NCBI RefSeq assembly: GCF_002729955.1
Contig: NZ_PBYA01000056.1
Location: 62,001-126,000, forward strand
Length of the DNA: 64,000 nt
Reading direction: 5' to 3'
Source: Salinisphaera sp.
Lineage (GTDB): Bacteria > Pseudomonadota > Gammaproteobacteria > Nevskiales > Salinisphaeraceae
Shown here: piece by piece, positions 1 through 64,000 of the stretch
Layout: the number at the start of each line of letters is the position of its first letter
Position numbering within the stretch: the stretch's first letter is position 1
Notes under the pieces: generated by a model
What the model was told of the DNA's origin: nothing
What the model saw: the letters and a program-made list of their open reading frames with translations, nothing else
Database searches by the model: none
Made by a program: the position numbers and the translations under genes

Positions 1-124
1 AGGCACCGTTCGGGTCGATCAACCGATTGCGCCATTTTCCGAGCGCCGGTTTGGTCCGCGTTTCGTCAAGACATTCGATCTGAAACTGGAGGTCGGCAAT
101 GTTTCTGACACGACTGACGCTTGA
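1..124 (+). CDS. cas5e: Cas5e (CasD), C-terminal fragment
   Basis: The window opens inside a reading frame (codons in phase from base 2) that ends at TGA 122-124 and overlaps the next gene by 26 bp. The visible tail contains the residues VRVDQPI and FGPR, which resembles the C-terminal end of Cas5e, the Cascade subunit that holds the crRNA 5' handle. Position is the stronger evidence: in type I-E operons cas5e directly precedes cas6e, cas1 and cas2, usually with overlapping ends. About 40 residues are visible, so the family call rests mainly on context. The cas3, cse1, cse2 and cas7 genes expected further upstream lie outside the window. Confidence 0.75.
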   Translation, partial: GTVRVDQPIAPFSERRFGPRFVKTFDLKLEVGNVSDTTDA

Positions 125-701
125 CCTGCGCCAAAGCGCGGTTCGGCGCGATCTTGCCGACGCCTATGACATGCACCGCTCTCTGGTGCGTGCGTTCGTA
201 ACCGAAGGCGACGAGGCGCCGCCGCGTTTTCTCTGGCGCGTCGAGCCCGAAGCGGTATGGCGGGCGCCTGTCCTGATGGTTCAATCGATCGTCGAACCGG
301 ATTGGCGGGGTTTCAAGGAAAAGGGCTATCTCAAAAAAGCGCCGGAAACCAAAGAAATCGACCCGGCTCGGCTCATTCAGATCGAGCGGTATTACCGTTT
401 CCGGCTGTTCGCGAACCCGACGATTACGCAACAAGGCAAGCGCTACGGGTTGCAAACCGAACCCCAGCAACAGGCATGGCTCGAACGCAAGGGTACTAAA
501 TGCGGCTTCGAGATACAGAACGTGTTGGTGACGGCGAGCGATGTCGTACATCTGAAAAACGACACGATCTGTCTGCAACAAGCCTGTTTCGAAGGCGTTC
601 TAAAGGCCACGGATGCGCCTGCCCTGCAGGCTGCGGTCGAACAGGGCATTGGTCCCGGTAAAGCATTCGGGCTGGGATTGTTAAGTCTCGCGCCGCGCTG
701 A
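99..701 (+). CDS. cas6e: Cas6e (CasE/Cse3), crRNA-processing endoribonuclease
   Basis: This 200-aa protein cuts the pre-crRNA inside each repeat hairpin and stays bound to the 3' handle as a Cascade subunit. It starts MFLTRLTLD, the usual Cas6e opening. Tyr23 and His26 fall at the positions used by Thermus thermophilus Cas6e for catalysis. Near the C-terminus (about 184-194) is the glycine-rich loop GPGKAFGLGLL, typical of RAMP-fold Cas6e proteins. Length is normal for the family. It overlaps the cas5e tail by 26 bp and is followed 6 bp later by cas1, so translation is probably coupled. The GC-rich palindromic repeats downstream are the expected substrate. Confidence 0.95.
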   Translation: MFLTRLTLDLRQSAVRRDLADAYDMHRSLVRAFVTEGDEAPPRFLWRVEPEAVWRAPVLMVQSIVEPDWRGFKEKGYLKKAPETKEIDPARLIQIERYYRFRLFANPTITQQGKRYGLQTEPQQQAWLERKGTKCGFEIQNVLVTASDVVHLKNDTICLQQACFEGVLKATDAPALQAAVEQGIGPGKAFGLGLLSLAPR

Positions 702-707
702 TATTCG

Positions 708-1923
<1,216 letters not shown>

Positions 1924-2001
1924 CTGAAAACGCTCGATCTTTAACAACTCAAATTGGTTAAAAATCCAGCAAATCGGCTGGTGGTTTTTGACGCGTCTGA
2001 A

Positions 2002-2029
2002 TTGTCCTTTGCAATCAGTCGTTTATAAT
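2002..2029 (+). promoter_or_regulatory. Candidate pre-crRNA promoter
   Basis: A perfect -10 hexamer TATAAT (2024-2029) lies 4 bp before the first repeat. A -35-like TTGTCC (2002-2007, 4/6 to TTGACA) is 16 bp upstream. This would start transcription at about the first base of repeat 1. Seen in the sequence; promoter activity is inferred. Confidence 0.55.
2013..2025 (+). promoter_or_regulatory. Candidate IHF site in CRISPR leader
   Basis: AATCAGTCGTTTA matches the IHF consensus WATCAA-N4-TTR with one mismatch and ends 8 bp before repeat 1. In E. coli type I-E, IHF bends the leader just upstream of repeat 1 to allow spacer integration, so the position is as expected. It overlaps the candidate -10 region. 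Confidence 0.4.
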
Positions 2030-2033
2030 TAGA

Positions 2034-4077
2034 GTGTTCCCCGCACCCGCGGGGATGAACCGGCCGCTTGGCGAGAATCGCGTTCTCGCTGCCAGTGTTC
2101 CCCGCACCCGCGGGGATGAACCGGCCATGGACACACAGATCAGCCGCATTCTGGCGTGTTCCCCGCACCCGCGGGGATGAACCGGACAGCGACGCGAAGC
2201 GCGAGTTGCTGGAACGGTGTTCCCCGCACCCGCGGGGATGAACCGCCTGTCATTCGGCTCGATGGACGAAGGCCAGTGTGTTCCCCGCACCCGCGGGGAT
2301 GAACCGCGTGGAAGGCGATTCAGAGCGATCAGGCAAAGGTGTTCCCCGCACCCGCGGGGATGAACCGATGACTGGGTCGAAGTCGATCGCGCGATCATCG
2401 TGTTCCCCGCACCCGCGGGGATGAACCGGCACTTGCCGAGCGTATTTGCGCGCGATTGGCGTGTTCCCCGCACCCGCGGGGATGAACCGGCGAGGCATCG
2501 CGGCGGTTTCGAAACCTGGCCGTGTTCCCCGCACCCGCGGGGATGAACCGGTCGAGAGCCGTCTGCGGTGTGAACGCGAAGGGTGTTCCCCGCACCCGCG
2601 GGGATGAACCGGATGGCGCGAACCCGATTGACGCTAATTGCGCGTGTTCCCCGCACCCGCGGGGATGAACCGGCCGGCTTGCTTGTGCAGCGCACCGCGC
2701 AACAGTGTTCCCCGCACCCGCGGGGATGAACCGAGCTCATCGCGCAGATCGAGGCGACCAACAACGTGTTCCCCGCACCCGCGGGGATGAACCGGATACG
2801 AAAATACTTCCCCCGCTCCATATTCCGTGTTCCCCGCACCCGCGGGGATGAACCGGCCCAAATCACCGCCGAAACCGTGCGCGGCTAGTGTTCCCCGCAC
2901 CCGCGGGGATGAACCGCCGGCGCCGAACCCGAAGCCGTCGCAGACGACGTGTTCCCCGCACCCGCGGGGATGAACCGTCCGAGAACATGGTGTTCAACGG
3001 CCTGCCGAAGTGTTCCCCGCACCCGCGGGGATGAACCGTAACTTTTCCTGTATGCGGACGCCTGCATAACGTGTTCCCCGCACCCGCGGGGATGAACCGG
3101 TCGATCTCAAGCGCACCGAAATCGTGCCCAAGTGTTCCCCGCACCCGCGGGGATGAACCGGCCGCACGCACACCACGGTCGAGCTCATCTAAGTGTTCCC
3201 CGCACCCGCGGGGATGAACCGCATGCGGGGCTCCTGTTAAGCGGCGCGGACGCGTGTTCCCCGCACCCGCGGGGATGAACCGCCGGAAGTCGCAGCAGAA
3301 CGCGAAGTTCCACGCGTGTTCCCCGCACCCGCGGGGATGAACCGCAGCTGACCACGACACAGGAAAAGTCGACGGCGTGTTCCCCGCACCCGCGGGGATG
3401 AACCGCTGGGCAGCGCCACCGATCTGGCCGGCGAAGAGTGTTCCCCGCACCCGCGGGGATGAACCGGTCACGAACCAGTCGCAGGCAAACGCGTCGGCGT
3501 GTTCCCCGCACCCGCGGGGATGAACCGGGCCGACGTACGGGCATCACGTTTGCGGAAGCGTGTTCCCCGCACCCGCGGGGATGAACCGTCCGACAAATCG
3601 GCCGTTTCGACGGTCGGGTCGTGTTCCCCGCACCCGCGGGGATGAACCGAAGAAGAAACGCAGCGATGGGCTGCGCGAGTCGTGTTCCCCGCACCCGCGG
3701 GGATGAACCGACGTATCGACGGTGCAGGCAAAGGCCGAAGAGGTGTTCCCCGCACCCGCGGGGATGAACCGTCAAACATGGCCATCGGGAGCGGCATCAA
3801 TCTGTGTTCCCCGCACCCGCGGGGATGAACCGCACAAACGCAAATGCGCGAGCTGGGCGCTACGGTGTTCCCCGCACCCGCGGGGATGAACCGGACTGCG
3901 CCACCCAGGTAGCGCCCTTGAATGCGTGTTCCCCGCACCCGCGGGGATGAACCGCGCCAGAGAGGCAGCGCGCCGAAGCATGGAGCGTGTTCCCCGCACC
4001 CGCGGGGATGAACCGATCCTCGGCCTGGTCGAGCGCGCGGACAACGACGTGTTCCCCGCACCCGCGGGGACGAACTG
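2034..4077 (+). CRISPR. Type I-E CRISPR array, 34 repeats / 33 spacers
   Basis: A 29-bp repeat (starts GTGTTCCCCGCA, ends GGGGATGAACCG) recurs with a 61-bp period from 2034. It contains the inverted CCCCGC/GCGGGG arms that form the hairpin cut by Cas6e. Repeats 1-33 appear identical. Spacers are 32 nt except spacer 21 (before the repeat at 3316) and spacer 33 (before the repeat at 4049), which are 33 nt. The last repeat is degenerate at two bases, marking the leader-distal end. All spacers look different from one another. Orientation matches the cas genes and leader on the left. The many spacers, uniform repeats and intact cas1/cas2 suggest an active locus. Confidence 0.99.
4049..4077 (+). 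repeat. Degenerate terminal CRISPR repeat
   Basis: The final repeat copy ends GGGGACGAACTG instead of GGGGATGAACCG (two transitions near its 3' end) and is preceded by a 33-nt spacer. Decay of the leader-distal repeat is usual, since it is the oldest copy and is not the template for new repeats. Confidence 0.9.
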
Positions 4078-4133
4078 GCGACCGGACACGCGCTATATTA
4101 ATTTACGACTTGTGCATCGCAGAGGCTGTAGCC

Positions 4134-4307
4134 ATGAGCGCTAACAATCTGATCCTCGAATACCTGCGTTCGATACGCGCGACGGTCGATGATACGAACA
4201 TACGCCTGGACCGTATCGAGACACGTTTGACAGCTATCGAGAATATGCTCCGCCTGCGCTGTGCGATTGCCGCCCACGACGGTGAGGCGGGCCACGAGTC
4301 AGTTTAA
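4134..4307 (+). CDS. Small coiled-coil protein of unknown function
   Basis: A 57-aa ORF starting MSANNLILEYLRSIRATVDD. Residues about 6-40 show a heptad-like pattern of Leu/Ile with charged residues (LDRIETRLTAIENMLR), so a short coiled coil is likely. A purine-rich AGAGG lies about 9 bp upstream of the ATG, and a TATATTA tract lies about 40 bp upstream. Small proteins of this look are common in proteobacteria and are usually annotated as hypothetical; I cannot assign a function. It sits immediately beyond the trailer end of the CRISPR array, on the same strand, with 56 bp between the last repeat and the ATG. No partner gene follows. Confidence 0.55.
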   Translation: MSANNLILEYLRSIRATVDDTNIRLDRIETRLTAIENMLRLRCAIAAHDGEAGHESV

Positions 4308-4513
4308 GGCGTTGGACGACGCATGGAATTCCCGACTGGGCGCGCGTGTATGTGTAAAACGTACTGGCCGGTCATTCAGCCAGCTGCCGCTGCAGCGTTC
4401 GTTGCTGGCGTTTCTTGAGCGCCATAGCTCAGTCACTTCAACTGCTGCGACGACCCTGAGCCGAAGGTGTTTTATGCATGCCTCGAGATGACCGGCTCAT
4501 CGCTTACGGCACG
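4308..4513. other. Intergenic, no gene seen
   Basis: About 200 bp between the small coiled-coil ORF and the end of the methyltransferase gene. I see no convincing ORF, RNA gene or U-tailed hairpin here. Confidence 0.5.
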
Positions 4514-5104
4514 TTAGTCCACGCGATACCCATCCACCCGCCAGCGCTGGCTTCGGAACTGGCGGACCCTGATAACCGGTCGGCCGAGGGCTTTGATGAA
4601 GCGCGTGTGGATGCCGGCGGTGCGTTGGCTGTTGTCGGGGAATTCCACCTGGTGGTGGGCGAGTACCAGGCGGGCGCCGGGGGCAAGGGCGGTGGCGACG
4701 TCGCGGGCCAGGCGTTGCATGGCGCGGGCGTCTAGGTAGTAGAGCAGTTCGGCGATGACTACGGCTTCGTACTGCGTGCCCGGCAGGCGGGCGGGCAGGG
4801 CGATCTGCCAGGCCTGGGCATGGGGTGCGTCGGCGAGGGCGTCGCGGGTGAGCTGGGTGGCGCTGGGGCTGCCGTCGCAGGCCTGGAGCTTGAGGGCGCG
4901 CCGGGCCAGGGCCTGGCTGTTGGAGCCGTTGCCGCTGGCCAGTTCGAGAATACGGGCGATGGGGCCGTCGCCGAGCGCGCGCAGGATGCGCTGGCGCTTG
5001 ATGGCTTCATCGCGGTCGGTGAAGGTGTGCCATGGGTCGGGGCCGGCGCGGAATTTGGCTTCGAAGCCGGCAAGGTCGATCGCACGGCGGGTGGCGGATT
5101 TCAT
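4514..5104 (-). CDS. Class I SAM-dependent methyltransferase (NodS-like)
   Basis: A 196-aa protein with a class I methyltransferase fold. Motif I reads ARILELASGNGSNS at about residues 50-63, where SAM would bind; an acidic residue follows the next strand (ACDGSP). The overall size and N-terminal layout (FRAGPDPWHT...) resemble NodS-type N-methyltransferases. It is the last gene of a four-gene minus-strand operon and overlaps the PIG-L deacetylase gene upstream by 4 bp (ATGA). A deacetylase that frees an amine next to a NodS-like enzyme that could methylate it recalls Nod-factor chemistry (NodB then NodS). That link is inference. The substrate is unknown. Confidence 0.8.
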   Translation of the reverse strand: MKSATRRAIDLAGFEAKFRAGPDPWHTFTDRDEAIKRQRILRALGDGPIARILELASGNGSNSQALARRALKLQACDGSPSATQLTRDALADAPHAQAWQIALPARLPGTQYEAVVIAELLYYLDARAMQRLARDVATALAPGARLVLAHHQVEFPDNSQRTAGIHTRFIKALGRPVIRVRQFRSQRWRVDGYRVD

Positions 5105-5769
5105 GGCTGGCTCCCAAAGCGTTCCACGGGGTGGCCGAAGCGCACGCGCAGATCGCGGCCGATTGTAAAGCCGTCTGCGTCGTCGACGAGTTGGCCGAAC
5201 TGGCTGCGATAGAGTGTGAGCGCGGCCTGTTTCATCGCCGCGCGCCCGCGCAGCGGCAAACGTTGGTTGCGCCCGCGCGGTCGGGGCCGGTGCGGTTCGA
5301 GACGCGGCCAGACCAGATAGGACAGCCGCGGGATGGAGGCCGGCCAGGCGCGTTTGACGGCGGCAGCGACGGCGCGGTGATCGGCGTGATTGTCGTTGAC
5401 CGAGGGGGTGACGATCAGATCCGGGCGTGGCCGACGGGCGAGATCGCGGGCGAGCGGCGCGATCATTGCCGGCCCGGCAAAGCCCAGGTCGCCGTCGGGG
5501 TAGCCGAGAAAGCGCAGGTCCTGGCGGCGGATGCCGGCGCGGCGCAGCACGCGCCGTGTTTCGCGATAGCGGGTGTCACGCAGGCGCGCCCGTGGCCAGG
5601 CCGCACTTTCGCGATGCGAGGCGCCGCCGTCGGTGACCAGCGTCACGTCGACCACCGTGCCGCGTGCGCGCAGGGCAGCGATCAGCCCGAAGGCGCCGAT
5701 GGCTTCGTCGTCCGGATGCGGGGCGATGACGTGGGCACGCACGATGCGATCGAGATCGGGCGCGTTCAC
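5101..5769 (-). CDS. PIG-L/LmbE family N-deacetylase
   Basis: A 222-aa metal-dependent deacetylase. The signature APHPDDEAIGAFG places His18, Asp20 and Asp21 at the zinc-binding/catalytic motif, and NDNHADHRAV further on supplies the family's second metal-binding element. Known relatives remove the acetyl group from N-acetylglucosamine in GlcNAc-inositol or GlcNAc-PI, or from other amino-sugar conjugates. Length is typical. It overlaps both neighbours by 4 bp, so it is tightly coupled to the acyl-CoA-dehydrogenase-like gene and the methyltransferase. The expected substrate is a glycoside made by the neighbouring glycosyltransferases. Confidence 0.88.
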   Translation of the reverse strand: MNAPDLDRIVRAHVIAPHPDDEAIGAFGLIAALRARGTVVDVTLVTDGGASHRESAAWPRARLRDTRYRETRRVLRRAGIRRQDLRFLGYPDGDLGFAGPAMIAPLARDLARRPRPDLIVTPSVNDNHADHRAVAAAVKRAWPASIPRLSYLVWPRLEPHRPRPRGRNQRLPLRGRAAMKQAALTLYRSQFGQLVDDADGFTIGRDLRVRFGHPVERFGSQP

Positions 5770-6797
5770 AGCGACAGCTCGATATGCCCGGCCGCCGCGG
5801 CTGCCCCGGTTTTAACCCGCTGGGCATCCGGTGCGGGCTGGCGCAGATAGACCATTAGATCCGCCATATGCCGACACAGCGGGTCGGTTTCGAAAAACGC
5901 GGACAGGCCGACGCACTGCTGGGCCAGGGTGAGTGCCTGTTCGCCGGCGTCGAGCACGGCGCTGCGGGCGTTGGCCACGAGCGCCGGATGGTGATCAGCG
6001 TCGCTTTCATACAGGCGAGCGGCGGTGCGATCGACCATCGCGGCCGCGCCGTCGGCCAGGCCGTACAGGCGCCCCAGCCGGGCCGCCTGGTGCGGGTCGT
6101 CGTCGCGGCCGCGGGTCACCAGATGCCGGCGTACGCCGTCGAACAGTCCGGCGATACCGCCCGCGTGAACGGCGACGAACCGCAGGGCGCCGGCGCTGAG
6201 CCAGGGTTCGCGTTCGTAGTCGCCGGGTTGGCCGATGCGTATGTCGTGGTCGCTTAGTGGCGCATCGTTCCAGCGCACGAGATGGGTATGCGAGCGCTGC
6301 ATACCCAGCACCTGCCACCAGTCGGTATCGAGGATGGGCGGGGTGCGTGCGAGGTCGACGACGAGCAGCTGCTTGGCGTCGCTGTCCGGCACCTCGGCGC
6401 TGACCAGCGCATGGCTGAGCAGGCCCGCGCCGGAGGCGAAGGCCTTGCCGCCGTCGAGCCGGTCGTGGGCGAGCGTGAGTGCTTCGCCGGCCAGCGGCGC
6501 GTTCCATACGCCAAAGCAGGCGCCGTGGTGTGCGGCTGCGTGCAGGGCGGCCGCCGCGGCCGAATCGCCATAGCGGTTGATGATCTGCAGGGCATCGATA
6601 TGGCCTTCGAACAGGCGCCCCAGCGGCAGGTCGAAGCGCCCGGCGGCATAGAGCCGGCGCAGCAGCACGCGATAGCTCGATGCGTCGGCCGGGTCGTCGA
6701 ATGCCAGGCCTGTTTGTAGGCGGGCGATGCCCGCGGTCATGTAGGCGCTATCGCTGGCGTTACGGTCGAGGCTGGCCAGATCGGGCGTTTCGGTCAT
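5766..6797 (-). CDS. Divergent acyl-CoA dehydrogenase-like protein
   Basis: A 343-aa protein with a recognisable but divergent acyl-CoA dehydrogenase layout: an N-terminal helical part, a middle region (ACFGVWNAPLAGEAL) aligned with the usual substrate/FAD beta-domain motif (A-x-TEP-x-AGSD), and a C-terminal helical domain ending in a QQCVGLSAFFETDPLCRHMADL segment. The classic TEP motif is not present, so FAD binding or activity is uncertain. The frame stays open further upstream, but ATG 6797 creates the same 4-bp ATGA overlap with the preceding gene that the other operon members have; ATG 6809 is the alternative. It sits between a GT2 and a PIG-L deacetylase, not in a beta-oxidation operon, so it probably modifies a glycoconjugate precursor. 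Confidence 0.7.
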   Translation of the reverse strand: MTETPDLASLDRNASDSAYMTAGIARLQTGLAFDDPADASSYRVLLRRLYAAGRFDLPLGRLFEGHIDALQIINRYGDSAAAAALHAAAHHGACFGVWNAPLAGEALTLAHDRLDGGKAFASGAGLLSHALVSAEVPDSDAKQLLVVDLARTPPILDTDWWQVLGMQRSHTHLVRWNDAPLSDHDIRIGQPGDYEREPWLSAGALRFVAVHAGGIAGLFDGVRRHLVTRGRDDDPHQAARLGRLYGLADGAAAMVDRTAARLYESDADHHPALVANARSAVLDAGEQALTLAQQCVGLSAFFETDPLCRHMADLMVYLRQPAPDAQRVKTGAAAAAGHIELSL

Positions 6798-7846
6798 GCG
6801 GTCGGACATCCGTGGGCGGTTTCCAGTTGGGCGAGTCGCTGCTCGGCGCTGTCGAGCGCCAGTTCTTCGGTGTTTTCGGGTTCGCGCACGAGTTGCATGA
6901 CGAAGCTTTCGGCGCTGGCGCATTCGCCGGCGATGGCGCGCAGTTCGGCCACGGAACGGCCGCTGCGTTCGGCAAGCGTTCGGGCCGTTGCGGCGTCAGC
7001 GAGTCCATCAAAGGCGGCGCGTGCCTGGGCGCACAGCCGGTAACGTGCAAGTGCGGCGTCCGGGTTCTGTACGGCCGGCATGGCGCGCGTGGATTGGCGG
7101 GCGCGCAGGGTATCGGCCAGGCCGTCGACGGCGCGCCCGTGCACGCGCGAGGAGGTGGCCACGCGGACGCTGCGATCGTGGCGTACGCGATAGCCGGCCG
7201 CCCGGGCGGCGGTAACCAGACGCACGTCTTCGTGCGTGGCCACGTCGTCGAAGCCGCCGAGCGCGGCATAGACATCGGCCCGAAACCCCAGGTTCGCGCC
7301 GCCCTGCGACGGGTGCGAAGGCGCCGGATCGTGGCCGAGCGGGTCGACCGTACGCTGCAGGCAGCGCAGCCGTTCCCAGTAGCGTTCCACGCGGCGATGC
7401 ATATCGCTGGGCGGTGCGTCGGGTCGTTCGATATAGCCGGCCACCACGTCGGCATGCTTTAGCGCATGAATGCTGGTTTCGACCCAGTCCGTGGCGGGCA
7501 CGGAATCGGCGTCGGTGCACAGCAGCAGCTCGATATCGCCGCCGCGCCGTGTTTCAGCCAGCGTACGGGTGCCCAGTGCCATGGCCGCCCGGCGGGCTCG
7601 CCCCGCGTTGGCCACGGTCTGACGTTCGATGCGTTCGCTGACCAGGGTGTAGTCGAGCAGCGGCGCGCGCGCATCGGCATAGGTCTGGCCGCCGTCGAGA
7701 CAGCCGTCGAACAACAGACAGACGACGAAGCAATCGCGGGCGGCCGTCTGCTTGGAGAACGCATCGAGCAGGGCGGGCAGCGAATCGAATTCGTCGCGCA
7801 CGGGCACACAAATGGCAATACGCGTGCGCGTGGCAGCGCCGTTCAT
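6794..7846 (-). CDS. Glycosyltransferase family 2
   Basis: A GT-A type glycosyltransferase of about 350 aa. It begins MNGAATRTRIAICVPVRDE, the usual first strand of GT2 proteins, and carries a CTDADS motif (the DxD-like nucleotide-sugar site) and a later GGFDDVATHEDVRL segment typical of the acceptor-side region. The chosen ATG at 7846 has a GAGG ribosome-binding site 5 bp upstream; an ATG at 7906 in the same frame lacks one. It is the first gene of the operon GT2, acyl-CoA-dehydrogenase-like, PIG-L and methyltransferase, and overlaps the next gene by 4 bp. Donor and acceptor are unknown. Confidence 0.85.
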   Translation of the reverse strand: MNGAATRTRIAICVPVRDEFDSLPALLDAFSKQTAARDCFVVCLLFDGCLDGGQTYADARAPLLDYTLVSERIERQTVANAGRARRAAMALGTRTLAETRRGGDIELLLCTDADSVPATDWVETSIHALKHADVVAGYIERPDAPPSDMHRRVERYWERLRCLQRTVDPLGHDPAPSHPSQGGANLGFRADVYAALGGFDDVATHEDVRLVTAARAAGYRVRHDRSVRVATSSRVHGRAVDGLADTLRARQSTRAMPAVQNPDAALARYRLCAQARAAFDGLADAATARTLAERSGRSVAELRAIAGECASAESFVMQLVREPENTEELALDSAEQRLAQLETAHGCPTA

Positions 7847-8005
7847 GGCCTCGGTCGACCGCATGGGCGCAGCGGTGGCGAACCCGCGCGGGATACGCTC
7901 ATGCATAAGGCGTGCACGCTTGGCTGGGCATAGGACTGGATGGTAGTGCCTCGGGCAGGCTGCAGTAATGCGTAGTAATGCGGGCGCGGCATACAAACCG
8001 TGTGT

Positions 8006-9070
8006 TCAGGCATCGGCCAGCAGGCGTTCGTAGAGCGCGACGTAATCCCGGGCCATGCGTTCGGCGGTAAAGCGTTCGAGAAAACGGGCGCGGATGGTGG
8101 CACGGTCGAGTTCGGGCAGGCGGGCGACGGCTGCCACGGCGTCGTCGATGTTGTCGACGATGAAGCCGGTCACGCCGTGCTCCACCACTTCCGGCGCCGC
8201 GCCGTTGTTCCAGGCGATCACCGGCGTGCCGCAGGCCATGGCCTCGATCATGACCAGGCCGAAGGGCTCCGGCCAGTCGATGGGAAAGACGAGCGCGCGG
8301 GCGGCGCTTAGCAGCTCGCGTTTGCGTGCGTCGTCCACCGCGCCGACGTGTTCGATCGTGCCGCCCAGCGCGGGTTTGACGTGGTGTTCGAAATAGTACG
8401 GATTTCCGGGGTCGCGACTTCCGGCTAGTTTGAGTGGGTGTTCGCAGCGTCTGGCAATCTCGATGGCGCGATCGGGACGCTTCTGATCGGTCATGCGACC
8501 GATGAACAGCAGCGTGTCGTCGACCGTCGAGGGCTGCGTTGGCACAACACGTGCCGGGTCCAGCCCGTGGGCGACAACGCCGCGGCAGTTGGCGGCCGGT
8601 ATGGTAGCGGCCTGACTGGCCGAGATGGCGGCCACGGGCAGGTCCGGAAAGGCGGAGAAGAAAAGCTGGCGGTCGAGTTCGTCGGTACGCCAGTGGATGG
8701 TGGTCAGGCTGTGCCTGCGTCGCTCGCCCAGCAGCGCGGCATGAAAGAATTCGCCGTGGCAGTGGACGATATCGAAATCGGCCAGGCGTGCGCGCAGACG
8801 CTCCATGAGCGCGGCTTCGAGCACGCCGGGCAGACCGGGCGGCACGTGGCCGTCGCGGGCCTCGAAGAAGGCCAGGCTTTCGAGCGCGCTCACGCACGGC
8901 AGGTCGAGATCGCTGTCGGCGCTTGCGAACACGGTGACCTGGTGGCCGAGCGCGTTCAGCGCGTAGCTCAGGTCGACCACGATACGCTCGGTACCGCCGG
9001 CCTCGCGTGCGGGCAGGGGCAGAATAAGCGGTGAGATCTGCGCGATGCGCAGCGGCCGGTTCAGGGTCAT
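8006..9070 (-). CDS. Glycosyltransferase family 4
   Basis: A 354-aa GT-B retaining glycosyltransferase. The N-terminal GGTERIVVDLSYAL loop and the C-terminal EPFGLVMIEAMACGTPVIAW segment (E-x7-E motif) are classic GT4 features. The frame is open far upstream into the divergent gene, so the long version is rejected; ATG 9070 (MTLNRPLRIAQISPL) fits the fold start, with a GTG 21 bp upstream as alternative. Its start lies only 45 bp from that of the divergently transcribed SPS-like gene, so the two probably share a promoter region. It probably acts in the same pathway as the surrounding glycosyltransferases. Confidence 0.88.
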   Translation of the reverse strand: MTLNRPLRIAQISPLILPLPAREAGGTERIVVDLSYALNALGHQVTVFASADSDLDLPCVSALESLAFFEARDGHVPPGLPGVLEAALMERLRARLADFDIVHCHGEFFHAALLGERRRHSLTTIHWRTDELDRQLFFSAFPDLPVAAISASQAATIPAANCRGVVAHGLDPARVVPTQPSTVDDTLLFIGRMTDQKRPDRAIEIARRCEHPLKLAGSRDPGNPYYFEHHVKPALGGTIEHVGAVDDARKRELLSAARALVFPIDWPEPFGLVMIEAMACGTPVIAWNNGAAPEVVEHGVTGFIVDNIDDAVAAVARLPELDRATIRARFLERFTAERMARDYVALYERLLADA

Positions 9071-9115
9071 GGCACGGGGATGATGGTTCACGGCGACACA
9101 GGATAAAGCGCGCCC

Positions 9116-11203
9116 ATGTTTATCATGCACATCGCCCTGCAAGGGTGTCTTCGAGCCCACGACGTGGAATACGGGCTCACCGCCGATACCGGCGGGCATA
9201 TTCGTTACCTGCTGGAACTGGCCCAGGCCTCGGCACGCGACCCGGATATCGAGCGGATCGATATCATCACGCGCGCCTTCGATGCGGATTTCACCGAGGG
9301 CGACTATCGCAGCGGCTGCGAATACGTGAACCCCAAGGTGCGCATCATCCGGCTGGCCACGCCGGACCCGGCCTACCGCAGCAAGGAAGAACTCTGGGAT
9401 CAGTTGCCGGCGTTCAGCAACGGGTTGATCGACTATATCGACAGCCTGGCGCAGGCGCCGGATATGCTGCATGCCCACTACGCAGACGCCGCCCACGTCG
9501 CCGCCGAGGTCAAGCAGCGGCTGGGTATACCGTTCGTGTTCACCGCCCACTCCCTGGGCCAGCCCAAACGGGATTACGCCGCGAATTCCGGGGCGGCAGG
9601 CACGCCGGCAAACGCGACGCTCGATCGCCGTATCGCGGTGGAAAACCAGGCGCTGCGCGATGCCAGCCTGGTGATCGCGAGTTCGCGCGACGAGGCCGAA
9701 CACCAGTACGCCCAGTATCCGGACTACGATCCGGGGCGTATCCGCGTGATCCGCCCGGCCAGCGACCTGCAGGCCTTTGCGCGGTCCCAGCCCAACGAGC
9801 GCGTGCATGCGTTGATGTCGCGCTTTCTCAACGAGCCGGACAAACCCGCGCTGCTGGCGATCGCACGCCCGGTCACGCGTAAGAACCTGGCGAACCTTAT
9901 CCGGGCCTACGGCGAGTCGCCGGCGTTGCAGGCACGCGCCAATCTGGTGATTCTCGCCGGCGGGCGGCAATCCCTGGATGCGCTCGAACCCGAGATCGCC
10001 GACAACCTGCGCGAAATGCTGGCGCTGATCGATCACTACGATCTGTATGGCCGTATTGCCTACCCGAAGCAGCATCACGGCGCCGACGTGCCGGCGGTCT
10101 ATGCCTGGGCACGCGAGCGCGGCGGGCTGTTCGCCAACGTGGCCTTCAACGAGCCCTTCGGCCTGACCCTGCTGGAAGCCGCGGCCGCGGGGCTGCCGGT
10201 CGTCGCCACCGATTCCGGCGGGCCGAACGACATCATCGAACAGTGCCACAACGGTGTGCTGGTCAATCCCTGCTCGACCGACGCCATCGCCTCAGCCGCC
10301 GTCGAATTGCTCGACGATCATGAACGCTGGTTAGCCTGCCAGGCCGGCGGGCGCAAGGCCACCAGCGTGTTCGACTGGGCGCGCCATGTGGATTACTACC
10401 ACCGGCTTGTGCATCGTCTGTGCGATACCCGCCGCCAACGCAGGGCGCGCGTATCCGCGCCGGCGGACGCCATGCTGGTATGCGATATCGACGGTACGCT
10501 GGTGGGCTGCTCGCAGGGCGTGACGCACTTCAACGCCTGGTATGCCGGGCAGCCGCGGCTGCGCTTCGGCGTGGCCACCGGCCGCAGTTTCCATAGCGCG
10601 CTGCTGATTCTCGAGCAGGCCGGCATTGCCTGGCCGGATTTTCTTATCGCCTGCGTGGGCGCCGAGGTGTATCGGCTGGCGGCCGACGGCGTGACCTACG
10701 TCCGCGATACCCGCTGGGCCGCGCGAATCGGGCAGGGCTGGAACCGAGCCGCGGTTGCCCGAGTGCTGGACGGCGTGGACGAACTCGTCGCCCAGTCGCC
10801 GCTGGAGCAGCGCGAGCACAAGATCAGCTATCTGTGCGAGCCGGGGCAGGACATCGCCCCGCGCCTGCGCGCACTGTTGGCCGAGAACGGCCTGCAGGCT
10901 CGGGTGATTCACAGCAACGATCGCTGCGTTGACGTGCTGCCGATACGTGCCTCGAAAGGCGCGGCGGTCGACTATCTGGCCCAGGCCACCGACACCCACC
11001 ACGAGCGTGTCTATGTGGCCGGTGATTCGGCCAACGATCTGGAAATGCTGCAGACACTGCCCTGCGCCATCGTGGTCGCCAACTATCGCGACGGCCTTGC
11101 CCAGGCCGCGGGGCTGGGGCATGCCTATCTGGCCGGCGCCAGCCATGCCCGCGGCGTGATCGAGGGCGTAGCCCACTTCCAGGCCCAGTGCCACGCCTCG
11201 TGA
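9116..11203 (+). CDS. Sucrose-phosphate-synthase-like GT4 fused to HAD phosphatase
   Basis: A 695-aa two-domain protein. Residues about 1-450 form a GT4 like sucrose-phosphate synthase: GLTADTGGHIRYLLEL near the N-terminus, HAHYADAA, TAHSLG, and NEPFGLTLLEAAAAGLPVVATDSGGP near 340-365. From Asp457 (DIDGTLVG) to the end is a HAD-IIB phosphatase with GDSANDLEML, resembling sucrose-phosphate phosphatase. Such fusions make a phosphorylated disaccharide and dephosphorylate it; sucrose and mannosylfructose are known products and serve as compatible solutes or glycosyl precursors. The exact sugar cannot be read from the sequence. It overlaps the following GT2 by 4 bp. Confidence 0.85.
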   Translation: MFIMHIALQGCLRAHDVEYGLTADTGGHIRYLLELAQASARDPDIERIDIITRAFDADFTEGDYRSGCEYVNPKVRIIRLATPDPAYRSKEELWDQLPAFSNGLIDYIDSLAQAPDMLHAHYADAAHVAAEVKQRLGIPFVFTAHSLGQPKRDYAANSGAAGTPANATLDRRIAVENQALRDASLVIASSRDEAEHQYAQYPDYDPGRIRVIRPASDLQAFARSQPNERVHALMSRFLNEPDKPALLAIARPVTRKNLANLIRAYGESPALQARANLVILAGGRQSLDALEPEIADNLREMLALIDHYDLYGRIAYPKQHHGADVPAVYAWARERGGLFANVAFNEPFGLTLLEAAAAGLPVVATDSGGPNDIIEQCHNGVLVNPCSTDAIASAAVELLDDHERWLACQAGGRKATSVFDWARHVDYYHRLVHRLCDTRRQRRARVSAPADAMLVCDIDGTLVGCSQGVTHFNAWYAGQPRLRFGVATGRSFHSALLILEQAGIAWPDFLIACVGAEVYRLAADGVTYVRDTRWAARIGQGWNRAAVARVLDGVDELVAQSPLEQREHKISYLCEPGQDIAPRLRALLAENGLQARVIHSNDRCVDVLPIRASKGAAVDYLAQATDTHHERVYVAGDSANDLEMLQTLPCAIVVANYRDGLAQAAGLGHAYLAGASHARGVIEGVAHFQAQCHAS

Positions 11204-12075
11204 ACACGAGCGTACTCACCCTGGTACGCGACCGGCGCGCGCATCTGGTCAACCTCATGCACGGGCTCAACGCCCAGTCGCGCCCGCCGGATGAGCTGGT
11301 CATCGCCTGGATGCAGCCCGAAATCGAGCCGGACCTACCGGCCACGGGTTTCGCGGTGCGTCATATCCGGGTGGAGGGTTCCGATCTGCCGCTGGCACGG
11401 GCTCGCAATCTCGCCGCCGAGCGCGCGGCCCACGAAGGGCTGATCTTTCTGGACGTGGACTGCATACCGGCGCCCGAGCTGGTGCAGCGCTATCTCGACG
11501 CGCTGGCCGAACGTGCGGGGCTGTTCATGGGCGAGGTGCGCTATCTACCGGCCGATGCCGTACGCGTCGACGCTGACGGTACGCCGGATTTCGAACGCAT
11601 GGACCGGCTGGGCGAGATTCATCCGGCACGGCCGCGGCTGAAAACCGACGCGCCGGTGTCTGAAGGCGACCCGGGCCAGCTCTGGGGGCTGTCGTTCGCG
11701 CTGCGCCGGGCCGATCACGCCCGTGCCGGTGGTTTCGACGAGGCCTATGAAGGCTATGGCGGCGAAGAAACCGACTACGCCTGGCGTCTGGCGGCCGCGG
11801 GCGTCGACTTCTACTGGCTGGCCGGTGCCCGTGCCTGGCACCAGCACCATCCCCTCTACCGGCCGCCGTATCCGCATTTCGAGGCGATTGTCACCAACGC
11901 CCGTCGTTTCCATGCACGCTGGGGGCGCTGGTGCATGGACTACTGGCTGGGCATGTTTCGCGACGCGGGGCTTATCGACTGGTCGCCCGCGGCCGACGAT
12001 ATCGTCGTGCGGCGCCAGCCGAGCCCCGAAGAAATCCGCGCCGCCCGCCTGGACGGCGAGGTGCGCTACGGCTAG
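11200..12075 (+). CDS. Glycosyltransferase family 2 with C-terminal GT7-type domain
   Basis: A protein of about 291 aa. After a GT2-type start (NTSVLTLVRDRRAHL) come the DVDCIP metal/nucleotide motif near residue 90 and the GGFDEAYEGYGGEETDYAWRL region, which is the glyco_transf_7C signature. I chose GTG 11200 because it gives a 4-bp overlap (GTGA) with the SPS-like gene; another in-frame GTG lies at 11188. Co-transcription with the SPS-HAD fusion suggests it uses or extends the same sugar product, but the acceptor is unknown. Confidence 0.82.
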   Translation: MNTSVLTLVRDRRAHLVNLMHGLNAQSRPPDELVIAWMQPEIEPDLPATGFAVRHIRVEGSDLPLARARNLAAERAAHEGLIFLDVDCIPAPELVQRYLDALAERAGLFMGEVRYLPADAVRVDADGTPDFERMDRLGEIHPARPRLKTDAPVSEGDPGQLWGLSFALRRADHARAGGFDEAYEGYGGEETDYAWRLAAAGVDFYWLAGARAWHQHHPLYRPPYPHFEAIVTNARRFHARWGRWCMDYWLGMFRDAGLIDWSPAADDIVVRRQPSPEEIRAARLDGEVRYG

Positions 12076-12205
12076 TGGCCTTTAACACGGAAGCCAGTAG
12101 CGCCCTCGCTGCACAAAAGCGTGCCAGACAAGGCGGGTGGCGCCGGAGTTAGCTGGTCCAGGGCCAAGCCACGCTACGCTGCGCGACGACTGGGGCTAAC
12201 AGGCC
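12076..12205. other. Convergent intergenic spacer
   Basis: 130 bp between the ends of two convergent glycosyltransferase genes. I see no U-tailed terminator hairpin. Confidence 0.4.
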
Positions 12206-13351
12206 CTAGTTGGCGTTGGCGGCCACCGCCACCGGCTGGGGCGCGCCCGTCGCGTCGTCCCGCCATAGCGTTTCCACGCGCGATTGCAGCCACTCGGCCG
12301 CCCGGGCCGCCGCTTCGGGCGAATACAGGCCGCGCTGGTGTTCGATATCGAGCGTTCGGGCCCGCTCGAGTAGCGCGCGCCAGCCGTCGAGATCGCCCGG
12401 CCAGTTGGGCAGGTGAATCGCCGCACCCACGGCGGCCAGCGACTCGGCCTTGCGCTGCTGCTCATCGAAATACCGCCACTCCGGTGCGCAGATAAACGGA
12501 CGCCCGGCCCGCATGACCTCGTGCACGGTGTTGTCGCCCGCGGAGGCGAGCACGATATCGGCGGCGGCGATGTAGTCGCTGGTATGCGATACCCAGCCGT
12601 GATTGACCAGGTTGGCGAAGTCGGTTTCGTGGCCTTCGCGGTGCAGCGGGCCGACGGTGACGAACAGGGTGTCAGGGGCGGCCCGTGCGGCCACGGTCAA
12701 GGGCGCATAGGGCGTACCCGCGCCGCCGCCGCCGGTGAGGGCGACCACGATCTCGCGATCCAGCGGCAGGCCCAGCGCTCGGCGTGCCGAGACTTTATCG
12801 TCGCGATGTTCGCTGCTGGTACACAGGCCGCCGCTGTAGAAGGTCTTCGCGCGGGCCCAGTCGGGGTAGTCCGCCTGTTCCAGGCGCTCGTCGAAGGGCG
12901 CGAGCATGCCGGCACAGGCATCGTAGGCGGCCAGGTGGCCGGCATCGCCGCGATTGCCGTGCATGCGGATCTTGATCGCCGGTACGCTGGCGATGCGTGC
13001 GAGCAGGGCCAGTTCGGCCGATACGTCGATCACGAACAGCCCGGTATCGCGGTCGTCCAGATGGTCGAGAATACGGCGCATGGTCTGGCGCATCGCGGGC
13101 AGGCCCAGCGGTACGCAGTGCATGACCGACGGCGTGGGCTGGTCGTAGAGTTCGGGCGTGGGAACGGGCGCGCCGATCATGTTCGGCAGGGCGACGATTT
13201 CGATATCGCGCTCGAAGCCGTCGAACAAGGACGGGTCAGCCGTGAGAACGCTGACCGGTTGCGAGGCCGGCAGCTCACGCACGATCGCCATCGTGCGTTG
13301 GGCATGTCCGCGGCCCTGGTGATGAACGAAAAAACTGATCGGTTTGGCCAT
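12206..13351 (-). CDS. MurG-like (GT28-type) glycosyltransferase
   Basis: A 381-aa GT-B protein. It starts MAKPISFFVHHQGRGHAQRT, with the GxGHxxR motif used by MurG/GT28 and related enzymes to contact acceptor and nucleotide sugar. In the C-terminal half VALTGGGGAG and ADIVLASAGDNTVHEVMRAGRPFICAPE match the UDP-sugar binding region of the GT28 family. An in-frame ATG 12 bp upstream (13363) is possible. It converges on the SPS/GT2 pair and is probably the last enzyme gene of the glyco-conjugate island. Family assignment is good; substrate unknown. Confidence 0.8.
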   Translation of the reverse strand: MAKPISFFVHHQGRGHAQRTMAIVRELPASQPVSVLTADPSLFDGFERDIEIVALPNMIGAPVPTPELYDQPTPSVMHCVPLGLPAMRQTMRRILDHLDDRDTGLFVIDVSAELALLARIASVPAIKIRMHGNRGDAGHLAAYDACAGMLAPFDERLEQADYPDWARAKTFYSGGLCTSSEHRDDKVSARRALGLPLDREIVVALTGGGGAGTPYAPLTVAARAAPDTLFVTVGPLHREGHETDFANLVNHGWVSHTSDYIAAADIVLASAGDNTVHEVMRAGRPFICAPEWRYFDEQQRKAESLAAVGAAIHLPNWPGDLDGWRALLERARTLDIEHQRGLYSPEAAARAAEWLQSRVETLWRDDATGAPQPVAVAANAN

Positions 13352-13424
13352 GGGCGAACGCATCGAAGCCCGACGTCGCCGGGCAGGGGAACCATCGCGT
13401 CATGATCGGGGTCGCCGCCGTTCG

Positions 13425-13442
13425 CGGAAACCGTAGTTTCCG
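13425..13442. promoter_or_regulatory. GAAAC-N4-GTTTC dyad
   Basis: CGGAAAC and GTTTCCG form perfect 7-bp inverted arms around CGTA, 74 bp upstream of the MurG-like gene start. The core fits the (G/C)AAAC-N2-4-GTTT(G/C) box described for PsrA-type TetR regulators. Binding is inferred only. Confidence 0.35.
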
Positions 13443-13494
13443 GTAGACCCATTAAATTTTGTTTTGCAGACCGAACCTTTGGGAGATCGCGTGA

Positions 13495-14166
13495 TTACCA
13501 TGCGTCAGGTTTGAGGATCGGCTTTCCTTTGCGGTTGAGCACGGCCCTTGGTAACTGACTTTGTGATAGGTCGTCTGCCTTGAGCTGCCTTCGAGTCCAG
13601 TGGGCTAGCGCATCCAATTGCCCGCTACGTCGACTGGAACGATTGAGCGAAGGCAAAACCACACCCCGGACGATGTCGGGAAAATCGTGTTTGACGATGT
13701 CCAGTGCCGGCGCGAGATCAGAATCGTTACTCACGAGGACGATTTGATTGATGCGGTTGTACGCCGCGTCGCGGTACATGTGCAGGCTAATGTTGACGTC
13801 GGTTTGTTTTTCCTCAAGCACCTCGACCCGCTTGAGTTCGCCCGTTTCCAGTAAACGCGCCTTTTTGATCGTCGAGGCATGATAGCCGTTGATGACTTCT
13901 GTCGGCCCCGAGGGCGCAAACTTCAGCGCGTTGTGGTAGCGGCGTTGCCGATCCGGCGAAGCGGGATCCGATGCGTATCGTCCCAGGACCGGCGCCGTGA
14001 AAAACTTCACGGTGACAAGTTCGAATGCCGGATTCGGCGCCGACTCCATGATGATTTGTTCGATGAGACGACGTAGATCCAACCATTTAAATCGACTACC
14101 GGTGAGCGCCGAGTAGTAGAGGTTATAACCATCGATATAAGCGATGGTGCGTAATGGTCTAAGCAC
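13495..14166 (-). CDS. NYN domain (PIN-like) ribonuclease
   Basis: A 223-aa NYN/PIN-like protein. Conserved acidic residues of the metal site are visible: Asp12 in AYIDGYN, Asp123 in EEKQTDVN and Asp148/Asp150 in VSNDSDL. NYN proteins are predicted RNases in RNA processing, defence and toxin-antitoxin contexts. The tail from about residue 170 is basic and contains KGKPILKPDAW. It stands alone with no antitoxin-like ORF beside it, and by eye its base composition is less GC-rich than the flanking genes. The function in this organism is unknown. Confidence 0.85.
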   Translation of the reverse strand: MLRPLRTIAYIDGYNLYYSALTGSRFKWLDLRRLIEQIIMESAPNPAFELVTVKFFTAPVLGRYASDPASPDRQRRYHNALKFAPSGPTEVINGYHASTIKKARLLETGELKRVEVLEEKQTDVNISLHMYRDAAYNRINQIVLVSNDSDLAPALDIVKHDFPDIVRGVVLPSLNRSSRRSGQLDALAHWTRRQLKADDLSQSQLPRAVLNRKGKPILKPDAW

Positions 14167-14196
14167 GGGATCAGCGGATTGATAGATCTACAAATG

Positions 14197-14225
14197 AAAA
14201 AACCGCCCGAAGGCGGCTTTTTCGC
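14197..14225 (-). terminator. Rho-independent terminator after thiolase (bidirectional)
   Basis: Arms CCGCC/GGCGG enclose a 4-base loop that reads TTCG on the minus strand, where the stem is followed by six U (bases 14202-14197), terminating the thiolase transcript. The plus strand also has a short U run after the stem. Confidence 0.85.
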
Positions 14226-14319
14226 CCCAAGGCGTAGGTCATCGCGACCACGCCAAGGGGTAGGTTAGGAATGAGTATTCAACAAACGCTAGATTGATGC
14301 AATACGTTATTCAAGTTCG

Positions 14320-15522
14320 TTAGAACACTTCGAACAGGCCGGCCGCGCCGATGCCGCCGCCCACGCACATGGTCACGACCACATACTTGGCGCCGCGACG
14401 CTTGCCTTCGATGAGGGCATGGCCGGTCATGCGTGCACCCGACATGCCGTAGGGATGGCCGATGGCGATGGAGCCGCCGTTGACGTTGTATTTGTCCGGG
14501 TCGATGCCCAGATAGTCACGGCAATACAGGCACTGGCTGGCGAAGGCTTCGTTGAGCTCCCACAGGCCGATATCGTCGACCTTCAGGCCATAGCGTTCCA
14601 GCAGTTTCGGCACGGCATAGATGGGGCCGATGCCCATTTCGTCCGGATCGCAGCCGGCTACCGCCATGCCGACATAGGCACCCAGCGGTTCCAGGCCGCG
14701 GCGTTCGGCTTCGGCGGCTTCCATGAGCACGCTGGCCGAGGCGCCGTCTGACAGCTGCGAGGCGTTGCCGGCGGTAATGAAACGGCCTTCGCTGATCTGC
14801 TGGCCGTTCTTGAACACCGGGTTCAGGCCCTGCAGGCCTTCCAGCGTGGTGCTCGGGCGGTTGCCTTCGTCCTTGTCGAGGGTGACTTCGACTTCGCTGA
14901 TTTCGCCGGTCTGCTTGTCCTGCTGCTTCTTGATGGTGGTCAGCGGCACGATTTCGTCGTCGAACTTGCCGGCTTCCTGGGCAGCGGCGGTGCGCATCTG
15001 CGACTGGTAGGCGTATTCGTCCTGGGCGTCGCGCGAGACGTTGTAGCGATCCGCTACGACTTCGGCGGTTTCAAGCATGGACATATAGATGTCCGGACGA
15101 TGCTCGACCAGCCACGGGTCACGGGCACGGAAGGTGTTCTGGTGCTCATTCTGGACCAGCGACACGGATTCGAGGCCGCCGCCGACGACGATGTTCATAC
15201 GGTCGTTGACGATCTGCTTGGCCGCGGTGGCGATACCCATCAGGCCCGAGGCGCACTGGCGGTCGATGGTCATGCCCGGCACCGAAGTCGGCAGGCCGGC
15301 ACGAATCGCGCACTGGCGAGCCACGTTCTGGCCGGTGGAGCCCTGCTGGAGTGCCGCACCCATGATCACGTCGTCGATGTTCTCGCCCTGGAGCTTGGCG
15401 CGCTTGAGGGCATGCTCGATGGCATGGCCGCCGAGCGCCTGTGCCTGGGTGTTGTTGAAGGCGCCGCGATAGGCCTTGCCGATCGGCGTGCGGGCGGTTG
15501 AAACGATGACTGCTTGTCGCAT
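14320..15522 (-). CDS. Acetyl-CoA C-acyltransferase (thiolase)
   Basis: A 400-aa thiolase that cleaves 3-ketoacyl-CoA with CoA to release acetyl-CoA, the last step of a beta-oxidation cycle. Catalytic Cys90 is in DRQCASG, His356 in [10 protein letters not shown] and the second catalytic Cys386 in [11 protein letters not shown]. The chosen ATG has GAGGAG 5 bp upstream; an upstream in-frame start at 15597 has no such site. The length is typical. It is monocistronic, followed by a clear terminator. The divergent intergenic region to the flavoprotein gene holds two dyad elements. It probably serves the acyl-CoA pathways encoded further along the window, which contain no other thiolase. Confidence 0.95.
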
Positions 15523-15643
15523 GGGACTCCTCGATTGTTCTTGCAGTAAGGGCCTGTAGGTGTCGTTTATCGGCCCGTGCCCGTCGCCGAAGGACAAACG
15601 GGCGCCGCGATGGGCTGAAGGCCGTAGTTAAGGCCGCTATAAG

Positions 15644-15668
15644 TTTTTCGAAACGACCTTTCGAAAAA
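15644..15668. promoter_or_regulatory. Perfect inverted repeat upstream of thiolase
   Basis: TTTTTCGAAA and TTTCGAAAAA are perfect 10-bp arms separated by CGACC, 122 bp upstream of the thiolase ATG. No gene ends just before it on either strand, so an operator is more likely than a terminator. Confidence 0.4.
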
Positions 15669-15807
15669 AGCCGTGTCGCAGTATGTTGAGCCGCGTAAAG
15701 GGCGTCAAGCGAGCTCGACGCCGTCGTTTGACGGCCTCACATGAATGGCGCGCGATCCCTTTGTAACGGTATCGCGGCCTCATGCCATGGCGTATCTTAC
15801 ACGCGGT

Positions 15808-15819
15808 GAACGATCGTTC
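15808..15819. promoter_or_regulatory. GAACGATCGTTC dyad operator candidate
   Basis: A perfect 12-bp palindrome 43 bp upstream of the flavoprotein start. The same sequence occurs at 29094, 44066 and 44135, always in promoter regions of acyl-CoA or transport genes. This looks like a TetR-type operator; the regulator is not identified. Confidence 0.55.
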
Positions 15820-15861
15820 GGTATCCTTCACCCCCTGTTGCGAGAACAAAAAGGAGTCTTC

Positions 15862-16818
15862 ATGTCGCTGGTCGATCAACTCAATGCGCAGATGCGTCTG
15901 CCGGTCATCGGTTCGCCGATGTTCATTCTGTCCAATCCGGATCTCGTGATCGCCCAGTGCATGAGCGGTATCGTCGGCTCGTTTCCGGCGCTGAACGCGC
16001 GCCCGGCCGAGGAGCTGCCGGTCTGGCTCGAGCGGATTACCACCACGCTGGACGAGGCCCGTGCGGCCGACCCGCAGGCCAAGATCGCGCCGTTCGCGGT
16101 GAACCAGATCGTGCATGCGTCGAACGATCGTCTCGAACACGATCTGAAAGCCTGTGCGGACTTCAAGGTGCCGTTGATGATTACCAGCCTGCGCGCCCCG
16201 CATGCCGCGGTGGAAGTGGCCCACGACTACGGCGGTCATGTGTTCCACGATGTGATCAGCGTGCGCCATGCCGAGAAGGCGGTTGAAGCCGGGGTGGATG
16301 GGTTGATCGTGGTTTGTGCGGGGGCGGGCGGCCATGCCGGTACCCTCAGCCCGTTTGCGCTGGTCTCCGAAATCCGCCAGTTCTGGGACGGCCCGTTGAT
16401 TCTGTCGGGCTCGATCACCCGCGGCGAACATATTCTCGCGGCGCAGGCCATGGGCGCGGACTTTGCCTATATGGGTACGCGATTCATCGCCAGCGCCGAA
16501 GCGAACGCGGTGGACGAATACAAGGCGATGGTCACCGAATCCACCGCCAAGGACGTGATCTACTCCAACCTGTTCACCGGCGTGCATGGCAACTATCTGC
16601 GCGGCTCCATCGAAAACGCAGGTCTGGACCCGAACGCGTTGCCCGAATCGGGCAAGGAAGCGATGACCTTCGGCAGCGACCGCGAGAAGAAGAAAGCCTG
16701 GAAGGACATCTGGGGCGCCGGGCAGGGCGTGGGCAGTATCGACAGCGTGCTGCCGGCCAGCGAAATCGTCGACCGCCTGGCGACCGAATACGCCGCCGCG
16801 CGCAAGCGCTTCGCTTAA
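15862..16818 (+). CDS. Nitronate monooxygenase-family FMN oxidoreductase
   Basis: A 318-aa TIM-barrel flavoprotein of the nitronate monooxygenase/2-nitropropane dioxygenase family (also related to FabK). The FMN-phosphate loop region CAGAGGHAG lies near residue 150, and GSITRG and MGADFAYMGTRF further on are family landmarks. Members oxidise alkyl nitronates or act on acyl-thioester-like substrates. AAGGAG lies 6 bp before the chosen ATG; earlier in-frame starts are not supported. A GAACGATCGTTC palindrome lies 43 bp upstream, so expression may follow the organic-acid regulon of this region. The true substrate is unknown. Confidence 0.85.
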   Translation: MSLVDQLNAQMRLPVIGSPMFILSNPDLVIAQCMSGIVGSFPALNARPAEELPVWLERITTTLDEARAADPQAKIAPFAVNQIVHASNDRLEHDLKACADFKVPLMITSLRAPHAAVEVAHDYGGHVFHDVISVRHAEKAVEAGVDGLIVVCAGAGGHAGTLSPFALVSEIRQFWDGPLILSGSITRGEHILAAQAMGADFAYMGTRFIASAEANAVDEYKAMVTESTAKDVIYSNLFTGVHGNYLRGSIENAGLDPNALPESGKEAMTFGSDREKKKAWKDIWGAGQGVGSIDSVLPASEIVDRLATEYAAARKRFA

Positions 16819-17128
16819 GCCGGCACGGTTGTCGCGGTGCCGGCCGGGTGGCTGGCACCGCAGCGGATCAGCGCGCTCTGGCGCCGAATCGCGCACTGAT
16901 CGGGCGCCAGACGCGGCTTGTCCGCGCGTTAGACGCCGGCAGGCGCGTCGAACACGATCACGTATCGCGCTCATGACAGTGGCGGCCGTGCCCTCCGTAA
17001 GACTGCTGATATACCCGCAGCACGGGTTTCGTTTCCATGCGTATTCAACAGCCGCCGCCCCCGCCGGGCGGTGGATACGAATTCTAACGTGGGCGCGGTA
17101 GCGCGCTGACGTCGCAAGGAGCGAAATC
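16819..17128. other. Intergenic region before copper-storage gene
   Basis: 310 bp without a gene. Directly after the preceding stop codon is an 8-bp inverted repeat GCCGGCAC/GTGCCGGC (16819-16844) with a 10-nt loop and no U run, perhaps stabilising the transcript end. An ACCCG-N5-CGGGT dyad lies at 17013-17027. No small ORF with a good ribosome-binding site is evident. Confidence 0.5.
17013..17027. promoter_or_regulatory. ACCCG-N5-CGGGT dyad upstream of csp
   Basis: ACCCG and CGGGT are inverted arms around CAGCA, about 100 bp upstream of the copper-storage gene. It could be a metal-responsive operator, but it does not clearly match a known CueR or CsoR box. Confidence 0.25.
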
Positions 17129-17530
17129 ATGCAAGCAGAAGCCATGCTCAAGAGCCACCCGAACCCGCTGTCGGTTCAGAAACAGCTGGTCGCCTGTGTC
17201 GAAGCCTGCTTCGACTGCGCGCATCACTGCACCGCCTGTGCCGATGCCTGTCTGGCCGAAGACAATGTGGCCGACCTGCGTGGCTGCATCCGAACCGACC
17301 TCGACTGTGCCGACATCTGCAACGCCACCGCGCGTGTGCTGTCGCGCCAGACCGCCTTCGGCGAATCGCCGGCCGCCACGCAGGTGAAGGCCTGCCGCGA
17401 CGCCTGCCAGAAGTGCGCCGCGCATTGTGAAGGCCACGGCGACCAGAACCAGCACTGCGCGCTGTGTGCCGAAGCCTGCAACCGCTGCGTAAAAGCCTGC
17501 GACGATCTGCTGGGCGAGATCGACTCCTAA
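17129..17530 (+). CDS. Four-helix-bundle copper storage protein (Csp3-like)
   Basis: A 133-aa protein with 18 cysteines at 23, 27, 30, 34, 37, 41, 53, 60, 64, 89, 93, 96, 100, 110, 113, 117, 120 and 124, spaced in CxxxC and CxxC steps along predicted helices. This is the pattern of Csp copper-storage proteins, which line the core of a four-helix bundle with Cys to hold many Cu(I) ions. There is no signal peptide or Tat motif, so it matches the cytosolic Csp3 class. AAGGAG precedes the ATG by 8 bp. It is monocistronic with its own terminator. It probably buffers copper in the cytoplasm. Confidence 0.9.
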   Translation: MQAEAMLKSHPNPLSVQKQLVACVEACFDCAHHCTACADACLAEDNVADLRGCIRTDLDCADICNATARVLSRQTAFGESPAATQVKACRDACQKCAAHCEGHGDQNQHCALCAEACNRCVKACDDLLGEIDS

Positions 17531-17901
17531 GGCACGACTGCCTTAAGTTCGGCATGCGGCAAACGCATGCCGCTCAACGAAAGCGTGGCTCGATCAGCAC
17601 GAGCCGCGTTTTTTTTTGGGTCGCGATATGAGCCCGCGCCACCCCTCGGCGCCGGGCGGAGTGCCGCCCATCACAGCAAACGTTGCGGGCGATGCGTCCG
17701 TGGGCTGTCCTAAACAAGGTAGTAGCCGCCGAGCTTGAGGTCGTAACGGTAAAATCGGCCCTAGGCAGGGCGCGGCAACGTTACAGATGGCGTTCGTTGG
17801 CCCAGATCAGCCACGCCTTACTGCTGCTGCGAAAAGCGTCTGTCGCTATCTAAAGTCGGGATAGTGCTCCGCCCTCAAGCGTGACGGATGCCCCTCAGCC
17901 C
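17531..17901. other. Intergenic region after copper-storage gene
   Basis: 371 bp without a gene. It holds a 9-bp hairpin at 17550-17572 (CGGCATGCG/CGCATGCCG, no U run) and the terminator at 17584-17617. The remainder up to the next gene end shows nothing I can identify. Confidence 0.5.
17584..17617 (+). terminator. Rho-independent terminator of csp gene
   Basis: Arms CGTGGCTCG and CGAGCCGCG (one G-U pair) around a 7-nt loop, followed by nine T. Confidence 0.9.
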
Positions 17902-18873
17902 TCAGTGGCTTGACCACTCCTCGTAGCTCGGCACCTCGATACCGAGAATCTTCGGATCCTTATAATCAGAAGCTATCGGGATGCCGTTCTTTCTGGCGCG
18001 AACCTCTAACTCCGCACGCCGTCTATATTTCTTGGGAACTGTGTTTTTATAGTTTTCAATCGCCGCCTCCAGGTCACTATTTTGCTGCGGATCGTAACCG
18101 ATCATAAGTGTGCGATCATTTTTGATGTCGACGCTGAACGTATCCCCCTGGTTTACGCCTTCATAGCGACGCGAGTAGTTCAATCGAATAAAAACATCGG
18201 CGGCATACCAGGTCCAAGTCGGATCAGCTCGCAAATGCTTCCAATCATCGAATGTCAGCTCGTAATACGGATCTTGTGGGATCAGCAGTGTTTCGTCGTC
18301 TTCCCAATAGATCGGCACTTTCTTGTAAGCGCGCTCGAAAAAGTAGGTGGCTGCTCCGGTAAGGCGCGGCTCACGCGGCGAATAGTACCGTTCGTACCCG
18401 GCCGCCCGAATGCGTTGCACGATGTCTTTATAGAGCGTGTACACCGCCCGGTCGTACTCTTCATAGGCTGCGTCGCTGGCGTCCTTGCCGGGATAGTCAG
18501 GCATCTTGATCGACACGCTGATGTCGCCAATCGGCCAGCCTTGATCCGTATCTTCATCCATGAAGACTTTCGTGGCCTGCGGTAGCGAGAGCGTTCGATC
18601 GCCGCTAACGATCTCGACGCGAGGTTCGGTGCCGGTCGCGATTCGGCCGACTTCGTAAAACGTGAGGCCAGCAAGACTACCTTGGTCAATCGTCAGGTCA
18701 TTCTGTGCTTTCAGATCGTCGCCTTTTTCGCCAATCGGAATGCGCAATACGGGATTCTGCATGGCAGTTGTAGCCTGTTTTGTTGATGCGGCAAACGAGG
18801 TTGATCTGATCCAAGCACCGGCCCCGATGACGATCGCCAGCGCACAGATGACTAGCGAGATATGCCTATGCAT
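17902..18873 (-). CDS. Membrane-anchored/periplasmic protein of the VgrG module, unknown family
   Basis: A 323-aa protein I do not recognise. The N-terminus (MHRHISLVICALAIVIGAGAWI) is a signal anchor or signal peptide, so the rest is predicted to be periplasmic. The soluble part is rich in Tyr, Trp and Asp and has no catalytic motif I can name. It overlaps the preceding cargo gene by 8 bp, so the two are translationally coupled. Base composition is unusually low in GC in places (18001-18060 is 23 of 60), unlike the surrounding genes, which suggests recent acquisition. A periplasmic partner encoded next to a T6SS cargo gene is often the immunity protein. That role is inference; an accessory or second effector is also possible. 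Confidence 0.6.
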   Translation of the reverse strand: MHRHISLVICALAIVIGAGAWIRSTSFAASTKQATTAMQNPVLRIPIGEKGDDLKAQNDLTIDQGSLAGLTFYEVGRIATGTEPRVEIVSGDRTLSLPQATKVFMDEDTDQGWPIGDISVSIKMPDYPGKDASDAAYEEYDRAVYTLYKDIVQRIRAAGYERYYSPREPRLTGAATYFFERAYKKVPIYWEDDETLLIPQDPYYELTFDDWKHLRADPTWTWYAADVFIRLNYSRRYEGVNQGDTFSVDIKNDRTLMIGYDPQQNSDLEAAIENYKNTVPKKYRRRAELEVRARKNGIPIASDYKDPKILGIEVPSYEEWSSH

Positions 18874-20035
18874 GTTGCCAGCGAGCGATTGCGCGAAGCT
18901 GATCGAGCATGTAATCGGTCTTTTTGGTCATCAGTCGATGGTAGCGATCGAGAATCCGAGCCACGTATGCCATCCGCTCGTCCTCGTTATAAAGCGAGCC
19001 ATCGTCGAGCGACATGGATTCCGACACATCCTCGGGCTTGAGCCTGGCGGGCTCAAGCTCGTTTCTGATGATGTCATCCGTTAGCGTCGCCTCGCTGTTG
19101 AAGATCAGTTCCGGCGTTCGCGCGCCGAGGCTTGCCGGTGCCCAGCGACGGAAGAAATCATTCGTACTGATTGCGCTCCGGAACTCCGGATGGTCGTAGA
19201 CTAGGCGTTGTAGGCGTAGTCGCTGCTCATGATTCAGAAACGATTCGGCGCTTCTATAAAGGGCTTTGAGTCTCGCGTCGTCAAGGGGGTCGTCGATGTT
19301 CTCGGCACGCTTCATCTGCGCAAATCCGGCCTTCAACGGCGCGGTCGCCCGGCAGTTATCCACCTCGGCCAGTGCGCCAGCGTGATCATGGATACGATAT
19401 GGCCCGACAATTGGCGCGACGCGGGACTGGAGCGAACGCTCGAGCGACACGTTCTTGCCCGGCGCCCAAGGCAACGCGTGCATCTGGCGTTTGACTTCCG
19501 GGTTATAGGTGGCGACATCGCGTTGGTCCACGCAACAGTCGAATGATTCGCGGCCGTGGCGTTTGTAGTAGGTCATCCACGGAACCACTTCGATGAACAC
19601 CCAGAAGTTGCCCTTGAGCAGATAATAGAACGTATTCGCTGCGGCTGCACGGGCGAACGCGGCTTTGGAGCGGAAGTTCAGGCTCCAGAAATCAATATTC
19701 TCGTTGGCGTACTCGATACCTTCGACGACTTGCTTGGCGGCGAATGCCGCCAGCCCGGGCCAGTAGAAACGCCCGGCTTTATCGGTGCCTTCGTCGGATA
19801 GAAAAAGGGCGGCGTAGCCGCCGGCGGTGCGTTTGGCACGGCGGATAGCCTGCGGTAGCAGTTCGTTGTTTTCGGACTGGGCTTCGATCGCGGCCACCTG
19901 TTCGATCGACCACAGATCGGCACAGGCCAACGTGCAGGTCTTGACGGAGTCCGCCGTGGTGTTGGTTCGCGAGCGCGCATTGGCCTGGCCACGCTCGTAG
20001 GTTACGCCTTCGTGATCGTCGACCAATGTGGACAT
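18866..20035 (-). CDS. Putative T6SS cargo/effector, DUF2515-like
   Basis: A 389-aa protein lying 11 bp downstream of vgrG on the same strand. The segment YWPGLAAFAAKQVVEGIEYA near residues 90-110 and the aromatic stretch around FWVFIEVVPWMTYYKRHG resemble the DUF2515 family found beside vgrG genes in other proteobacteria; I hold this family call with moderate confidence. No signal peptide is seen, as expected for cargo loaded on a VgrG spike. No known toxin catalytic motif (lipase GxSxG, NlpC/P60, HNH) is evident. Ile/Leu-rich helices may allow membrane association. The following gene encodes an anchored periplasmic protein, a possible cognate immunity protein. Confidence 0.55.
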   Translation of the reverse strand: MSTLVDDHEGVTYERGQANARSRTNTTADSVKTCTLACADLWSIEQVAAIEAQSENNELLPQAIRRAKRTAGGYAALFLSDEGTDKAGRFYWPGLAAFAAKQVVEGIEYANENIDFWSLNFRSKAAFARAAAANTFYYLLKGNFWVFIEVVPWMTYYKRHGRESFDCCVDQRDVATYNPEVKRQMHALPWAPGKNVSLERSLQSRVAPIVGPYRIHDHAGALAEVDNCRATAPLKAGFAQMKRAENIDDPLDDARLKALYRSAESFLNHEQRLRLQRLVYDHPEFRSAISTNDFFRRWAPASLGARTPELIFNSEATLTDDIIRNELEPARLKPEDVSESMSLDDGSLYNEDERMAYVARILDRYHRLMTKKTDYMLDQLRAIARWQHA

Positions 20036-20046
20036 GATGGGGTCCT

Positions 20047-23000
20047 CTATTCGAACCGGTCGTCGCCGATCTGGATCTTCGGCACGGTGTAGTCGGCGCG
20101 GGCCGGGCGTTTGTCGCTCGTATAAAACCGTCGCGTCCGCCCGTCTTCGACGGTATGCGCGCGCTGGATCTGGTTGTCGACCTCGGCGGTATATGGGATA
20201 TCGGCCAATGATCGGCCGAGCGGGTCGACAAACTCGAAGGTTTCACCGAATAGGCCACCGCCGGGCGGAAATTTGTCCATTGAGGTTTTGATCTTGCCCG
20301 GCCCCGTAAACACCTTGTTCCCCGCATGCACGGTGAGCGTGCCCGGACAGGCCACGGTAATCTTGCCGCCTTCGAGCGTGACCGAGGCCCCACCGGCGGT
20401 GGCCAGCTTGACGGCCTTTTTGCCCGCGAACTCGCCTTCGGCGTTGGCACTGGCGATCTTGAGGCTGTCCTTGCTCTGTACCTTCATCTGGTCGGCCTGG
20501 GCCTGCAGGTCCAGGTCGCCGTGGCCGGCGATGAGTTTCAAACCCTCGCCCGAGCCTTGTACGCCGGCCAACACCCCGATGGACTGACCGCTATGGATAT
20601 GCAGCCGTTCGCCGATGGCCCAGTTGCTGTCGGTGCCGCTGGCGACCGTCAGGGTTTCGTCGGCATGCCAGTGCACATCCTGGCCGGCGACGACGCCCAG
20701 GCCGGCCTTGGCGGCGATGGCCAGGATCGGATCGGCCGGGTGGGGGCGTTTGGTGTCGGCCAACGCTGTGTTTTTGTTGTCCGCATCGGCCGTGGCCTGT
20801 TGCCAGTCGGCGGCATCAACCTGCCCTTGAGCGGTTTTCAGTAGGGCCGCGAGTGGGCTGGCGCTCTCGTCGATCGAAGACTGGTTCGCTTTTGCTGCGC
20901 CCAGATGCGCCGCCAGCGCCGTCGTCGTATGCGTGGTCGCGATCTGGCTATAGCTTTCGCCGAGCTGGTTGGCCTGTTTGAGCAGCGCTTGGCCGGCGGT
21001 GAAGTCGCCGGCGGGCTCATTCGCCTGGATGCCATAGGTCGAGAGTAATACGCCACGCTCACCCCGCACCGCGCCGTACGCATCGGTTCTAAGCTCGAAG
21101 CCGGTACCGCGAAAACTGCCACGGAAGTTGTCGGCCTGATGGATCAGATGGCCGAGGTTGAGCTGGCTGTGGGCCTGGGTGGTGGCCAGCTGAATACGCT
21201 GCTGGCCGTCGGTGTCGTCGAACACGAGCTGGTTGTGGCCGCTGCCGCCGAACTCTTGGGTCTTGGTGCCGGACAGGGCCGCGGCATTGCGATGATCGTT
21301 ATCCCCGGCGGCGGCGCCATGCCAGGCCGGGGCCTGGCCGCCGGCGAGATTGCCCTGGGCGGACGGGGCATGGTCTGCGGCTTGTTGGTAAGCCGTGGTA
21401 TCGCTTTCACGCTGCGTGCCGCCGGGCGTGGCCGGCGTGCCGGCTTCGCCCTGGCCGTTGTAGAGACTGCCGGTGACCACGGGGCGATCGATATCGCCGC
21501 CGAGAAACTGCACCAGCACTTCCTGGCCGATGCGCGGGATGAACTGCTGGCCATGGCCGGCCCCGGCATCGCGCTGGGTACAACGAATCCAGCAGGTCAG
21601 GCGGTCGTCGGGTTGATCGCCGCGTTGCCAGTGAAAACGCACCTTGATCCGCCCCAGGGCATCGGTATGCAGGGCATCGGCGCCGACCGGGGCCGTGGCC
21701 CCGTCGGGGCCGACCACGGTCGCGGTCTGCGCACCCGGCGCGGTCGGGCGCGGGTTGAAGCGCAGGCCGGTGTCGTCGGCCAAGACGGGCCGCCAGGGCA
21801 CATCGCGACGGATGGCATCAAAGCGGTTGGCATAGCCTGTTTGCTTCGCCTGGGCGAGCAGGTCGGCATCGGCCTGTTCGCCGTGCGCCGCCGGTATCTT
21901 GCCCAGCCGGGCCTCGACGCGTTTAGCCAGATCATTGGGCAGGTTGTTGATGCCGACATGACTTACGCTCAGCACCAGAAACTGGCGTTTGCGCTCGTCG
22001 GCATCGCCGGTGGCGGCCGACAGCGCGTCGAGATTGGATTCGGTGAGGGTGAAGACATGCCCACAGGCGAGCGTGCGAACGCTGGACTCGCCGTGCCAGG
22101 TCTTGGTGCGCGCTTCGGCGGCTTCCAGGGCCAGGCGGGTATAGCGCTCGGCTTCGGCGTCGCTGGCCCAGGCATAGGGCCCGGCATAGTCGTAGGCTTC
22201 GAGCATGGGCGCATCCTCGGCGCCGTAGCGGGCCTCGGTGGGCAGACCGGCGCTGGCATTGGCCTTGCGCTTGTAGTCGAAGCTGGTGGACGACAGCCGG
22301 GCATAGGGCAGCTGGCGGGTGGCGCCGAACTGCTGGATGGCGTCCTGGGGTTCCTGACTGGCCGCGCGATGAAACCGGATGCCGGCCCCGCCCAGGGCAT
22401 TGGCCGAGGTGACGTCTTCAGGGCGATGGGCGGCATCGGCGAACAGCATGAGCCGATGCCCGGCCGGGGCTTCGTCATCGGTGACGAAATGAAAGCCCAG
22501 CCCTTCTTCGGCGAGCAGCCGGGCCACGAAGTCGTAATCGGACTCGCGATACTGGACGCAATAGCTGCGGGGGCGGGTGTCGTGCAGGAACTCGCCGACC
22601 TCGTCGGCGAGCTGCCAGGCGGCGATCGCGGCGTAGTCGGCAAAGACCTGTTCGACGATCTCGATGACGGTCTTGGCCTGAAACACGCGGTTGTGCCGGC
22701 CGATGGTGAGATACCACAGCCAGGGCACGGTGGTGAGCCGGTAGCGGGCGAGCCCGCCGTCGCCGGAGAGCAGCTCGGCATCGCGTACAAGCCCGGTGCG
22801 CGAGTAGCGGCTTCCATCGGCCAGGGTGGTGATCAGGGTCAGCGGCTCGCCGATGAAGTCGGGCAGGGCGAGCTGGGCATCGGGCGACAGGGCCACGATC
22901 TGGGTGGGATGCACCGACGAGAGTTCTTCGAAGCCCTGCCAGCGTTCGACCATGAGCGACGACACGCCCGCACTGCCGGCGAGGCGATACAGCCGGCTTT

Positions 23001-23058
23001 CGGCCGTGAACAAGGCCGTGAGCTCGGAGGTCAGGGCGTCTCGGGCGGCGAAAGACAT
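20047..23058 (-). CDS. vgrG: VgrG/TssI, type VI secretion spike protein
   Basis: A 1003-aa VgrG. The gp27-like base runs from about 20 to 380 (DYDFVARLLAEEGLGFHF is characteristic). It is followed by the gp5-like OB fold (GRIKVRFHWQRGDQPDDRLT, then FIPRIGQEVLVQFLGGDIDRP) and, in the C-terminal third, a DUF2345 domain with the beta-helix ending in VTLEGGKITVACPGTL. After this comes a tail of about 70 residues (GETFEFVDPLGRSLADIPYT...) like the extensions that recruit cargo in other systems. The protein forms the trimeric tip of the T6SS needle. No other T6SS structural gene is in the window, so this is an orphan vgrG locus carrying its own cargo genes. Confidence 0.95.
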   Translation of the reverse strand: MSFAARDALTSELTALFTAESRLYRLAGSAGVSSLMVERWQGFEELSSVHPTQIVALSPDAQLALPDFIGEPLTLITTLADGSRYSRTGLVRDAELLSGDGGLARYRLTTVPWLWYLTIGRHNRVFQAKTVIEIVEQVFADYAAIAAWQLADEVGEFLHDTRPRSYCVQYRESDYDFVARLLAEEGLGFHFVTDDEAPAGHRLMLFADAAHRPEDVTSANALGGAGIRFHRAASQEPQDAIQQFGATRQLPYARLSSTSFDYKRKANASAGLPTEARYGAEDAPMLEAYDYAGPYAWASDAEAERYTRLALEAAEARTKTWHGESSVRTLACGHVFTLTESNLDALSAATGDADERKRQFLVLSVSHVGINNLPNDLAKRVEARLGKIPAAHGEQADADLLAQAKQTGYANRFDAIRRDVPWRPVLADDTGLRFNPRPTAPGAQTATVVGPDGATAPVGADALHTDALGRIKVRFHWQRGDQPDDRLTCWIRCTQRDAGAGHGQQFIPRIGQEVLVQFLGGDIDRPVVTGSLYNGQGEAGTPATPGGTQRESDTTAYQQAADHAPSAQGNLAGGQAPAWHGAAAGDNDHRNAAALSGTKTQEFGGSGHNQLVFDDTDGQQRIQLATTQAHSQLNLGHLIHQADNFRGSFRGTGFELRTDAYGAVRGERGVLLSTYGIQANEPAGDFTAGQALLKQANQLGESYSQIATTHTTTALAAHLGAAKANQSSIDESASPLAALLKTAQGQVDAADWQQATADADNKNTALADTKRPHPADPILAIAAKAGLGVVAGQDVHWHADETLTVASGTDSNWAIGERLHIHSGQSIGVLAGVQGSGEGLKLIAGHGDLDLQAQADQMKVQSKDSLKIASANAEGEFAGKKAVKLATAGGASVTLEGGKITVACPGTLTVHAGNKVFTGPGKIKTSMDKFPPGGGLFGETFEFVDPLGRSLADIPYTAEVDNQIQRAHTVEDGRTRRFYTSDKRPARADYTVPKIQIGDDRFE

Positions 23059-23179
23059 GGGCTTTTTGTTAAACGGTGGCTTTTACAAGCATCTCGAAAT
23101 TGGATGACAATTTCCAGTCATGCGCGAGCTAATCGGCGCGCGTCGACCCGGAAAGTTTGCCATACCGGGTGTCAGGCAT

Positions 23180-23208
23180 AAAAAAGCCGCTTCGTGGAGA
23201 AGCGGCTT
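23180..23208 (-). terminator. Rho-independent terminator after enoyl-CoA hydratase
   Basis: Arms AAGCCGCTTC/GAAGCGGCTT with loop GTGGA. On the minus strand the stem runs into a U tract (six A at 23180-23185 on the plus strand). Confidence 0.9.
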
Positions 23209-23232
23209 CGAGGCCCTCGGGCGACGAGACGC

Positions 23233-24015
23233 CTATTTCTTGCGCTGCAAGAATTTGTTCATGATGCCGCGCACTTCGTCCGAGAACAGGCGTTCGCTGA
23301 AATGGGTGATTTCGCGGTCGATCTGGCCGCCCAGGTCGTCGCTGCCCATGCCCTGGCGCAGCAGTTGTTTGCTCAGGCGCACGGCCTCGGGCGGCTTGGC
23401 GGCGAGCTTTTCGGCAATCGCGGTGGCACGCTCGCCCAGCTCGGCATCGGGCACGCGATAGGCAATCAGGCCCATGCGAAGGGCTTCTTCGGAGTCCAGC
23501 GTGTCGCCGGCGAGCAGCAGCCGGGCCGCGTTCTGGCGGCCGACCAACGCCGGCAGCAGCAGGCTGGAACCGGCTTCGGGCACCAGGGCCAGATCGATGA
23601 AGGCGGTATAGAAACGGGCGCTTTCGTTGGCGATCACGAGGTCGGCATGCAGCAGCATGGTGGTGCCGATGCCGGTGGCCTGGCCCTGAACGGCGATGAG
23701 GATCGGCTTGTCGAGGGCGATAAGCGCCTTGATGAACTTCATCGCAGGGCCGCCACCGCTTTCGGCCCGGCTTTCCGGCGTGGCCTTGGCGAAATCGCTG
23801 ATGTCGTTGCCGGCACAGAACATATCGCCGGCACTATCGATGAGCAGCGTGCGTACTTCGTCGTTGGTGCGTACGTGGTCGACCACGCGCTGCATATCGG
23901 CATACATCGCGCCGGTGAGGGCGTTGCGTTTGTCGGCGCGGTCGATCGTCATGCGCAGCACGCCGTGGGTCAGGGCGACGCGGATATGACCGCTATCAAG
24001 TTCCGGTTGGGCCAT
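23233..24015 (-). CDS. Enoyl-CoA hydratase/isomerase family protein
   Basis: A 260-aa crotonase-fold protein that would hydrate or isomerise an enoyl-CoA. DSAGDMFCAGNDISDF near residue 60-75 and VQGQATGIGTTMLLHADLVIA near 110-130 form the two oxyanion-hole loops (CAGND and GxG). The usual catalytic Glu position in FxDLALVPEAGSS holds Leu-Val-Pro-Glu-Ala, consistent with a hydratase or isomerase bearing one of the two glutamates. It lies 18 bp after the MaoC hydratase gene on the same strand and ends in a strong terminator, so the two form a small operon with etfBA upstream. Confidence 0.9.
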   Translation of the reverse strand: MAQPELDSGHIRVALTHGVLRMTIDRADKRNALTGAMYADMQRVVDHVRTNDEVRTLLIDSAGDMFCAGNDISDFAKATPESRAESGGGPAMKFIKALIALDKPILIAVQGQATGIGTTMLLHADLVIANESARFYTAFIDLALVPEAGSSLLLPALVGRQNAARLLLAGDTLDSEEALRMGLIAYRVPDAELGERATAIAEKLAAKPPEAVRLSKQLLRQGMGSDDLGGQIDREITHFSERLFSDEVRGIMNKFLQRKK

Positions 24016-24033
24016 GGGGCAATCCCTTCTTGA

Positions 24034-24492
24034 TTAGAAAATGATGAGCGACAGCGACTGGGCAATACAGGCCGGCTTGTCGCTGCCTTCGATTTCGATG
24101 GTGACCGTGTTGTGGAGCATATAGCGGTTGTCGCCGCGCGGCTCCACGGCTTCGAGTTTCTGGCGGGCGCGCACCTTCGAATCAACCGGTACGGGCGCGA
24201 TGAAGCGCACCTTGTCGAGACCGTAGTTGACCGTGGTGGTCACGCCTTCGATACGCCGGATCTGGCTGGTGAGCTGCGGCAATAGCGACAGGGTGAGAAA
24301 GCCGTGGGCGATAGGCGCGCCGAAGGGGGATTCACGCTCGGCGCGCTCGACGTCGACATGAATCCACTGGTGGTCTTCCGTGGCATCGGCAAACTGGTTG
24401 ATCCGTGCCTGGTCGATGAGCAGCCAATCGCTCACGCCCACTTCCTCGCCCACCAGCGCCTGCAGGGCGTCGATGTTTTCTATGATCTGCAC
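24034..24492 (-). CDS. MaoC family (R)-specific enoyl-CoA hydratase
   Basis: A 152-aa hot-dog-fold protein. Asp40 and His45 in ATEDHQWIHVD form the hydratase-2 catalytic pair, and SPFGAPIAHGFLTLSL follows as in MaoC/NodN-like enzymes. The frame is open further upstream, but the GTG at 24492 has GAGGAG 6 bp before it and begins the normal domain, so it is preferred. The ribosome-binding site lies just after the etfA terminator, so most transcription may come from a separate start or read-through. It probably hydrates an enoyl-CoA on the same pathway as the neighbouring crotonase. Confidence 0.88.
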   Translation of the reverse strand: MQIIENIDALQALVGEEVGVSDWLLIDQARINQFADATEDHQWIHVDVERAERESPFGAPIAHGFLTLSLLPQLTSQIRRIEGVTTTVNYGLDKVRFIAPVPVDSKVRARQKLEAVEPRGDNRYMLHNTVTIEIEGSDKPACIAQSLSLIIF

Positions 24493-24521
24493 GACATTCT
24501 CCTCACTCACTCTCTCGCAAT

Positions 24522-24570
24522 AAAAAACCGGTACCCACGACGCTCGAATGCGAGCGCCGCGGATACCGGT
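24522..24570 (-). terminator. Rho-independent terminator after etfA
   Basis: On the minus strand ACCGGTA...TACCGGT outer arms and CGCTCG/CGAGCG inner arms form a long stem followed by six U. It separates etfBA from the maoC-ech pair. Confidence 0.8.
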
Positions 24571-24595
24571 CGACTGGCCATAGCGAACGCTTGGG

Positions 24596-25546
24596 TTAGC
24601 TGACGGCTTTGTCGAGTTCCGGGATGATTTCGAACAGATCGCCGACGAGGCCGATATCGGCCACTTCGAAGATCGGCGCTTCTTCATCCTTGTTGATGGC
24701 CACGATCGTGCCCGCGTCCTTGATGCCGGCCAGATGCTGGATGGCACCGGAAATGCCGAAGCACATGTACAGCTCGGGCGAGATGATCTTGCCGGTCTGG
24801 CCTACCTGCATGTCGTTGGGTACGAAGCCCGCATCGACCGCAGCACGCGAGGCACCCACGGCCGCGCCGATCTTGTCGGCGAAGTCGTAGACGATCTTGA
24901 AGTTCTCTTCGCTGCCGACACCGCGACCGCCGGAGATGACCTTGGGCGCGGTCTGCAGATCGGGACGATCGCTCTTGGCCTGCTCGAGGTTCACGAAGCG
25001 GGTATGCGACGGGATTTCGGCGTCCAGGCTCAGGGTTTCGATCTCGGCATTGCCGCCTTCGGCCGCGGCCGGGTAGGAGGCACAGCGTACCGAGGCGACC
25101 AGAACCTGATCTTCCGGCGCCTTGACCGTGATGATCGCGTTGCCGGCATAGATCGGGCGATCGAACTCATGCGCGGAATGCACGGCCATGATGTCCGTGA
25201 TCATGGCGACACCCAGCTTGGCGGCCACGCGCGGCATCAGATCCTTGCCGAAGGTGGTGTTCGGGCCGAGCACATGGCTGTACTCGCCGCTTTGTGCGGC
25301 GGCCGCGATCTGCGGCGCCAGGGCCGCAGCGGTCGGATGCTTGTTGGCGTCGTTGTCGGCCTGCAGCACCTTGTTCACGCCGTCGAGCTTGGCCGCGGAG
25401 GCAGCGATATTGGCGCCGTCGTCGCAGAGCACGAGCACGTCGATCGCGGTCGGGCTCATCTGCTGGGCGCAGGTGACCGCACGCGCCGTGGACTGGTTGA
25501 GTTCGCCGTTGAGGTAGTCGGCGATGATCAGAATCTTGTTGCTCAT
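24596..25546 (-). CDS. etfA: Electron transfer flavoprotein alpha subunit
   Basis: A 316-aa EtfA that binds FAD and, with EtfB, accepts electrons from acyl-CoA dehydrogenases. The FAD domain is clear: [14 protein letters not shown] near 205-218, [23 protein letters not shown] near 232-255 and the [35 protein letters not shown] segment near 260-295. It overlaps etfB by 4 bp. Because the window carries at least four acyl-CoA dehydrogenases, this ETF is the likely shared electron acceptor. Confidence 0.97.
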
Positions 25547-26289
25547 AGCAGGCCCTTTTCCTTGAGTTTGCTCACCAGTTCGTCGACCGATTCAACCTTG
25601 ATGCCGCCGCCACGCTCGGGCGGGGCCACGGTCTTGACGGTTTCGAGCATAGCGGCGCGTTCCACGCCGAGGTCGTCGAGGCTGGTGTCTTCGATCGGTT
25701 TCTTCTTCGCCTTCATGATGTCCGGCAGCTTGAGATAGCGCGGCTCGTTCAGGCGCAGGTCGGCGGTGATCACGCCGGGCAGGTCGATATCCAGCGTTTC
25801 CAGGCCGGCGTCGATTTCACGGGTGACCTTCGCGGTTTCGCCGTCGAGTTCGATTTCCGAGGCGAAGGTCGCCTGCGGCCATTCCAGGAGGGCGGCGGTC
25901 ATCTGGCCGGTCTGGTTGGAATCGTCATCGATCGCCTGCTTGCCCATCAGAAAGACCTTGGGCTCTTCCTTCTTGGCCAGCGCTTCGAACACACGGGCAG
26001 CGGTCAGCGGCTGTACCGGCTCGTCGGTCTTGACGTGGATCGCGCGGTCGCAGCCGAAGGCCAGCGCACTGCGCAGCTGTTCCTTGGCGGCTTCCGGGCC
26101 GATGGTCACGGCCACGACTTCATCCGCGCTGCCGGCTTCCTTCCAGCGCATGGCCTGTTCGACGGCGATTTCGTCGAACGGGTTCATGCTGTGCTTGACG
26201 CCGTTCTCGACGACGCCGGAGCCGTCCGGCTTGATCTGAATGCGCACGTTGTAGTCGATCGCGCGCTTGACGCTCACCAGTACTTTCAT
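25543..26289 (-). CDS. etfB: Electron transfer flavoprotein beta subunit
   Basis: A 248-aa EtfB, first gene of the etfBA pair. It starts MKVLVSVKRAIDYNVRI, the standard opening, and carries MNPFDEIAVEQAMR and, at about 190-215, EPRYLKLPDIMKAKKKPIE, the recognition loop region that docks on dehydrogenases (LPxIMKAKKKP). The protein binds AMP and contributes to FAD binding by EtfA. It lies 82 bp downstream of the ETF-ubiquinone oxidoreductase gene, probably in one transcription unit. Confidence 0.97.
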   Translation of the reverse strand: MKVLVSVKRAIDYNVRIQIKPDGSGVVENGVKHSMNPFDEIAVEQAMRWKEAGSADEVVAVTIGPEAAKEQLRSALAFGCDRAIHVKTDEPVQPLTAARVFEALAKKEEPKVFLMGKQAIDDDSNQTGQMTAALLEWPQATFASEIELDGETAKVTREIDAGLETLDIDLPGVITADLRLNEPRYLKLPDIMKAKKKPIEDTSLDDLGVERAAMLETVKTVAPPERGGGIKVESVDELVSKLKEKGLL

Positions 26290-26371
26290 GTGTCGGTTCT
26301 CTTGTCGCTATGTCTTTAAAAACACCCGGTCGCCACGGCGCAGTTCGACGAACAAACCGCAGCGCCCGTGC

Positions 26372-28021
26372 CTACATCGCCGAGTACTTCGGCCCGCCGC
26401 CGCCTTCCGGCGGCACCCAGGTGATGTTCTGGGACGGATCCTTGATATCGCAGGTCTTGCAGTGCACGCAGTTGGCGAAGTTGATCTGGAAGCGCGGCTT
26501 GCCGTCTTCGCCGTCGACCACTTCGTACACGCCTGCCGGGCAATAACGCTGGGCAGGTTCTGCGTATTTGGGCAGGTTATGCTCGATCGGGATCGACGGA
26601 TCGGTCAGCTTGAGGTGACAGGGCTGGTCTTCCTCGTGACCGGTATTCGACAGATGCACCGAAGACAGGATGTCGAACGACAGCTTGCCGTCGGGCTTGG
26701 GATACTCGATCTCCGTGCACTGATCGGCCGGCTTGGTCGCCGCATAGTCCGGCGTGGTGTCGTGGAAGTTCCACGGCGCCTTGCCCTTGAACCAGTTCTG
26801 CTCGATATAGTTGAGCGCGCCGCCCTTGAAGGTGCCGAACTTGTGCAGCGAGGCACCAAAGTTGCGGCTGGCATAGAGTTCTTCGTAAACCCAGCTCTTC
26901 TTGAAGGCGTCGGTGTAGGCGGTGAGTTCGTCGTGACCCTCGCCGCCATTGGCCAGTGCGTCGGCCGCGGCTTCGGCTGCCATCATGCCGGACTTCATGG
27001 CCGTGTGATTGCCCTTGATCTTGGCGAAGTTCAGCGTGCCGGCATCGCAGCCGATCAGCACCGCACCCGGCAGGGTCATCTTCGGCAGCGAGTTCAGGCC
27101 GCCCTTGGTGATGGCGCGCGAGCCGTAGGACACACGCTTGCCGCCTTCCAGATACTGGGCGATCTTCGGGTGGTGCTTGAAGCGCTGGAATTCCTTGAAC
27201 GGCGACAGATAGGGGTTTTCGTAGTTCAGGTCGACGATCAGGCCGACGGCCACGCGGTTGTCTTCCAGGTGATACAGGAAGGAGCCGCCGCTGCCCGACA
27301 GATGGATCGGCCAGCCCGCGCCGTGAATGACCAGGCCCGGCTCGTGTTTTTCCGGGTCGATTTCCCAGATTTCCTTGAGGCCGATGCCGTAGTGCTGCGG
27401 GTCGACGTCCTTGTCGAGCTCGAATTCGCGAATGAGCTGCTTGCCGATATGACCGCGACAGCCCTCGCTGAAGAAGGTGTACTTGGCGCGCAGTTCCATG
27501 CCGGGGACATGGCTGTCCTTGGGCTCGCCGTTCTTGCCCACGCCCATCTCGCCGGTGATGATGCCCTTGACCACGCCGTCTTCGATGATCGGGCTCTGGG
27601 CGGCAAAGCCGGGGTAGATTTCCACACCCAGGGCTTCGGCCTGTTCGCCGAGCCAGCGGCCGAGTTGGCCGAGTGAAATGACGTAGTTGCCTTCGTTGTG
27701 CATCGGCGCCGGCACGAAGGCATTGGGCATCTTCGTAGCCTTGCTTTCGCTGGTGAAGAAATAGATTTCGTCACGCGAGACCGGCACGTTCAACGGCGCG
27801 CCTTTTTCCTTCCAGTCGGGGAAGAGCTCGTCGAGCGCGCGCGGCTCGAAGACCGCACCGGACAGCAAATGGGCGCCGACTTCGGACCCCTTTTCGACAA
27901 TGCAGACTTCCAGTTCCGGGCTCTTCTGCTTGAGACGGCAGGCGGCCGACAGGCCGGCCGGGCCGGCGCCGACGATGAGTACGTCGTACTCCATCACGTC
28001 GCGTTCGATTTCTTCACTCAT
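26372..28021 (-). CDS. ETF-ubiquinone oxidoreductase
   Basis: A 549-aa membrane-associated flavoprotein that moves electrons from ETF to ubiquinone. The N-terminal Rossmann motif DVLIVGAGPAGLSAACRL (about 13-30) binds FAD; the C-terminal domain ends with the 4Fe-4S ligands in YCPAGVYEV, CVHCKTCDIKDP and a QNITWVPPEGGGGPKY tail, all as in the ETF-QO family. Length is normal. It precedes etfBA on the same strand, so the full electron path from acyl-CoA dehydrogenases to the quinone pool is encoded together. Confidence 0.97.
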   Translation of the reverse strand: MSEEIERDVMEYDVLIVGAGPAGLSAACRLKQKSPELEVCIVEKGSEVGAHLLSGAVFEPRALDELFPDWKEKGAPLNVPVSRDEIYFFTSESKATKMPNAFVPAPMHNEGNYVISLGQLGRWLGEQAEALGVEIYPGFAAQSPIIEDGVVKGIITGEMGVGKNGEPKDSHVPGMELRAKYTFFSEGCRGHIGKQLIREFELDKDVDPQHYGIGLKEIWEIDPEKHEPGLVIHGAGWPIHLSGSGGSFLYHLEDNRVAVGLIVDLNYENPYLSPFKEFQRFKHHPKIAQYLEGGKRVSYGSRAITKGGLNSLPKMTLPGAVLIGCDAGTLNFAKIKGNHTAMKSGMMAAEAAADALANGGEGHDELTAYTDAFKKSWVYEELYASRNFGASLHKFGTFKGGALNYIEQNWFKGKAPWNFHDTTPDYAATKPADQCTEIEYPKPDGKLSFDILSSVHLSNTGHEEDQPCHLKLTDPSIPIEHNLPKYAEPAQRYCPAGVYEVVDGEDGKPRFQINFANCVHCKTCDIKDPSQNITWVPPEGGGGPKYSAM

Positions 28022-28208
28022 ATCGTTTTTGCTCTTTGCTGGCTCGTCACACCACTGGGGAGCGCGCGCCGTCGGTGGAAACGGTCACTGGCGCTCTGCG
28101 ACAAGCGAAGGGCGCCATGATGGCACCGATAATTACGCGTCGCCATCCCGTATGGAGCCACCGCGGTGGCGCCGACTGCAGGCGATGCGACGTTACGGAT
28201 CGTCATGA
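28022..28208. other. Intergenic region upstream of ETF-QO
   Basis: 187 bp between the SDR end and the ETF-QO start. It contains a perfect 14-bp GC-rich palindrome GCCACCGCGGTGGC (28157-28170), which could be an operator or a hairpin ending the SDR transcript. No ORF or U-tailed terminator is seen. Confidence 0.4.
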
Positions 28209-29009
28209 TCAGACCTTCATGCCCGGCATGTTCAGCGAGGCGGTGTTGCCACCATCGACCGGCAAGGCCTGGCCGGTAATGAAGCTGGCGTCGTCGCTGG
28301 CGAGAAACGTGATCGCCGCGGCCAGCTCTTCCGGCCGGCCGTAGCGACGCAGTTCGCAGCGCGCGCCAAGCTTGTGAGTCTTGTCGTTCGCTTCGGCATA
28401 GTCGAAAACAGACTTCGTCATGCCCGTTTTGACCAGCCCCGGGCAGACCGCGTTCACCCGTACATTGTACTGGCCCAGGTCGCAGGCACTGGTCTGGGTG
28501 AGGTTGATCACCGCGGCCTTGGATGCGCTATAGGCATTGCCGCCCGCGCCAGAGCGCACGCCGGCAACCGAGGCCGTGTTCACGATCGCACCCGCGCCGG
28601 CATCGCGCATGTGGCGTGCGACCGCTCGGGTGAAATGCATGGTGCCGAACAGGTTCACGTCGACCACGTCGCGCCATGTGTCCAGATCGTTATCGGTGAC
28701 CGGCGCATAGTCGCCGCCGGCAATGCCGGCGTTGTTGCAAAGCACGTGAATCGCGCCGTGTTCGGCGGCAATACGATCGGCCAGGGCGGTGACGGCGGCT
28801 TCATCGCGCACGTCCAGCGCCGAGATTTCGTGGCCGCTACCGGGCAGCATGTCGAGAACCGCCTGAAGCGCGGCTTCTTCGCGGTCTACGAGCACCACGC
28901 GTGCGCCTTCCTCGGCAAAGCGAAGGGCGCTGGCGCGGCCGATGCCGCTGGCCGCACCGGTGACGATCACCGTGCGGTTTTCGAATCGTTTCATCGCGGC
29001 CGCTGTCAT
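28209..29009 (-). CDS. SDR family oxidoreductase
   Basis: A 266-aa short-chain dehydrogenase. TGAASGIG near residue 15-22 binds NAD(P), NNAG is near 90, and the catalytic Ser/Tyr/Lys lie in NTASVAG and YSASKAA. The cofactor-specific acidic VDRE after the second strand suggests NAD(H). The chosen ATG has AAGGAG 7 bp upstream; an upstream in-frame start at 29063 lacks one. It is divergent from the first Liv transporter operon, and both start sites face a shared region with two dyads. It probably oxidises a hydroxyacyl-CoA or alcohol intermediate; the exact substrate is unknown. Confidence 0.9.
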   Translation of the reverse strand: MTAAAMKRFENRTVIVTGAASGIGRASALRFAEEGARVVLVDREEAALQAVLDMLPGSGHEISALDVRDEAAVTALADRIAAEHGAIHVLCNNAGIAGGDYAPVTDNDLDTWRDVVDVNLFGTMHFTRAVARHMRDAGAGAIVNTASVAGVRSGAGGNAYSASKAAVINLTQTSACDLGQYNVRVNAVCPGLVKTGMTKSVFDYAEANDKTHKLGARCELRRYGRPEELAAAITFLASDDASFITGQALPVDGGNTASLNMPGMKV

Positions 29010-29067
29010 TTTTATCTCCTTTGATCGCGCGTCGAATTCTACACAAGGGCCGGGGGGCGTCAACGTG

Positions 29068-29086
29068 GATGAAACTCTGTTTCATC
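29068..29086. promoter_or_regulatory. TGAAAC-N3-GTTTCA dyad
   Basis: GATGAAAC and GTTTCATC are perfect 8-bp arms around TCT, 59 bp upstream of the SDR start. The core TGAAAC-N3-GTTTCA recurs at 34635 and, with one mismatch, at 44157. It fits the PsrA-type GAAAC-N-GTTTC box. Confidence 0.55.
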
Positions 29087-29093
29087 AAAACAT

Positions 29094-29105
29094 GAACGAT
29101 CGTTC
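29094..29105. promoter_or_regulatory. GAACGATCGTTC dyad
   Basis: Perfect palindrome, here extended to 14 bp (TGAACGATCGTTCA). Its centre is 22.5 bp from the centre of the adjacent TGAAAC dyad, and it lies between two divergent genes. Confidence 0.6.
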
Positions 29106-29260
29106 ACGCATTCCCGTGGCTCGAACTGTACCGCCGATAGCGGTATGCAGCACGTATTTTTGGCGCCGCGAATCAGACGGTGCTAGTTTCGATTGCACGA
29201 TGTGCGAGGCATCGATAACAAGTGGCAAAAGCCACGCTAAAACAAACCGGAGGAGACGCA

Positions 29261-30529
29261 ATGAAGCACTACAAGGGGCTCGTGCGACGGGCCGTGGCGG
29301 CAGTTGGGGTGGCAGCGGCGCTGGCCGTGCCAACGCTTGGCAGCGCGGCCGACGACACCATCAAGATCGGCTATATCGACCCGCTTTCGGGGCCCTTCGC
29401 CAACGTGGGCGATGCCGGTCTCAAGCACTTCAAGTATCTGGCCGAGCGCATCAATGCGGACGGCGGCATTCTCGGCAAGGATGTCGAGATCATCGGCTAC
29501 GACAACAAGTCCAGCGCCCAGGAATCGCTGCAGATTCTGCGCGAGGCCGCCGACGAAGGCGTGCAGTACATCACCCAGGGTAATGGCTCGCATGTAGGCG
29601 GGGCGCTGGTCGACGGCGTGGAGAAACACAACCGCCGCAATCCCGATAATCGCATGGTCTTTCTCAACTATGCGGCCGTGGACCCGGCCCTGACCGGTGA
29701 GAAATGCTCGTTCTGGCATTTTCGTTTCGATGCCAACAGCGCCATGAAGCTGCAGGCCATTACCGATTACATGGCCGAGCAGGACGACATCAAGAAGGTG
29801 TTTCTGATCAACATGGACTACTCCCATGGGCAGGCGATCTCGCGTATCGCCAAGGAAATGCTCAAGGAGAAACGTCCGGATATCGAAATCGTCGGCGACG
29901 TGCTGCATCCGGTGGGCAAGGTGAAGGACTTCTCGCCCTATATCTCCCAGATTCAGTCCTCCGGCGCGGACACGGTGATCAGCGGCAACTGGGGCAACGA
30001 TCTGTCGCTGCTGGTCAAGGCCGGCGCCCAGGGCGGTCTGGACGTGGACTGGTACACCTACTATGCCGGCGGCCTGGGCACGCCCACGGCGCTGGGCAAG
30101 GCGGGTGCGGAACACGTCAAGATGCTCACCGAATGGCAGGAGAACCTGGTCGAGGAATACGAAGCACCGGAGCTGCGTGAAATTCTCGAGGAGTTCGAGC
30201 AGCGCTACGAAGGGATCGAGTTCTACTACCTGCGTATCAAGACCCAGATGGACATGCTCCAGCAGGCCATGGAAAAGGCGGGCAGTACCGATCCGCTGGC
30301 CGTGGCGCGGGCCCTGGAAGGCATGACCATGGAAACGCCGTTCGGCACGGTGACCATGCGTGAGCAGGATCACCAGCTGCTGCAGCCGCTGTTCATCTCT
30401 ACCTTCTCGGAAGACTATCCGAAGTACGACTCCGAAGGCTCCGGCCTGGGTTGGGTGATGAACGCCAAGCTCGATGCCGCCAGCACCGCGGTCGACAGCG
30501 TTTGCGAAATGAAGCGTCCGTCGAGCTGA
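29261..30529 (+). CDS. livK: HAAT-type ABC transporter, periplasmic substrate-binding protein (system 1)
   Basis: A 422-aa protein with an N-terminal signal peptide (MKHYKGLVRRAVAAVGVAAALAVPTLGSAA). The mature start DDTIKIGYIDPLSGPFANVGD is the LivJ/LivK pattern for type I periplasmic binding proteins. These bind branched-chain amino acids, amides or aromatic and dicarboxylic acids. GGAGGAG lies 6 bp before the ATG; an upstream in-frame start at 29222 would break the signal peptide. It is the first gene of system 1. The neighbours are acid-oxidation genes, so the ligand may be an organic acid rather than leucine. Ligand residues cannot be read with confidence. Confidence 0.92.
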   Translation: MKHYKGLVRRAVAAVGVAAALAVPTLGSAADDTIKIGYIDPLSGPFANVGDAGLKHFKYLAERINADGGILGKDVEIIGYDNKSSAQESLQILREAADEGVQYITQGNGSHVGGALVDGVEKHNRRNPDNRMVFLNYAAVDPALTGEKCSFWHFRFDANSAMKLQAITDYMAEQDDIKKVFLINMDYSHGQAISRIAKEMLKEKRPDIEIVGDVLHPVGKVKDFSPYISQIQSSGADTVISGNWGNDLSLLVKAGAQGGLDVDWYTYYAGGLGTPTALGKAGAEHVKMLTEWQENLVEEYEAPELREILEEFEQRYEGIEFYYLRIKTQMDMLQQAMEKAGSTDPLAVARALEGMTMETPFGTVTMREQDHQLLQPLFISTFSEDYPKYDSEGSGLGWVMNAKLDAASTAVDSVCEMKRPSS

Positions 30530-30665
30530 TCGTCAGCGATCACGCTTGATCCCCGGCCGGCTGGTTCGCAGCCGGTCGGCATGACGGTGACGGGGCCCCG
30601 GCGCATGCGCCGGGTGCCGCGTACGCCCGACGCTCTGTCATTTCGCCGTCTCGGGGTGCCCGGTG
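30530..30665. other. Intercistronic hairpins between livK1 and livH1
   Basis: Two stems without U tails: GGCCGGCTG/CAGCCGGTC at 30555-30577 and the perfect 18-bp palindrome CCCGGCGCATGCGCCGGG at 30597-30614. Such hairpins after a binding-protein gene can protect the upstream mRNA, giving more binding protein than permease. The function is inferred. Confidence 0.5.
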
Positions 30666-31616
30666 ATGCTCGAATCCATTGTTTTTTCGGTCTTGAACGG
30701 CCTGCTCTACGGCATGCTTTTGTTCATGCTGGCCAGCGGCCTGACGCTGATCTTCGGCATGATGGGCGTGCTCAATTTCGCCCACGCCAGTTTCTACATG
30801 CTGGGCGCCTACTGCGCCTACACCATCAGTTCGTACACCAATTTCTGGGTGGCGTTGATTCTCGCGCCCCTGTTCGTGGGATTTCTCGGCGCGCTGACCG
30901 AGCGCTTCGGGCTGCGCAACGTGCATAAGCACGGACACGTGGCCGAGCTGCTGCTGACCTTCGGTCTGGTCTATGTCATCGACGAGCTGGTGGTGCTGAT
31001 CTGGGGCCAGATCCCGGTCAACTACGCCATTCCGCCGTCGCTGGACTTCACGCTTTTCACCCTGTTCGGCACCAGCTTTCCGGCCTATCGCGCGTTCATT
31101 CTGTTCGTGGCCGTTGCCATGTTCGTGGCGATCTACCTGCTGCTGGTGCGCACACGCGTGGGCATGATCATTCGTGCGGCGCTGTCGCACCCGGAAATGG
31201 TCGGCGCACTCGGCCACGACGTGCCGCGTATCTTCACGCTGGTATTCGCCTTTGGCACCGGTCTGGCCGGGCTGGCGGGGGTGATGGCCGGCAACTACTA
31301 CATCACCGAGCCGGGCATGGCGTTTTCCATGGGCCCGATCGTGTTCGTGGTGGTGGTGTTCGGCGGGCTGGGTTCGCTCGGCGGCGCGCTTGCCGCCTCG
31401 TTGATCATCGGCCTGGTCACGACCTTTGCCGTGAGCCTGAATTATTCCGTTGCCGATCTGCTGGCTGCCGTTGGGCTGGGGCTCGACGGTGAAAACATTG
31501 CCGGCGGGCTGGCCCATATCGATCTGTCGCGTATCGGTCAGATGCTGCCCTATCTGATGATGGTGCTGATTCTGATCTTTCGCCCGCGTGGGCTGATGGG
31601 AGCGCGCGAATCATGA
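30666..31616 (+). CDS. livH: HAAT ABC transporter permease LivH (system 1)
   Basis: A 316-aa membrane protein with about eight hydrophobic segments. It opens MLESIVFSVLNGLLYGMLLFMLASGLTLIFGMMGVLNFAHASFYML, the standard LivH start with the GxxNFAHG-like turn. The ATG follows a GTG codon; either could be used. It ends in an ATGA overlap with livM1. With LivM it forms the transmembrane pathway. Confidence 0.93.
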   Translation: MLESIVFSVLNGLLYGMLLFMLASGLTLIFGMMGVLNFAHASFYMLGAYCAYTISSYTNFWVALILAPLFVGFLGALTERFGLRNVHKHGHVAELLLTFGLVYVIDELVVLIWGQIPVNYAIPPSLDFTLFTLFGTSFPAYRAFILFVAVAMFVAIYLLLVRTRVGMIIRAALSHPEMVGALGHDVPRIFTLVFAFGTGLAGLAGVMAGNYYITEPGMAFSMGPIVFVVVVFGGLGSLGGALAASLIIGLVTTFAVSLNYSVADLLAAVGLGLDGENIAGGLAHIDLSRIGQMLPYLMMVLILIFRPRGLMGARES

Positions 31617-32893
31617 GTCATTCCCAATCTTCGCGTACGGCACTTTTATGGCATATCGGCGTCTGGGCGCTGTTTGCGCTGGTGATCGTCGTACTGCCCT
31701 ATATTTTCACCTCAAGCAGCTCGATTTCGATGATGAGCCAGATGGGCGTGTTCATCATCTTCGCGCTGTCCTACAACATGCTGCTCGGTCAGGCGGGCAT
31801 GCTCTCCTTCGGCCATGCGGTGTATTTCGGCCTGGGGGGCTTCTTTACCCTGCATGCGATCCGGGCGGTCAATGACGAGGTCTGGCAGTTTCCGCTGGAG
31901 CTGATGCCGCTGATCGGCGGCGCGGGCGGGCTGGCCTTCGGCATTCTCTTTGGCTCGATCTCGACCCGTCGGGCCGGGGTGACTTTCGCCATGATCACGC
32001 TCGGCATCGGCTCCATGGTGGAATCCAGCGCCAACATGTTCACCGACTTCTTCGGCGGTGAAAGCGGCATATCCGGCAACCGTGTGACCGATGTGACGCT
32101 GTTCGGCTTCAGCTACGGGCCGTCGATCCAGGTTTATTACCTGATCGGTGCATGGACCGTGATTGCCGCGGTGGCCATGTATCTGCTCACCAAGACACCG
32201 CTCGGGCGTATTTCCAACGCGGTTCGCGACAATCCCGAGCGTGCCCAGTTCGTGGGCTACAACACCACCATCGCGCGCTTTATTCAGTTCTCGCTGTCGG
32301 GCTTCTTTGCCGGTATCGCGGGCGGTCTGTTCGCGATCATGTTCGAGATCATGACCGCGCCCAACGTGGGGCTGGTGCAGTCCGGCGCGGTGCTGTTGAT
32401 GACCTTCATCGGCGGCGTGGGCCTGTTCTTCGGGCCGATTATCGGCGCGGTGCTGGTGACCTACATGCATACCGCGCTGAGTGGTTTTTCGGAAGGCTGG
32501 ATCCTGTATTTCGGCCTGATGTTCGTGTTCATGGTGATGTATGCGCCGGGCGGTATCGCCGGTGTGATCTATGCACACGCTGCGCCGTGGCGGGCCGGCC
32601 TGTTCCGGCGGCTGTTGCCGGGCTATCTGCTGGCCCTGATACCCGCGCTGCTGGCGATCGCCGGGCTCGTGGCGGTGGTGGAGATGGGCTATCAGCTATC
32701 GCTGGCCTACGACCCGTCCAGCCCGATCGAGCTGTTCTATATGCAGATCAACGCCACGAGCGTCGTGTCCTGGCTGGTCGCGCTGCTCGTGCTGGCAGCG
32801 GGCATCGGCGGTGTGCTCGGGGCCGCGCGCGTGGTGCGTGCCCGCTGGGCCGAGGTGAACCGATCCATGCAGGCACCGGGAGCAAAGACATGA
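31613..32893 (+). CDS. livM: HAAT ABC transporter permease LivM (system 1), C-terminally extended
   Basis: A 426-aa permease, about 80 residues longer than LivM of system 2 (347 aa). The core runs to YAPGGIAGVIY near residue 320, where ordinary LivM proteins end soon after. The extra C-terminal part contains two further hydrophobic segments (LLPGYLLALIPALLAIAGLVAVV and VVSWLVALLVLAAGIGGVLG) joined by a polar loop. The core has LGQAGMLSFGHAVYFGLGG and the family loop DNPERAQFVGYN, where ATPase subunits dock. It overlaps livH1 and livG1 by 4 bp each. Confidence 0.9.
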   Translation: MSHSQSSRTALLWHIGVWALFALVIVVLPYIFTSSSSISMMSQMGVFIIFALSYNMLLGQAGMLSFGHAVYFGLGGFFTLHAIRAVNDEVWQFPLELMPLIGGAGGLAFGILFGSISTRRAGVTFAMITLGIGSMVESSANMFTDFFGGESGISGNRVTDVTLFGFSYGPSIQVYYLIGAWTVIAAVAMYLLTKTPLGRISNAVRDNPERAQFVGYNTTIARFIQFSLSGFFAGIAGGLFAIMFEIMTAPNVGLVQSGAVLLMTFIGGVGLFFGPIIGAVLVTYMHTALSGFSEGWILYFGLMFVFMVMYAPGGIAGVIYAHAAPWRAGLFRRLLPGYLLALIPALLAIAGLVAVVEMGYQLSLAYDPSSPIELFYMQINATSVVSWLVALLVLAAGIGGVLGAARVVRARWAEVNRSMQAPGAKT

Positions 32894-33636
32894 GCGATGC
32901 ACTCACACTGGCGAACGTGCACAAGCGCTTTGGCGAAACGCCGATCATTCGCGGCGTGGATCTGGCGGTGGCCCCGGGCGAGCGGCATGCCATCATCGGG
33001 CCCAACGGGGCCGGCAAGTCCACCTTGTTCAACCTGATCAGCGGCCGCTATACCCCGAGCGAAGGCGAGATCAGCCTGCACGGCAAGCGTATCAGCGGGC
33101 TGGCGCCGCACCAGATCAATCGGCGCGGGCTGAGTCGGAGTTTTCAGATCACCAACCTGTTCCAGAACATGACGGTGTTCGAGAACCTGCGCTGCTCGCT
33201 GCTCTGGGCCCAGGGCTATAAATACTCGTTCTGGCATCTGGTCGGCCGTCAGGCCGCCCTCAACGAGGCCGCCGAACAGTGGCTGGAACGACTGGGGCTT
33301 TCGGCGCGTCGCGATGTGCCGGCCTCGCTGCTGACCTATGCCGAGCAGCGCACCCTGGAAATCGGGACCACCATCGCCGGAGGCGCGGACGTGATTCTGC
33401 TGGACGAACCCACGGCGGGCATGGGCCTGGCCGAGCGCGACCACACGATGGCGATGATCAGCGAAGTCACCCAGGGCAAGACGCTGCTCATGGTGGAGCA
33501 CGATATGGGCGTGGTATTCGAACTGGCCGATCGCATCAGCGTGCTGGTCTACGGCCAGGTCATCGCCAGCGATACGCCGGAAGCCATCCGGGCCAACGCG
33601 GCGGTACAGGAAGCCTATCTGGGCGAGGCGCATTAG
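32890..33636 (+). CDS. livG: HAAT ABC transporter ATPase LivG (system 1)
   Basis: A 248-aa ATPase subunit. Walker A GPNGAGKST is near residues 37-45, the Q-loop follows in FQITNLFQNMTVFENL, the signature region is LLTYAEQRTLEIG and Walker B is VILLDEPTAGM, with the switch His in VEHDMGVV. All catalytic elements are intact. The frame is open far upstream within livM1, but ATG 32890 gives the normal LivG N-terminus and a 4-bp overlap. It pairs with LivF1, which has an altered Walker A. Confidence 0.95.
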   Translation: MSDALTLANVHKRFGETPIIRGVDLAVAPGERHAIIGPNGAGKSTLFNLISGRYTPSEGEISLHGKRISGLAPHQINRRGLSRSFQITNLFQNMTVFENLRCSLLWAQGYKYSFWHLVGRQAALNEAAEQWLERLGLSARRDVPASLLTYAEQRTLEIGTTIAGGADVILLDEPTAGMGLAERDHTMAMISEVTQGKTLLMVEHDMGVVFELADRISVLVYGQVIASDTPEAIRANAAVQEAYLGEAH

Positions 33637-33638
33637 CA

Positions 33639-34346
33639 ATGAGCGCGAATATGCTGGAAGTCAAGGATCTGCATGCCTATTACGGCAAGAGCCACGTCCT
33701 GCAGGGGGTGGATTTCAACGTCGGCCGCGGCGAGATCGTAAGCCTGCTCGGGCGGAACGGGGTGGGGCGTTCGACCACCTGCAAGGCGATCATGGGCCTG
33801 GTTGCGCCGCACGGCCGCATCGAGTTCGACGGTGAGTCGGTGGCCGGGCTCAAGTCGCATCAGGTCGCGCGCCGTGGCATCGGCTACGTGCCGGAGGATC
33901 GGCTGATCTTTACGGGACTCACCACCCGCGAAAACCTCGAAATGGGGGTCAAGAAGGTGGGGGCGAAGACCGGCTGGTCGCTAAAGGACGCCTACGAACT
34001 GTTCCCGCGCCTGTCCGAGCGGGCCGACGTGAAGGCCGATCTGCTCTCCGGCGGCGAACAGCAGATGCTGACGATGTGCCGCACCCTGATGGGCGACCCC
34101 AAGCTGATCATGATCGATGAACCCACCGAGGGGCTGGCGCCTCAGATCGTTTCCCAAGTGGGCGACTTTCTACTCGCGATCGCCGACAAGGGCATTTCCG
34201 TGCTGCTTGTCGAACAACGCCTGAGTATCGCCATGCGCGTGTCGCATCGGGTTTATGTGATGGGGCATGGGCGGATCGTGTTTGAAGGCACGCCGGGCGA
34301 TCTGGAGGCCGACGAGGGCGTGCGGCGCGAGTGGCTGGAGGTCTGA
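33639..34346 (+). CDS. livF: HAAT ABC transporter ATPase LivF (system 1), Walker A Lys replaced by Arg
   Basis: A 235-aa LivF. It has LivF-type landmarks: VLQGVDFNVGRGEIVSLLGRNG, GYVPEDRLIFTGLTTRENL, the signature LLSGGEQQML and Walker B LIMIDEPTEGL. Walker A reads GRNGVGRST, with Arg44 (CGT) where P-loop ATPases have the invariant Lys. The rest of the protein is intact, so it is not a pseudogene; the substitution may be a subfamily trait or leave one catalytic site weakened, as in asymmetric ABC transporters. It starts 2 bp after livG1. Confidence 0.93.
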   Translation: MSANMLEVKDLHAYYGKSHVLQGVDFNVGRGEIVSLLGRNGVGRSTTCKAIMGLVAPHGRIEFDGESVAGLKSHQVARRGIGYVPEDRLIFTGLTTRENLEMGVKKVGAKTGWSLKDAYELFPRLSERADVKADLLSGGEQQMLTMCRTLMGDPKLIMIDEPTEGLAPQIVSQVGDFLLAIADKGISVLLVEQRLSIAMRVSHRVYVMGHGRIVFEGTPGDLEADEGVRREWLEV

Positions 34347-34785
34347 TGCGTTCGCCGCGATGCATGTTCTGCGGCGCGTCATTCGTCGCAGATGCAACTT
34401 GGCCGCGGGGGGTCGCCCATAGCGGATCGCGCGCCGATTGCGCGGTATCGGCTCGAACGAGGCCCGGCCGGGCCCGGCGTTCGACGTAATCCTCGTGCTT
34501 TCGTCCGGCCCGTTGAGGCGGCGCGAAAGCCCGTCGGACGAACGTTCGATCGTCAATACCCCGCCCGCAAAGCGTTTGCGGTTTTGCCGCCATTTTCAGA
34601 CGGTTGGCCGTGTCGGATTGCTGTATTAGTCAAATGAAACGGGGTTTCACTAGGCTGTTGACGGCGGTTCGCGAGCGTGGCAGCTTTGAACCATAGAAAA
34701 GAAAAATGCCGCCGGGGCACGCGACGCAGATCGCACACAAAAACGCTACCGGAGCACGGCGCATACAATCGGAGGAGATCACCGC
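34347..34785. other. Intergenic region between the two Liv operons
   Basis: 439 bp without a gene. It holds the TGAAAC-N3-GTTTCA dyad at 34635-34649 and a GACGAACGTTCGATCGTC stretch at 34537-34554 with overlapping short palindromes. No clear terminator follows livF1. Confidence 0.45.
34635..34649. promoter_or_regulatory. TGAAAC-N3-GTTTCA dyad
   Basis: TGAAAC and GTTTCA around GGG, the same 12 arm bases as at 29070-29084. It lies 136 bp upstream of the small membrane ORF and 377 bp upstream of livH2. A weak GAACG-type sequence (7 of 12) is centred 22.5 bp downstream, matching the spacing at 29068-29105. Confidence 0.5.
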
Positions 34786-34941
34786 ATGAGCGATCGTCGG
34801 ATCGATACGCGGTCGCCGACGCCCCTGTGTCGGCTACTAGCGCATGGCTTGGCCCGGCCGGACTTCGTGTCCTGGCAGGTGCCGGCTGCGCTGTACTCCC
34901 TCCTTTCGTTGCTGCTGATTCGGTTGGGCCGTCGTGCATAG
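34786..34941 (+). CDS. Small membrane protein of unknown function (51 aa)
   Basis: A 51-aa ORF starting MSDRRIDTRS, preceded by a strong GGAGGAG ribosome-binding site 8 bp upstream of the ATG. The C-terminal half (VPAALYSLLSLLLIRLG) is hydrophobic enough for one transmembrane helix and ends in a basic GRRA. The N-terminal half is basic and polar. It ends 85 bp before the TTG start of livH2 and is on the same strand, so it may be the first gene of the second Liv operon. I know of no named family. It might regulate or stabilise the permease, but that is inference. Confidence 0.55.
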   Translation: MSDRRIDTRSPTPLCRLLAHGLARPDFVSWQVPAALYSLLSLLLIRLGRRA

Positions 34942-35026
34942 CGCCGGTCTGATTCCATCTTCCGTGGACGGTGCGTTGCCCGTACACGGTCTGACACCTT
35001 GGTTCGCTCAATAGGGGGAGACCGTC

Positions 35027-35890
35027 TTGGATTTGTTCCTTCAGCAGGTGCTAAACGGCCTGACGCTCGGCAGCATCTATGGGCTCGTCGCCCTGGGGCT
35101 GACGCTGGTTTACGGCATTCTGCACGTGCCCAACTTCGCCCACGGCGCGCTCTACATGGTTGGCGCCTACGTCTGTTATTTCACCATGTCCGATCTGGGC
35201 CTGAACTACTGGGTCGCGATCGCCGCGGCGGCGGTGGTCGTGGCCGCCTTGTCGGTGATCTGCGAACGGCTGGTCTTTCATCCGCTGCGCCATGCGCCGC
35301 CCATCCACGACAAGATCGCGGCGATCGGCATCCTGCTGTTTCTCGAAGCCGTGGTGCAGATGTACTGGGGTGCGGACTTCCGGCGTATTGCATCGCCTTA
35401 TAACCAGATTCTGGATATCGGCGGCCTGACCCTGCCGGCGCAGCGGCTGCTGATCATCGTCGGTGCGTTTTCGCTGATGGGCGCCCTGCACCTTTATCTG
35501 AAAAAGACCATGACCGGCGCGACCATCGTCGCCATGGCCCAGAACCGTGAAGGCGCCTTCCTGGTCGGTATCGATGCCAACCGCGTCGCGATGATGACCT
35601 TCGCCATCGCCGGCGCGCTGGCCGCGGTCGCTGCCGGGCTGTTCGCGCCGATCAACCTGGTCTATCCGGCCATGGGGCATCTGGTGCTGCTCAAGGCCTT
35701 CGTGATCATCATCCTCGGCGGCATGGGCAGTATCCCGGGCGCGATCATCGGCGGCCTGATCATCGGCTTTTCCGAAGCGCTCGGCGGCTTCTATCTGTCG
35801 AGCACCTACAAGGACGTCATCGCCTTCGTGCTTCTGGTCGTGATCCTGTCGATCAAGCCGACCGGCCTGTTCACCAAGGGGGTGCGCTAA
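35027..35890 (+). CDS. livH: HAAT ABC transporter permease LivH (system 2)
   Basis: A 287-aa LivH starting at TTG 35027 with AGGGGGAG 5 bp upstream; the protein begins [44 protein letters not shown], the normal LivH opening with its NFAHG motif. The C-terminal [21 protein letters not shown] is also typical. Its stop overlaps livM2 by one base. Unlike system 1, the operon starts with the permease and has the binding protein at the end. Confidence 0.94.
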
Positions 35891-36933
35891 TGAACCGCGC
35901 AATCGATTTTCTGCTCGGCTCGACCATGCGCTGGCTGCTGCTGGCCCTGGCGGTCGTCTTTCCGCTGGTCACCGATAACGAGTACCACATCTATGTGATG
36001 GCGCTGGCCTTCATCTGGGCGATCGCCGTCTACGGCATGAACATCATCACCGGCTACTGTGGCCAGCTGAATCTGGCCCATGGCGGTTTCTTCGCGATTG
36101 GCGCCTACGTGGTGGCCATCCTCACCGTCGATCACGGCTGGCCGTTCTGGCCGGCGTTTGCCGCGGCCGGGCTGTTCGGTGCGGTATTCGGTTTCGTGGT
36201 GGGTATCGTGTCGCTACGGCTGAAGGAACATTACTTCGCGATCTTCACCCTGTGCGTCGGCTACATCATCTATCTGATGATCGACAAATGGGAGGCGCTG
36301 ACCCACGGTTCGCTGGGCATCATCAACATTGCGCCGCCGGAAGGCTTCGGCCTGGTTGATTTCACCCAGACGATCCCCTTCTACTATCTGGTGCTGGCTT
36401 TCCTGGCGCTGGCGATCTGGCTGACCCGACGGATTTCCGAATCCCTGCTCGGCCGCACCTTCCGCGCTATTCGTATCAGTGACGATCTGGCCCAGTCGCT
36501 GGGCATCAATCTGATGCGCAACAAGGTTCTGGCCTTCGTCATCTCCACCGTTTATGCCGCGGCGGCTGGCGGTCTGTATGCCGGCGTGGTGCGCTTCATC
36601 GGGCCGGAAGAGGCCAACTTCATTCATACCTTCGACATGATCGCCTACCTGCTGGTCGGCGGTATCGGCACGCTCATGGGGCCGCTGCTGGGCACCTTGG
36701 TGATCACCTGGCTGACCCAGGCCGTGCAGTCGCTGGAGGAATACCGAATGATCGTGTTCGGCCCGATGCTGGTGCTGCTCGTGATCTTCTTCCCGCGCGG
36801 CATCGTCGGCTCGTTCCTGACCTGGCGCGGTCGGCGCATGGCGCGTCAGGCGCCGCGCAAGACGCGCGAGTCCCGCGTGGATACGACCGACTCGAACAGT
36901 GCCGACGCTACGGAGGCGCGCAACAATGCTTAA
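35890..36933 (+). CDS. livM: HAAT ABC transporter permease LivM (system 2)
   Basis: A 347-aa LivM of ordinary length. Landmarks are ITGYCGQLNLAHGGFFAIGAYV near residue 50, the cytosolic ATPase-docking loop AIRISDDLAQSLGINLMRNKVLAF and the VGGIGTLMGPLLGTLVITWL turn. The C-terminus is a short basic tail (RKTRESRVDTTDSNS...). It overlaps livG2 by 8 bp and livH2 by 1 bp. Confidence 0.94.
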   Translation: MNRAIDFLLGSTMRWLLLALAVVFPLVTDNEYHIYVMALAFIWAIAVYGMNIITGYCGQLNLAHGGFFAIGAYVVAILTVDHGWPFWPAFAAAGLFGAVFGFVVGIVSLRLKEHYFAIFTLCVGYIIYLMIDKWEALTHGSLGIINIAPPEGFGLVDFTQTIPFYYLVLAFLALAIWLTRRISESLLGRTFRAIRISDDLAQSLGINLMRNKVLAFVISTVYAAAAGGLYAGVVRFIGPEEANFIHTFDMIAYLLVGGIGTLMGPLLGTLVITWLTQAVQSLEEYRMIVFGPMLVLLVIFFPRGIVGSFLTWRGRRMARQAPRKTRESRVDTTDSNSADATEARNNA

Positions 36934-37676
36934 TATCCGCAATCTCACCAAGCGCTTCGGCGGTCTGGCGGCGGTCAACGATGTGAGCGTCGAATTCGGC
37001 GCCAATCAGATCAACGCCATCATCGGGCCCAACGGCGCCGGCAAGACCACGTTCTTCAATCTCATCGCGGGCGCGATGCCGCCCACCGAAGGCGTGATCG
37101 AGTACAAGGGCCAGGATCTGGCCGGCAAGTCGCCGGACTCGATCGCTCGGCTGGGCGTGGCGCGCACGTTCCAGACCACGATGCTGTTCGAGGAGTCGAC
37201 CGTGCTCGACAACCTCATCGTCGGTCATCGGCTGCGCACCGAGTCCCGCCTGTGGGACGTGATCGTCAATTCCAAACGGCTCAAGACCGACGAAAAACGC
37301 TGCCGCGACAAGGCTGCGGAGACGCTTGAATTCGTGGGTCTTTCGCATATCGGCCATCGCTATATCGCCGACACCAGTCAGGAGGAGCGCAAGCGCGTCG
37401 CCTTCGCCCTGGCGCTGGCGACCGATCCGGAGCTGGTGCTGCTCGACGAGCCGGCCGGCGGCGTCAATCCTGAAGAAACCGACGGGCTGGTCGATCTCAT
37501 TCACAAGATGGTCGATCACGGCATCACGGTCTGTCTGATCGAACACAAGATGGACATGATCATGCGTATCGCCGACAAGATCATCGTGCTCGATCACGGC
37601 GAGAAGATTTCCGAAGGCACGCCGGAGCAGGTCAAGAACGATCCGGTGGTTATCGAAGCCTATCTGGGGAAAGAAG

Positions 37677-37690
<14 letters not shown>
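36926..37690 (+). CDS. livG: HAAT ABC transporter ATPase LivG (system 2)
   Basis: A 254-aa ATPase. Walker [10 protein letters not shown] is near residues 35-43, Walker B is [15 protein letters not shown], and the switch His is in IEHKMDMI. The C-loop reads [15 protein letters not shown] rather than the usual LxYGxQRRLEIA, a variant I have also seen described for LivG-like proteins. ATG 36926 has GGAGG 10 bp upstream and is preferred over the in-frame start at 36899. It overlaps livM2 by 8 bp and livF2 by 14 bp. Confidence 0.94.
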
Positions 37691-38384
<694 letters not shown>

Positions 38385-38396
38385 GAATTCCAAAAT

Positions 38397-38412
38397 CTCG
38401 TGATTCCACGAG
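38397..38412 (+). other. Intercistronic hairpin before livK2
   Basis: CTCGTG/CACGAG arms around ATTC, with no U tail, 40 bp upstream of the livK2 ATG. It might mark an RNA processing site that raises binding-protein levels. Confidence 0.35.
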
Positions 38413-38451
38413 TGCTAGCAACCAACCCGAATAAAAGAGGGGAGATAGAGA

Positions 38452-39621
38452 ATGACATTCAAGAAAACGGTTCGCCGGGTCGCCGTAGCGACAGCTCTGG
38501 CCATGGGTATGGCCGGCGCCGCGCATGCGGCCGAGAAGGTCAATATCGGCTTCACCGGGCCGCTGTCGGGCGGCGCTGCGCTCTACGGTGAAAACACCCT
38601 GGAAGGCCTGCGCATGGCCGCCAAGGAAATCAACGGCAACGGCGGCATCGATGTCGATGGCACCAACTACGAAATCAATATCGTCAGCCTGGACGATATG
38701 TATTCGCCCAGCCGCGCGGCGGTAAACGGCAAGCGTCTGGTCCAGCAGTCGAACACGCCCGTGGTGTTCACGCCGCATTCCGGCGGCACGTTCGCGCTGC
38801 AGGCGTTCAACGAGCGCGACGGCTTCCTGGTGATGTCCTACACCTCGATTCCCTCGGTCACCGAAAAGGGCAACGAGCTCACGGTGAAGATTCCGCCGAA
38901 CTTCACCGACTACGTGAAGCCCTTCACCAAGCTCACGATGGATCGCTTCGGCAAGAAGCTCGCCGTGGCCAACGCCACCCATGACTATGCCAAGTACTGG
39001 ACCCAGGCGTTCGTTCCTGCTTGGGAAGCCGCCGGCGGCGAAGTCGTGGCCAGCAACCCGATGGACTACAACAAGTCCGCGGACTTCTATACCGGCGTGA
39101 GCAAGGTGCTGGCTGCCGAGCCGGACGTGCTGTTCGTGGGCGGTGCCTCCGAGCCGACCGGCCTGGTGGTGCGTCAGGCGCGCGAACTGGGCTTCAAGGG
39201 CGGCTTCGTGGTCATGGATCAGGCCAAGATCGACGAAGTGGCCAACGTGGCCGGCGGCATGGAAGCCGTTGAAGGCGCGGTGGGCGTCACCCCGCTGGTG
39301 TATTCCGATAACCCGGGCGCCGACGCATTCGTGAAGCTCTACAAGAAGGATCACGAAGGCGTGCCCACCTCGGAAACGGCGTACAACTACTTCGCCATGT
39401 TCCTGGTCGCCCGTGCCATGGAAAAGGCCGGCACCGTCAAGGATGCCAAGGCGATCCGCGCGGCGATTCCTGAGGCGCTCAAAGAAGTCGAGACCAACCA
39501 CAATCCGTATGAGGTCCAGAGCATCACCGATAGCGGCAATCTGGCCGTGGATGTGGAAATCGCGGAAGTGGTCGACGGCAAGGTCGAACTGCGTCGCGTG
39601 TCGGATATCGAAACCGAATAA
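38452..39621 (+). CDS. livK: HAAT-type ABC transporter, periplasmic substrate-binding protein (system 2)
   Basis: A 389-aa binding protein with a signal peptide ([26 protein letters not shown], cleavage after AHA). The mature start [27 protein letters not shown] is LivK-like. It has a strong GGGGAGA ribosome-binding site. Sequence similarity to the system 1 protein is limited by eye, so the two systems probably bind different ligands. It is the last gene of system 2 and is followed by a clear terminator. Confidence 0.94.
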
Positions 39622-39646
39622 GTTTCGAATAGAGCATGCGCATGTC

Positions 39647-39677
39647 ACAGGGGCACTTTGGTGCCCCTGTTTTCTTT
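39647..39677 (+). terminator. Rho-independent terminator of Liv system 2
   Basis: ACAGGGGCAC/GTGCCCCTGT, 10-bp perfect arms around TTTG, followed by TTTCTTT. Confidence 0.92.
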
Positions 39678-39723
39678 GGGCCGCTGTTTTGCGACAGCCG
39701 CGCTCGTTCATGGGAGCTTATCG

Positions 39724-40755
39724 ATGAGCGTCAATCGCCAGATCATTCTTGTCCGTCGCCCCCAGGGCATGCCGGATAAAACCCACCTGCAAATGCAGGA
39801 AAGCCAGATGCCGCGCCCGGGCGAGGGCGAAGTGCTGGTGAAAACGATATACATGTCGCTGGACCCGTATATGCGGGGTCGCATGAGCGCGGCCAAGTCC
39901 TATGCGGCCAGCGTCGCCGAAGGCGCGGTCATGGAAGGCGCGACCGTGGGTGAAGTGGTCGAGTCCAACGACGACAGCCTCGCCGTGGGCGACTATGTGC
40001 TGGCCCATGGCGGCTGGCAGGAGTATGCCGTGCAAACGGCGAAAACGCTGCGCAGGCTCGATCCGAGCGCCGCGCCGATCAGTACCGCGGTGGGCGTGCT
40101 CGGCATGCCCGGTTTTACCGCCTATGTCGGCCTCGACGAAATCGGCCAGCCGCAGTCCGGCGAAACGGTGGTCGTGTCGGCGGCCGCGGGCGCGGTGGGC
40201 CAGGTCGTGGGCCAGATCGCTCGCCTCAAGGGCTGTCGCGTGGTCGGTGTGGCCGGCGCGCCGGACAAATGCGAGCACGTGGTCGAACAGTACGGTTTCG
40301 ATGTCTGCGTGAACTACAAGGACGACGATTTCGAAGCCCAGCTCGCCGCCGCCTGCCCGAACGGCATCGATGTCTATTTTGAGAACGTGGGCGGCAAGGT
40401 CTTCGACGCAGTGCGCGGGCTGCTCAACGACTTTGCGCGTATGCCGGTCTGTGGGCGCATCGCTCACTACAACGACAGCGAAGCGCCCGACGGCCCCGAT
40501 CGTCTGGTGGCCTTCATGGGCCAAGTTCTGGTCAAGCGCCTGCGCGTGCAGGGCTTCATCCAGTTCGACTATCGCCATCGCTACGGCGATTTTCAGCGCG
40601 ACATGAGCGCCTGGGTGCGCAGCGGCGAGGTCAAGTATCAGGAAGATATCGTCGCCGGGTTGGAAAACGCGGTGGAAGCCTTCCAGGGGCTGCTGCAGGG
40701 ACGCAATCGGGGCAAGCTGCTGGTGCAGGTCGCGGCCGACCCGACCCGCGATTAA
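39724..40755 (+). CDS. NADP-dependent MDR oxidoreductase (CurA/leukotriene B4 dehydrogenase type)
   Basis: A 343-aa medium-chain reductase without zinc ligands. YMSLDPYMRGRM near residue 45 and SAAAGAVGQVVGQIARLKGCRVVGVAG near 150-175 match the PTGR/CurA family, which reduces alpha,beta-unsaturated ketones or aldehydes with NADPH. FENVGG and the GFIQFDYRHRY segment near the C-terminus are also typical. ATG 39724 is chosen because the upstream part of the frame contains the terminator. It ends 3 bp before the MFS gene, so they are co-transcribed. Confidence 0.9.
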   Translation: MSVNRQIILVRRPQGMPDKTHLQMQESQMPRPGEGEVLVKTIYMSLDPYMRGRMSAAKSYAASVAEGAVMEGATVGEVVESNDDSLAVGDYVLAHGGWQEYAVQTAKTLRRLDPSAAPISTAVGVLGMPGFTAYVGLDEIGQPQSGETVVVSAAAGAVGQVVGQIARLKGCRVVGVAGAPDKCEHVVEQYGFDVCVNYKDDDFEAQLAAACPNGIDVYFENVGGKVFDAVRGLLNDFARMPVCGRIAHYNDSEAPDGPDRLVAFMGQVLVKRLRVQGFIQFDYRHRYGDFQRDMSAWVRSGEVKYQEDIVAGLENAVEAFQGLLQGRNRGKLLVQVAADPTRD

Positions 40756-40758
40756 TCG

Positions 40759-42204
40759 ATGGGCGACGCGTCGCAATCACGGACCTATGCCGTGCTCGGC
40801 GAGCGCTTCGGCGCGCGCTACAAGTGGTATGTGTCGGTCACGGTCATGCTCGGCACCTTCTCGGTGGTGCTTGCGGCCACCATCATCAACGTGGCTGTGC
40901 CGGCGATCATGACCCGCTTCAACGTCGCCCAGGACCAGGTCCACTGGCTGGCGACGGGGTTTCTCGCGGCGATGACCGTGGGCATGCTGCTCAACGCCTG
41001 GGCCGCTTCGCGTTTCGGCTCGCGCGGCGCGTTCGCGCTGGCCATGGGCGGTTTCATTGTGGCCTCGCTCGTGGGTGGGCTAAGCGCCGATTTTCCGACC
41101 CTGGTGGCGGCGCGCGTGGGTCAGGGACTCACCGCGGGCATGATCCAGCCGCATGCGCTGGTGGCCATCTTCCAGGTGTTTCCCGTGCACCGGCGTGGCC
41201 AGGCGATGGGCATCTACGGCATGGGGGTGATTCTCGGCCCGGCGATCGCGCCGGCGCTGGGCGGCGTGCTGGTCGACAGCATTTCCTGGCGGGCGACCTT
41301 CATCGTGGTGCTGCCAGCCTGTGCGCTGGCAGCGGGGCTCGCCTGGCGCTTTCTACCCGGCCGTGGCAGTCGTCGTGCCTCGCTGGACTGGGTCGGCATG
41401 GCGCTGTTGAGTGCCGCGCTGGTGGCGCTGCTGTGGTCGATCGCCTCGCTGCATCGGCGGGGCGTGTTCGATCCGCTGGTCGATGGGGTGCTCGTTGGCG
41501 GGCTGGTGCTGGCCGTGCTGTTCGTGGCCTGGGAGCGGCGCGTACGCGAGCCGCTGCTTGAACTGAGCGTACTGGCCAGGCCCGGCTTTGCCAGCGGTTT
41601 CGTGCTGTCGATGGTCATGGGGGCGGGGCTTTTCGCCAGCACCTATCTCGCGCCGCTTTATTTCCAGCAGTCTGCGCAGATGAGCGCATCGGCCTCCGGG
41701 CTGATGCTGGTGCCGGCCGGGCTGGCCATGGCGTTCGTTTTTCCCGTGGCCGGCCATCTGACCGACCGGGTGCCGATCCGCGGACTCGTGGCCGCAGGCC
41801 TGCTGTGTTTCGTTGCCAGCATGGTGCTGCTCGCCGCGGCCGAGATTCCGACCGCGGCCGCCTGGCTGGTGGTTTGGGCGGTGTTCGGGCGCCTTGGCGT
41901 GGGCCTGATGATGCCGCCGATCACCACCGCGAGCCTGGGGCTGTTGCCCGAAGAACAACTCGATCGCGGCTCCGGCATCATCAATTTCGGCCGCCAGATC
42001 GGCGGCGCCCTGGGGGTGAACCTGTCGGCGGTATTAGCGCAGTACGCCAGCGACTTCTACCGGCTGCGCCATCCGGAGGAACCCGCGCAGCGGGTGTTCG
42101 AGGCGGGTTTCGACTATGCCTTCATGGCCCTTGCACTGTTGTTCGTCATTGCGTTCTGGCCGTTGCAGCGTCTTGCTCGCGCCATGGCCCGTGCGAGTGT
42201 TTGA
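40759..42204 (+). CDS. MFS transporter, DHA2 (EmrB/QacA) family
   Basis: A 481-aa membrane protein with about 14 hydrophobic segments, the size and layout of DHA2 drug:H+ antiporters. LAATIINVAVPAIMTRFNVAQDQVHWLATGFL at 30-60 is the usual DHA2 first-helix pair, GMGVILGPAIAPALGGVL near 155-170 is motif C, and RLGVGLMMPPITTASLGLLPEEQLDRGSGIINFGRQIGGALGVN near 378-420 is also typical. It follows the MDR oxidoreductase by 3 bp. It probably exports a toxic or signalling small molecule; the substrate is unknown. Confidence 0.9.
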   Translation: MGDASQSRTYAVLGERFGARYKWYVSVTVMLGTFSVVLAATIINVAVPAIMTRFNVAQDQVHWLATGFLAAMTVGMLLNAWAASRFGSRGAFALAMGGFIVASLVGGLSADFPTLVAARVGQGLTAGMIQPHALVAIFQVFPVHRRGQAMGIYGMGVILGPAIAPALGGVLVDSISWRATFIVVLPACALAAGLAWRFLPGRGSRRASLDWVGMALLSAALVALLWSIASLHRRGVFDPLVDGVLVGGLVLAVLFVAWERRVREPLLELSVLARPGFASGFVLSMVMGAGLFASTYLAPLYFQQSAQMSASASGLMLVPAGLAMAFVFPVAGHLTDRVPIRGLVAAGLLCFVASMVLLAAAEIPTAAAWLVVWAVFGRLGVGLMMPPITTASLGLLPEEQLDRGSGIINFGRQIGGALGVNLSAVLAQYASDFYRLRHPEEPAQRVFEAGFDYAFMALALLFVIAFWPLQRLARAMARASV

Positions 42205-42612
42205 CGCGACAGGCAAGGATGCCCGCAAGTATACGTTGCCGCGCAAATCAAAAAATACTAATTTCACGATTAGAGAGTGCCGATCCGAGCTATTTGCCGA
42301 ACGATTGTTCGTTTTATATATCAACGTGAAAGCGTTCGCCTGTGCTGCCGGGTCGCGGCGCAGGCGTAGCGGCGTCAGGGCACTGTTGCCATGCGACTTT
42401 TTCGGTATGGCGCTTGCTTACCGTTATGTCTATCTTGTGTTCGACTCGGGGGCAGGGTGTTTGATCAAAGAGGCTGGATCGCTCGATCGGGCCCACGATG
42501 TCTTTCCAGCGTTGGACGGGCTGGCAACACGGAACCGAAAAATACAAAACCGATATAGCTGCGTCGGATAGCCGGCGCGGCGCCAAAAACTTGTGGCTTG
42601 GGAATAGAGAAA
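42205..42612. other. Intergenic region upstream of IclR gene
   Basis: 408 bp without a gene. It holds a near-perfect CGAACGATTGTTCG dyad (42298-42311). No terminator hairpin after the MFS gene is apparent. Confidence 0.45.
42298..42311. promoter_or_regulatory. Near-palindromic GAACGATTGTTC site
   Basis: Differs from the GAACGATCGTTC motif by one base (C to T). It lies about 300 bp upstream of the IclR start. It may be a weaker copy of the same operator. Confidence 0.35.
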
Positions 42613-43413
42613 ATGCGAAAGACGATGGCGCCGGACGGTCCGGACACCAAGGGGCACAACTACGTCACCGCGCTCGCGCGGGGGCTGGAGCTGTTGCGTT
42701 GTTTTGGCGATGCGGCGGAATATCTTGGTAATGCAGAGCTGGCCAAGCGCACGGATATACCGCGCCCGACAGTATCCCGGCTGACCGCCACGCTGACCCA
42801 GCTGGGGTATCTGCTCTACATGCCGCATCTGGAAAAGTACCGGCTGGGCCCGCGGGTGCTCGATCTGGGCTATCGCTACCTCGCGAGCGAGGGCGTGGGC
42901 AATATCGCCCAGCCGTTCATGCAGGAGCTCGCCGATGCCACCGATTGCATGGTGGCCCTCGGGGTGCCCGAGGGGGCGCATTTGACCTATACCCATGCCT
43001 GTCAGGGCAAGGGCCCGTTGATCTTGCGCCTGCAGGTGGGCTCGCGGGTGCCGATGGGTCTGTCCTCGATGGGGCTGGCGTTTTTGGCCGCCCATGAGCC
43101 GGCCGCCCGCGAGCCCTACTACGAGCGTATTCGAGCGGAAAGCGCCATGCCGTGGTCGGAGATCGAACCGCTGCTCGAACGCGCCTATGACGACTATGCC
43201 CGTTACGGTTTCTGCATGACCGATCGCACCTGGAGCCGGGATATCAGCGGTGTCGGGGTGCCGCTGGTGCTGGAGAACGGCCAGCGCGTGGTGTCGTTCA
43301 ACTGTGGGGGGGCGGCACAACGCCTGACCCGCGAGGTGTTGGTCGACAATCTCGGTCCGCGCCTCAAGCAGGTGGTGGAGCAGGTTAGACAGCTCGTCGT
43401 GGGCGGCGACTGA
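42613..43413 (+). CDS. IclR family transcriptional regulator
   Basis: A 266-aa regulator. Residues about 15-75 form the winged HTH (NYVTALARGLELLRCFGDA, then ELAKRTDIPRPTVSRLTATLTQLGYL), and the C-terminal part (about 85-260) is the IclR effector domain that binds an organic acid or related ligand. IclR proteins often control acid and aromatic catabolism. ATG 42613 has an AGAGA sequence 3 bp upstream; a TTG 15 bp earlier is possible. It is followed 3 bp later by a thioesterase gene, and the ACAD10/11-like cluster lies downstream on the same strand, which it may regulate. Confidence 0.92.
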   Translation: MRKTMAPDGPDTKGHNYVTALARGLELLRCFGDAAEYLGNAELAKRTDIPRPTVSRLTATLTQLGYLLYMPHLEKYRLGPRVLDLGYRYLASEGVGNIAQPFMQELADATDCMVALGVPEGAHLTYTHACQGKGPLILRLQVGSRVPMGLSSMGLAFLAAHEPAAREPYYERIRAESAMPWSEIEPLLERAYDDYARYGFCMTDRTWSRDISGVGVPLVLENGQRVVSFNCGGAAQRLTREVLVDNLGPRLKQVVEQVRQLVVGGD

Positions 43414-43416
43414 TCG

Positions 43417-43881
43417 ATGCCGGATCACGAAGACAGCCGGGTCATCTCACTGGCCGACGCCAACGCGCGCTACGACCGCGGCTTTGCCGCGCATCTGGGC
43501 TTCGAGTTCGTCGAATGGGTGCCGGACCGGGCCACGCTCGAACTGGAGATTCAGGCCTGGCACCTCAACCTCGCCGGGGTGCTGCACGGCGGTATCCTCG
43601 CCACGCTGCTCGATATCGCAGGTGCGGCGGCCGGCAGTTATTGCCCCTACCTGGGGCGTATCCGCAAGGCCATCACCCTGTCGATGACCACCACCTTCAC
43701 CGGTCAGGCCAGCCAGGGCCTGGTGCGCGCGATCGGCCGGCGGCGCGCGGGCGGGACTCGTATCTTCAATTCCACGGTGGATATCGTCGACGCCGACGAG
43801 CGCCTGCTCGCCATCGGCGAGGGTACCTACCGACTGCGTAGCGGTAGCGAGAGCGAGCAAGGCGTACCCATCGACGCATAG
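43417..43881 (+). CDS. PaaI family thioesterase
   Basis: A 154-aa hot-dog thioesterase. NLAGVLHGGILATLLDIAGAAA near 50-67 is the PaaI-type catalytic helix with its HGG motif, and SMTTTFTGQAS follows the active-site strand. Such enzymes hydrolyse acyl-CoA or aryl-CoA, recycling CoA. It starts 3 bp after the iclR stop, so the pair is co-transcribed. It may relieve CoA trapping from the neighbouring acid-CoA pathways. Confidence 0.88.
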   Translation: MPDHEDSRVISLADANARYDRGFAAHLGFEFVEWVPDRATLELEIQAWHLNLAGVLHGGILATLLDIAGAAAGSYCPYLGRIRKAITLSMTTTFTGQASQGLVRAIGRRRAGGTRIFNSTVDIVDADERLLAIGEGTYRLRSGSESEQGVPIDA

Positions 43882-44065
43882 TGGATTCGTTACACCACGG
43901 GTAACGCCCGTCCAGCTCAGGCGCGGCCACGGGTTGCAGCCCCGTGCGCGCCGTCCGTCGATCGATGCCGTATTCCCGGGCGCCAGGCGTAACCTGCGGC
44001 CCGAGTCTGTCGCGTGCAATAAACAGTCGATTTTTTGCGCGGCAGGGCGTATGGTCGAGGTCGGT

Positions 44066-44077
44066 GAACGATCGTTC
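44066..44077. promoter_or_regulatory. GAACGATCGTTC dyad, distal copy
   Basis: Perfect 12-bp palindrome identical to those at 15808, 29094 and 44135. Its centre is 69 bp upstream of the second copy. Confidence 0.55.
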
Positions 44078-44134
44078 GGTTTCGCCGCACGCGATCGACC
44101 TGCGCAGAGTGGGGTCGGGCTTCGTCGCGAAAAC

Positions 44135-44146
44135 GAACGATCGTTC
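44135..44146. promoter_or_regulatory. GAACGATCGTTC dyad, proximal copy
   Basis: Perfect palindrome 144 bp upstream of the acyl-CoA dehydrogenase start. Its centre is 23.5 bp from the adjacent TGGAAC dyad, nearly the spacing seen at 29068-29105. Confidence 0.6.
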
Positions 44147-44156
44147 ATGCCGAGTC

Positions 44157-44171
44157 TGGAACTGCGTTTCA
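44157..44171. promoter_or_regulatory. TGGAAC-N3-GTTTCA near-dyad
   Basis: Matches the TGAAAC-N3-GTTTCA motif at 29070 and 34635 with one mismatch. Confidence 0.45.
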
Positions 44172-44290
44172 TTAAATTGACGGTCGCCCGCGGCTGTGTC
44201 AGTTTCCGGTCGGTAAAAGAACACGCTTGGGCTTGCCTGCCGTGCGCGGGCCAGTGCGAGCACAACAGTCCGCCACAATGAGGAGAGATC

Positions 44291-45505
44291 ATGCTTGCAC
44301 TATCCAAGCAGGCCGAGGATCTGCACGCCCGGCTGCTCGCGTTCATGGACGAACACGTCTACCCGGCCGAGTCGGTCTACGAACAGCAGCACCAGGAGGC
44401 CGAGGATCGCTGGGCCTGGCCGCCGATCATGGAAGAACTCAAGGCCAAGGCCAAGGCCGAAGGCCTCTGGAACCTGTTCCTACCGGAAAGCGATTACGGC
44501 GCCGGGCTATCCAACTACGACTATGCGCATCTGTGCGAAATCATGGGCCGTTCGCCGATCGCGCCCATCGTTTTCAACTGCAGCGCGCCGGACACCGGCA
44601 ACATGGAAGTGCTCGAGCGCTACGGCAGTGAAGCACAGAAGAAAGAGTGGCTGGAGCCGCTGCTGGAAGGCAAGATCAAGTCCTGCTTCTCCATGACCGA
44701 GCCGGCCGTGGCCTCTTCGGATGCCACCAATATCGCCACCGAAATCAAGCGCGACGGCGACGAGTACATCGTCAACGGCCGCAAGTGGTGGTCCTCTGGT
44801 GCGATGGCGCGCAACTGCAAGGTCGCCATCGTCATGGGCAAGAACGACCCGAACGCCGAAAAGCATCGCCAGCAGTCGATGATTCTGGTGCCGCTGGATA
44901 CCCCGGGCGTGACCATCGAACGGCCGCTGCACGTGTTCGGCTACGACCATGCCCCCAAGGGCCATGCCGAAATCCACTACGACAACGTGCGCGTGCCGGC
45001 CGAGAACCTGATTCTGGGCGAAGGCCGTGGCTTCGAGATCGCGCAGGGCCGTCTGGGGCCGGGGCGTATCCATCACTGCATGCGCACCATCGGCATCGCC
45101 GAGCGGGCACTGGAAGCCATGTGCGAACGGGTGGAAAACCGCGAGGCCTTCGGCCGCAAGATCTCCGAGTTCGACTCCATTCGCAAGAACATTGCACGTT
45201 CGCGTATCGAAATCGAACAGGCGCGCCTGCTCACGCTCAAGGCCGCCAAGATGATGGACGAGGTGGGCAACAAGGAAGCCCGCCAGGAAATCGCCATGAT
45301 CAAGGTGATCGCCCCCGAGATGGCGCTCAACGTGATCGACCGTGCCATTCAGGCACACGGCGCGATGGGCGTCTGCCAGGACACCTTCCTGGCCTCGGCC
45401 TGGGCGAACGTGCGCACCCTGCGCATGGCCGACGGCCCGGACGAAGTGCATCTGGACAGCATCGCCAAGCTCGAGCTGCGTCGCCAGCGCGCGGCCCGCG
45501 GCTAG
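44291..45505 (+). CDS. ACAD10/11-like acyl-CoA dehydrogenase
   Basis: A 404-aa acyl-CoA dehydrogenase-fold protein. [17 protein letters not shown] near 135-150 is the substrate/FAD motif and the C-terminal [21 protein letters not shown] is the hallmark of ACAD10/11 enzymes (in place of YEGTxEIQ). In mammals ACAD10/11 and in Pseudomonas LvaC convert phosphorylated 4-hydroxyacyl-CoA toward 3-hydroxy or enoyl-CoA. GAGGAGAG precedes the ATG by 3 bp. A phosphotransferase and an SDR follow. Electrons, if released, would pass to the ETF encoded here. Family is well supported; the 4-hydroxyacid role is inference from context. Confidence 0.88.
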
Positions 45506-45518
45506 CGGCAGGCACACC

Positions 45519-45546
45519 GTGCCGGCGGCCTGCGGGCCGCCGGCAC
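45519..45546 (+). other. Strong intercistronic hairpin
   Basis: Perfect 12-bp arms GTGCCGGCGGCC/GGCCGCCGGCAC around TGCG between the dehydrogenase and the SDR. Only GCGTTT follows, so it is at most a weak terminator and may tune expression of the downstream genes. Confidence 0.5.
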
Positions 45547-45572
45547 GCGTTTGATAACGCCAGGAGAATTTG

Positions 45573-46337
45573 ATGTCCAATCTGTTTGATTTGAACGGCA
45601 AGGTCGCCGTCATCACCGGTTCGAGCCGCGGTATCGGCAAGGCGATCGCGTGGCAGATGGCCGAGCACGGTGCCAAGGTGGTTATTTCCAGCCGCAAGAG
45701 CGAAGCCTGCGAGCCGGTGGCCGAAGAACTGCGCAACGCCGGCCACGACGCCATCGCGATTGCCTGTCATGTCGGCAAGAAAGAAGACCTGCAGAACCTC
45801 GTCGACAAGACGAAACAAACCTATGGCCAGATCGACGTACTGGTCTGTAATGCCGCGACCAACCCGGTCTATGGCACCACGGCCGAACTCTCCGACGAGG
45901 CCTGGGACAAGATCATGGAAACCAACGTGCGTGGCACGTTCTGGCTATGCAACATGGTGTTGCCCGGCATGGCCGAGCAAGGCGGCGGCAACGTCATCGT
46001 GCTGTCCTCGATCGCCAGCCTGCGCGGTAATACCGTGATCGGCGCCTATGGCGTATCCAAGGCCGCGGAAGCCGCGCTGGTGCGTAACCTCGCGGTCGAA
46101 TGGGGGCCGCAGAATATTCGCGTGAACGCCATCGCGCCGGGGCTGGTCCGTACCGATTTCGCCAAGGCCCTGGTCGAAGACCCGAAACGCCTCGAACAGG
46201 CCGAAAAGCGTACGCCGGTACGGCGTATTGGTGAGCCGGTGGATATTGCCGGTGTTGCCATCTTCCTGGCCACCGACGCCAGCGCCTATGTTACCGGGCA
46301 GACGCTCGTCGCCGATGGCGGCGAGACGATCAGCTGA
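45573..46337 (+). CDS. SDR family oxidoreductase (LvaD-like position)
   Basis: A 254-aa short-chain dehydrogenase. TGSSRGIG near 15-22 binds the dinucleotide, with Tyr159 and Lys163 in AYGVSKAA and Ser in VLSSIAS as catalytic residues. The protein begins MSNLFDLNGKVAVITGSSRG. ATG 45573 has AGGAGA 5 bp upstream; a TTG codon directly before it is not preferred. Lying between an ACAD10/11-like dehydrogenase and an APH-type kinase, it occupies the place of LvaD, which oxidises the 3-hydroxyacyl-CoA product. The substrate is inferred. Confidence 0.92.
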   Translation: MSNLFDLNGKVAVITGSSRGIGKAIAWQMAEHGAKVVISSRKSEACEPVAEELRNAGHDAIAIACHVGKKEDLQNLVDKTKQTYGQIDVLVCNAATNPVYGTTAELSDEAWDKIMETNVRGTFWLCNMVLPGMAEQGGGNVIVLSSIASLRGNTVIGAYGVSKAAEAALVRNLAVEWGPQNIRVNAIAPGLVRTDFAKALVEDPKRLEQAEKRTPVRRIGEPVDIAGVAIFLATDASAYVTGQTLVADGGETIS

Positions 46338-46339
46338 AC

Positions 46340-47422
46340 ATGGCGGATCAGAGTCAGGCCGGCGCGCCGGAAATCGTGGCGGTGCGCGAGGCGCACCGCT
46401 TCGACGAGAACGCGCTCGAACAGTATCTTCGTGACCATGGCCTGGTCGAGGGCGGACTCGACGTGCGCCAGTTTCAGGGCGGGCAGTCCAACCCGACCTA
46501 TTTTCTTACCACGGGCAGCGCGGATGCGCCGCGCCACTACGTGCTGCGCAAACAGCCGCCGGGCAAGATTCTGCCCTCGGCCCACCGGATCGACCGCGAA
46601 TACCGGGTGATGTCGGCCCTGGTGGACGCGCCCGGCGTACCGGTGCCGCACATGCATGTGCACTGCGAGGATGCCGACGTCATCGGCACGCCGTTCTACG
46701 TCATGGACTATGTGCCGGGCCGCGTGTTCGGCGATCCGGCCATGCCGGAACTGGCGGCCAGCGAGCGCGGCGAGATCTATCGCGGCCTCATCGATGCGCT
46801 CGCCGCGCTGCACGACGTAGACGTGGAGGCCGTGGGGCTGAACGATTTCGGCCGGCCAAACGGTTATGTCGAACGCCAGATCAAGCGCTGGCGTGGCCAG
46901 TACGAAGCCTCGGCCACCGAAACCGACCCGAACATGGATGCGCTCGGCCAATGGCTGACCGACCATATCCCCGACGACACCACGCCGGCGATCGCCCACG
47001 GCGATTTCCGTATCGGCAACCTGCTGATCGCGCCGGATTCGACCGACGTGGCCGCGGTGCTCGACTGGGAACTGGCCACCATCGGCCATCCGCTCGCCGA
47101 TCTGGCCTATGCCTGCATGCCCTACCACCTGCCGCATGGCGTGGCCGGTGTGCGTGGTATCGAGGGGCTGGATCTGGCCGCCCACGGCATTCCTACCGAG
47201 GCCGAACAGCTCGAGCGCTATCGCCAGGCACGCGGGCTCGCGCCGATCGACGACTGGCCGGTGTTCGTGGCGTTTTCGCTGTTTCGTACCGCCGCGATTC
47301 TGCAGGGCGTGTATGCACGCGCGGTGCAGGGCAACGCCAGTAACAGCGATGCGCTCAACGTCGGCCGGCGCGCCGGTTTGATTGCCGAACGCGGCTGGGC
47401 GGTCGCGCGTGCCCATGATTGA
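46340..47422 (+). CDS. APH-type phosphotransferase (ACAD10/11 N-terminal kinase-like, LvaA-like)
   Basis: A 360-aa protein-kinase-like phosphotransferase. The catalytic loop is HGDFRIGN at 220-227 (Asp222 base, Asn227 metal), and the metal Asp242 is in DWE (DFG equivalent). YVLRKQPPGKILPSAHRIDREYRVM near 65-90 supplies the ATP-binding Lys and the alphaC Glu. This domain is fused to the dehydrogenase in human ACAD10/11 and free in bacterial LvaA, where it phosphorylates 4-hydroxyacyl-CoA. It starts 2 bp after the SDR stop. I see no LvaB-like small partner gene nearby. Confidence 0.9.
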   Translation: MADQSQAGAPEIVAVREAHRFDENALEQYLRDHGLVEGGLDVRQFQGGQSNPTYFLTTGSADAPRHYVLRKQPPGKILPSAHRIDREYRVMSALVDAPGVPVPHMHVHCEDADVIGTPFYVMDYVPGRVFGDPAMPELAASERGEIYRGLIDALAALHDVDVEAVGLNDFGRPNGYVERQIKRWRGQYEASATETDPNMDALGQWLTDHIPDDTTPAIAHGDFRIGNLLIAPDSTDVAAVLDWELATIGHPLADLAYACMPYHLPHGVAGVRGIEGLDLAAHGIPTEAEQLERYRQARGLAPIDDWPVFVAFSLFRTAAILQGVYARAVQGNASNSDALNVGRRAGLIAERGWAVARAHD

Positions 47423-47482
47423 ACGATCGACACAGACGCGTGCGAAACTCGCGGGGCCGATAGTCGACTGCCCGGAAACGTC

Positions 47483-48286
47483 ATGAAGCCGATTCGCCGA
47501 ATACTGCTGACCAACGATGACGGCGTCGAGGCCCCGGGGCTTGCCGTGGCCGAGCGCATCGCCGCGGCGGTGGCCGAAGAAGTCTGGGTGGTGGCGCCCA
47601 TGGCCGACCAGAGCGGCGTGGGCCAAGGCATCTCCATGCACCACCCGCTTCGGGTCACCGAATACGGCACCCAGCGTTATGCGCTCACCGGTACGCCGGC
47701 CGATTGCGTGATGGTCGCCATGGCCGACTGGCTGCGCGACGATCCGCCGGATCTCGTGCTGTCCGGGGTCAACTGGGGCGCGAATCTCTCCGACTCGGTG
47801 ATGTATTCGGGCACGGTCGGCGCGGTCCTGGCAGCCGATCACCTGGGTATTCCGGCGATTGCCCTGAGCCAGGCCTTTCACGATCGCAGCGCGCTCGACT
47901 TTTCGGCCACCGAAGCCTACGCGGTGGATGCGATACGGCGGCTGTGGGCCGCGCGCGGTGAAACGGGGCGCTGCTGCTGGAACCTCAATTTCCCCATGCA
48001 GGACGCGGATACGATCCAGGGGCTGCGTTTTACCCGCCAGTCCACGGGCACGATCGTCGCACCGCATCTGATCGCGGGTACCGATGGCCGCGGGCTGGTC
48101 TATCACTGGCTCAGTTTCGAACGCGATATCACCGCGATCGCCGACCCGTTGTCGGACGTGGTGGCGCTACGCGAGGGTTATGTCTCGGCCACGCCGTTGC
48201 ACGGCAGCCGCTGCGACGAAGCCCTGCTTGAGCAGCCGGGCCTGGACGAGGCCTGGCGACTGGACATCAGCCGACGCGCGGAGTAA
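47483..48286 (+). CDS. surE: SurE 5'/3'-nucleotidase
   Basis: A 267-aa SurE phosphatase. LLTNDDGVEAPGL near residues 8-20 holds the Asn/Asp/Asp metal ligands, and SGVNWGANLSDSVMYSGTVGAVLAA near 92-116 carries the second ligand set. It dephosphorylates nucleoside monophosphates. In many gammaproteobacteria surE lies with pcm and nlpD, but here it is alone between the ACAD10/11-like cluster and the pim-like operon. It probably arose as a stand-alone copy; whether another surE exists is not visible. Confidence 0.93.
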   Translation: MKPIRRILLTNDDGVEAPGLAVAERIAAAVAEEVWVVAPMADQSGVGQGISMHHPLRVTEYGTQRYALTGTPADCVMVAMADWLRDDPPDLVLSGVNWGANLSDSVMYSGTVGAVLAADHLGIPAIALSQAFHDRSALDFSATEAYAVDAIRRLWAARGETGRCCWNLNFPMQDADTIQGLRFTRQSTGTIVAPHLIAGTDGRGLVYHWLSFERDITAIADPLSDVVALREGYVSATPLHGSRCDEALLEQPGLDEAWRLDISRRAE

Positions 48287-48305
48287 AAAAGCCGCTTCAA
48301 AAAAC

Positions 48306-48318
48306 GAAATAGTATTTC
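48306..48318. promoter_or_regulatory. GAAAT-N3-ATTTC dyad
   Basis: Perfect 5-bp arms around AGT, 150 bp upstream of the CoA ligase start. It resembles the GAAAC-N3-GTTTC dyads elsewhere with both inner bases changed, so it is a weak candidate operator. Confidence 0.25.
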
Positions 48319-48468
48319 AAGTTAAAGACGCCAAGCCGCGGCGTCGCCGGTGACCGACCATTCGAGTCGACGGCGGCCTGGCGGCGCCGGCAACGCAAAC
48401 CCTGGCCTGTCGAGCACCGTTCAAGAGTGGGGCAGCGCCAAACGCTGGAAAGCGAGGAGATGACCGTT

Positions 48469-50127
48469 ATGTTCGATCGGCATTACGCCGCATGGCCTGC
48501 CAATCTGCCCCATTCGCTGGGGTTGCCGCAGACCAGCCTCTATACCAACCTCGAAATCTCGGCACGTCGCTATCCGGAGCGGCCGGCCATCATCTATTAC
48601 GACACGCCGTTGAGCTATCGCCAGCTCGATGAGCAGGTCTGTGCCCTGGCGGGCTATCTGCAGGCCCAGGGCGTAAAACGCGGTGATCGCGTGCTGCTGT
48701 TCATGCAGAACGCGCCGCAGTTCGTCGTCGGCTACTACGCTATTCTGCGTGCCGATGCGGCCGTGGTGCCGGTCAACCCCATGAACCGCAGCGTCGAACT
48801 CGAACACTATGTCGAGGACACCGACGCCACGATTTGTATCTGCGGTCAGGAGCGCTACGAAGCCGTGGCGCCGCTGCTGGATAGCGGCAAGCTTGACCTC
48901 GCGATCGTGGCCAACTACGGCGAGTACGCGAGCGCGCCCACCGATCTCGACCTGCCGGCCGAAGTGAAGGCCGAAAGCCAGCCTACCGGTCGCGACAACG
49001 CCGTGCTGTGGGCCGACGCCCTGAACGCCGGCCACACCCCGAGCGCCCACGAGGCCGGGCCCGACGATCTGTGCGTGCTGCCCTACAGCTCGGGCACGAC
49101 CGGCGCGCCCAAGGGCTGTGTGCATACCCATCGTACGGTCATGGCTTCGGCGGTACACAGCGTCTACTGGAGTCGTAGTACTTCGGAAGGCAAATCCCTG
49201 GCGACGCTGCCGTATTTTCATGTCACGGGCATGCAGAACGGCATGAACGCGCCCATCTTCATCGGCAGCACGGTCGTACTGATGACGCGCTGGGAACGAC
49301 GCACGGCGGCGAAGCTCATCGAGCAGTACAAGATCACCCGCTGGACCAATATCGTCACCATGGCGATCGACATGCTGTCCGATCCCGAGATCGAGAAATA
49401 CGATCTGTCGAGCCTGGAAAATATCGGCGGCGGCGGCGCGGCCATGCCGGCGGCGGTCTCCGACAAGCTGTTCAAGCTCACCGGCCTGCACTACATCGAA
49501 GGCTATGGGCTGTCCGAGACGATCGCGGCCACCCATATCAACCCCTTCGATGCGCCCAAGCCGCAATGCCTGGGTATCCCGGTGTTCGACGTGGATTCGC
49601 GCATCATCGATACCGAAACGCTGACTGAACTGGGGCCCAACGAGGTCGGTGAGATCGTGAGCAACGGTCCGCAGGTGTTTTCCGGCTACTGGCGCCGGCC
49701 CGAGGAGACCGAGGCGGCGTTCATTGATCTGGGTGGCAAGTCGTTCTTTCGTACCGGCGATATCGGCTACTACGACGACGAGGGTTATTTCTTCATCGTC
49801 GATCGCGTCAAGCGCATGATCAACGCCTCGGGCTACAAGGTATGGCCGGCGGAAGTGGAAAGCCTCATGTATCGTCATCCGGCGATTCGCGAGGCCTGCG
49901 TGATCTCCACGCCCGATCCGCGCCGCGGCGAAAGCGTGAAGGCCTGCGTGGTGCTCAACGCCGCGGACGCCGCCAGCGCGGATGATATCCGTGAGTGGTG
50001 TCGCGAGAACATGGCTGCCTACAAGGTGCCGCGGGTGATCGAAATCTGCGAAACGCTGCCGCGTTCGCCCACCGGCAAGCTGATGTGGCGGGCGTTGCAG
50101 GAACAGGAGTGGCCGCAGGCGGGTTAG
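48469..50127 (+). CDS. Acyl-CoA synthetase (AMP-forming), pimA-like position
   Basis: A 552-aa ANL-superfamily ligase that would activate a fatty or dicarboxylic acid with ATP and CoA. The P-loop YSSGTTGAPKG is near residues 205-215, YGLSET near 345, and the hinge/lysine region is DRVKRMINASGYKVWPAEVE with the C-terminal PRSPTGKLMWR. GCGAGGAG lies 9 bp before ATG 48469, so it is chosen over earlier in-frame starts. It is the first gene of an operon with an ECH/HADH fusion and two acyl-CoA dehydrogenases, the composition of the R. palustris pim genes. Substrate is inferred. Confidence 0.92.
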   Translation: MFDRHYAAWPANLPHSLGLPQTSLYTNLEISARRYPERPAIIYYDTPLSYRQLDEQVCALAGYLQAQGVKRGDRVLLFMQNAPQFVVGYYAILRADAAVVPVNPMNRSVELEHYVEDTDATICICGQERYEAVAPLLDSGKLDLAIVANYGEYASAPTDLDLPAEVKAESQPTGRDNAVLWADALNAGHTPSAHEAGPDDLCVLPYSSGTTGAPKGCVHTHRTVMASAVHSVYWSRSTSEGKSLATLPYFHVTGMQNGMNAPIFIGSTVVLMTRWERRTAAKLIEQYKITRWTNIVTMAIDMLSDPEIEKYDLSSLENIGGGGAAMPAAVSDKLFKLTGLHYIEGYGLSETIAATHINPFDAPKPQCLGIPVFDVDSRIIDTETLTELGPNEVGEIVSNGPQVFSGYWRRPEETEAAFIDLGGKSFFRTGDIGYYDDEGYFFIVDRVKRMINASGYKVWPAEVESLMYRHPAIREACVISTPDPRRGESVKACVVLNAADAASADDIREWCRENMAAYKVPRVIEICETLPRSPTGKLMWRALQEQEWPQAG

Positions 50128-50211
50128 CAAAGGTCCGGGCGAGTTTCGGCAACAAGACAGACAGGCCGCGCGCACCGGCGGGCGGTTACGAAAATTGGAA
50201 AGGAGTGTTTT

Positions 50212-52299
<2,088 letters not shown>

Positions 52300-52322
52300 C
52301 GCTGGGTATTACGGAGTAATCA

Positions 52323-53510
52323 ATGGATATTCAATATAACGAAGCCGAACTCGCATTCCGCGACGAGGTCCGCGCCTTCGTGGCCGAAAAGCTGCCGAAG
52401 GAAATCTCTGACAAGGTGAAGTCCTCCGAGCACGTCTCGCCCGAGGACATGATCACCTGGCAACGCGCGCTCTATGAAAAGGGCTGGCTGGCGATCAACT
52501 GGCCCGAAGAGCATGGCGGCCCGGGCTGGAGCCCGATCCAGAAGCACATCTTCGAGGAAGAAACGGCCGAAGCCGGTGCGCCGCGTATCCTGCCGTTCGG
52601 TCTGAACATGGTCGCCCCGGTGATCATCAAGTTCGGCACCCAGGAACAGAAGGACTACTACCTGCCGCGTATCCTCAAGAGCGAGGACTGGTGGGCCCAG
52701 GGTTATTCCGAGCCGGGCGCCGGCTCCGACCTGGCCAGCCTGAAGTGCCGCGCCGAGCGGGATGGCGATCATTACATCGTCAACGGTCAGAAGACCTGGA
52801 CCACCCTCGGCCAGCACGCGAACATGATCTTCGTGCTGGTGCGTACCGATACCACGGTCAAGAAGCAGGAAGGCATTTCCTTTTTGCTGGTGGACATGGA
52901 AAACACCCCCGGGGTGACCGTGCGTCCGCTGATCACCCTCGACGGCGCGCACGAAGTCAACGAAGTCTTCTTCGACAACGTCAAGGTGCCGGTCGAAAAC
53001 CTCGTCGGTGAAGAGAACAAGGGCTGGACCTGTGCCAAGTACCTGCTCACCTTCGAGCGTACCGGTATCGCCGGCGTGGGTATTTCCAAGGCCGCGCTGG
53101 AGCACCTCAAGCAGATCGCGCGCAGCGAGCAGGCCGAAGGCAAGCCGCTGATCGAGCATCCGCGGGTGGCCGAGCGTCTGGTCGAGCTCGAGCTCGAACT
53201 GATGGCGGTCGAAATGACCAACCTGCGCGTGGTGTCGGCGGCCGAGGCCGGCGGCGTGCCCGGCGCGGAAAGTTCGTTTCTGAAGGTCATGGGCACGGAA
53301 GTGCGCCAGAAGATCTCGGATCTCTATCGCGAGCTGGCCGGCCCCTATGCGCTGCCGTTCCCCGATTTCGAGGTGGGCGAAGACGCCTTCGGCCCCGAGT
53401 TCTCGGCCTCGGCCTCCTCCACGTACTTCAATCTGCGCAAGCTGTCGATCTTCGGCGGCTCCAACGAGATTCAGAAGAACATCATTTCCAAGGCGATCCT
53501 CGGACTGTAG
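52323..53510 (+). CDS. Acyl-CoA dehydrogenase, subunit 1 (pimC-like)
   Basis: A 395-aa acyl-CoA dehydrogenase starting MDIQYNEAELAFRDEVRAF. GYSEPGAGSDLASL near 129-142 matches the TEP-x-AGSD motif with Ser for Thr. In the C-terminal region the usual YEGTxEIQ catalytic loop reads FGGSNEIQKNII, with Gly where the catalytic Glu of MCAD-type enzymes lies. Adjacent dehydrogenase pairs with this loop (PimC/PimD, FadE26/FadE27 types) form alpha2beta2 enzymes that use a Glu elsewhere. It lies 27 bp before the second dehydrogenase gene. Confidence 0.9.
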   Translation: MDIQYNEAELAFRDEVRAFVAEKLPKEISDKVKSSEHVSPEDMITWQRALYEKGWLAINWPEEHGGPGWSPIQKHIFEEETAEAGAPRILPFGLNMVAPVIIKFGTQEQKDYYLPRILKSEDWWAQGYSEPGAGSDLASLKCRAERDGDHYIVNGQKTWTTLGQHANMIFVLVRTDTTVKKQEGISFLLVDMENTPGVTVRPLITLDGAHEVNEVFFDNVKVPVENLVGEENKGWTCAKYLLTFERTGIAGVGISKAALEHLKQIARSEQAEGKPLIEHPRVAERLVELELELMAVEMTNLRVVSAAEAGGVPGAESSFLKVMGTEVRQKISDLYRELAGPYALPFPDFEVGEDAFGPEFSASASSTYFNLRKLSIFGGSNEIQKNIISKAILGL

Positions 53511-53537
53511 TCCGGTATGCAGGAAAAGGAATAGACA

Positions 53538-54689
53538 ATGGATTTTTCCTATAGCGACGAGCAGCGCATGCTCAAGGACATGGTCGACCGCGTGGTGGCC
53601 GATCAGTACAGCTTTGAGCAGCGCGAAAAGATCATCAAATCCGACACCGGCTACTCGCCCGAGGTGTGGTCGCAGTTCGCCGAACTCGGCCTGCTGGCGG
53701 TACCGTTCTCGGAAGCCGCCGGCGGCTTCAACGGCGGTGGCGCCGAGCTGATGGTGGTGGCCGAAGGTTTTGGCCGCGGTCTGGTGGTCGAGCCCTATCT
53801 TTCGAGCGTGGTACTGGCCGGCACCTTCCTGGATGCCGCCCTCGATGACGACGCCAAGGCCGAGGCCCTGGAGCCGATCATCGGCGGCGAACAGAAGTAT
53901 GCGCTGGCCTGCTACGAGCCGAACGGCCGCTACGATCCGTTCTGGATCGAAACCACGGCGCAAAAGGACGGCGACGGCTACGTGCTGTCCGGCAAGAAAG
54001 CCGTGGTGCTTGGCGGCGACAGCGCCGATCGTCTGCTGGTCATCGCCCGCAGCAGCGGCGACAACCCGGGCAAGAACGGCCTGAGTGCCTTCCTGGTCGA
54101 CGGCAACGCTGACGGCGTGTCGCGCGAAGGCTATACGACCTTCGACGGCCACCGAGCCGCTGAAATCAGCCTCGACAACGTCAAGGTCGGCGCCGACGCG
54201 CTGGTGGGCGAAGAGGGCGGCGCGGCCGCACCGCTGCAGTATGCGCTGGATCGCGGCATCATCGCCCTGTGCGCAGAAGCTGCCGGTGCCATGGAAGTGG
54301 CCTGCGATCTGACCCTGGACTACATCAAGGAACGCAAGCAGTTCGGCGTGCCGATCGGCAGCTTCCAGGCCCTGCAGCATCGCATGGTCGATATGCGTAT
54401 CTCGCTGGAGAAGGTACGTTCGCTGGCGCTGTGGGCCGCCTGTTCGCTGGATGCGCCCGACGCCGAGCGTCGCCAGCGTCTGGCCGCGGCCAAGGCCATG
54501 GTCAGCAAGGCCGGCCGCCACGTGGCCGAAGAGGCGATCCAGCTGTTCGGCGGCATGGGCATGATGGATGAATCCTCCATCTCCCATTACGCCAAGCGCA
54601 TCGTGCTGATCGACCACTACCTGGGCGACGGCAACTATCACACCGACCGTCTCATCGACCTGCTGGTCGAGGAGAACGCGGCCGCGTGA
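53538..54689 (+). CDS. Acyl-CoA dehydrogenase, subunit 2 (pimD-like)
   Basis: A 383-aa acyl-CoA dehydrogenase-fold protein starting MDFSYSDEQRMLKDMVDRVV. Its middle region (YALACYEPNGRYDP) is poorly matched to the TEP motif and its C-terminus (GGMGMMDESSISHYAKRIVLIDHYLGDGNYHTDRLI) resembles PimD and the small subunits of heteromeric acyl-CoA dehydrogenases, which bind less substrate. It is most likely the partner of the preceding gene in one alpha2beta2 enzyme. GGAAAAGGAA lies upstream of the ATG. The operon ends here with a strong terminator. No thiolase follows; the one at 14320 may serve. Confidence 0.9.
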   Translation: MDFSYSDEQRMLKDMVDRVVADQYSFEQREKIIKSDTGYSPEVWSQFAELGLLAVPFSEAAGGFNGGGAELMVVAEGFGRGLVVEPYLSSVVLAGTFLDAALDDDAKAEALEPIIGGEQKYALACYEPNGRYDPFWIETTAQKDGDGYVLSGKKAVVLGGDSADRLLVIARSSGDNPGKNGLSAFLVDGNADGVSREGYTTFDGHRAAEISLDNVKVGADALVGEEGGAAAPLQYALDRGIIALCAEAAGAMEVACDLTLDYIKERKQFGVPIGSFQALQHRMVDMRISLEKVRSLALWAACSLDAPDAERRQRLAAAKAMVSKAGRHVAEEAIQLFGGMGMMDESSISHYAKRIVLIDHYLGDGNYHTDRLIDLLVEENAAA

Positions 54690-54712
54690 TCGCCGTTCTC
54701 GGCTAGCCAAAC

Positions 54713-54749
54713 ACGGGCTGTCGGCTGGCGCTGGCAGCCCGTTTTTTTT
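54713..54749 (+). terminator. Rho-independent terminator of pim-like operon
   Basis: ACGGGCTG/CAGCCCGT arms around a 14-nt loop region, followed by eight T. Confidence 0.9.
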
Positions 54750-54832
54750 AATTTGCCGGTCGTAGCGCAGGCGTGGCGTGACGGTTGGGGCCGATGCCTT
54801 GCGCTGTTGGCCGTTATGAAAAGGAATTTGCG

Positions 54833-55783
54833 ATGAGTGAGAGCACACGGGTTGTCGTGGTCGGGGCCGGCGCGATCGGCAGTTTCTATGGCGCGATTCT
54901 CAAGCGCGCCGGCTGTCATGTGAGCGTGGTCCTGCGTTCGGAATACGAGGCGGTCAAGGCGGACGGGTTTCAGATCGACAGTCCGCTGGGCGATCTGTCG
55001 TACCGCCCCGACGCGGTCTATCGCGACGGCGATACGCCCGAAGGCGAAGCCGACTACGTGATCTGCTGTGTGAAGGTGCTGCCATCGATCGATCGCGGCG
55101 CGCTGATCAAGCCCTGGGTGGGCGAAAACACCCGCATCGTGCTCATCGAAAACGGTATCGATATCGAACGCGAAGTCGCCGATGCCCTGCCGAACAACCC
55201 GATTATCAGCTGTCTGGCGTTCATTGCGGTCAGCCGTGTCGCGCCGGGCAAGATCGAACACAAGGCTTTCGGCGCGCTGACCATGGGCGCCTGGCCCGAG
55301 GGCATCACCGAGGATTGTCGCCGAATCGCAGCATGCTTCGAAGCCGGCGGCATCGACGTGAAGCTCTCCGAGGCTGTGGTGGGCGAGCGCTGGCGAAAGA
55401 GTCTGTGGAATACGCCGTTCAACCCGTTGTCGGTGCTGGCCGGCGGTGCGGATACCGTCACTCTGCTCGATACGCCCGGCGGCGAGGCGCTGGCCCGGGC
55501 GATGATGGCCGAGGTCTGCGAGGTGGCCGCGGCAGATGGCCATCCGATGCCGGAAAACGCCATCGACAAGAACATCGCCGGCACGCGCAAGATGCCGGCC
55601 TATATCAACAGCATGGCGCTGGATTATCTCAACGGTCGGCCGATGGAAATCCAGGCCATTCTGGGCAACGTCGTCGCCCTTGCCGAGCAGCACGGGGTTT
55701 CGACGCCGCGGCTGACCACAATGCAGGTCGCGCTGGCCATGCGCGATCGGCTGGCGGCGGCCTCCGACGAGGGCCCGTCGTAG
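54833..55783 (+). CDS. Ketopantoate reductase (ApbA/PanE) family protein
   Basis: A 316-aa NADPH-dependent reductase. VVVVGAGAIGSFYGAILKRAG near the N-terminus is the Rossmann motif, and KSLWNTPFNPLSVLAGG near 195-212 is the family's C-terminal helical signature with the catalytic Lys. The best-known activity reduces ketopantoate to pantoate for CoA synthesis, but many relatives act on other 2-ketoacids. AAGGAA precedes ATG 54833. It is monocistronic and lies between the pim-like operon and the pseudopilin gene. I do not assign panE because paralogues are common. Confidence 0.85.
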   Translation: MSESTRVVVVGAGAIGSFYGAILKRAGCHVSVVLRSEYEAVKADGFQIDSPLGDLSYRPDAVYRDGDTPEGEADYVICCVKVLPSIDRGALIKPWVGENTRIVLIENGIDIEREVADALPNNPIISCLAFIAVSRVAPGKIEHKAFGALTMGAWPEGITEDCRRIAACFEAGGIDVKLSEAVVGERWRKSLWNTPFNPLSVLAGGADTVTLLDTPGGEALARAMMAEVCEVAAADGHPMPENAIDKNIAGTRKMPAYINSMALDYLNGRPMEIQAILGNVVALAEQHGVSTPRLTTMQVALAMRDRLAAASDEGPS

Positions 55784-56071
55784 TCTTCGCCAACGGCGGG
55801 TTCAAGCGCTCACCGTCGCATCGTTCGCCCGGCCTGCCGGGCCGTGGCGCCTGGGCGAATCTCGCCACTGCCGGCGTGGCGGGCATTCGCAGCCCATGAC
55901 GGCTTAAGCGGGCCGCCTTTTTACACGCGGCGCGGTCAAGCCGGGCCCACCGGGTGCAGGGTAACGGGGCTGATGTTTTCGCTGTTTCGGTCGATAACAG
56001 AACCCAGACCTGCTTTCGGATTCGCCATGCGCCGCGTTTTTCGCCAAATCTTTCTAAGGCGCCAGCTACGC

Positions 56072-56539
56072 ATGGGGCGTGGCCGTGGCTTTAGCCTGGT
56101 GGAATTGCTCATGGCGATCGCGATACTCGGCCTGCTCGCCGGTATCGCCTATCCGGCGTATGTGGGCTATACCGATCGCGCGGATCGTGCCCAGGCGATT
56201 GCCGATATCCGCGACATGGAAAACCTCATCGAGCGGTTCTATGTCGCGACCCAGCGGCTGCCCGACAGCCTTGCCGATATCGGTATGGCAGGCAAGCAGG
56301 ACCCCTGGGGCAATCCCTACCAGTTCCTGAACCACGCCAACGTGAAGGGTAACGGCAAGGGCAAGTTCCGTTCCTACAAGGGCACGGTGCCGATCAATAC
56401 CGATTACGACCTCTACAGCATGGGCAAGGACGGGCAGAGCCAGCGACCGTTGACGGCCAAGGCCAGCCGCGACGATATCGTGCGCGGGCTCAACGGTGAC
56501 TTTATTGGCCTGGGCTCCGAGCTGGCGGGCCGCAGTTGA
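56072..56539 (+). CDS. GspG-like pseudopilin (type II secretion/type IV pilus family)
   Basis: A protein of about 155 aa. MGRGRG then FSLVELLMAIAILGLLAGIAYPAY gives the prepilin peptidase site (Gly|Phe, Glu5) and the N-terminal helix. The soluble part contains DPWGNPYQF and YDLYSMGKDG, both found in GspG major pseudopilins (the latter near the calcium site). In-frame ATGs at 56027 and 55973 would lengthen the leader; the 6-residue leader is typical and AAGG lies about 12 bp upstream of 56072. No other secretion gene is nearby, so this is an orphan. It overlaps the GGDEF/EAL gene by one base. Confidence 0.75.
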   Translation: MGRGRGFSLVELLMAIAILGLLAGIAYPAYVGYTDRADRAQAIADIRDMENLIERFYVATQRLPDSLADIGMAGKQDPWGNPYQFLNHANVKGNGKGKFRSYKGTVPINTDYDLYSMGKDGQSQRPLTAKASRDDIVRGLNGDFIGLGSELAGRS

Positions 56540-59331
56540 TGCGTTTGACCGTCGGACCGTTTCGCGGCGCGTTCGCACGGCGGCTTTTTCTGCGATTTTT
56601 GCTCGCGGCTTTCGTGCCGGTGGTGGCGGTCGCCGTGCTGGCCTGGTTCAACACCACCCGCGTGGTCGCCCAGCAGGCCGCACAGCGGCTGGCCAACGAC
56701 AGCCAGAACCAGGGTCTGGACATGTTGGGCCGGCTCAAGGTGGCCGAGGCACTGCTGATACGTATTGCCGAGGATTCGGCCGAGCGGGGGCATACCGAGA
56801 ACGGCGCGCCTGCCTTCGAGGCGTTGGCGCTGTATTCGGGCGGCGAGCGTCGAATGCTCTACGGCGACGCGCAGCTTTTGCCGGTTTCGCCGCCCGAAGC
56901 AGCGCCCTCGTCGCTGGCACGGACGCCACCGCGAACCCGGTTGCTTGCCCAGCCGCTTAACGAAGGCGGTCTGGTCATGCTGCGCGCGCTGACGAGGGTG
57001 GATGGTCGACCGCGTATGGTGGCGGGGCGGCTCGACCCCGACTACGTGATCGGCAACGCCGAACGCTGGCCCAATGACACGCGCTTTTGCCTGGTTGAGC
57101 AGCAGACTCAGCGGATGCTCGACTGCCCGGATTTGCAGTCCGTCTATGACCAGCGCATACAGGGCGGGCCGATTACGTTGACCGCCCCGGGGCGGATACC
57201 GCTGGCCGGTGAAGATACGCTGGTGGCTTATTGGGACGTGTTCATTCCCAGCCATTTCGATGGCGCGAGCTGGCGGGTCGTAGGCTTCAAGCCCTGGGCC
57301 GCTGCAGCCAGACCGGCCGCGACTTTCTACCGGCTGCTGCCGTTCGTGGTACTGCTGAGCCTGATCGCGGCCGGCATGCTCGGAATGAGCCAGATTCGGC
57401 GGGTCAGCGATCCGCTGCGGCGCCTGCGTGGCGGTGTTCAACGCATCGCCGAGGGCGAATTCGCCACCCGGGTCGAGATCGACAGCGCCGACGAATTCGA
57501 GGAGCTGGGCGACGCCTTCAATACGATGGCGAAACGCCTGGGCACGCAGTTTCATACCCTGGATGTACTGGCGGCGACCGACCGCGGCATTCTCACCTCG
57601 GCCGGTGCGGACACCGTGGTCGAGAACATGCTGCAGAGCCTGCACCGCATCATGCAGGCCGATGCCGCGGCGATTCTGTTGTTCGACCCGGACCTCGCGC
57701 AGGTCGCCCATCTGCACGTCGTCGAGCTGGCCCGGCCCGACGATGTGAACAGCTACCGCGTACAGCCCGGGGCCGCCGAACGCGCGGCGCTGGATACCGA
57801 CGAGCGGCTGGCGTATTTCGACGGCGACGCGCTGGCCGAGTTGTCCTATGGGCAACCGCTGCGCGATCTCAATATCGACCGGGTGACGGTCGCGCCCGTA
57901 CGCGAGCACGGCCGGCTGTGGGCGGCGTTGTTCGTGGGTTACCGCGGCACGGCTACAGGCGCGGAAGACGAACAGCAGGCCCTGGCGGTTGCCGACCGCC
58001 TGGCCGTGGCGCTGGCCGCATCCCGGCGTGAAAAGGAACTCTATCGTCAGGCCCACTACGACGGGCTGACCGGCCTGCCCAATCGCCAGCTGTTCATCGA
58101 CCGCCTCGATCACCAGATTGCCCTGGCCGCAGGCGTCGAGCAGTCGCTTGCGATCATGTTCATCGATCTCGATCACTTCAAGAACGTCAACGATTCGGTG
58201 GGCCACAGCGCCGGCGATGCGCTGCTCGTCGCGGCGGCCCAGCGCTTCGCCGAGGTGCTCGACGATATGGACACCGTGGCCCGCTGGGGCGGCGACGAAT
58301 TCGTGGTGTTGCTGCCGCGTGCCGAGGATGTCGCGGCCCTGGATCGCTGTGCGCGACGCCTTATCGAGCGCCTGTCCGAGACCTATCTGATCAACGGCCT
58401 TGAACACCGTGTAAGTGCCAGCATCGGTCTGGCCCTGTTTCCGGCCGACGGCCGCGACGCCGAAGCACTACTGGCGCACGCGGATGCTGCGATGTATCAG
58501 GCCAAGGACGGCGGCCGCGGCCGGCATGTCTTCTTCGAAAAGCGCATGAACGAGCGCGTACGCGAACGTGTTCAGATCGAGGCGGAACTGCGCCACGCGA
58601 TCGATAACGAAGAGCTTTTCCTGCAGTTCCAGCCGCTGGTGCGCATGCACGACGGCGGGCTGGGCGCGGTGGAAGCGCTGGTGCGCTGGCGCCATCCCGA
58701 GCGCGGCATCGTGCCGCCGGGGCTGTTCATTCCGGCGCTCGAAAGCTCCGGGCTCATCGTCGCGGCCGGGGCGTGGATACTGCGCCAGGCCTGTCACCAG
58801 TACCTGCACGCGTTCCCGGCGTCGGCTCGGCCGGAGCGGATCGCGGTCAACGTGTCGCCCAAACAGTTCTGGACCGAGGATTTCGTCGATATGGTCGAGC
58901 GTACGCTCGTACAGACCGGGCTGCCGGGCGAACGTCTGGAGCTGGAAATCACCGAAAACCTGTTGCTGACCGATATGGCCACGGCCAGCGCGCGTATCCG
59001 GGAACTCAACGCGCTGGGCGTTCGGATGTCCATGGACGACTTCGGTACCGGTTATTCCTCGTTCAGCTATCTGCGCCAGCTGCCGGTGCAGACGGTCAAG
59101 ATCGATCGCTGCTTTGTCGACGGTATCGAAACGCCGGGCAGCGATGCCGCCATCGTGATGCGCTCGCTTATCGACATGCTGCATGGCCTGGGCAAGATCG
59201 TGGTGGTGGAAGGCATCGAAACCGCCGAGCAGCTCGATCTGCTCAAACGCTTTGGCTGCGATCTGGCACAGGGCTTCTATCTGAGCCGGCCGGTGGCGCC
59301 GGACGAGGTCGGCGCTTACCTGCGACCTTGA
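56539..59331 (+). CDS. Membrane GGDEF-EAL cyclic-di-GMP signalling protein
   Basis: A 930-aa protein with an N-terminal transmembrane helix (about 15-36), a periplasmic sensor region (about 37-260), a second helix (about 263-285), HAMP (about 284-336), a GAF-like region (about 345-500), GGDEF (about 510-665) and EAL (about 680-925). The GGDEF motif is intact at 584-588 and EAL at 712-714 (EALVRW), so both synthesis and hydrolysis of c-di-GMP are possible; the EAL half also retains DDFGTGYSS. It shares a base with the pseudopilin stop codon, so both are probably translated together. The ligand is unknown. Confidence 0.93.
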   Translation: MRLTVGPFRGAFARRLFLRFLLAAFVPVVAVAVLAWFNTTRVVAQQAAQRLANDSQNQGLDMLGRLKVAEALLIRIAEDSAERGHTENGAPAFEALALYSGGERRMLYGDAQLLPVSPPEAAPSSLARTPPRTRLLAQPLNEGGLVMLRALTRVDGRPRMVAGRLDPDYVIGNAERWPNDTRFCLVEQQTQRMLDCPDLQSVYDQRIQGGPITLTAPGRIPLAGEDTLVAYWDVFIPSHFDGASWRVVGFKPWAAAARPAATFYRLLPFVVLLSLIAAGMLGMSQIRRVSDPLRRLRGGVQRIAEGEFATRVEIDSADEFEELGDAFNTMAKRLGTQFHTLDVLAATDRGILTSAGADTVVENMLQSLHRIMQADAAAILLFDPDLAQVAHLHVVELARPDDVNSYRVQPGAAERAALDTDERLAYFDGDALAELSYGQPLRDLNIDRVTVAPVREHGRLWAALFVGYRGTATGAEDEQQALAVADRLAVALAASRREKELYRQAHYDGLTGLPNRQLFIDRLDHQIALAAGVEQSLAIMFIDLDHFKNVNDSVGHSAGDALLVAAAQRFAEVLDDMDTVARWGGDEFVVLLPRAEDVAALDRCARRLIERLSETYLINGLEHRVSASIGLALFPADGRDAEALLAHADAAMYQAKDGGRGRHVFFEKRMNERVRERVQIEAELRHAIDNEELFLQFQPLVRMHDGGLGAVEALVRWRHPERGIVPPGLFIPALESSGLIVAAGAWILRQACHQYLHAFPASARPERIAVNVSPKQFWTEDFVDMVERTLVQTGLPGERLELEITENLLLTDMATASARIRELNALGVRMSMDDFGTGYSSFSYLRQLPVQTVKIDRCFVDGIETPGSDAAIVMRSLIDMLHGLGKIVVVEGIETAEQLDLLKRFGCDLAQGFYLSRPVAPDEVGAYLRP

Positions 59332-59505
59332 GGATGAAAGCCCGCATGGGGCGGTCCACGCCGATGCAAGGCTGCGCTACAGTGAGATCGGGCGCGGATA
59401 AACAGGCGTGGTTACAGCGAAATATTTTCCCGTATGGGCCCGAAAACGCTAAATTTCGTGCTGCGGCTGCTAGTCTGAGGCGATGTTTGCCAAGGAGTGT
59501 CTATA

Positions 59506-60612
59506 GTGGTGGGCGATCGTGATGTGTTGGTGATTTATGACGAGCGGGTGCTTTCGCATCGGCCCGAGGCCAACGAAGAGTTTCTTCCGGGCCGCATGGA
59601 CAAACGGATTCGCGGCATTCTTGACGGCCTGGGCGTGGAAGCCAAATGGAGCTATCCCGAGCACCCCGGCCGGGTGATCGCGGTCAGGGAACTGCTTGAG
59701 GCCGAGCCGATTGCCGGTGTGCGTATCGCCGCCGGCCAGCCCGCCACGCAGGAGCAGCTCAACCGCGTGCATACCACCTCCTACCTCGAAAGCCTGCATG
59801 AGCTGGAAGGCAAGCAGGCATGGCTCGACGTGGATACAACGGCCGTTTCGGCCGGCAGTCTGGAAGCCGCCGTGGTGGCCGCCGGCTCGACCATTGCGGC
59901 CGTGGACGCGGTTTTCGAAAAGAAAGCGCAGTCGGCGTTCGTGATCTGTCGCCCGCCCGGGCACCATGCAAATGCGGTGCGCGCACGCGGTTTCTGTTTG
60001 TTGAACAACATCGCGGTGGCGGCCGCGCACGCGCAGTTCCATTGGGATATCGAGCGCGTGCTGATCATCGACTGGGACGCGCATCACGGCAACGGCACGC
60101 AGGATATCTTCGCCGCCGATCCGAGCGTGATGTTCTTCGATACCCATCGCGCCGCGCCTTTCTATCCGGGCACCGGCGATCTCGAAGAGATCGGCGAAGG
60201 TCTGGGCGAGGGCACCACGGTGAACGTCCCGTTGCCCGAGGACGCAGGCGATCTGGCGATCATCAACGCCTTCGAGAATATCCTCGTGCCGGCGGCCGAG
60301 TGGTTCCAGCCGGAGTTGATTCTGGTCTCGGCGGGTATGGATGCGCACCGCACCGAGCTGTGCCTGAACATGAGCTACGACGGCTACAGCGCGATGACGG
60401 GCATCGTGCAACGCCTGGCCGACCAGTATTGCGACGGGCGACTGGTCATGGCACTGGAAGGCGGCTACAACCCGGATACCCTGGCGCGTTGCACCCATCG
60501 GGTGCTCGAGGTCATGGCCGGCGCGCCACCTGCGACCGTGCGCGAGCCCGGCGTCGAGGAAGTCGCCGAAATCGCGGAATTCCATCGGTCGGCTTTTGCC
60601 GACATGGAATGA
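59506..60612 (+). CDS. Histone-deacetylase superfamily protein (class II-like)
   Basis: A 368-aa zinc deacetylase of the HDAC/acetoin-utilisation/acetylpolyamine superfamily. CRPPGHHA near 148-155 and DWDAHHGNGTQD near 186-197 hold the active-site His pair and zinc ligands; the SAGMDAH segment near 275 supplies the third ligand. Bacterial relatives act on acetylpolyamines or other N-acetyl substrates rather than histones. GTG 59506 lies 8 bp after AAGGAG, while the GTG at 59497 abuts it, so 59506 is preferred. The next gene encodes a GNAT acetyltransferase 7 bp later; an acetylation/deacetylation pair is plausible. Confidence 0.9.
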   Translation: MVGDRDVLVIYDERVLSHRPEANEEFLPGRMDKRIRGILDGLGVEAKWSYPEHPGRVIAVRELLEAEPIAGVRIAAGQPATQEQLNRVHTTSYLESLHELEGKQAWLDVDTTAVSAGSLEAAVVAAGSTIAAVDAVFEKKAQSAFVICRPPGHHANAVRARGFCLLNNIAVAAAHAQFHWDIERVLIIDWDAHHGNGTQDIFAADPSVMFFDTHRAAPFYPGTGDLEEIGEGLGEGTTVNVPLPEDAGDLAIINAFENILVPAAEWFQPELILVSAGMDAHRTELCLNMSYDGYSAMTGIVQRLADQYCDGRLVMALEGGYNPDTLARCTHRVLEVMAGAPPATVREPGVEEVAEIAEFHRSAFADME

Positions 60613-60619
60613 GTAGGGC

Positions 60620-61075
60620 ATGAGCCAAGACAGCCCACAAATCGTCGTCACCCTGCGCCCCGTGGATCTGCACAACTGGCAGCAGGTCATTCATCTACAG
60701 CTGTCGGCCGAGCAGGCCAGGCGCGTGGCCTCCAACCTGTATTCGCTGGCCGAAGCCTATGTGCAGCCGCGCTGTACGCCTTATGCCATCTATGCGAATG
60801 AAACGCTCATCGGTTTCGTCATGGCGGAATACCTGCCCGGCTATGAGGCCTACAACATTCCGCGCTTCATGATCGATGTCGCCTGGCAGGGCGTGGGCTA
60901 CGGCGGCCTGGCGTTGCAGGCCGTCATCGACACGCTCAAGCATGAACGCCCCGAGGCGCCTATCCTGATCAGCCTCACGCCCGACAACACCGCCGCACGG
61001 CGTCTGTACGAACGCCACGGCTTCGTGGATACCGGCCAGCGGTTCCATGGCGAAGACGTACTGCGTTACCCGTGA
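60620..61075 (+). CDS. GNAT family N-acetyltransferase
   Basis: A 151-aa acetyltransferase. The acetyl-CoA loop is in DVAWQGVGYGGLAL near 92-105 (Q-x-x-G-x-G type), and the C-terminal NTAARRLYERHGFVDTGQ is the usual GNAT motif B. The N-terminal half fits spermidine/spermine-type GNATs by size, but the substrate is not certain. It lies 7 bp after the HDAC-family deacetylase gene on the same strand. Confidence 0.88.
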   Translation: MSQDSPQIVVTLRPVDLHNWQQVIHLQLSAEQARRVASNLYSLAEAYVQPRCTPYAIYANETLIGFVMAEYLPGYEAYNIPRFMIDVAWQGVGYGGLALQAVIDTLKHERPEAPILISLTPDNTAARRLYERHGFVDTGQRFHGEDVLRYP

Positions 61076-61113
61076 ACATGCCCCGTTAGCGAGCGATTGC
61101 GGACGTGGCTCGA

Positions 61114-61275
61114 ATGCGCAGAAAGGCCGATCTGCCGGGCAAGACCTGTCTCTACTGTCAACGGCCGTTTGCCTGGCGCCGGAAGTGGGCACGCGACTGG
61201 CCGGCGATACGTTTTTGCAGTCAGGCCTGCAAACGGGCATACAAGCGCGGGGACAATGCCCGCTTGCCCGAATGA
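61114..61275 (+). CDS. DUF2256 small zinc-ribbon protein
   Basis: A 53-aa ORF missed by a length cut-off. It reads MRRKADLPGKTCLYCQRPFA and continues WRRKWARDW, the DUF2256 pattern. Cys12, Cys15, Cys35 and Cys39 form a CxxC/CxxxC zinc-ribbon pair. The family is small, basic and conserved in proteobacteria, and has no proven role; nucleic acid binding is plausible. I see no strong ribosome-binding site, but coding and family match are clear. It lies between the GNAT gene and an alpha/beta hydrolase. Confidence 0.8.
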   Translation: MRRKADLPGKTCLYCQRPFAWRRKWARDWPAIRFCSQACKRAYKRGDNARLPE

Positions 61276-61299
61276 AACCGACAACAATGAGGAGAGCCC

Positions 61300-62091
61300 A
61301 TGCCTATTGCTTCGATCAACGGACAGCAGATCTTCTACCAGGACAGCGGCGGCGATGCGCCGGCCATCGTGTTTTCGCACGGGCTGCTGATGGATCACGA
61401 GATGTTCGCGCCTCAGGTGGCGGCTTTCGAGGATAGCTATCGCTGTATCGTCTGGGACGAACGCGCCCATGGGCGTACCGCAGGCGCCGAAAGCCCGGCG
61501 CCGTTCAGCTACTACGACTCGGCCGACGATCTGGTCGGCCTGCTCGATCATCTGGGTATCGAAAGCGCGATTCTCGCCGGTATGAGCCAGGGCGGTTTTC
61601 TGTCATTGCGCTGCGCCTTGACCCATCCCGATCGGGTGCGCGCGCTGATTCTGCTGGATACCCAGGCAGGGCTGGAAAACCCGGATCATCTGCCCGGCTA
61701 CAAACAGATGATTGATACCTGGGCCATGCACGGCCTGTCCGACGAGATCGCCGATACGATCGCCGGCATCATTCTCGGCGCCGACGCCAAGGAAACCGCG
61801 CACTGGCAGCACAAATGGCGTGGCTGGCAGTCGCATAACCTGCTCGCCGCCTTCCATACTCTGACCACGCGCGACGACGTGACCGATCGGCTCGGCGAGA
61901 TCGAAAAGCCGGCGCTGGTGGTGCATGGCGATGCCGACATGGCCATTCCCATGGAACGCGCCGAACAGCTGGCCGATAATCTGGCCAATGCCGAGCTGGT
62001 AGTGGTGCCGGGCGGCGGCCATGCTGCGAACCTGACCCATCCGCAGCCGGTCAACGCCGCGATCGAGTCGTTCGTGAAGCGTATCGACTAG
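61300..62091 (+). CDS. Alpha/beta hydrolase
   Basis: A 263-aa hydrolase. The nucleophile elbow GMSQGG places Ser96; Asp in VVHGDADMAIPMERA and His in GGGHAANLTHP complete the triad. SHGLLMDHEMF near the N-terminus forms the oxyanion hole. This is the general esterase/dehalogenase/enol-lactonase fold and the substrate cannot be told. GAGGAGAG lies 4 bp before the ATG. A second, unrelated hydrolase follows 56 bp downstream. Confidence 0.9.
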   Translation: MPIASINGQQIFYQDSGGDAPAIVFSHGLLMDHEMFAPQVAAFEDSYRCIVWDERAHGRTAGAESPAPFSYYDSADDLVGLLDHLGIESAILAGMSQGGFLSLRCALTHPDRVRALILLDTQAGLENPDHLPGYKQMIDTWAMHGLSDEIADTIAGIILGADAKETAHWQHKWRGWQSHNLLAAFHTLTTRDDVTDRLGEIEKPALVVHGDADMAIPMERAEQLADNLANAELVVVPGGGHAANLTHPQPVNAAIESFVKRID

Positions 62092-62147
62092 TTGTACTTG
62101 TTCCATACCGGCGGCGCAGGCATCGCGTCGCCGCATCGAGACTGCTC

Positions 62148-63095
62148 ATGACACTGGATCCTCAGGTTGCACGCGTATTGCAGGCCGCCGAAAACAGCGG
62201 CCTGCCGCCGCTGGAGACTCTTTCGCCCGACGCCGCACGGGCCCAGTACGAGAAGGGCTCGGTCATGGTGGGCGGGCGTGCGCCCGAGTTGTTCTCGGTG
62301 CGTGATATCGCCGTAGACGGCCCACGCGGCGATATTGGCTTGCGTGTCTATACCCCGCGCGATCCGGGCGGCGAGGCCATGCCGCTGCTGATCTATATCC
62401 ACGGCGGGGGCTATGTCATCGGCAGCCTCGACAGCCACGATATCCCGTGCCGCCATCTCGCCTTGAACGGCGACTGCATGGTGATATCGGTGGATTATCG
62501 TCTGGCACCGGAATGCCCGTATCCCGGTCCGCTCGAGGACTGCTGGGCCGCGGTGAACGCGATCTTCGATCAGGCCGAGGCGCTGGGCGTACGCCGCGAC
62601 CGGATCGCCATCGGCGGCGACAGCGCGGGTGGCAACCTGGCCACGGTCACCTGTTTGAAAGCGCGGGCCGAAGGCGGGCCGGATTTCATTTATCAGATGC
62701 TGATCTACCCCGGCACCGACCGTACCCGCAGCCAGCCCTCGCATAGCGAGCTCGCTGACGGCTACCGGCTCACGTGTTCCCTGCTGGACTGGTTCATGAA
62801 TCACTACTTCGACGGCGCGCCGGCGGATCCGAACGATCCTTACTCCTCGCCCCTGCATGCCGACGACCTCAGCGACCTGCCGCCGGCGCTGGTTGTGTCG
62901 GCGGGCTACGACCCGCTACGCGACGAAGACATCGCCTACTACGAAAAACTGCGGGCTCACGGCAACGCGGCCGAACACCTGCACTATCCGGGCATGATTC
63001 ACGGCTTCATCAACATGCCGGGCGTCGTGGACGCGGCCCGCGACTGTCTCGAGGCCTGCGGCACGCGTTTGCGCCAGGTTTTTGCCGATCGCTAG
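62148..63095 (+). CDS. HSL-family alpha/beta hydrolase (carboxylesterase)
   Basis: A 315-aa esterase of the hormone-sensitive lipase family. The HGGG oxyanion motif is at 85-88 and the nucleophile Ser159 lies in GGDSAGGN. The triad Asp and His are in YDPLRDED and HGFINM. Members hydrolyse short- to medium-chain acyl esters. It is separate in sequence from the preceding hydrolase. A terminator follows, shared with the convergent aldolase gene. Confidence 0.92.
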   Translation: MTLDPQVARVLQAAENSGLPPLETLSPDAARAQYEKGSVMVGGRAPELFSVRDIAVDGPRGDIGLRVYTPRDPGGEAMPLLIYIHGGGYVIGSLDSHDIPCRHLALNGDCMVISVDYRLAPECPYPGPLEDCWAAVNAIFDQAEALGVRRDRIAIGGDSAGGNLATVTCLKARAEGGPDFIYQMLIYPGTDRTRSQPSHSELADGYRLTCSLLDWFMNHYFDGAPADPNDPYSSPLHADDLSDLPPALVVSAGYDPLRDEDIAYYEKLRAHGNAAEHLHYPGMIHGFINMPGVVDAARDCLEACGTRLRQVFADR

Positions 63096-63114
63096 ACGCG
63101 CTAGCGCGTTTCAC

Positions 63115-63147
63115 AAAAAACCCCGACTCGTCGCCGAGCCGGGGTTT
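63115..63147 (-). terminator. Bidirectional terminator between convergent genes
   Basis: Arms AAACCCCG-CTCG and CGAG-CGGGGTTT (with one A-C mismatch) around TCGC. The minus strand has a U run from six A (63115-63120); the plus side has a shorter run. Confidence 0.85.
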
Positions 63148-63178
63148 GTGGCTTCGCAACTGTCGTGATCGTGAGTGC

Positions 63179-63937
63179 TCAGGTGGCGTAATCGCTGCCC
63201 ATGCGCTCGAGCTTGCGAATGAGGGCCGGCCAGGCCAGCTTGTGGCCCGCGCCCAGGCTCTGCGCCTGCTGGGCAGTGGTGTCCAGCGCCTCTTGCGAGG
63301 GCATGTGCCCCGGGCCCATGGCCAGGGTGCGCACCTGGATCTGGCAGGCCTTCATCAGGAAATACATATAGGTGAAGGCTTCGCCCACGTTCTTGCCGAC
63401 GGTGAGCGTGCCATGATTGCGTAGCAGCATGATGTCGTGATCACCCAGATCGGCGACCAGGCGTTCGCGCTCATCCAGATTCAGCGCCACGCCTTCGTAC
63501 TCGTGAAAACAGATATGCGGGATACACAGCATGGCGGTCTGGCTCAGCGGCAGCAGACCGTCCGGATGCGCGCTGACCGCCACGCCGTCGGCTGCGTGCA
63601 GATGCAGCACCGCACCGGCTTCTTCGCGTGCCATATGCACCGCGCTATGAATGGTAAAGCCGGCCGGGTTGACCCGGTTGGTCGCGCCCGGGTCGACGAT
63701 CTGGCCGTCTTCGTCGACCTTGACCAGTGAGGAGGCGGTGATTTCGTCGAACAACCAGCCATAGGGGTTGATCAGGAAATGATGCTCCGGCCCCGGCACG
63801 CGCGCCGACAGGTGGGTGAACACCAGGTCATCCCAGCCATAGAGCGATACCAGACGATAGGCGGCGGCCAGATCCTTGCGGACCTGCCATTCTTCTTCGG
63901 ACATGCGGGCCGAGTGATCGGTTGCGGCTTGGGCCAT
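63179..63937 (-). CDS. Class II aldolase/adducin family protein
   Basis: A 252-aa protein of the fuculose-phosphate-aldolase/adducin fold. The zinc ligands appear in LHLHAADG and LLRNHGTLTVG, and FTHLSARVPGPEHHFLINPYG near the N-terminus is the usual family start of the substrate site. Some members are aldolases, others are decarboxylases or dehydratases, so the reaction is not fixed. GAGGAGACT precedes the ATG. Its promoter region (63938-64000) runs into the window edge. Genome neighbours to the right are not visible. Confidence 0.88.
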   Translation of the reverse strand: MAQAATDHSARMSEEEWQVRKDLAAAYRLVSLYGWDDLVFTHLSARVPGPEHHFLINPYGWLFDEITASSLVKVDEDGQIVDPGATNRVNPAGFTIHSAVHMAREEAGAVLHLHAADGVAVSAHPDGLLPLSQTAMLCIPHICFHEYEGVALNLDERERLVADLGDHDIMLLRNHGTLTVGKNVGEAFTYMYFLMKACQIQVRTLAMGPGHMPSQEALDTTAQQAQSLGAGHKLAWPALIRKLERMGSDYAT

Positions 63938-64000
63938 AGTCTCCTCCTGCGTGACAGCTTGTTCGTAAAACGCGATTTCGTTGTATGAGCAAAGTAGACC
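63938..64000. other. Upstream region of aldolase gene to window edge
   Basis: Only the ribosome-binding site GAGGAG and AT-richer sequence are seen; no gene start of the next unit is visible. Confidence 0.4.

Follow-up and report, generated by a model that had tools for sequence, protein, structure and literature searches.

A conserved eight-gene island of Salinisphaera as a candidate pathway for a stress-related amino-sugar glycoside

An island of eight genes in Salinisphaera combines glycosyltransferases (GTs) with a PIG-L type de-N-acetylase, a NodS-like methyltransferase and a flavoenzyme of the acyl-CoA dehydrogenase (ACAD) fold, and is read here, with a probability of about one half, as one pathway for a stress-induced amino-sugar glycoside, whose two halves are able to travel separately. 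From the protein families involved, the product is most likely an amino-sugar oligosaccharide that is induced by stress, de-N-acetylated and N-methylated. Judged from sequence comparison, what is new is that the two halves are linked across genomes, and that the ACAD member is near to flavin monooxygenases, rather than to dehydrogenases only. The stress context is also new, as is the control by EcfG that the second half is under in Sphingomonas, taken from the accessible part of one published study.

Organization of the island

All eight open reading frames that the initial annotation had placed in this island were found at 4514-13363 of the window, the whole 64,000-nucleotide stretch of the Salinisphaera genome that was analysed. 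The tight four-gene operon it had described was likewise borne out, by a recurrent gene order and by overlaps of 4 to 16 nt. On the minus strand, GT2a (P0004, 6794..7906) overlaps the ACAD-like gene (P0003, 5766..6809) by 16 nt, the ACAD-like gene overlaps PIG-L (P0002, 5101..5769) by 4 nt, and PIG-L overlaps the methyltransferase gene (P0001, 4514..5104) by 4 nt. The remaining genes are a GT4 (P0005, 8006..9070, minus strand), a sucrose-phosphate synthase (SPS)-like glycosyltransferase fused to a HAD phosphatase (P0006, 9116..11203, plus strand), a second GT2, GT2b (P0007, 11188..12075, plus strand), and a gene with a GT28-type C-terminal domain, labelled MurG-like (P0008, 12206..13363, minus strand). 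A gap of 99 nt separates the end of GT4 from GT2a, and SPS-HAD and GT2b overlap by 16 nt. The GT4 start was set at the first ATG, which takes 8 residues off the translated P0005. Neither an amino-sugar donor gene nor a flippase, exporter, polymerase or acyltransferase was found in the island, and the promoter scan returned 0 sigma-70-like sites.

Conservation and spread of the four-gene block

The order GT2-ACAD-PIG-L-methyltransferase is kept in 8/8 other loci compared, and Salinisphaera shabanensis E1L3A has the complete island. Among 33 other Pseudomonadota genomes having the ACAD gene, an unselected set with the window's own genome left out, PIG-L and the methyltransferase adjoin the ACAD member in 28 cases, and 26 have the full set of four gene types. 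The recurrent gene order exceeds chance, and the conservation check proposed in the initial annotation did not refute the block. The ACAD gene was found in 34/398 sampled Pseudomonadota genomes, about one in twelve, with 4-5 candidates scored per genome, so that absences set lower bounds on presence. A class-wide search with a narrower profile, A1, found it in at least 5/369 genomes; few candidates per genome were scored and the spread is underestimated. The profile behind the 34/398 count, A2, represents the family that A1 also represents, and the two genome counts are not independent. Genomes outside the window's class were grouped as Alphaproteobacteria by inference. The block is also carried on plasmids of Acinetobacter, Sulfitobacter, Paracoccus, Novosphingobium and others, and its sequences show that the cassette has spread horizontally, next to stress genes in many unrelated bacteria.

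Enzymes of the four-gene block

Active-site residues of the PIG-L, GT2, NodS-like and SPS-HAD proteins are conserved in the alignments. GT2a scores 26.3 bits against PF13632, just below the Pfam cut-off of 27, and its DxD and ED motifs are present in 44/44 aligned homologues with letters at those sites. The deacetylase, the sole PIG-L match in the genome, scores 96 bits against PF02585 (cut-off 28.2); the H of the first motif and its second D, together with the DH of the second motif, are found in 53/53 homologues.

The methyltransferase matches PF05401 (NodS) at 25.6 bits, against a cut-off of 24, as well as generic methyltransferase domains. Against the NodS model NF041650 of NCBIfam it reaches 46 bits (E 4e-12), far short of the cut-off of 300. 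Among solved structures its family profile matches 4isc at 219 bits and NodS itself (3ofj) second, at 95 bits, the next match having 49 bits. The DPW motif of 3ofj is aligned with the profile, with DP in 51/51 homologues and W in 49/51. The enzyme is related to NodS by sequence without belonging to the NodS equivalog, and the NodS-like chemistry that the initial annotation had suggested for the PIG-L and methyltransferase pair gains support. A Nod factor system as such was ruled out, as neither NodA nor NodB is among the eight island proteins.

The ACAD-like protein itself matched no Pfam family. Its assignment follows from its relatives, 10/17 of which match PF00441, and from its AlphaFold model (pLDDT 85.7), which superposes on ACAD-fold chains with Z of about 30-32 over about 330 residues. 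This structure comparison gives the same Z of 30-32 for ACAD dehydrogenases and monooxygenases alike. The family profile matches 5z8t/5gj7 at 82 bits, DszC at 78, TdsC at 75 and the nitrososynthases EvdC, DnmZ and KijD3 at 52-58; the group D flavin monooxygenases at 75-82 bits exceed the best canonical ACAD, at 65, by a modest margin. Canonical acyl-CoA dehydrogenases carry the catalytic Glu in a C-terminal EGT segment. In 17/17 rows of the present family's own alignment, the segment after RDL, which may be the counterpart, has Arg followed by Gln or His and no Glu. The protein has the ACAD fold, with a profile closest to flavin monooxygenases. A flavin reductase partner was not found in the island. 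A GT2-ACAD fusion considered in Deinococcus was ruled out, the N-terminal extension of about 400 residues matching no Pfam family.

Enzymes of the second half

The GT4 protein, which recurs with the block, has GT4 domains at 81-88 bits (PF00534, 88 bits). GT2b is GT2/GT7C-like, with PF02709, PF10111 and PF00535 at 27-30 bits and an EpsD-type NCBIfam match at 46 bits. The SPS-HAD protein combines GT domains with an S6PP match of 199 bits, and its residues H145, E346, D457, D459, K614, D637 and D641, matched by motif to the published catalytic His and Glu and the HAD motifs, are invariant in 12/12 sequences. The firm name sucrose-phosphate synthase was rejected, because both curated cut-offs are unmet (TIGR02472, 454.6 bits against 576; TIGR02471, 166.6 against 209.75). 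In sucrose-phosphate synthase the Gln of DxGGQ contacts fructose-6-phosphate, according to the accessible part of the source (PMC7264703). At this site, equated by motif, 12/12 sequences of the fusion have His, where 2r60 has Gln; since His replaces the fructose-contacting Gln, the acceptor may differ from fructose-6-phosphate.

Of the initial MurG-like label, the GT28/GT1-type C-terminal domain stands, while the firm name MurG was rejected at 21.9 bits against a TIGR01133 cut-off of 250. Pfam support comes only through Glyco_tran_28_C (PF04101, 29 bits), matched by 9/10 family members. At 18-28 bits the profile finds UDP-glycosyltransferases and MurG as distant matches, and the structural model is poor (pLDDT 56).

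Linkage of the two halves and stress context

The MurG-like gene was found in 16/398 sampled genomes, again with 4-5 candidates scored in each so that presence is a lower bound, and 15 of these 16 also have the ACAD gene, against 1.4 expected (Fisher 5e-17), the two 398-genome samples being treated as one set whose listed handles agree. Without the window's genome the figures are 14/15 and 5e-16, and at genus level 10/11 and 3e-10. The test covered the MurG-like/ACAD pair alone. In 8 of the 15 co-occurring genomes the MurG-like gene lies elsewhere than the ACAD locus; given co-occurrence though often at separate places, both halves look like one pathway. The MurG-like gene is missing from 19/34 ACAD genomes, Pseudomonas-like ones among them, and the second half therefore cannot be a universal requirement for the core product.

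In 8/33 genomes, against 0.35 expected, a catalase gene is found no more than 10 kb from the ACAD locus, counting full-scoring catalases only and assuming uniform placement. Near the block, plasmid records carry annotations of OtsA/OtsB, TreZ, DUF421, Dps, CsbD, Ku and LigD. In Salinisphaera itself no catalase or trehalose gene was seen beside the island. The accessible part of a study of Sphingomonas melonis Fr1 reports that operon #3505-3509 depends on the general-stress sigma factor EcfG (PMC6599016). By the gene correspondence of the present analysis, SPS-HAD, MurG-like, GT2b and GT4 lie in this one operon. The ACAD block of S. melonis Fr1 neighbours KatE. A genome with a close match to the operon, G900, has the ACAD block on another contig.

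Proposed pathway and alternative readings

In the proposed pathway, the SPS-HAD fusion would transfer a sugar from its nucleotide-activated form onto a sugar phosphate and then cleave off the phosphate, which would leave a free non-reducing core for GT4, GT2b, the GT28-like enzyme and GT2a to lengthen. GT2a would add an N-acetylated sugar, PIG-L would then de-N-acetylate it, and the NodS-like enzyme would N-methylate the freed amine. The ACAD-fold flavoenzyme would oxidise this product; insertion of oxygen, at the amine or close to it, is the most likely reaction, and dehydrogenation a less likely one. The island lacks genes for a flippase, exporter, polymerase and acyltransferase, which favours a protectant kept in the cytoplasm or on the inner leaflet over a polysaccharide that is exported.

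A stress glycolipid is a possible but rather unlikely alternative, in which the GT28-like and other GTs would decorate a membrane lipid, as in mono-/diglycosyl diacylglycerols, and PIG-L and the methyltransferase would create a cationic N-methylated head group. PIG-L enzymes have a precedent in acting on GlcNAc-PI, and the GT28-type domain of the MurG-like protein, with weak profile matches that include a processive diacylglycerol glucosyltransferase (18.7 bits), is consistent with such a product. However, this profile scores higher with soluble UDP-glycosyltransferases (28 bits), known SPS-HAD fusions make free sugar, and the island has no acyltransferase or lipid gene. The two halves could also be functionally separate modules, neighbours since both were recruited to general-stress islands, as their separate occurrence in several genomes, the ACAD genomes lacking the MurG-like gene and the stress genes near both would allow; shared habitat alone, however, is unlikely to make one gene nearly conditional on the other, and this reading is improbable.

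An exported signal or polysaccharide, Nod-factor-like or capsular, would account for the NodS-like methyltransferase beside a GT2 and for the polysaccharide pyruvyl transferase of the Sphingomonas operon, but it is quite unlikely, as the island shows no NodA-like acyltransferase, NodIJ, Wzx/Wzy or ABC exporter. Very unlikely is a low-molecular-weight redox cofactor resembling mycothiol or bacillithiol, in which a GT and PIG-L would build an amino-sugar glycoside for later modification. Among NCBIfam models PIG-L is closest to BshB2 (53 bits) and BshB1 (46 bits), BshA and MshA are matched by GT4 at 48-53 bits, and catalases are neighbours. These scores are far under the curated cut-offs (195 for BshB2, 182 for BshB1, 274 for BshA, matched at 53, and 462 for MshA), the island shows no cysteine ligase (BshC/MshC), and a cysteinyl amide would be harder to form once the amine is N-methylated.

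Significance

The initial reading is supported in part: its uncharacterised glycoconjugate-type pathway fits a real, conserved gene set whose product was not found in the literature searched. The glycolipid or osmolyte that it had put forward as product is conjectural. In titles and the beginnings of abstracts, no description of the block or its product was found, nor any paper joining the PIG-L family with acyl-CoA dehydrogenase. Text searches of Rhizobium etli and Sphingopyxis EcfG papers gave no match, and the accessible parts of papers on Bradyrhizobium osmotic stress, Pseudomonas RpoS and Pseudomonas trehalose held nothing on it.

If the amino-sugar glycoside reading is correct, the sampled Pseudomonadota genomes with the ACAD gene have a general-stress metabolite pathway for which no description was found, and it would stand beside trehalose and glycogen among the molecular means by which bacteria survive salt, oxidative stress and drying. 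A flavoprotein family whose present annotation goes no further than acyl-CoA dehydrogenase would also gain a role related to amino sugars. More speculatively, the product might represent a new class of protectant, in which a methylated amine borne on a sugar, betaine-like perhaps or else N-oxygenated by the ACAD-fold enzyme, sits on a non-reducing core built by the SPS-like protein; the cassette would then be a mobile trait for stress tolerance, found on plasmids and chromosomes of Proteobacteria, Deinococcus and one cyanobacterium.

Comparison with known systems

Nod factors are made by the GT2 NodC, the deacetylase NodB, the N-methyltransferase NodS and the acyltransferase NodA. The island resembles this system in its sequence of GT2, de-N-acetylation and N-methylation and in its NodS-related methyltransferase. 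Unlike it, the island has a deacetylase of PIG-L fold, an ACAD-fold enzyme in place of NodA, no export genes and a context of stress rather than symbiosis. With bacillithiol and mycothiol synthesis (BshA/BshB, MshA/MshB) it shares a glycosyltransferase followed by a PIG-L deacetylase, but a GT2 beside PIG-L, the N-methyltransferase, the missing cysteine ligase and the low scores set it apart.

The bacterial SPS/phosphatase fusions (TIGR02472 with TIGR02471) resemble the island protein in the SPS-like GT-B domain, whose catalytic His and Glu do not vary, and in the intact HAD domain; the island protein differs in its sub-cut-off scores and the Gln to His change. Group D flavin monooxygenases (DszC, TdsC and the nitrososynthases EvdC, DnmZ and KijD3) are the best solved profile matches of the ACAD member, whose C-terminal segment aligns with 5z8t, although it has Arg then Gln/His where the LHNP segment of the aligned enzyme has His. 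In the accessible description of the S. melonis Fr1 operon, a polysaccharide pyruvyl transferase and a GT2 come after GT4, unlike in the island, while its other genes correspond to the second half of the island.

Conservation and distribution of the four-gene block

The initial annotation described a tight operon of GT2a, the ACAD-like gene, PIG-L and the NodS-like methyltransferase, and this was borne out across genomes, the order being kept in all eight other loci examined, including Notoacmeibacter, Sulfitobacter and Erythrobacter. A search with A2, a profile of diverse ACAD members, found the gene in 34 of 398 Pseudomonadota genomes, the window's own counted. Of the other 33 genomes, 32 have a same-strand methyltransferase no more than 4 kb from the ACAD gene and 29 have PIG-L there; the two occur together in 28, and 26 have a GT2 of any kind as well. 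Near the ACAD gene, PIG-L was not found in four genomes (G560, G446, G728, G547), the methyltransferase in one (G684), and GT2 in five (G560, G446, G644, G656, G684). In L069-L072, which are Pseudomonas-like loci, an additional PIG-L gene lies directly downstream of the block.

Plasmid records with a tblastn match number 81, foremost from Acinetobacter, Sulfitobacter and Deinococcus. PIG-L and methyltransferase genes stand alongside the ACAD gene in 12 of 13 plasmid regions examined by annotation or profiles, the exception being Methylobacterium (L025); the Nostoc record carries no annotation and its block was read by profile. In D. radiodurans, a helicase gene is interposed ahead of the methyltransferase. 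Within the open-access literature, to which the search was confined, no description of the block was found.

Island organization and origin

The island occupies 4514-13363. The minus strand carries, in order, GT4 (8006-9070), GT2a (6794-7906), the ACAD-like gene (5766-6809), PIG-L (5101-5769) and the methyltransferase (4514-5104), with overlaps among the final four. SPS-HAD (9116-11203) and GT2b (11188-12075) are plus-strand genes that point away from GT4; the MurG-like gene (12206-13363) is convergent on that pair. The closest loci with a name are from Salinisphaera, in agreement with the window's assignment to that genus. Since the ACAD gene occurs in only 8 of 14 same-genus genomes searched, the window's included, the island is accessory in the genus. 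A record titled Endozoicomonas sp. G2_2 (L006) also holds the island; it appears to be a contig of G376, which is classed as Salinisphaera in the genome set, and the title looks wrong.

A tree was built from 59 ACAD proteins; its bootstrap is not fully settled and some of its class labels are inferred. The seven Salinisphaera rows group there with seven from Alphaproteobacteria (100/94), and the remaining 26 gamma- and betaproteobacterial rows all lie elsewhere (100/100). The simplest reading of these sequences is horizontal transfer between Alphaproteobacteria and Salinisphaera.

The island is flanked by a CRISPR array and by fatty-acid and transport genes. The array and the ORFs beside it are at 2034-4061 and 99-1923, and the array adjoins the methyltransferase end of the island; repeats are 29 nt, every 61 nt, with 34 copies in one repeat family, and the ORFs are presumably cas6e-, cas1- and cas2-like. 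Salinisphaera orenii (L004, 1-3700) also has an array, but its repeat differs (60-nt period, 58 copies in one family) and it adjoins the SPS end instead. Elsewhere in the window, a Cys-rich protein of 133 residues with DUF326 repeats (PF03860; 17129-17530) resembles, we believe, copper storage proteins. The 1003-residue ORF at 20047-23058 is taken to be VgrG-like, of type VI secretion, and no other secretion genes were noticed among the window's long ORFs.

Link between the two halves

All eight genes also occur in two further Salinisphaera-genus genomes (L097, L098), in G615 (L060), in G798 (L078, PIG-L and methyltransferase in one frame) and in Jiella (L102), and seven, without SPS, in L065, L075, L087 and Novosphingobium (L101). 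Searched by itself, the MurG-like gene was found in 16 of the 398 genomes, 15 of them ACAD genomes against 1.4 expected (Fisher 5e-17); the figures are 14 of 15 without the window's genome (5e-16) and 10 of 11 by genus (3e-10). G759 is the sole MurG-like genome in which no ACAD gene was found. In eight of the 15 (G488, G760, G762, G443, G446, G560, G678, G751), the MurG-like gene lies outside the ACAD stretch, in a cluster of its own that includes GT4 or GT2 genes, GT2b and SPS often among them. Judged by this co-occurrence, both halves look like one pathway; 19 of the 34 ACAD genomes have no MurG-like gene, and therefore the ACAD block works without it too.

Stress-gene neighbours and the EcfG operon

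In 8 of 33 genomes the ACAD gene has a full catalase or Mn-catalase no more than 10 kb away, where copy number and genome size would predict 0.35 such cases. Annotated plasmid neighbours are catalase, DUF421, OtsA and OtsB in Acinetobacter towneri; catalase and TreZ in Paracoccus; Dps and catalase in Deinococcus sp. AJ005; Ku, LigD and RpoH in Bradyrhizobium; CsbD in Pandoraea; and catalase in Sphingomonas, Sulfitobacter and Novosphingobium. ORF clusters of the Pseudomonas-like loci include what we recognise by eye as TreY- and TreZ-like genes. No such neighbours were seen beside the island in the window itself.

In S. melonis Fr1, according to the available portion of PMC6599016, genes #3506-3509 are among the 50 most strongly EcfG-dependent (log2 -3.3 to -4.3), #3505 was confirmed with a promoter-lacZ fusion, and the authors name #3505-3509 glycosyltransferases and an exopolysaccharide protein. 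Among 201 genomes of one genus (that of G735), the 24-base motif printed there for #3509 has an exact match in one, G900, and a one-mismatch match in G981. All four motifs printed in that portion recur in G900 in the same order with 0-2 mismatches, and we infer that G900 is S. melonis. There, #3505 corresponds to SPS-HAD, #3506 to the MurG-like gene, #3507 to GT2b, #3508 to GT4 and #3509 to a polysaccharide pyruvyl transferase. This last gene follows GT4 in the Sphingomonas operon (L109 8918-9808, PF04230, 75.7 bits), where the product may be pyruvylated. The GT2a-ACAD-PIG-L-methyltransferase block of G900 adjoins a KatE gene on a separate contig from this operon.

Active sites and comparison with known enzymes

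The island's PIG-L is the sole family member in its genome. Motif residues are conserved in 53/53 PIG-L homologues, DxD and ED in all 44 GT2a rows with letters at those positions, and the methyltransferase DP in 51/51. Against solved structures, the methyltransferase profile matched uncharacterised methyltransferase 4isc best (219 bits). NodS (3ofj) ranked second at 95 bits with its DPW motif aligned, well above the third (49 bits). The enzyme can therefore reasonably be read as a NodS-type N-methyltransferase acting on an amino sugar, although it scores below the NodS equivalog cut-off.

In SPS-HAD, His145 and Glu346 and the HAD residues Asp457, Asp459, Lys614, Asp637 and Asp641 are invariant in 12/12 family members. 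The Gln that contacts the fructose part of the substrate, as given in the accessible text of PMC7264703, is replaced by His in 12/12. The proposed amino-sugar oligosaccharide pathway is weakest at three points: the acceptor of SPS-HAD, the substrates that four glycosyltransferases use, and the reaction that the ACAD-fold enzyme would catalyse. The product may alternatively be a lipid.

P0003, the ACAD-like protein, has no Pfam match by itself; among 17 relatives, PF00441 is matched by 10 and PF08028 by 6. Deinococcus members (L026 8546-10885, L103 7603-9966) carry an N-terminal extension of ~400 residues with no Pfam match. The predicted P0003 model (pLDDT 85.7) has the ACAD fold, and VIA-align gave Z 30-32 for both dehydrogenases and monooxygenases, so structure comparison does not separate them. 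The canonical catalytic Glu presumably falls in the region of the family's RDL..YLRQP segment. This C-terminal segment aligns to RDVRAGLHNP of 5z8t, with Arg then Gln/His in 17/17 rows. Top solved relatives of the family profile are ACAD-fold monooxygenases (5z8t/5gj7 82 bits, DszC 78, TdsC 75), against 65 bits for the best canonical dehydrogenase and 52-58 for amino-sugar nitrososynthases; with modest confidence, a monooxygenase is favoured.

Follow-up and report, generated by a model that had tools for sequence, protein, structure and literature searches.

Between an SDR-family dehydrogenase gene (28209-29009, minus strand) and the divergent livJ-like substrate-binding protein gene that opens the first liv-type ABC transporter operon (29261-30529, plus strand), two different palindromes lie packed together, raising the question of whether two regulators act side by side at this locus and, if so, which ones. 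We analyzed the window, a stretch of 64,000 nucleotides (contig C56, bases 62001-126000), together with the 3.84-Mb genome to which it belongs and relatives from the marine gammaproteobacterial genus Salinisphaera, of which the window itself is part. One of these relatives, G008 (L096), carries the public title Endozoicomonas sp. G2_2 but falls among the Salinisphaera genomes of the set and is probably misnamed. The comparison confirms that both palindromes are real, evolutionarily conserved sites and putative binding sites of two different regulators. These regulators most likely come from the IclR and TetR families, one from each, and together they would control a cluster of genes for fatty-acid-type breakdown.

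Two pairs of palindromes

The first palindrome, an odd-centred dyad GATGAAAC-TCT-GTTTCATC, occupies 29068-29086 (minus strand, centre 29077), and the second, TGAACGATCGTTCA, here called PAL, occupies 29093-29106 (minus strand, centre 29099.5). Each is found with 0 mismatches and their centres are 22.5 bp apart, exactly as the initial annotation had described. The recurrence that it placed near 44135-44171 was found at 44134-44173, upstream of the acyl-CoA dehydrogenase gene (ACAD; 44291-45505, plus strand) that is the first of an ACAD-SDR-APH kinase-SurE series. Here PAL2 (CGAACGATCGTTCA, 44134-44147, plus strand) is accompanied by an imperfect dyad (TCTGGAACTGCGTTTCATT, 44155-44173, plus strand) with 2 mismatches among 14 core letters, and the centres are 23.5 bp apart. 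The order of the two sites on the plus strand is reversed between the pairs, and their order relative to the promoter is identical.

Symmetry by itself makes the pair only slightly unusual: dinucleotide-shuffled versions of the window yield 0.08 pairs per 64 kb, a pair being a perfect 14-bp palindrome that has an 8+3+8 dyad within 40 bp, and outside evidence is therefore needed. A scan of the whole genome found 12 dyad sites at up to 2 mismatches versus 1 for the reversed control, with 3 of the 12 inside the window (1.7% of the genome), and 6 PAL sites at up to 1 mismatch versus 0 for the control, with 4 of the 6 inside the window. Both motifs are also kept in non-coding promoter DNA of congeners. 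Because the sites vary in sequence, the exact combined dyad and PAL pattern was found, among 61 genomes, in this genome only.

An IclR-type dyad at five promoters of an acyl-CoA catabolic island

A dyad matrix of 25 columns was built from 32 sites, most of them from relatives and 3 from the window. Its five top matches in the window score 27.9 (48304), 26.2 (34634), 25.5 (44156), 25.3 (29069) and 23.0 (15648) bits, followed by 15.7 bits (63965) and then nothing above 4.8. These five sites, well clear of background, fall one per promoter at five promoters of an acyl-CoA catabolic island of ~40 kb. Besides the SDR and ACAD sites, they are the dyad before the second liv operon (34634-34650, plus strand), the dyad ACGAAATAGTATTTCAA that precedes the AMP-binding acyl-CoA ligase gene (48304-48320, plus strand) and the dyad TCGAAACGACCTTTCGA between the divergent thiolase and NMO genes (15648-15664, minus strand), the last two being absent from the training set of the matrix. 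At SDR, ACAD and the second liv operon, both the upstream dyad and a TTGACG -35 box are retained in four genomes, this one and those of three congeners. The 15.7-bit match, GTAAAACGCGATTTCGT at the window edge (63965-63981), is a possible sixth IclR site, and dyad-like sites before acyl-CoA dehydrogenase and AMP-ligase genes outside the island (L032 and L033; G000:C43 and C54) may mark further IclR targets.

The island encodes a thiolase, an NMO-like protein, an enoyl-CoA hydratase, MaoC, EtfA/B, an FAD-dependent (Etf-QO-like) oxidoreductase, an SDR, two liv-type ABC transporters, an alcohol dehydrogenase-like protein, an MFS protein, an IclR regulator, a thioesterase, an ACAD, an SDR, an APH kinase, SurE, an acyl-CoA ligase, a FadB-like protein and an ACAD. 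The window also contains a CRISPR array (2034-4000; 29-bp repeats GTGTTCCCCGCACCCGCGGGGATGAACCG, 61-bp period), with similar repeats upstream of the G008 island (L212), and, at 20047-23058, a T6SS spike gene of the VgrG type that is followed by a DUF2515 gene.

The dyad is, by its sequence, a predicted IclR-type operator of the KdgR-like "group 2": the matrix fits the published IclR-family consensuses, TGRAACAN1-2TGTTYCA and, for KdgR, RWWGAAACGNCGTTTCAKKA (PMC8222616). The candidate binder is the product of the sole regulator gene found in the island (42613-43413, plus strand), which carries IclR HTH and IclR_C domains (PF09339, 1.9e-16; PF01614, 4.3e-15). An ortholog is present in 13 of the 14 genus genomes, and a dyad precedes the neighbouring ACAD gene at 13 of 13 loci, a count that covers the iclR-bearing genomes (all but G001) and includes the G003 dyad, which is seen by alignment and scores under the matrix cut-off. 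With 48.6 bits against the KdgR family model (cut-off 275), the protein does not qualify as a KdgR ortholog. Against the assignment of the dyad to this IclR, the matrix scan found no dyad upstream of iclR in this genome, although autoregulation is frequent among IclR regulators. A PAL-like sequence, CGAACGATTGTTCG, lies ~300 bp upstream of iclR (42298-42311, plus strand), with a counterpart, CGAACGAACGTTCG, in G006 and none in G004 or G008.

The constant position of the dyad just upstream of the -35 box suggests that the IclR protein acts as an activator. In agreement with this, the protein resembles the PcaR/PcaU/PobR subfamily (NCBIfam TIGR02431), of which it is a relative and not a member (136 bits, cut-off 284.75). 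PcaR/PcaU/PobR proteins are activators. Several KdgR/IclR/AllR-like members with an AT-rich type of dyad are, for their part, repressors, and it is conceivable, if distinctly less probable than activation, that the dyad is a repressor operator from which the IclR protein, repressing all five promoters, is released by acyl-CoA or a related ligand. IclR repressors, too, can use sites immediately upstream of -35, and the motif types of the KdgR/IclR/AllR-like members include the AT-rich dyad (PMC8222616). However, the dyad stops a few bp short of the -35 box, with a gap that stays constant, leaving the -35 and -10 boxes and the start uncovered, and the protein is closer to the PcaR/PcaU/PobR subfamily.

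A TetR-type palindrome and its candidate regulator

PAL is, in sequence terms, a putative TetR-type operator. Its core equals that of the operator consensus of the TetR protein PaaR, CNAACGNNCGTTNG (PMC6651687), and a literature search for the PAL consensus GAACGATCGTTC found no paper. In a sample of 369 genomes of the class Gammaproteobacteria, 13 carry any exact YGAACGATCGTTCR, and only this genome carries more than one. A tetR gene abuts the exact palindrome at 4 of 12 foreign loci; none was found adjoining PAL in the Salinisphaera genomes.

In the island, PAL also occurs just after a -10-like element at the NMO promoter (15807-15820, plus strand) and, as PAL1 (TGAACGATCGTTCG, 44065-44078, plus strand), just after a -10-like TATGGT before ACAD. 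The NMO site is conserved in three genomes, PAL1 in four, PAL2 in three (G000, G004 and G006) with the variant CGAACGTTCGTTCG in G003, and the SDR site in three, being kept in G004 and G006 and lost beside the SDR dyad in G008. The distance between PAL1 and PAL2 is 69 bp in two species and 80 bp in a third; the values differ by one turn, which, speculatively, would allow looping. The sequence GACGAACGTTCGATCG at 34537-34552, which precedes the dyad of the second liv operon by ~100 bp, is invariant in four genomes; it is 2 mismatches from a PAL variant and is possibly a diverged PAL or the site of another regulator.

This genome contains 15 TetRs, ten of which have a clear ortholog in G004 as well as in G008. 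The TetR encoded on contig C13 alone among the 15 combines G004 and G008 orthologs with a AACGNNCGTT site at its own operon (histidine phosphatase-TetR-APH kinase). The site, ACGAACGTCCGTT, lies between this operon and a divergent SDR gene, 5 bp from TTGACC, and is invariant in 7 of 7 ortholog-bearing genomes (G000, G004, G006, G008, G003, G011 and G012). All five genomes with an island PAL, the G003 variant included, possess the C13 ortholog. Among the nine genomes that lack an island PAL, two (G011 and G012) have the ortholog, two (G010 and G013) have a ~44% paralog only and five have neither. The cases of G011 and G012, and the reach of the paralog family (44% identity) into genomes without PAL, count against the C13 protein. 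The autoregulatory site, ACGAACGTCCGTTA, matches PAL only in the core and one half-site. The C13-encoded TetR is the best fit of those compared, and because the half-site match is incomplete we place its candidacy as the PAL binder only a little above even odds.

A TetR other than the C13 protein, for instance L014, the FadR-type L011, L009 or one outside the comparison, might bind PAL instead, although we regard this as doubtful. L014 (G000:C10) has a perfect 20-bp palindrome, TGTAAAACGATCGTTTTACA, ~40 bp upstream of its TetR domain, the 10-bp centre of which is identical to that of PAL, and both L014 and L012 have AACGNNCGTT palindromes at their own promoters; yet both lack an ortholog in G008, which has PALs. 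L011, whose best solved relative is the lauroyl-CoA-responsive FadR (6EL2), is common to G000, G004 and G008, but its promoters in G008 and G011 bear TGAAACATGTTTCA and not PAL, and PAL-bearing G006 (85% complete) has merely a 50% paralog. Candidates that were set aside are the TetR at C56:47553, which has no G008 ortholog, and the FadR-type TetR on C37, which shows a poorer presence/absence fit and another palindrome at its own promoters. TGAAACATGTTTCA is conserved before the FadR-type TetR in L077 (G008) and L158 (G011) and is missing at the ortholog in this genome.

Promoter geometry

The predicted SDR promoter comprises a -35 box, TTGACG (29058-29063, minus strand), and a -10 box, TAGAAT (29036-29041, minus strand), with a 16-bp spacer, both boxes being conserved in four genomes. 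The predicted -35 box of the ACAD promoter is likewise TTGACG (44177-44182, plus strand). In 7 of 7 instances (three species at SDR, four at ACAD), the PAL centre is 36.5 bp upstream of the first base of the -35 box, whereas the PAL-dyad distance drifts from 22.5 bp (SDR, three species) to 23.5 bp (ACAD, three species) and 24.5 bp (the fourth species), with the dyad centre 14, 13 or 12 bp from -35. The constancy of the one distance and the variation of the other are strong evidence that PAL is anchored on the promoter and not on the dyad, though not fully independent evidence, since the two paired promoters may share ancestry by duplication. Across all dyads, the distance from the centre to the TTGAC box is 14 bp at SDR in 8 of 8 genus genomes, 16 bp at the second liv operon in five, 15 bp at the ligase gene in four and, at ACAD, 13 bp in seven and otherwise 11, 12, 14 or 15 bp.

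These distances revise the initial annotation, which had proposed a fixed spacing between the two palindromes and a scan of both motifs with their spacing tabulated: the sites exceed their controls, but the tabulated spacing runs from 22.5 to 24.5 bp, and what is fixed is the distance from PAL to -35. It had also assigned the pair to the divergent SDR/liv region as a whole, and the fixed geometry belongs to the SDR-facing promoter and not to the divergent liv gene. Its suggestion of two different regulators with adjacent sites, for which it had named TetR/IclR candidates, is supported.

The pairing itself is optional. Three of the five window dyads have no PAL within 150 bp, other Salinisphaera genomes have dyads without an adjoining PAL, and the pair is confined to two promoters in one clade. 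This bears on whether a single protein, an IclR tetramer, could occupy dyad and PAL as a tandem pair. Tandem IclR sites are commonly 18-22 nt apart (PMC8222616), close to 22.5, but PAL is an even 14 bp and the dyad an odd 19 bp, with different sequences and symmetry; PAL is unaccompanied at NMO, as is the dyad at three promoters, and most genomes with the IclR gene and dyads are without PAL. We consider the tetramer very improbable and reject it on the differing sequence and symmetry and the solo occurrences. A reading of the sites as accidental symmetry, or as an RNA hairpin or terminator and not as protein-binding DNA, is more improbable still. GC-rich DNA fairly often contains palindromes of such length, and the window has 16 perfect 14-mers where 8.8 are expected, but the reading is contradicted by sequence-specific conservation across species, by the location upstream of conserved -35 and -10 boxes and by enrichment in one island.

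A model for composite control

We assign a probability of about 0.6 to a model, drawn from sequence comparison, in which each pair forms the composite control region of a single sigma70-type promoter, with the IclR protein on the dyad and a separate TetR repressor, most likely that of C13, on PAL. The dyad would be the operator of the island IclR (42613-43413), which would bind just upstream of -35, centred at about -49, most likely activate, and serve five promoters, those of thiolase/NMO, the SDR-ETF genes, the second liv transporter, the ACAD-SDR-APH operon and the acyl-CoA ligase. PAL would be the operator of a TetR-family repressor, most likely that of the C13 operon, with its same-core site at its own promoter. 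PAL right after a -10-like box, as seen at NMO and the distal ACAD promoter, would be in a repressor position. At the paired promoters, where PAL is at about -72 and locked 36.5 bp from -35, a bound TetR would hinder, or help, the action of IclR and of the alpha subunit of RNA polymerase. What the comparison shows directly are the sites, their conservation, their geometry and their co-occurrence, and from these we infer the identity of the binders, the sign of regulation and the ligands (acyl-CoAs). PAL was probably gained in one Salinisphaera clade at promoters already bearing the dyad. More tentatively, a TetR at fixed phase (36.5 bp upstream of -35) above the IclR activator could, as a co-regulator or anti-activator, couple two separate APH-kinase/acyl-CoA pathways, a layer added to older IclR promoters in that clade.

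The model provides a concrete candidate regulon for the whole acyl-CoA catabolic island, with regulator gene and sites named; our literature search turned up no papers on Salinisphaera regulation. It also offers a tractable case of regulatory rewiring, in which, in one clade, an ancestral IclR promoter would have acquired TetR-type control as a second input, at a precisely defined position.

Comparison with known systems

The adjoining ACAD, APH-type kinase, SDR and acyl-CoA ligase genes resemble the Pseudomonas putida lva operon and mammalian ACAD10-ACAD11, a gene set that is a toolkit for 4-hydroxyacyl-CoA breakdown (PMC12440821), and the island substrate may by analogy be of the 4-hydroxyacyl-CoA type. 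Regulation differs, as no LvaR-type regulator was found in the island. The gathering of a few TetR operators in one beta-oxidation cluster recalls FadR of Sulfolobus acidocaldarius and its 30-kb lipid/beta-oxidation cluster (PMC6449355); there, however, tetR is part of the cluster, whereas the island described here has an IclR as its own regulator and the candidate TetR is encoded elsewhere.

The dyad is like the group 2 operators (KdgR, IclR and AllR type) in being an odd-centred, AT-flanked TGAAAC-N3-GTTTCA that matches the KdgR consensus (PMC8222616). Unlike the group 2 systems, the regulon here concerns acyl-CoA catabolism and not pectin or glyoxylate, the dyad is placed just upstream of -35, and the regulator is closer to PcaR/PcaU/PobR than to KdgR. 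PAL, in turn, is like the operator of PaaR from Thermus thermophilus (TTHA0973), whose 14-bp site matches the PAL variant CGAACGATCGTTCG and whose targets are acyl-CoA catabolic genes (PMC6651687); this likeness is one of operator consensus, and the candidate TetR here lies within a histidine phosphatase-APH kinase operon. Set beside these systems, the regulon is new, but its regulators are of known kinds, and the whole is an ordinary kind of bacterial gene switch.
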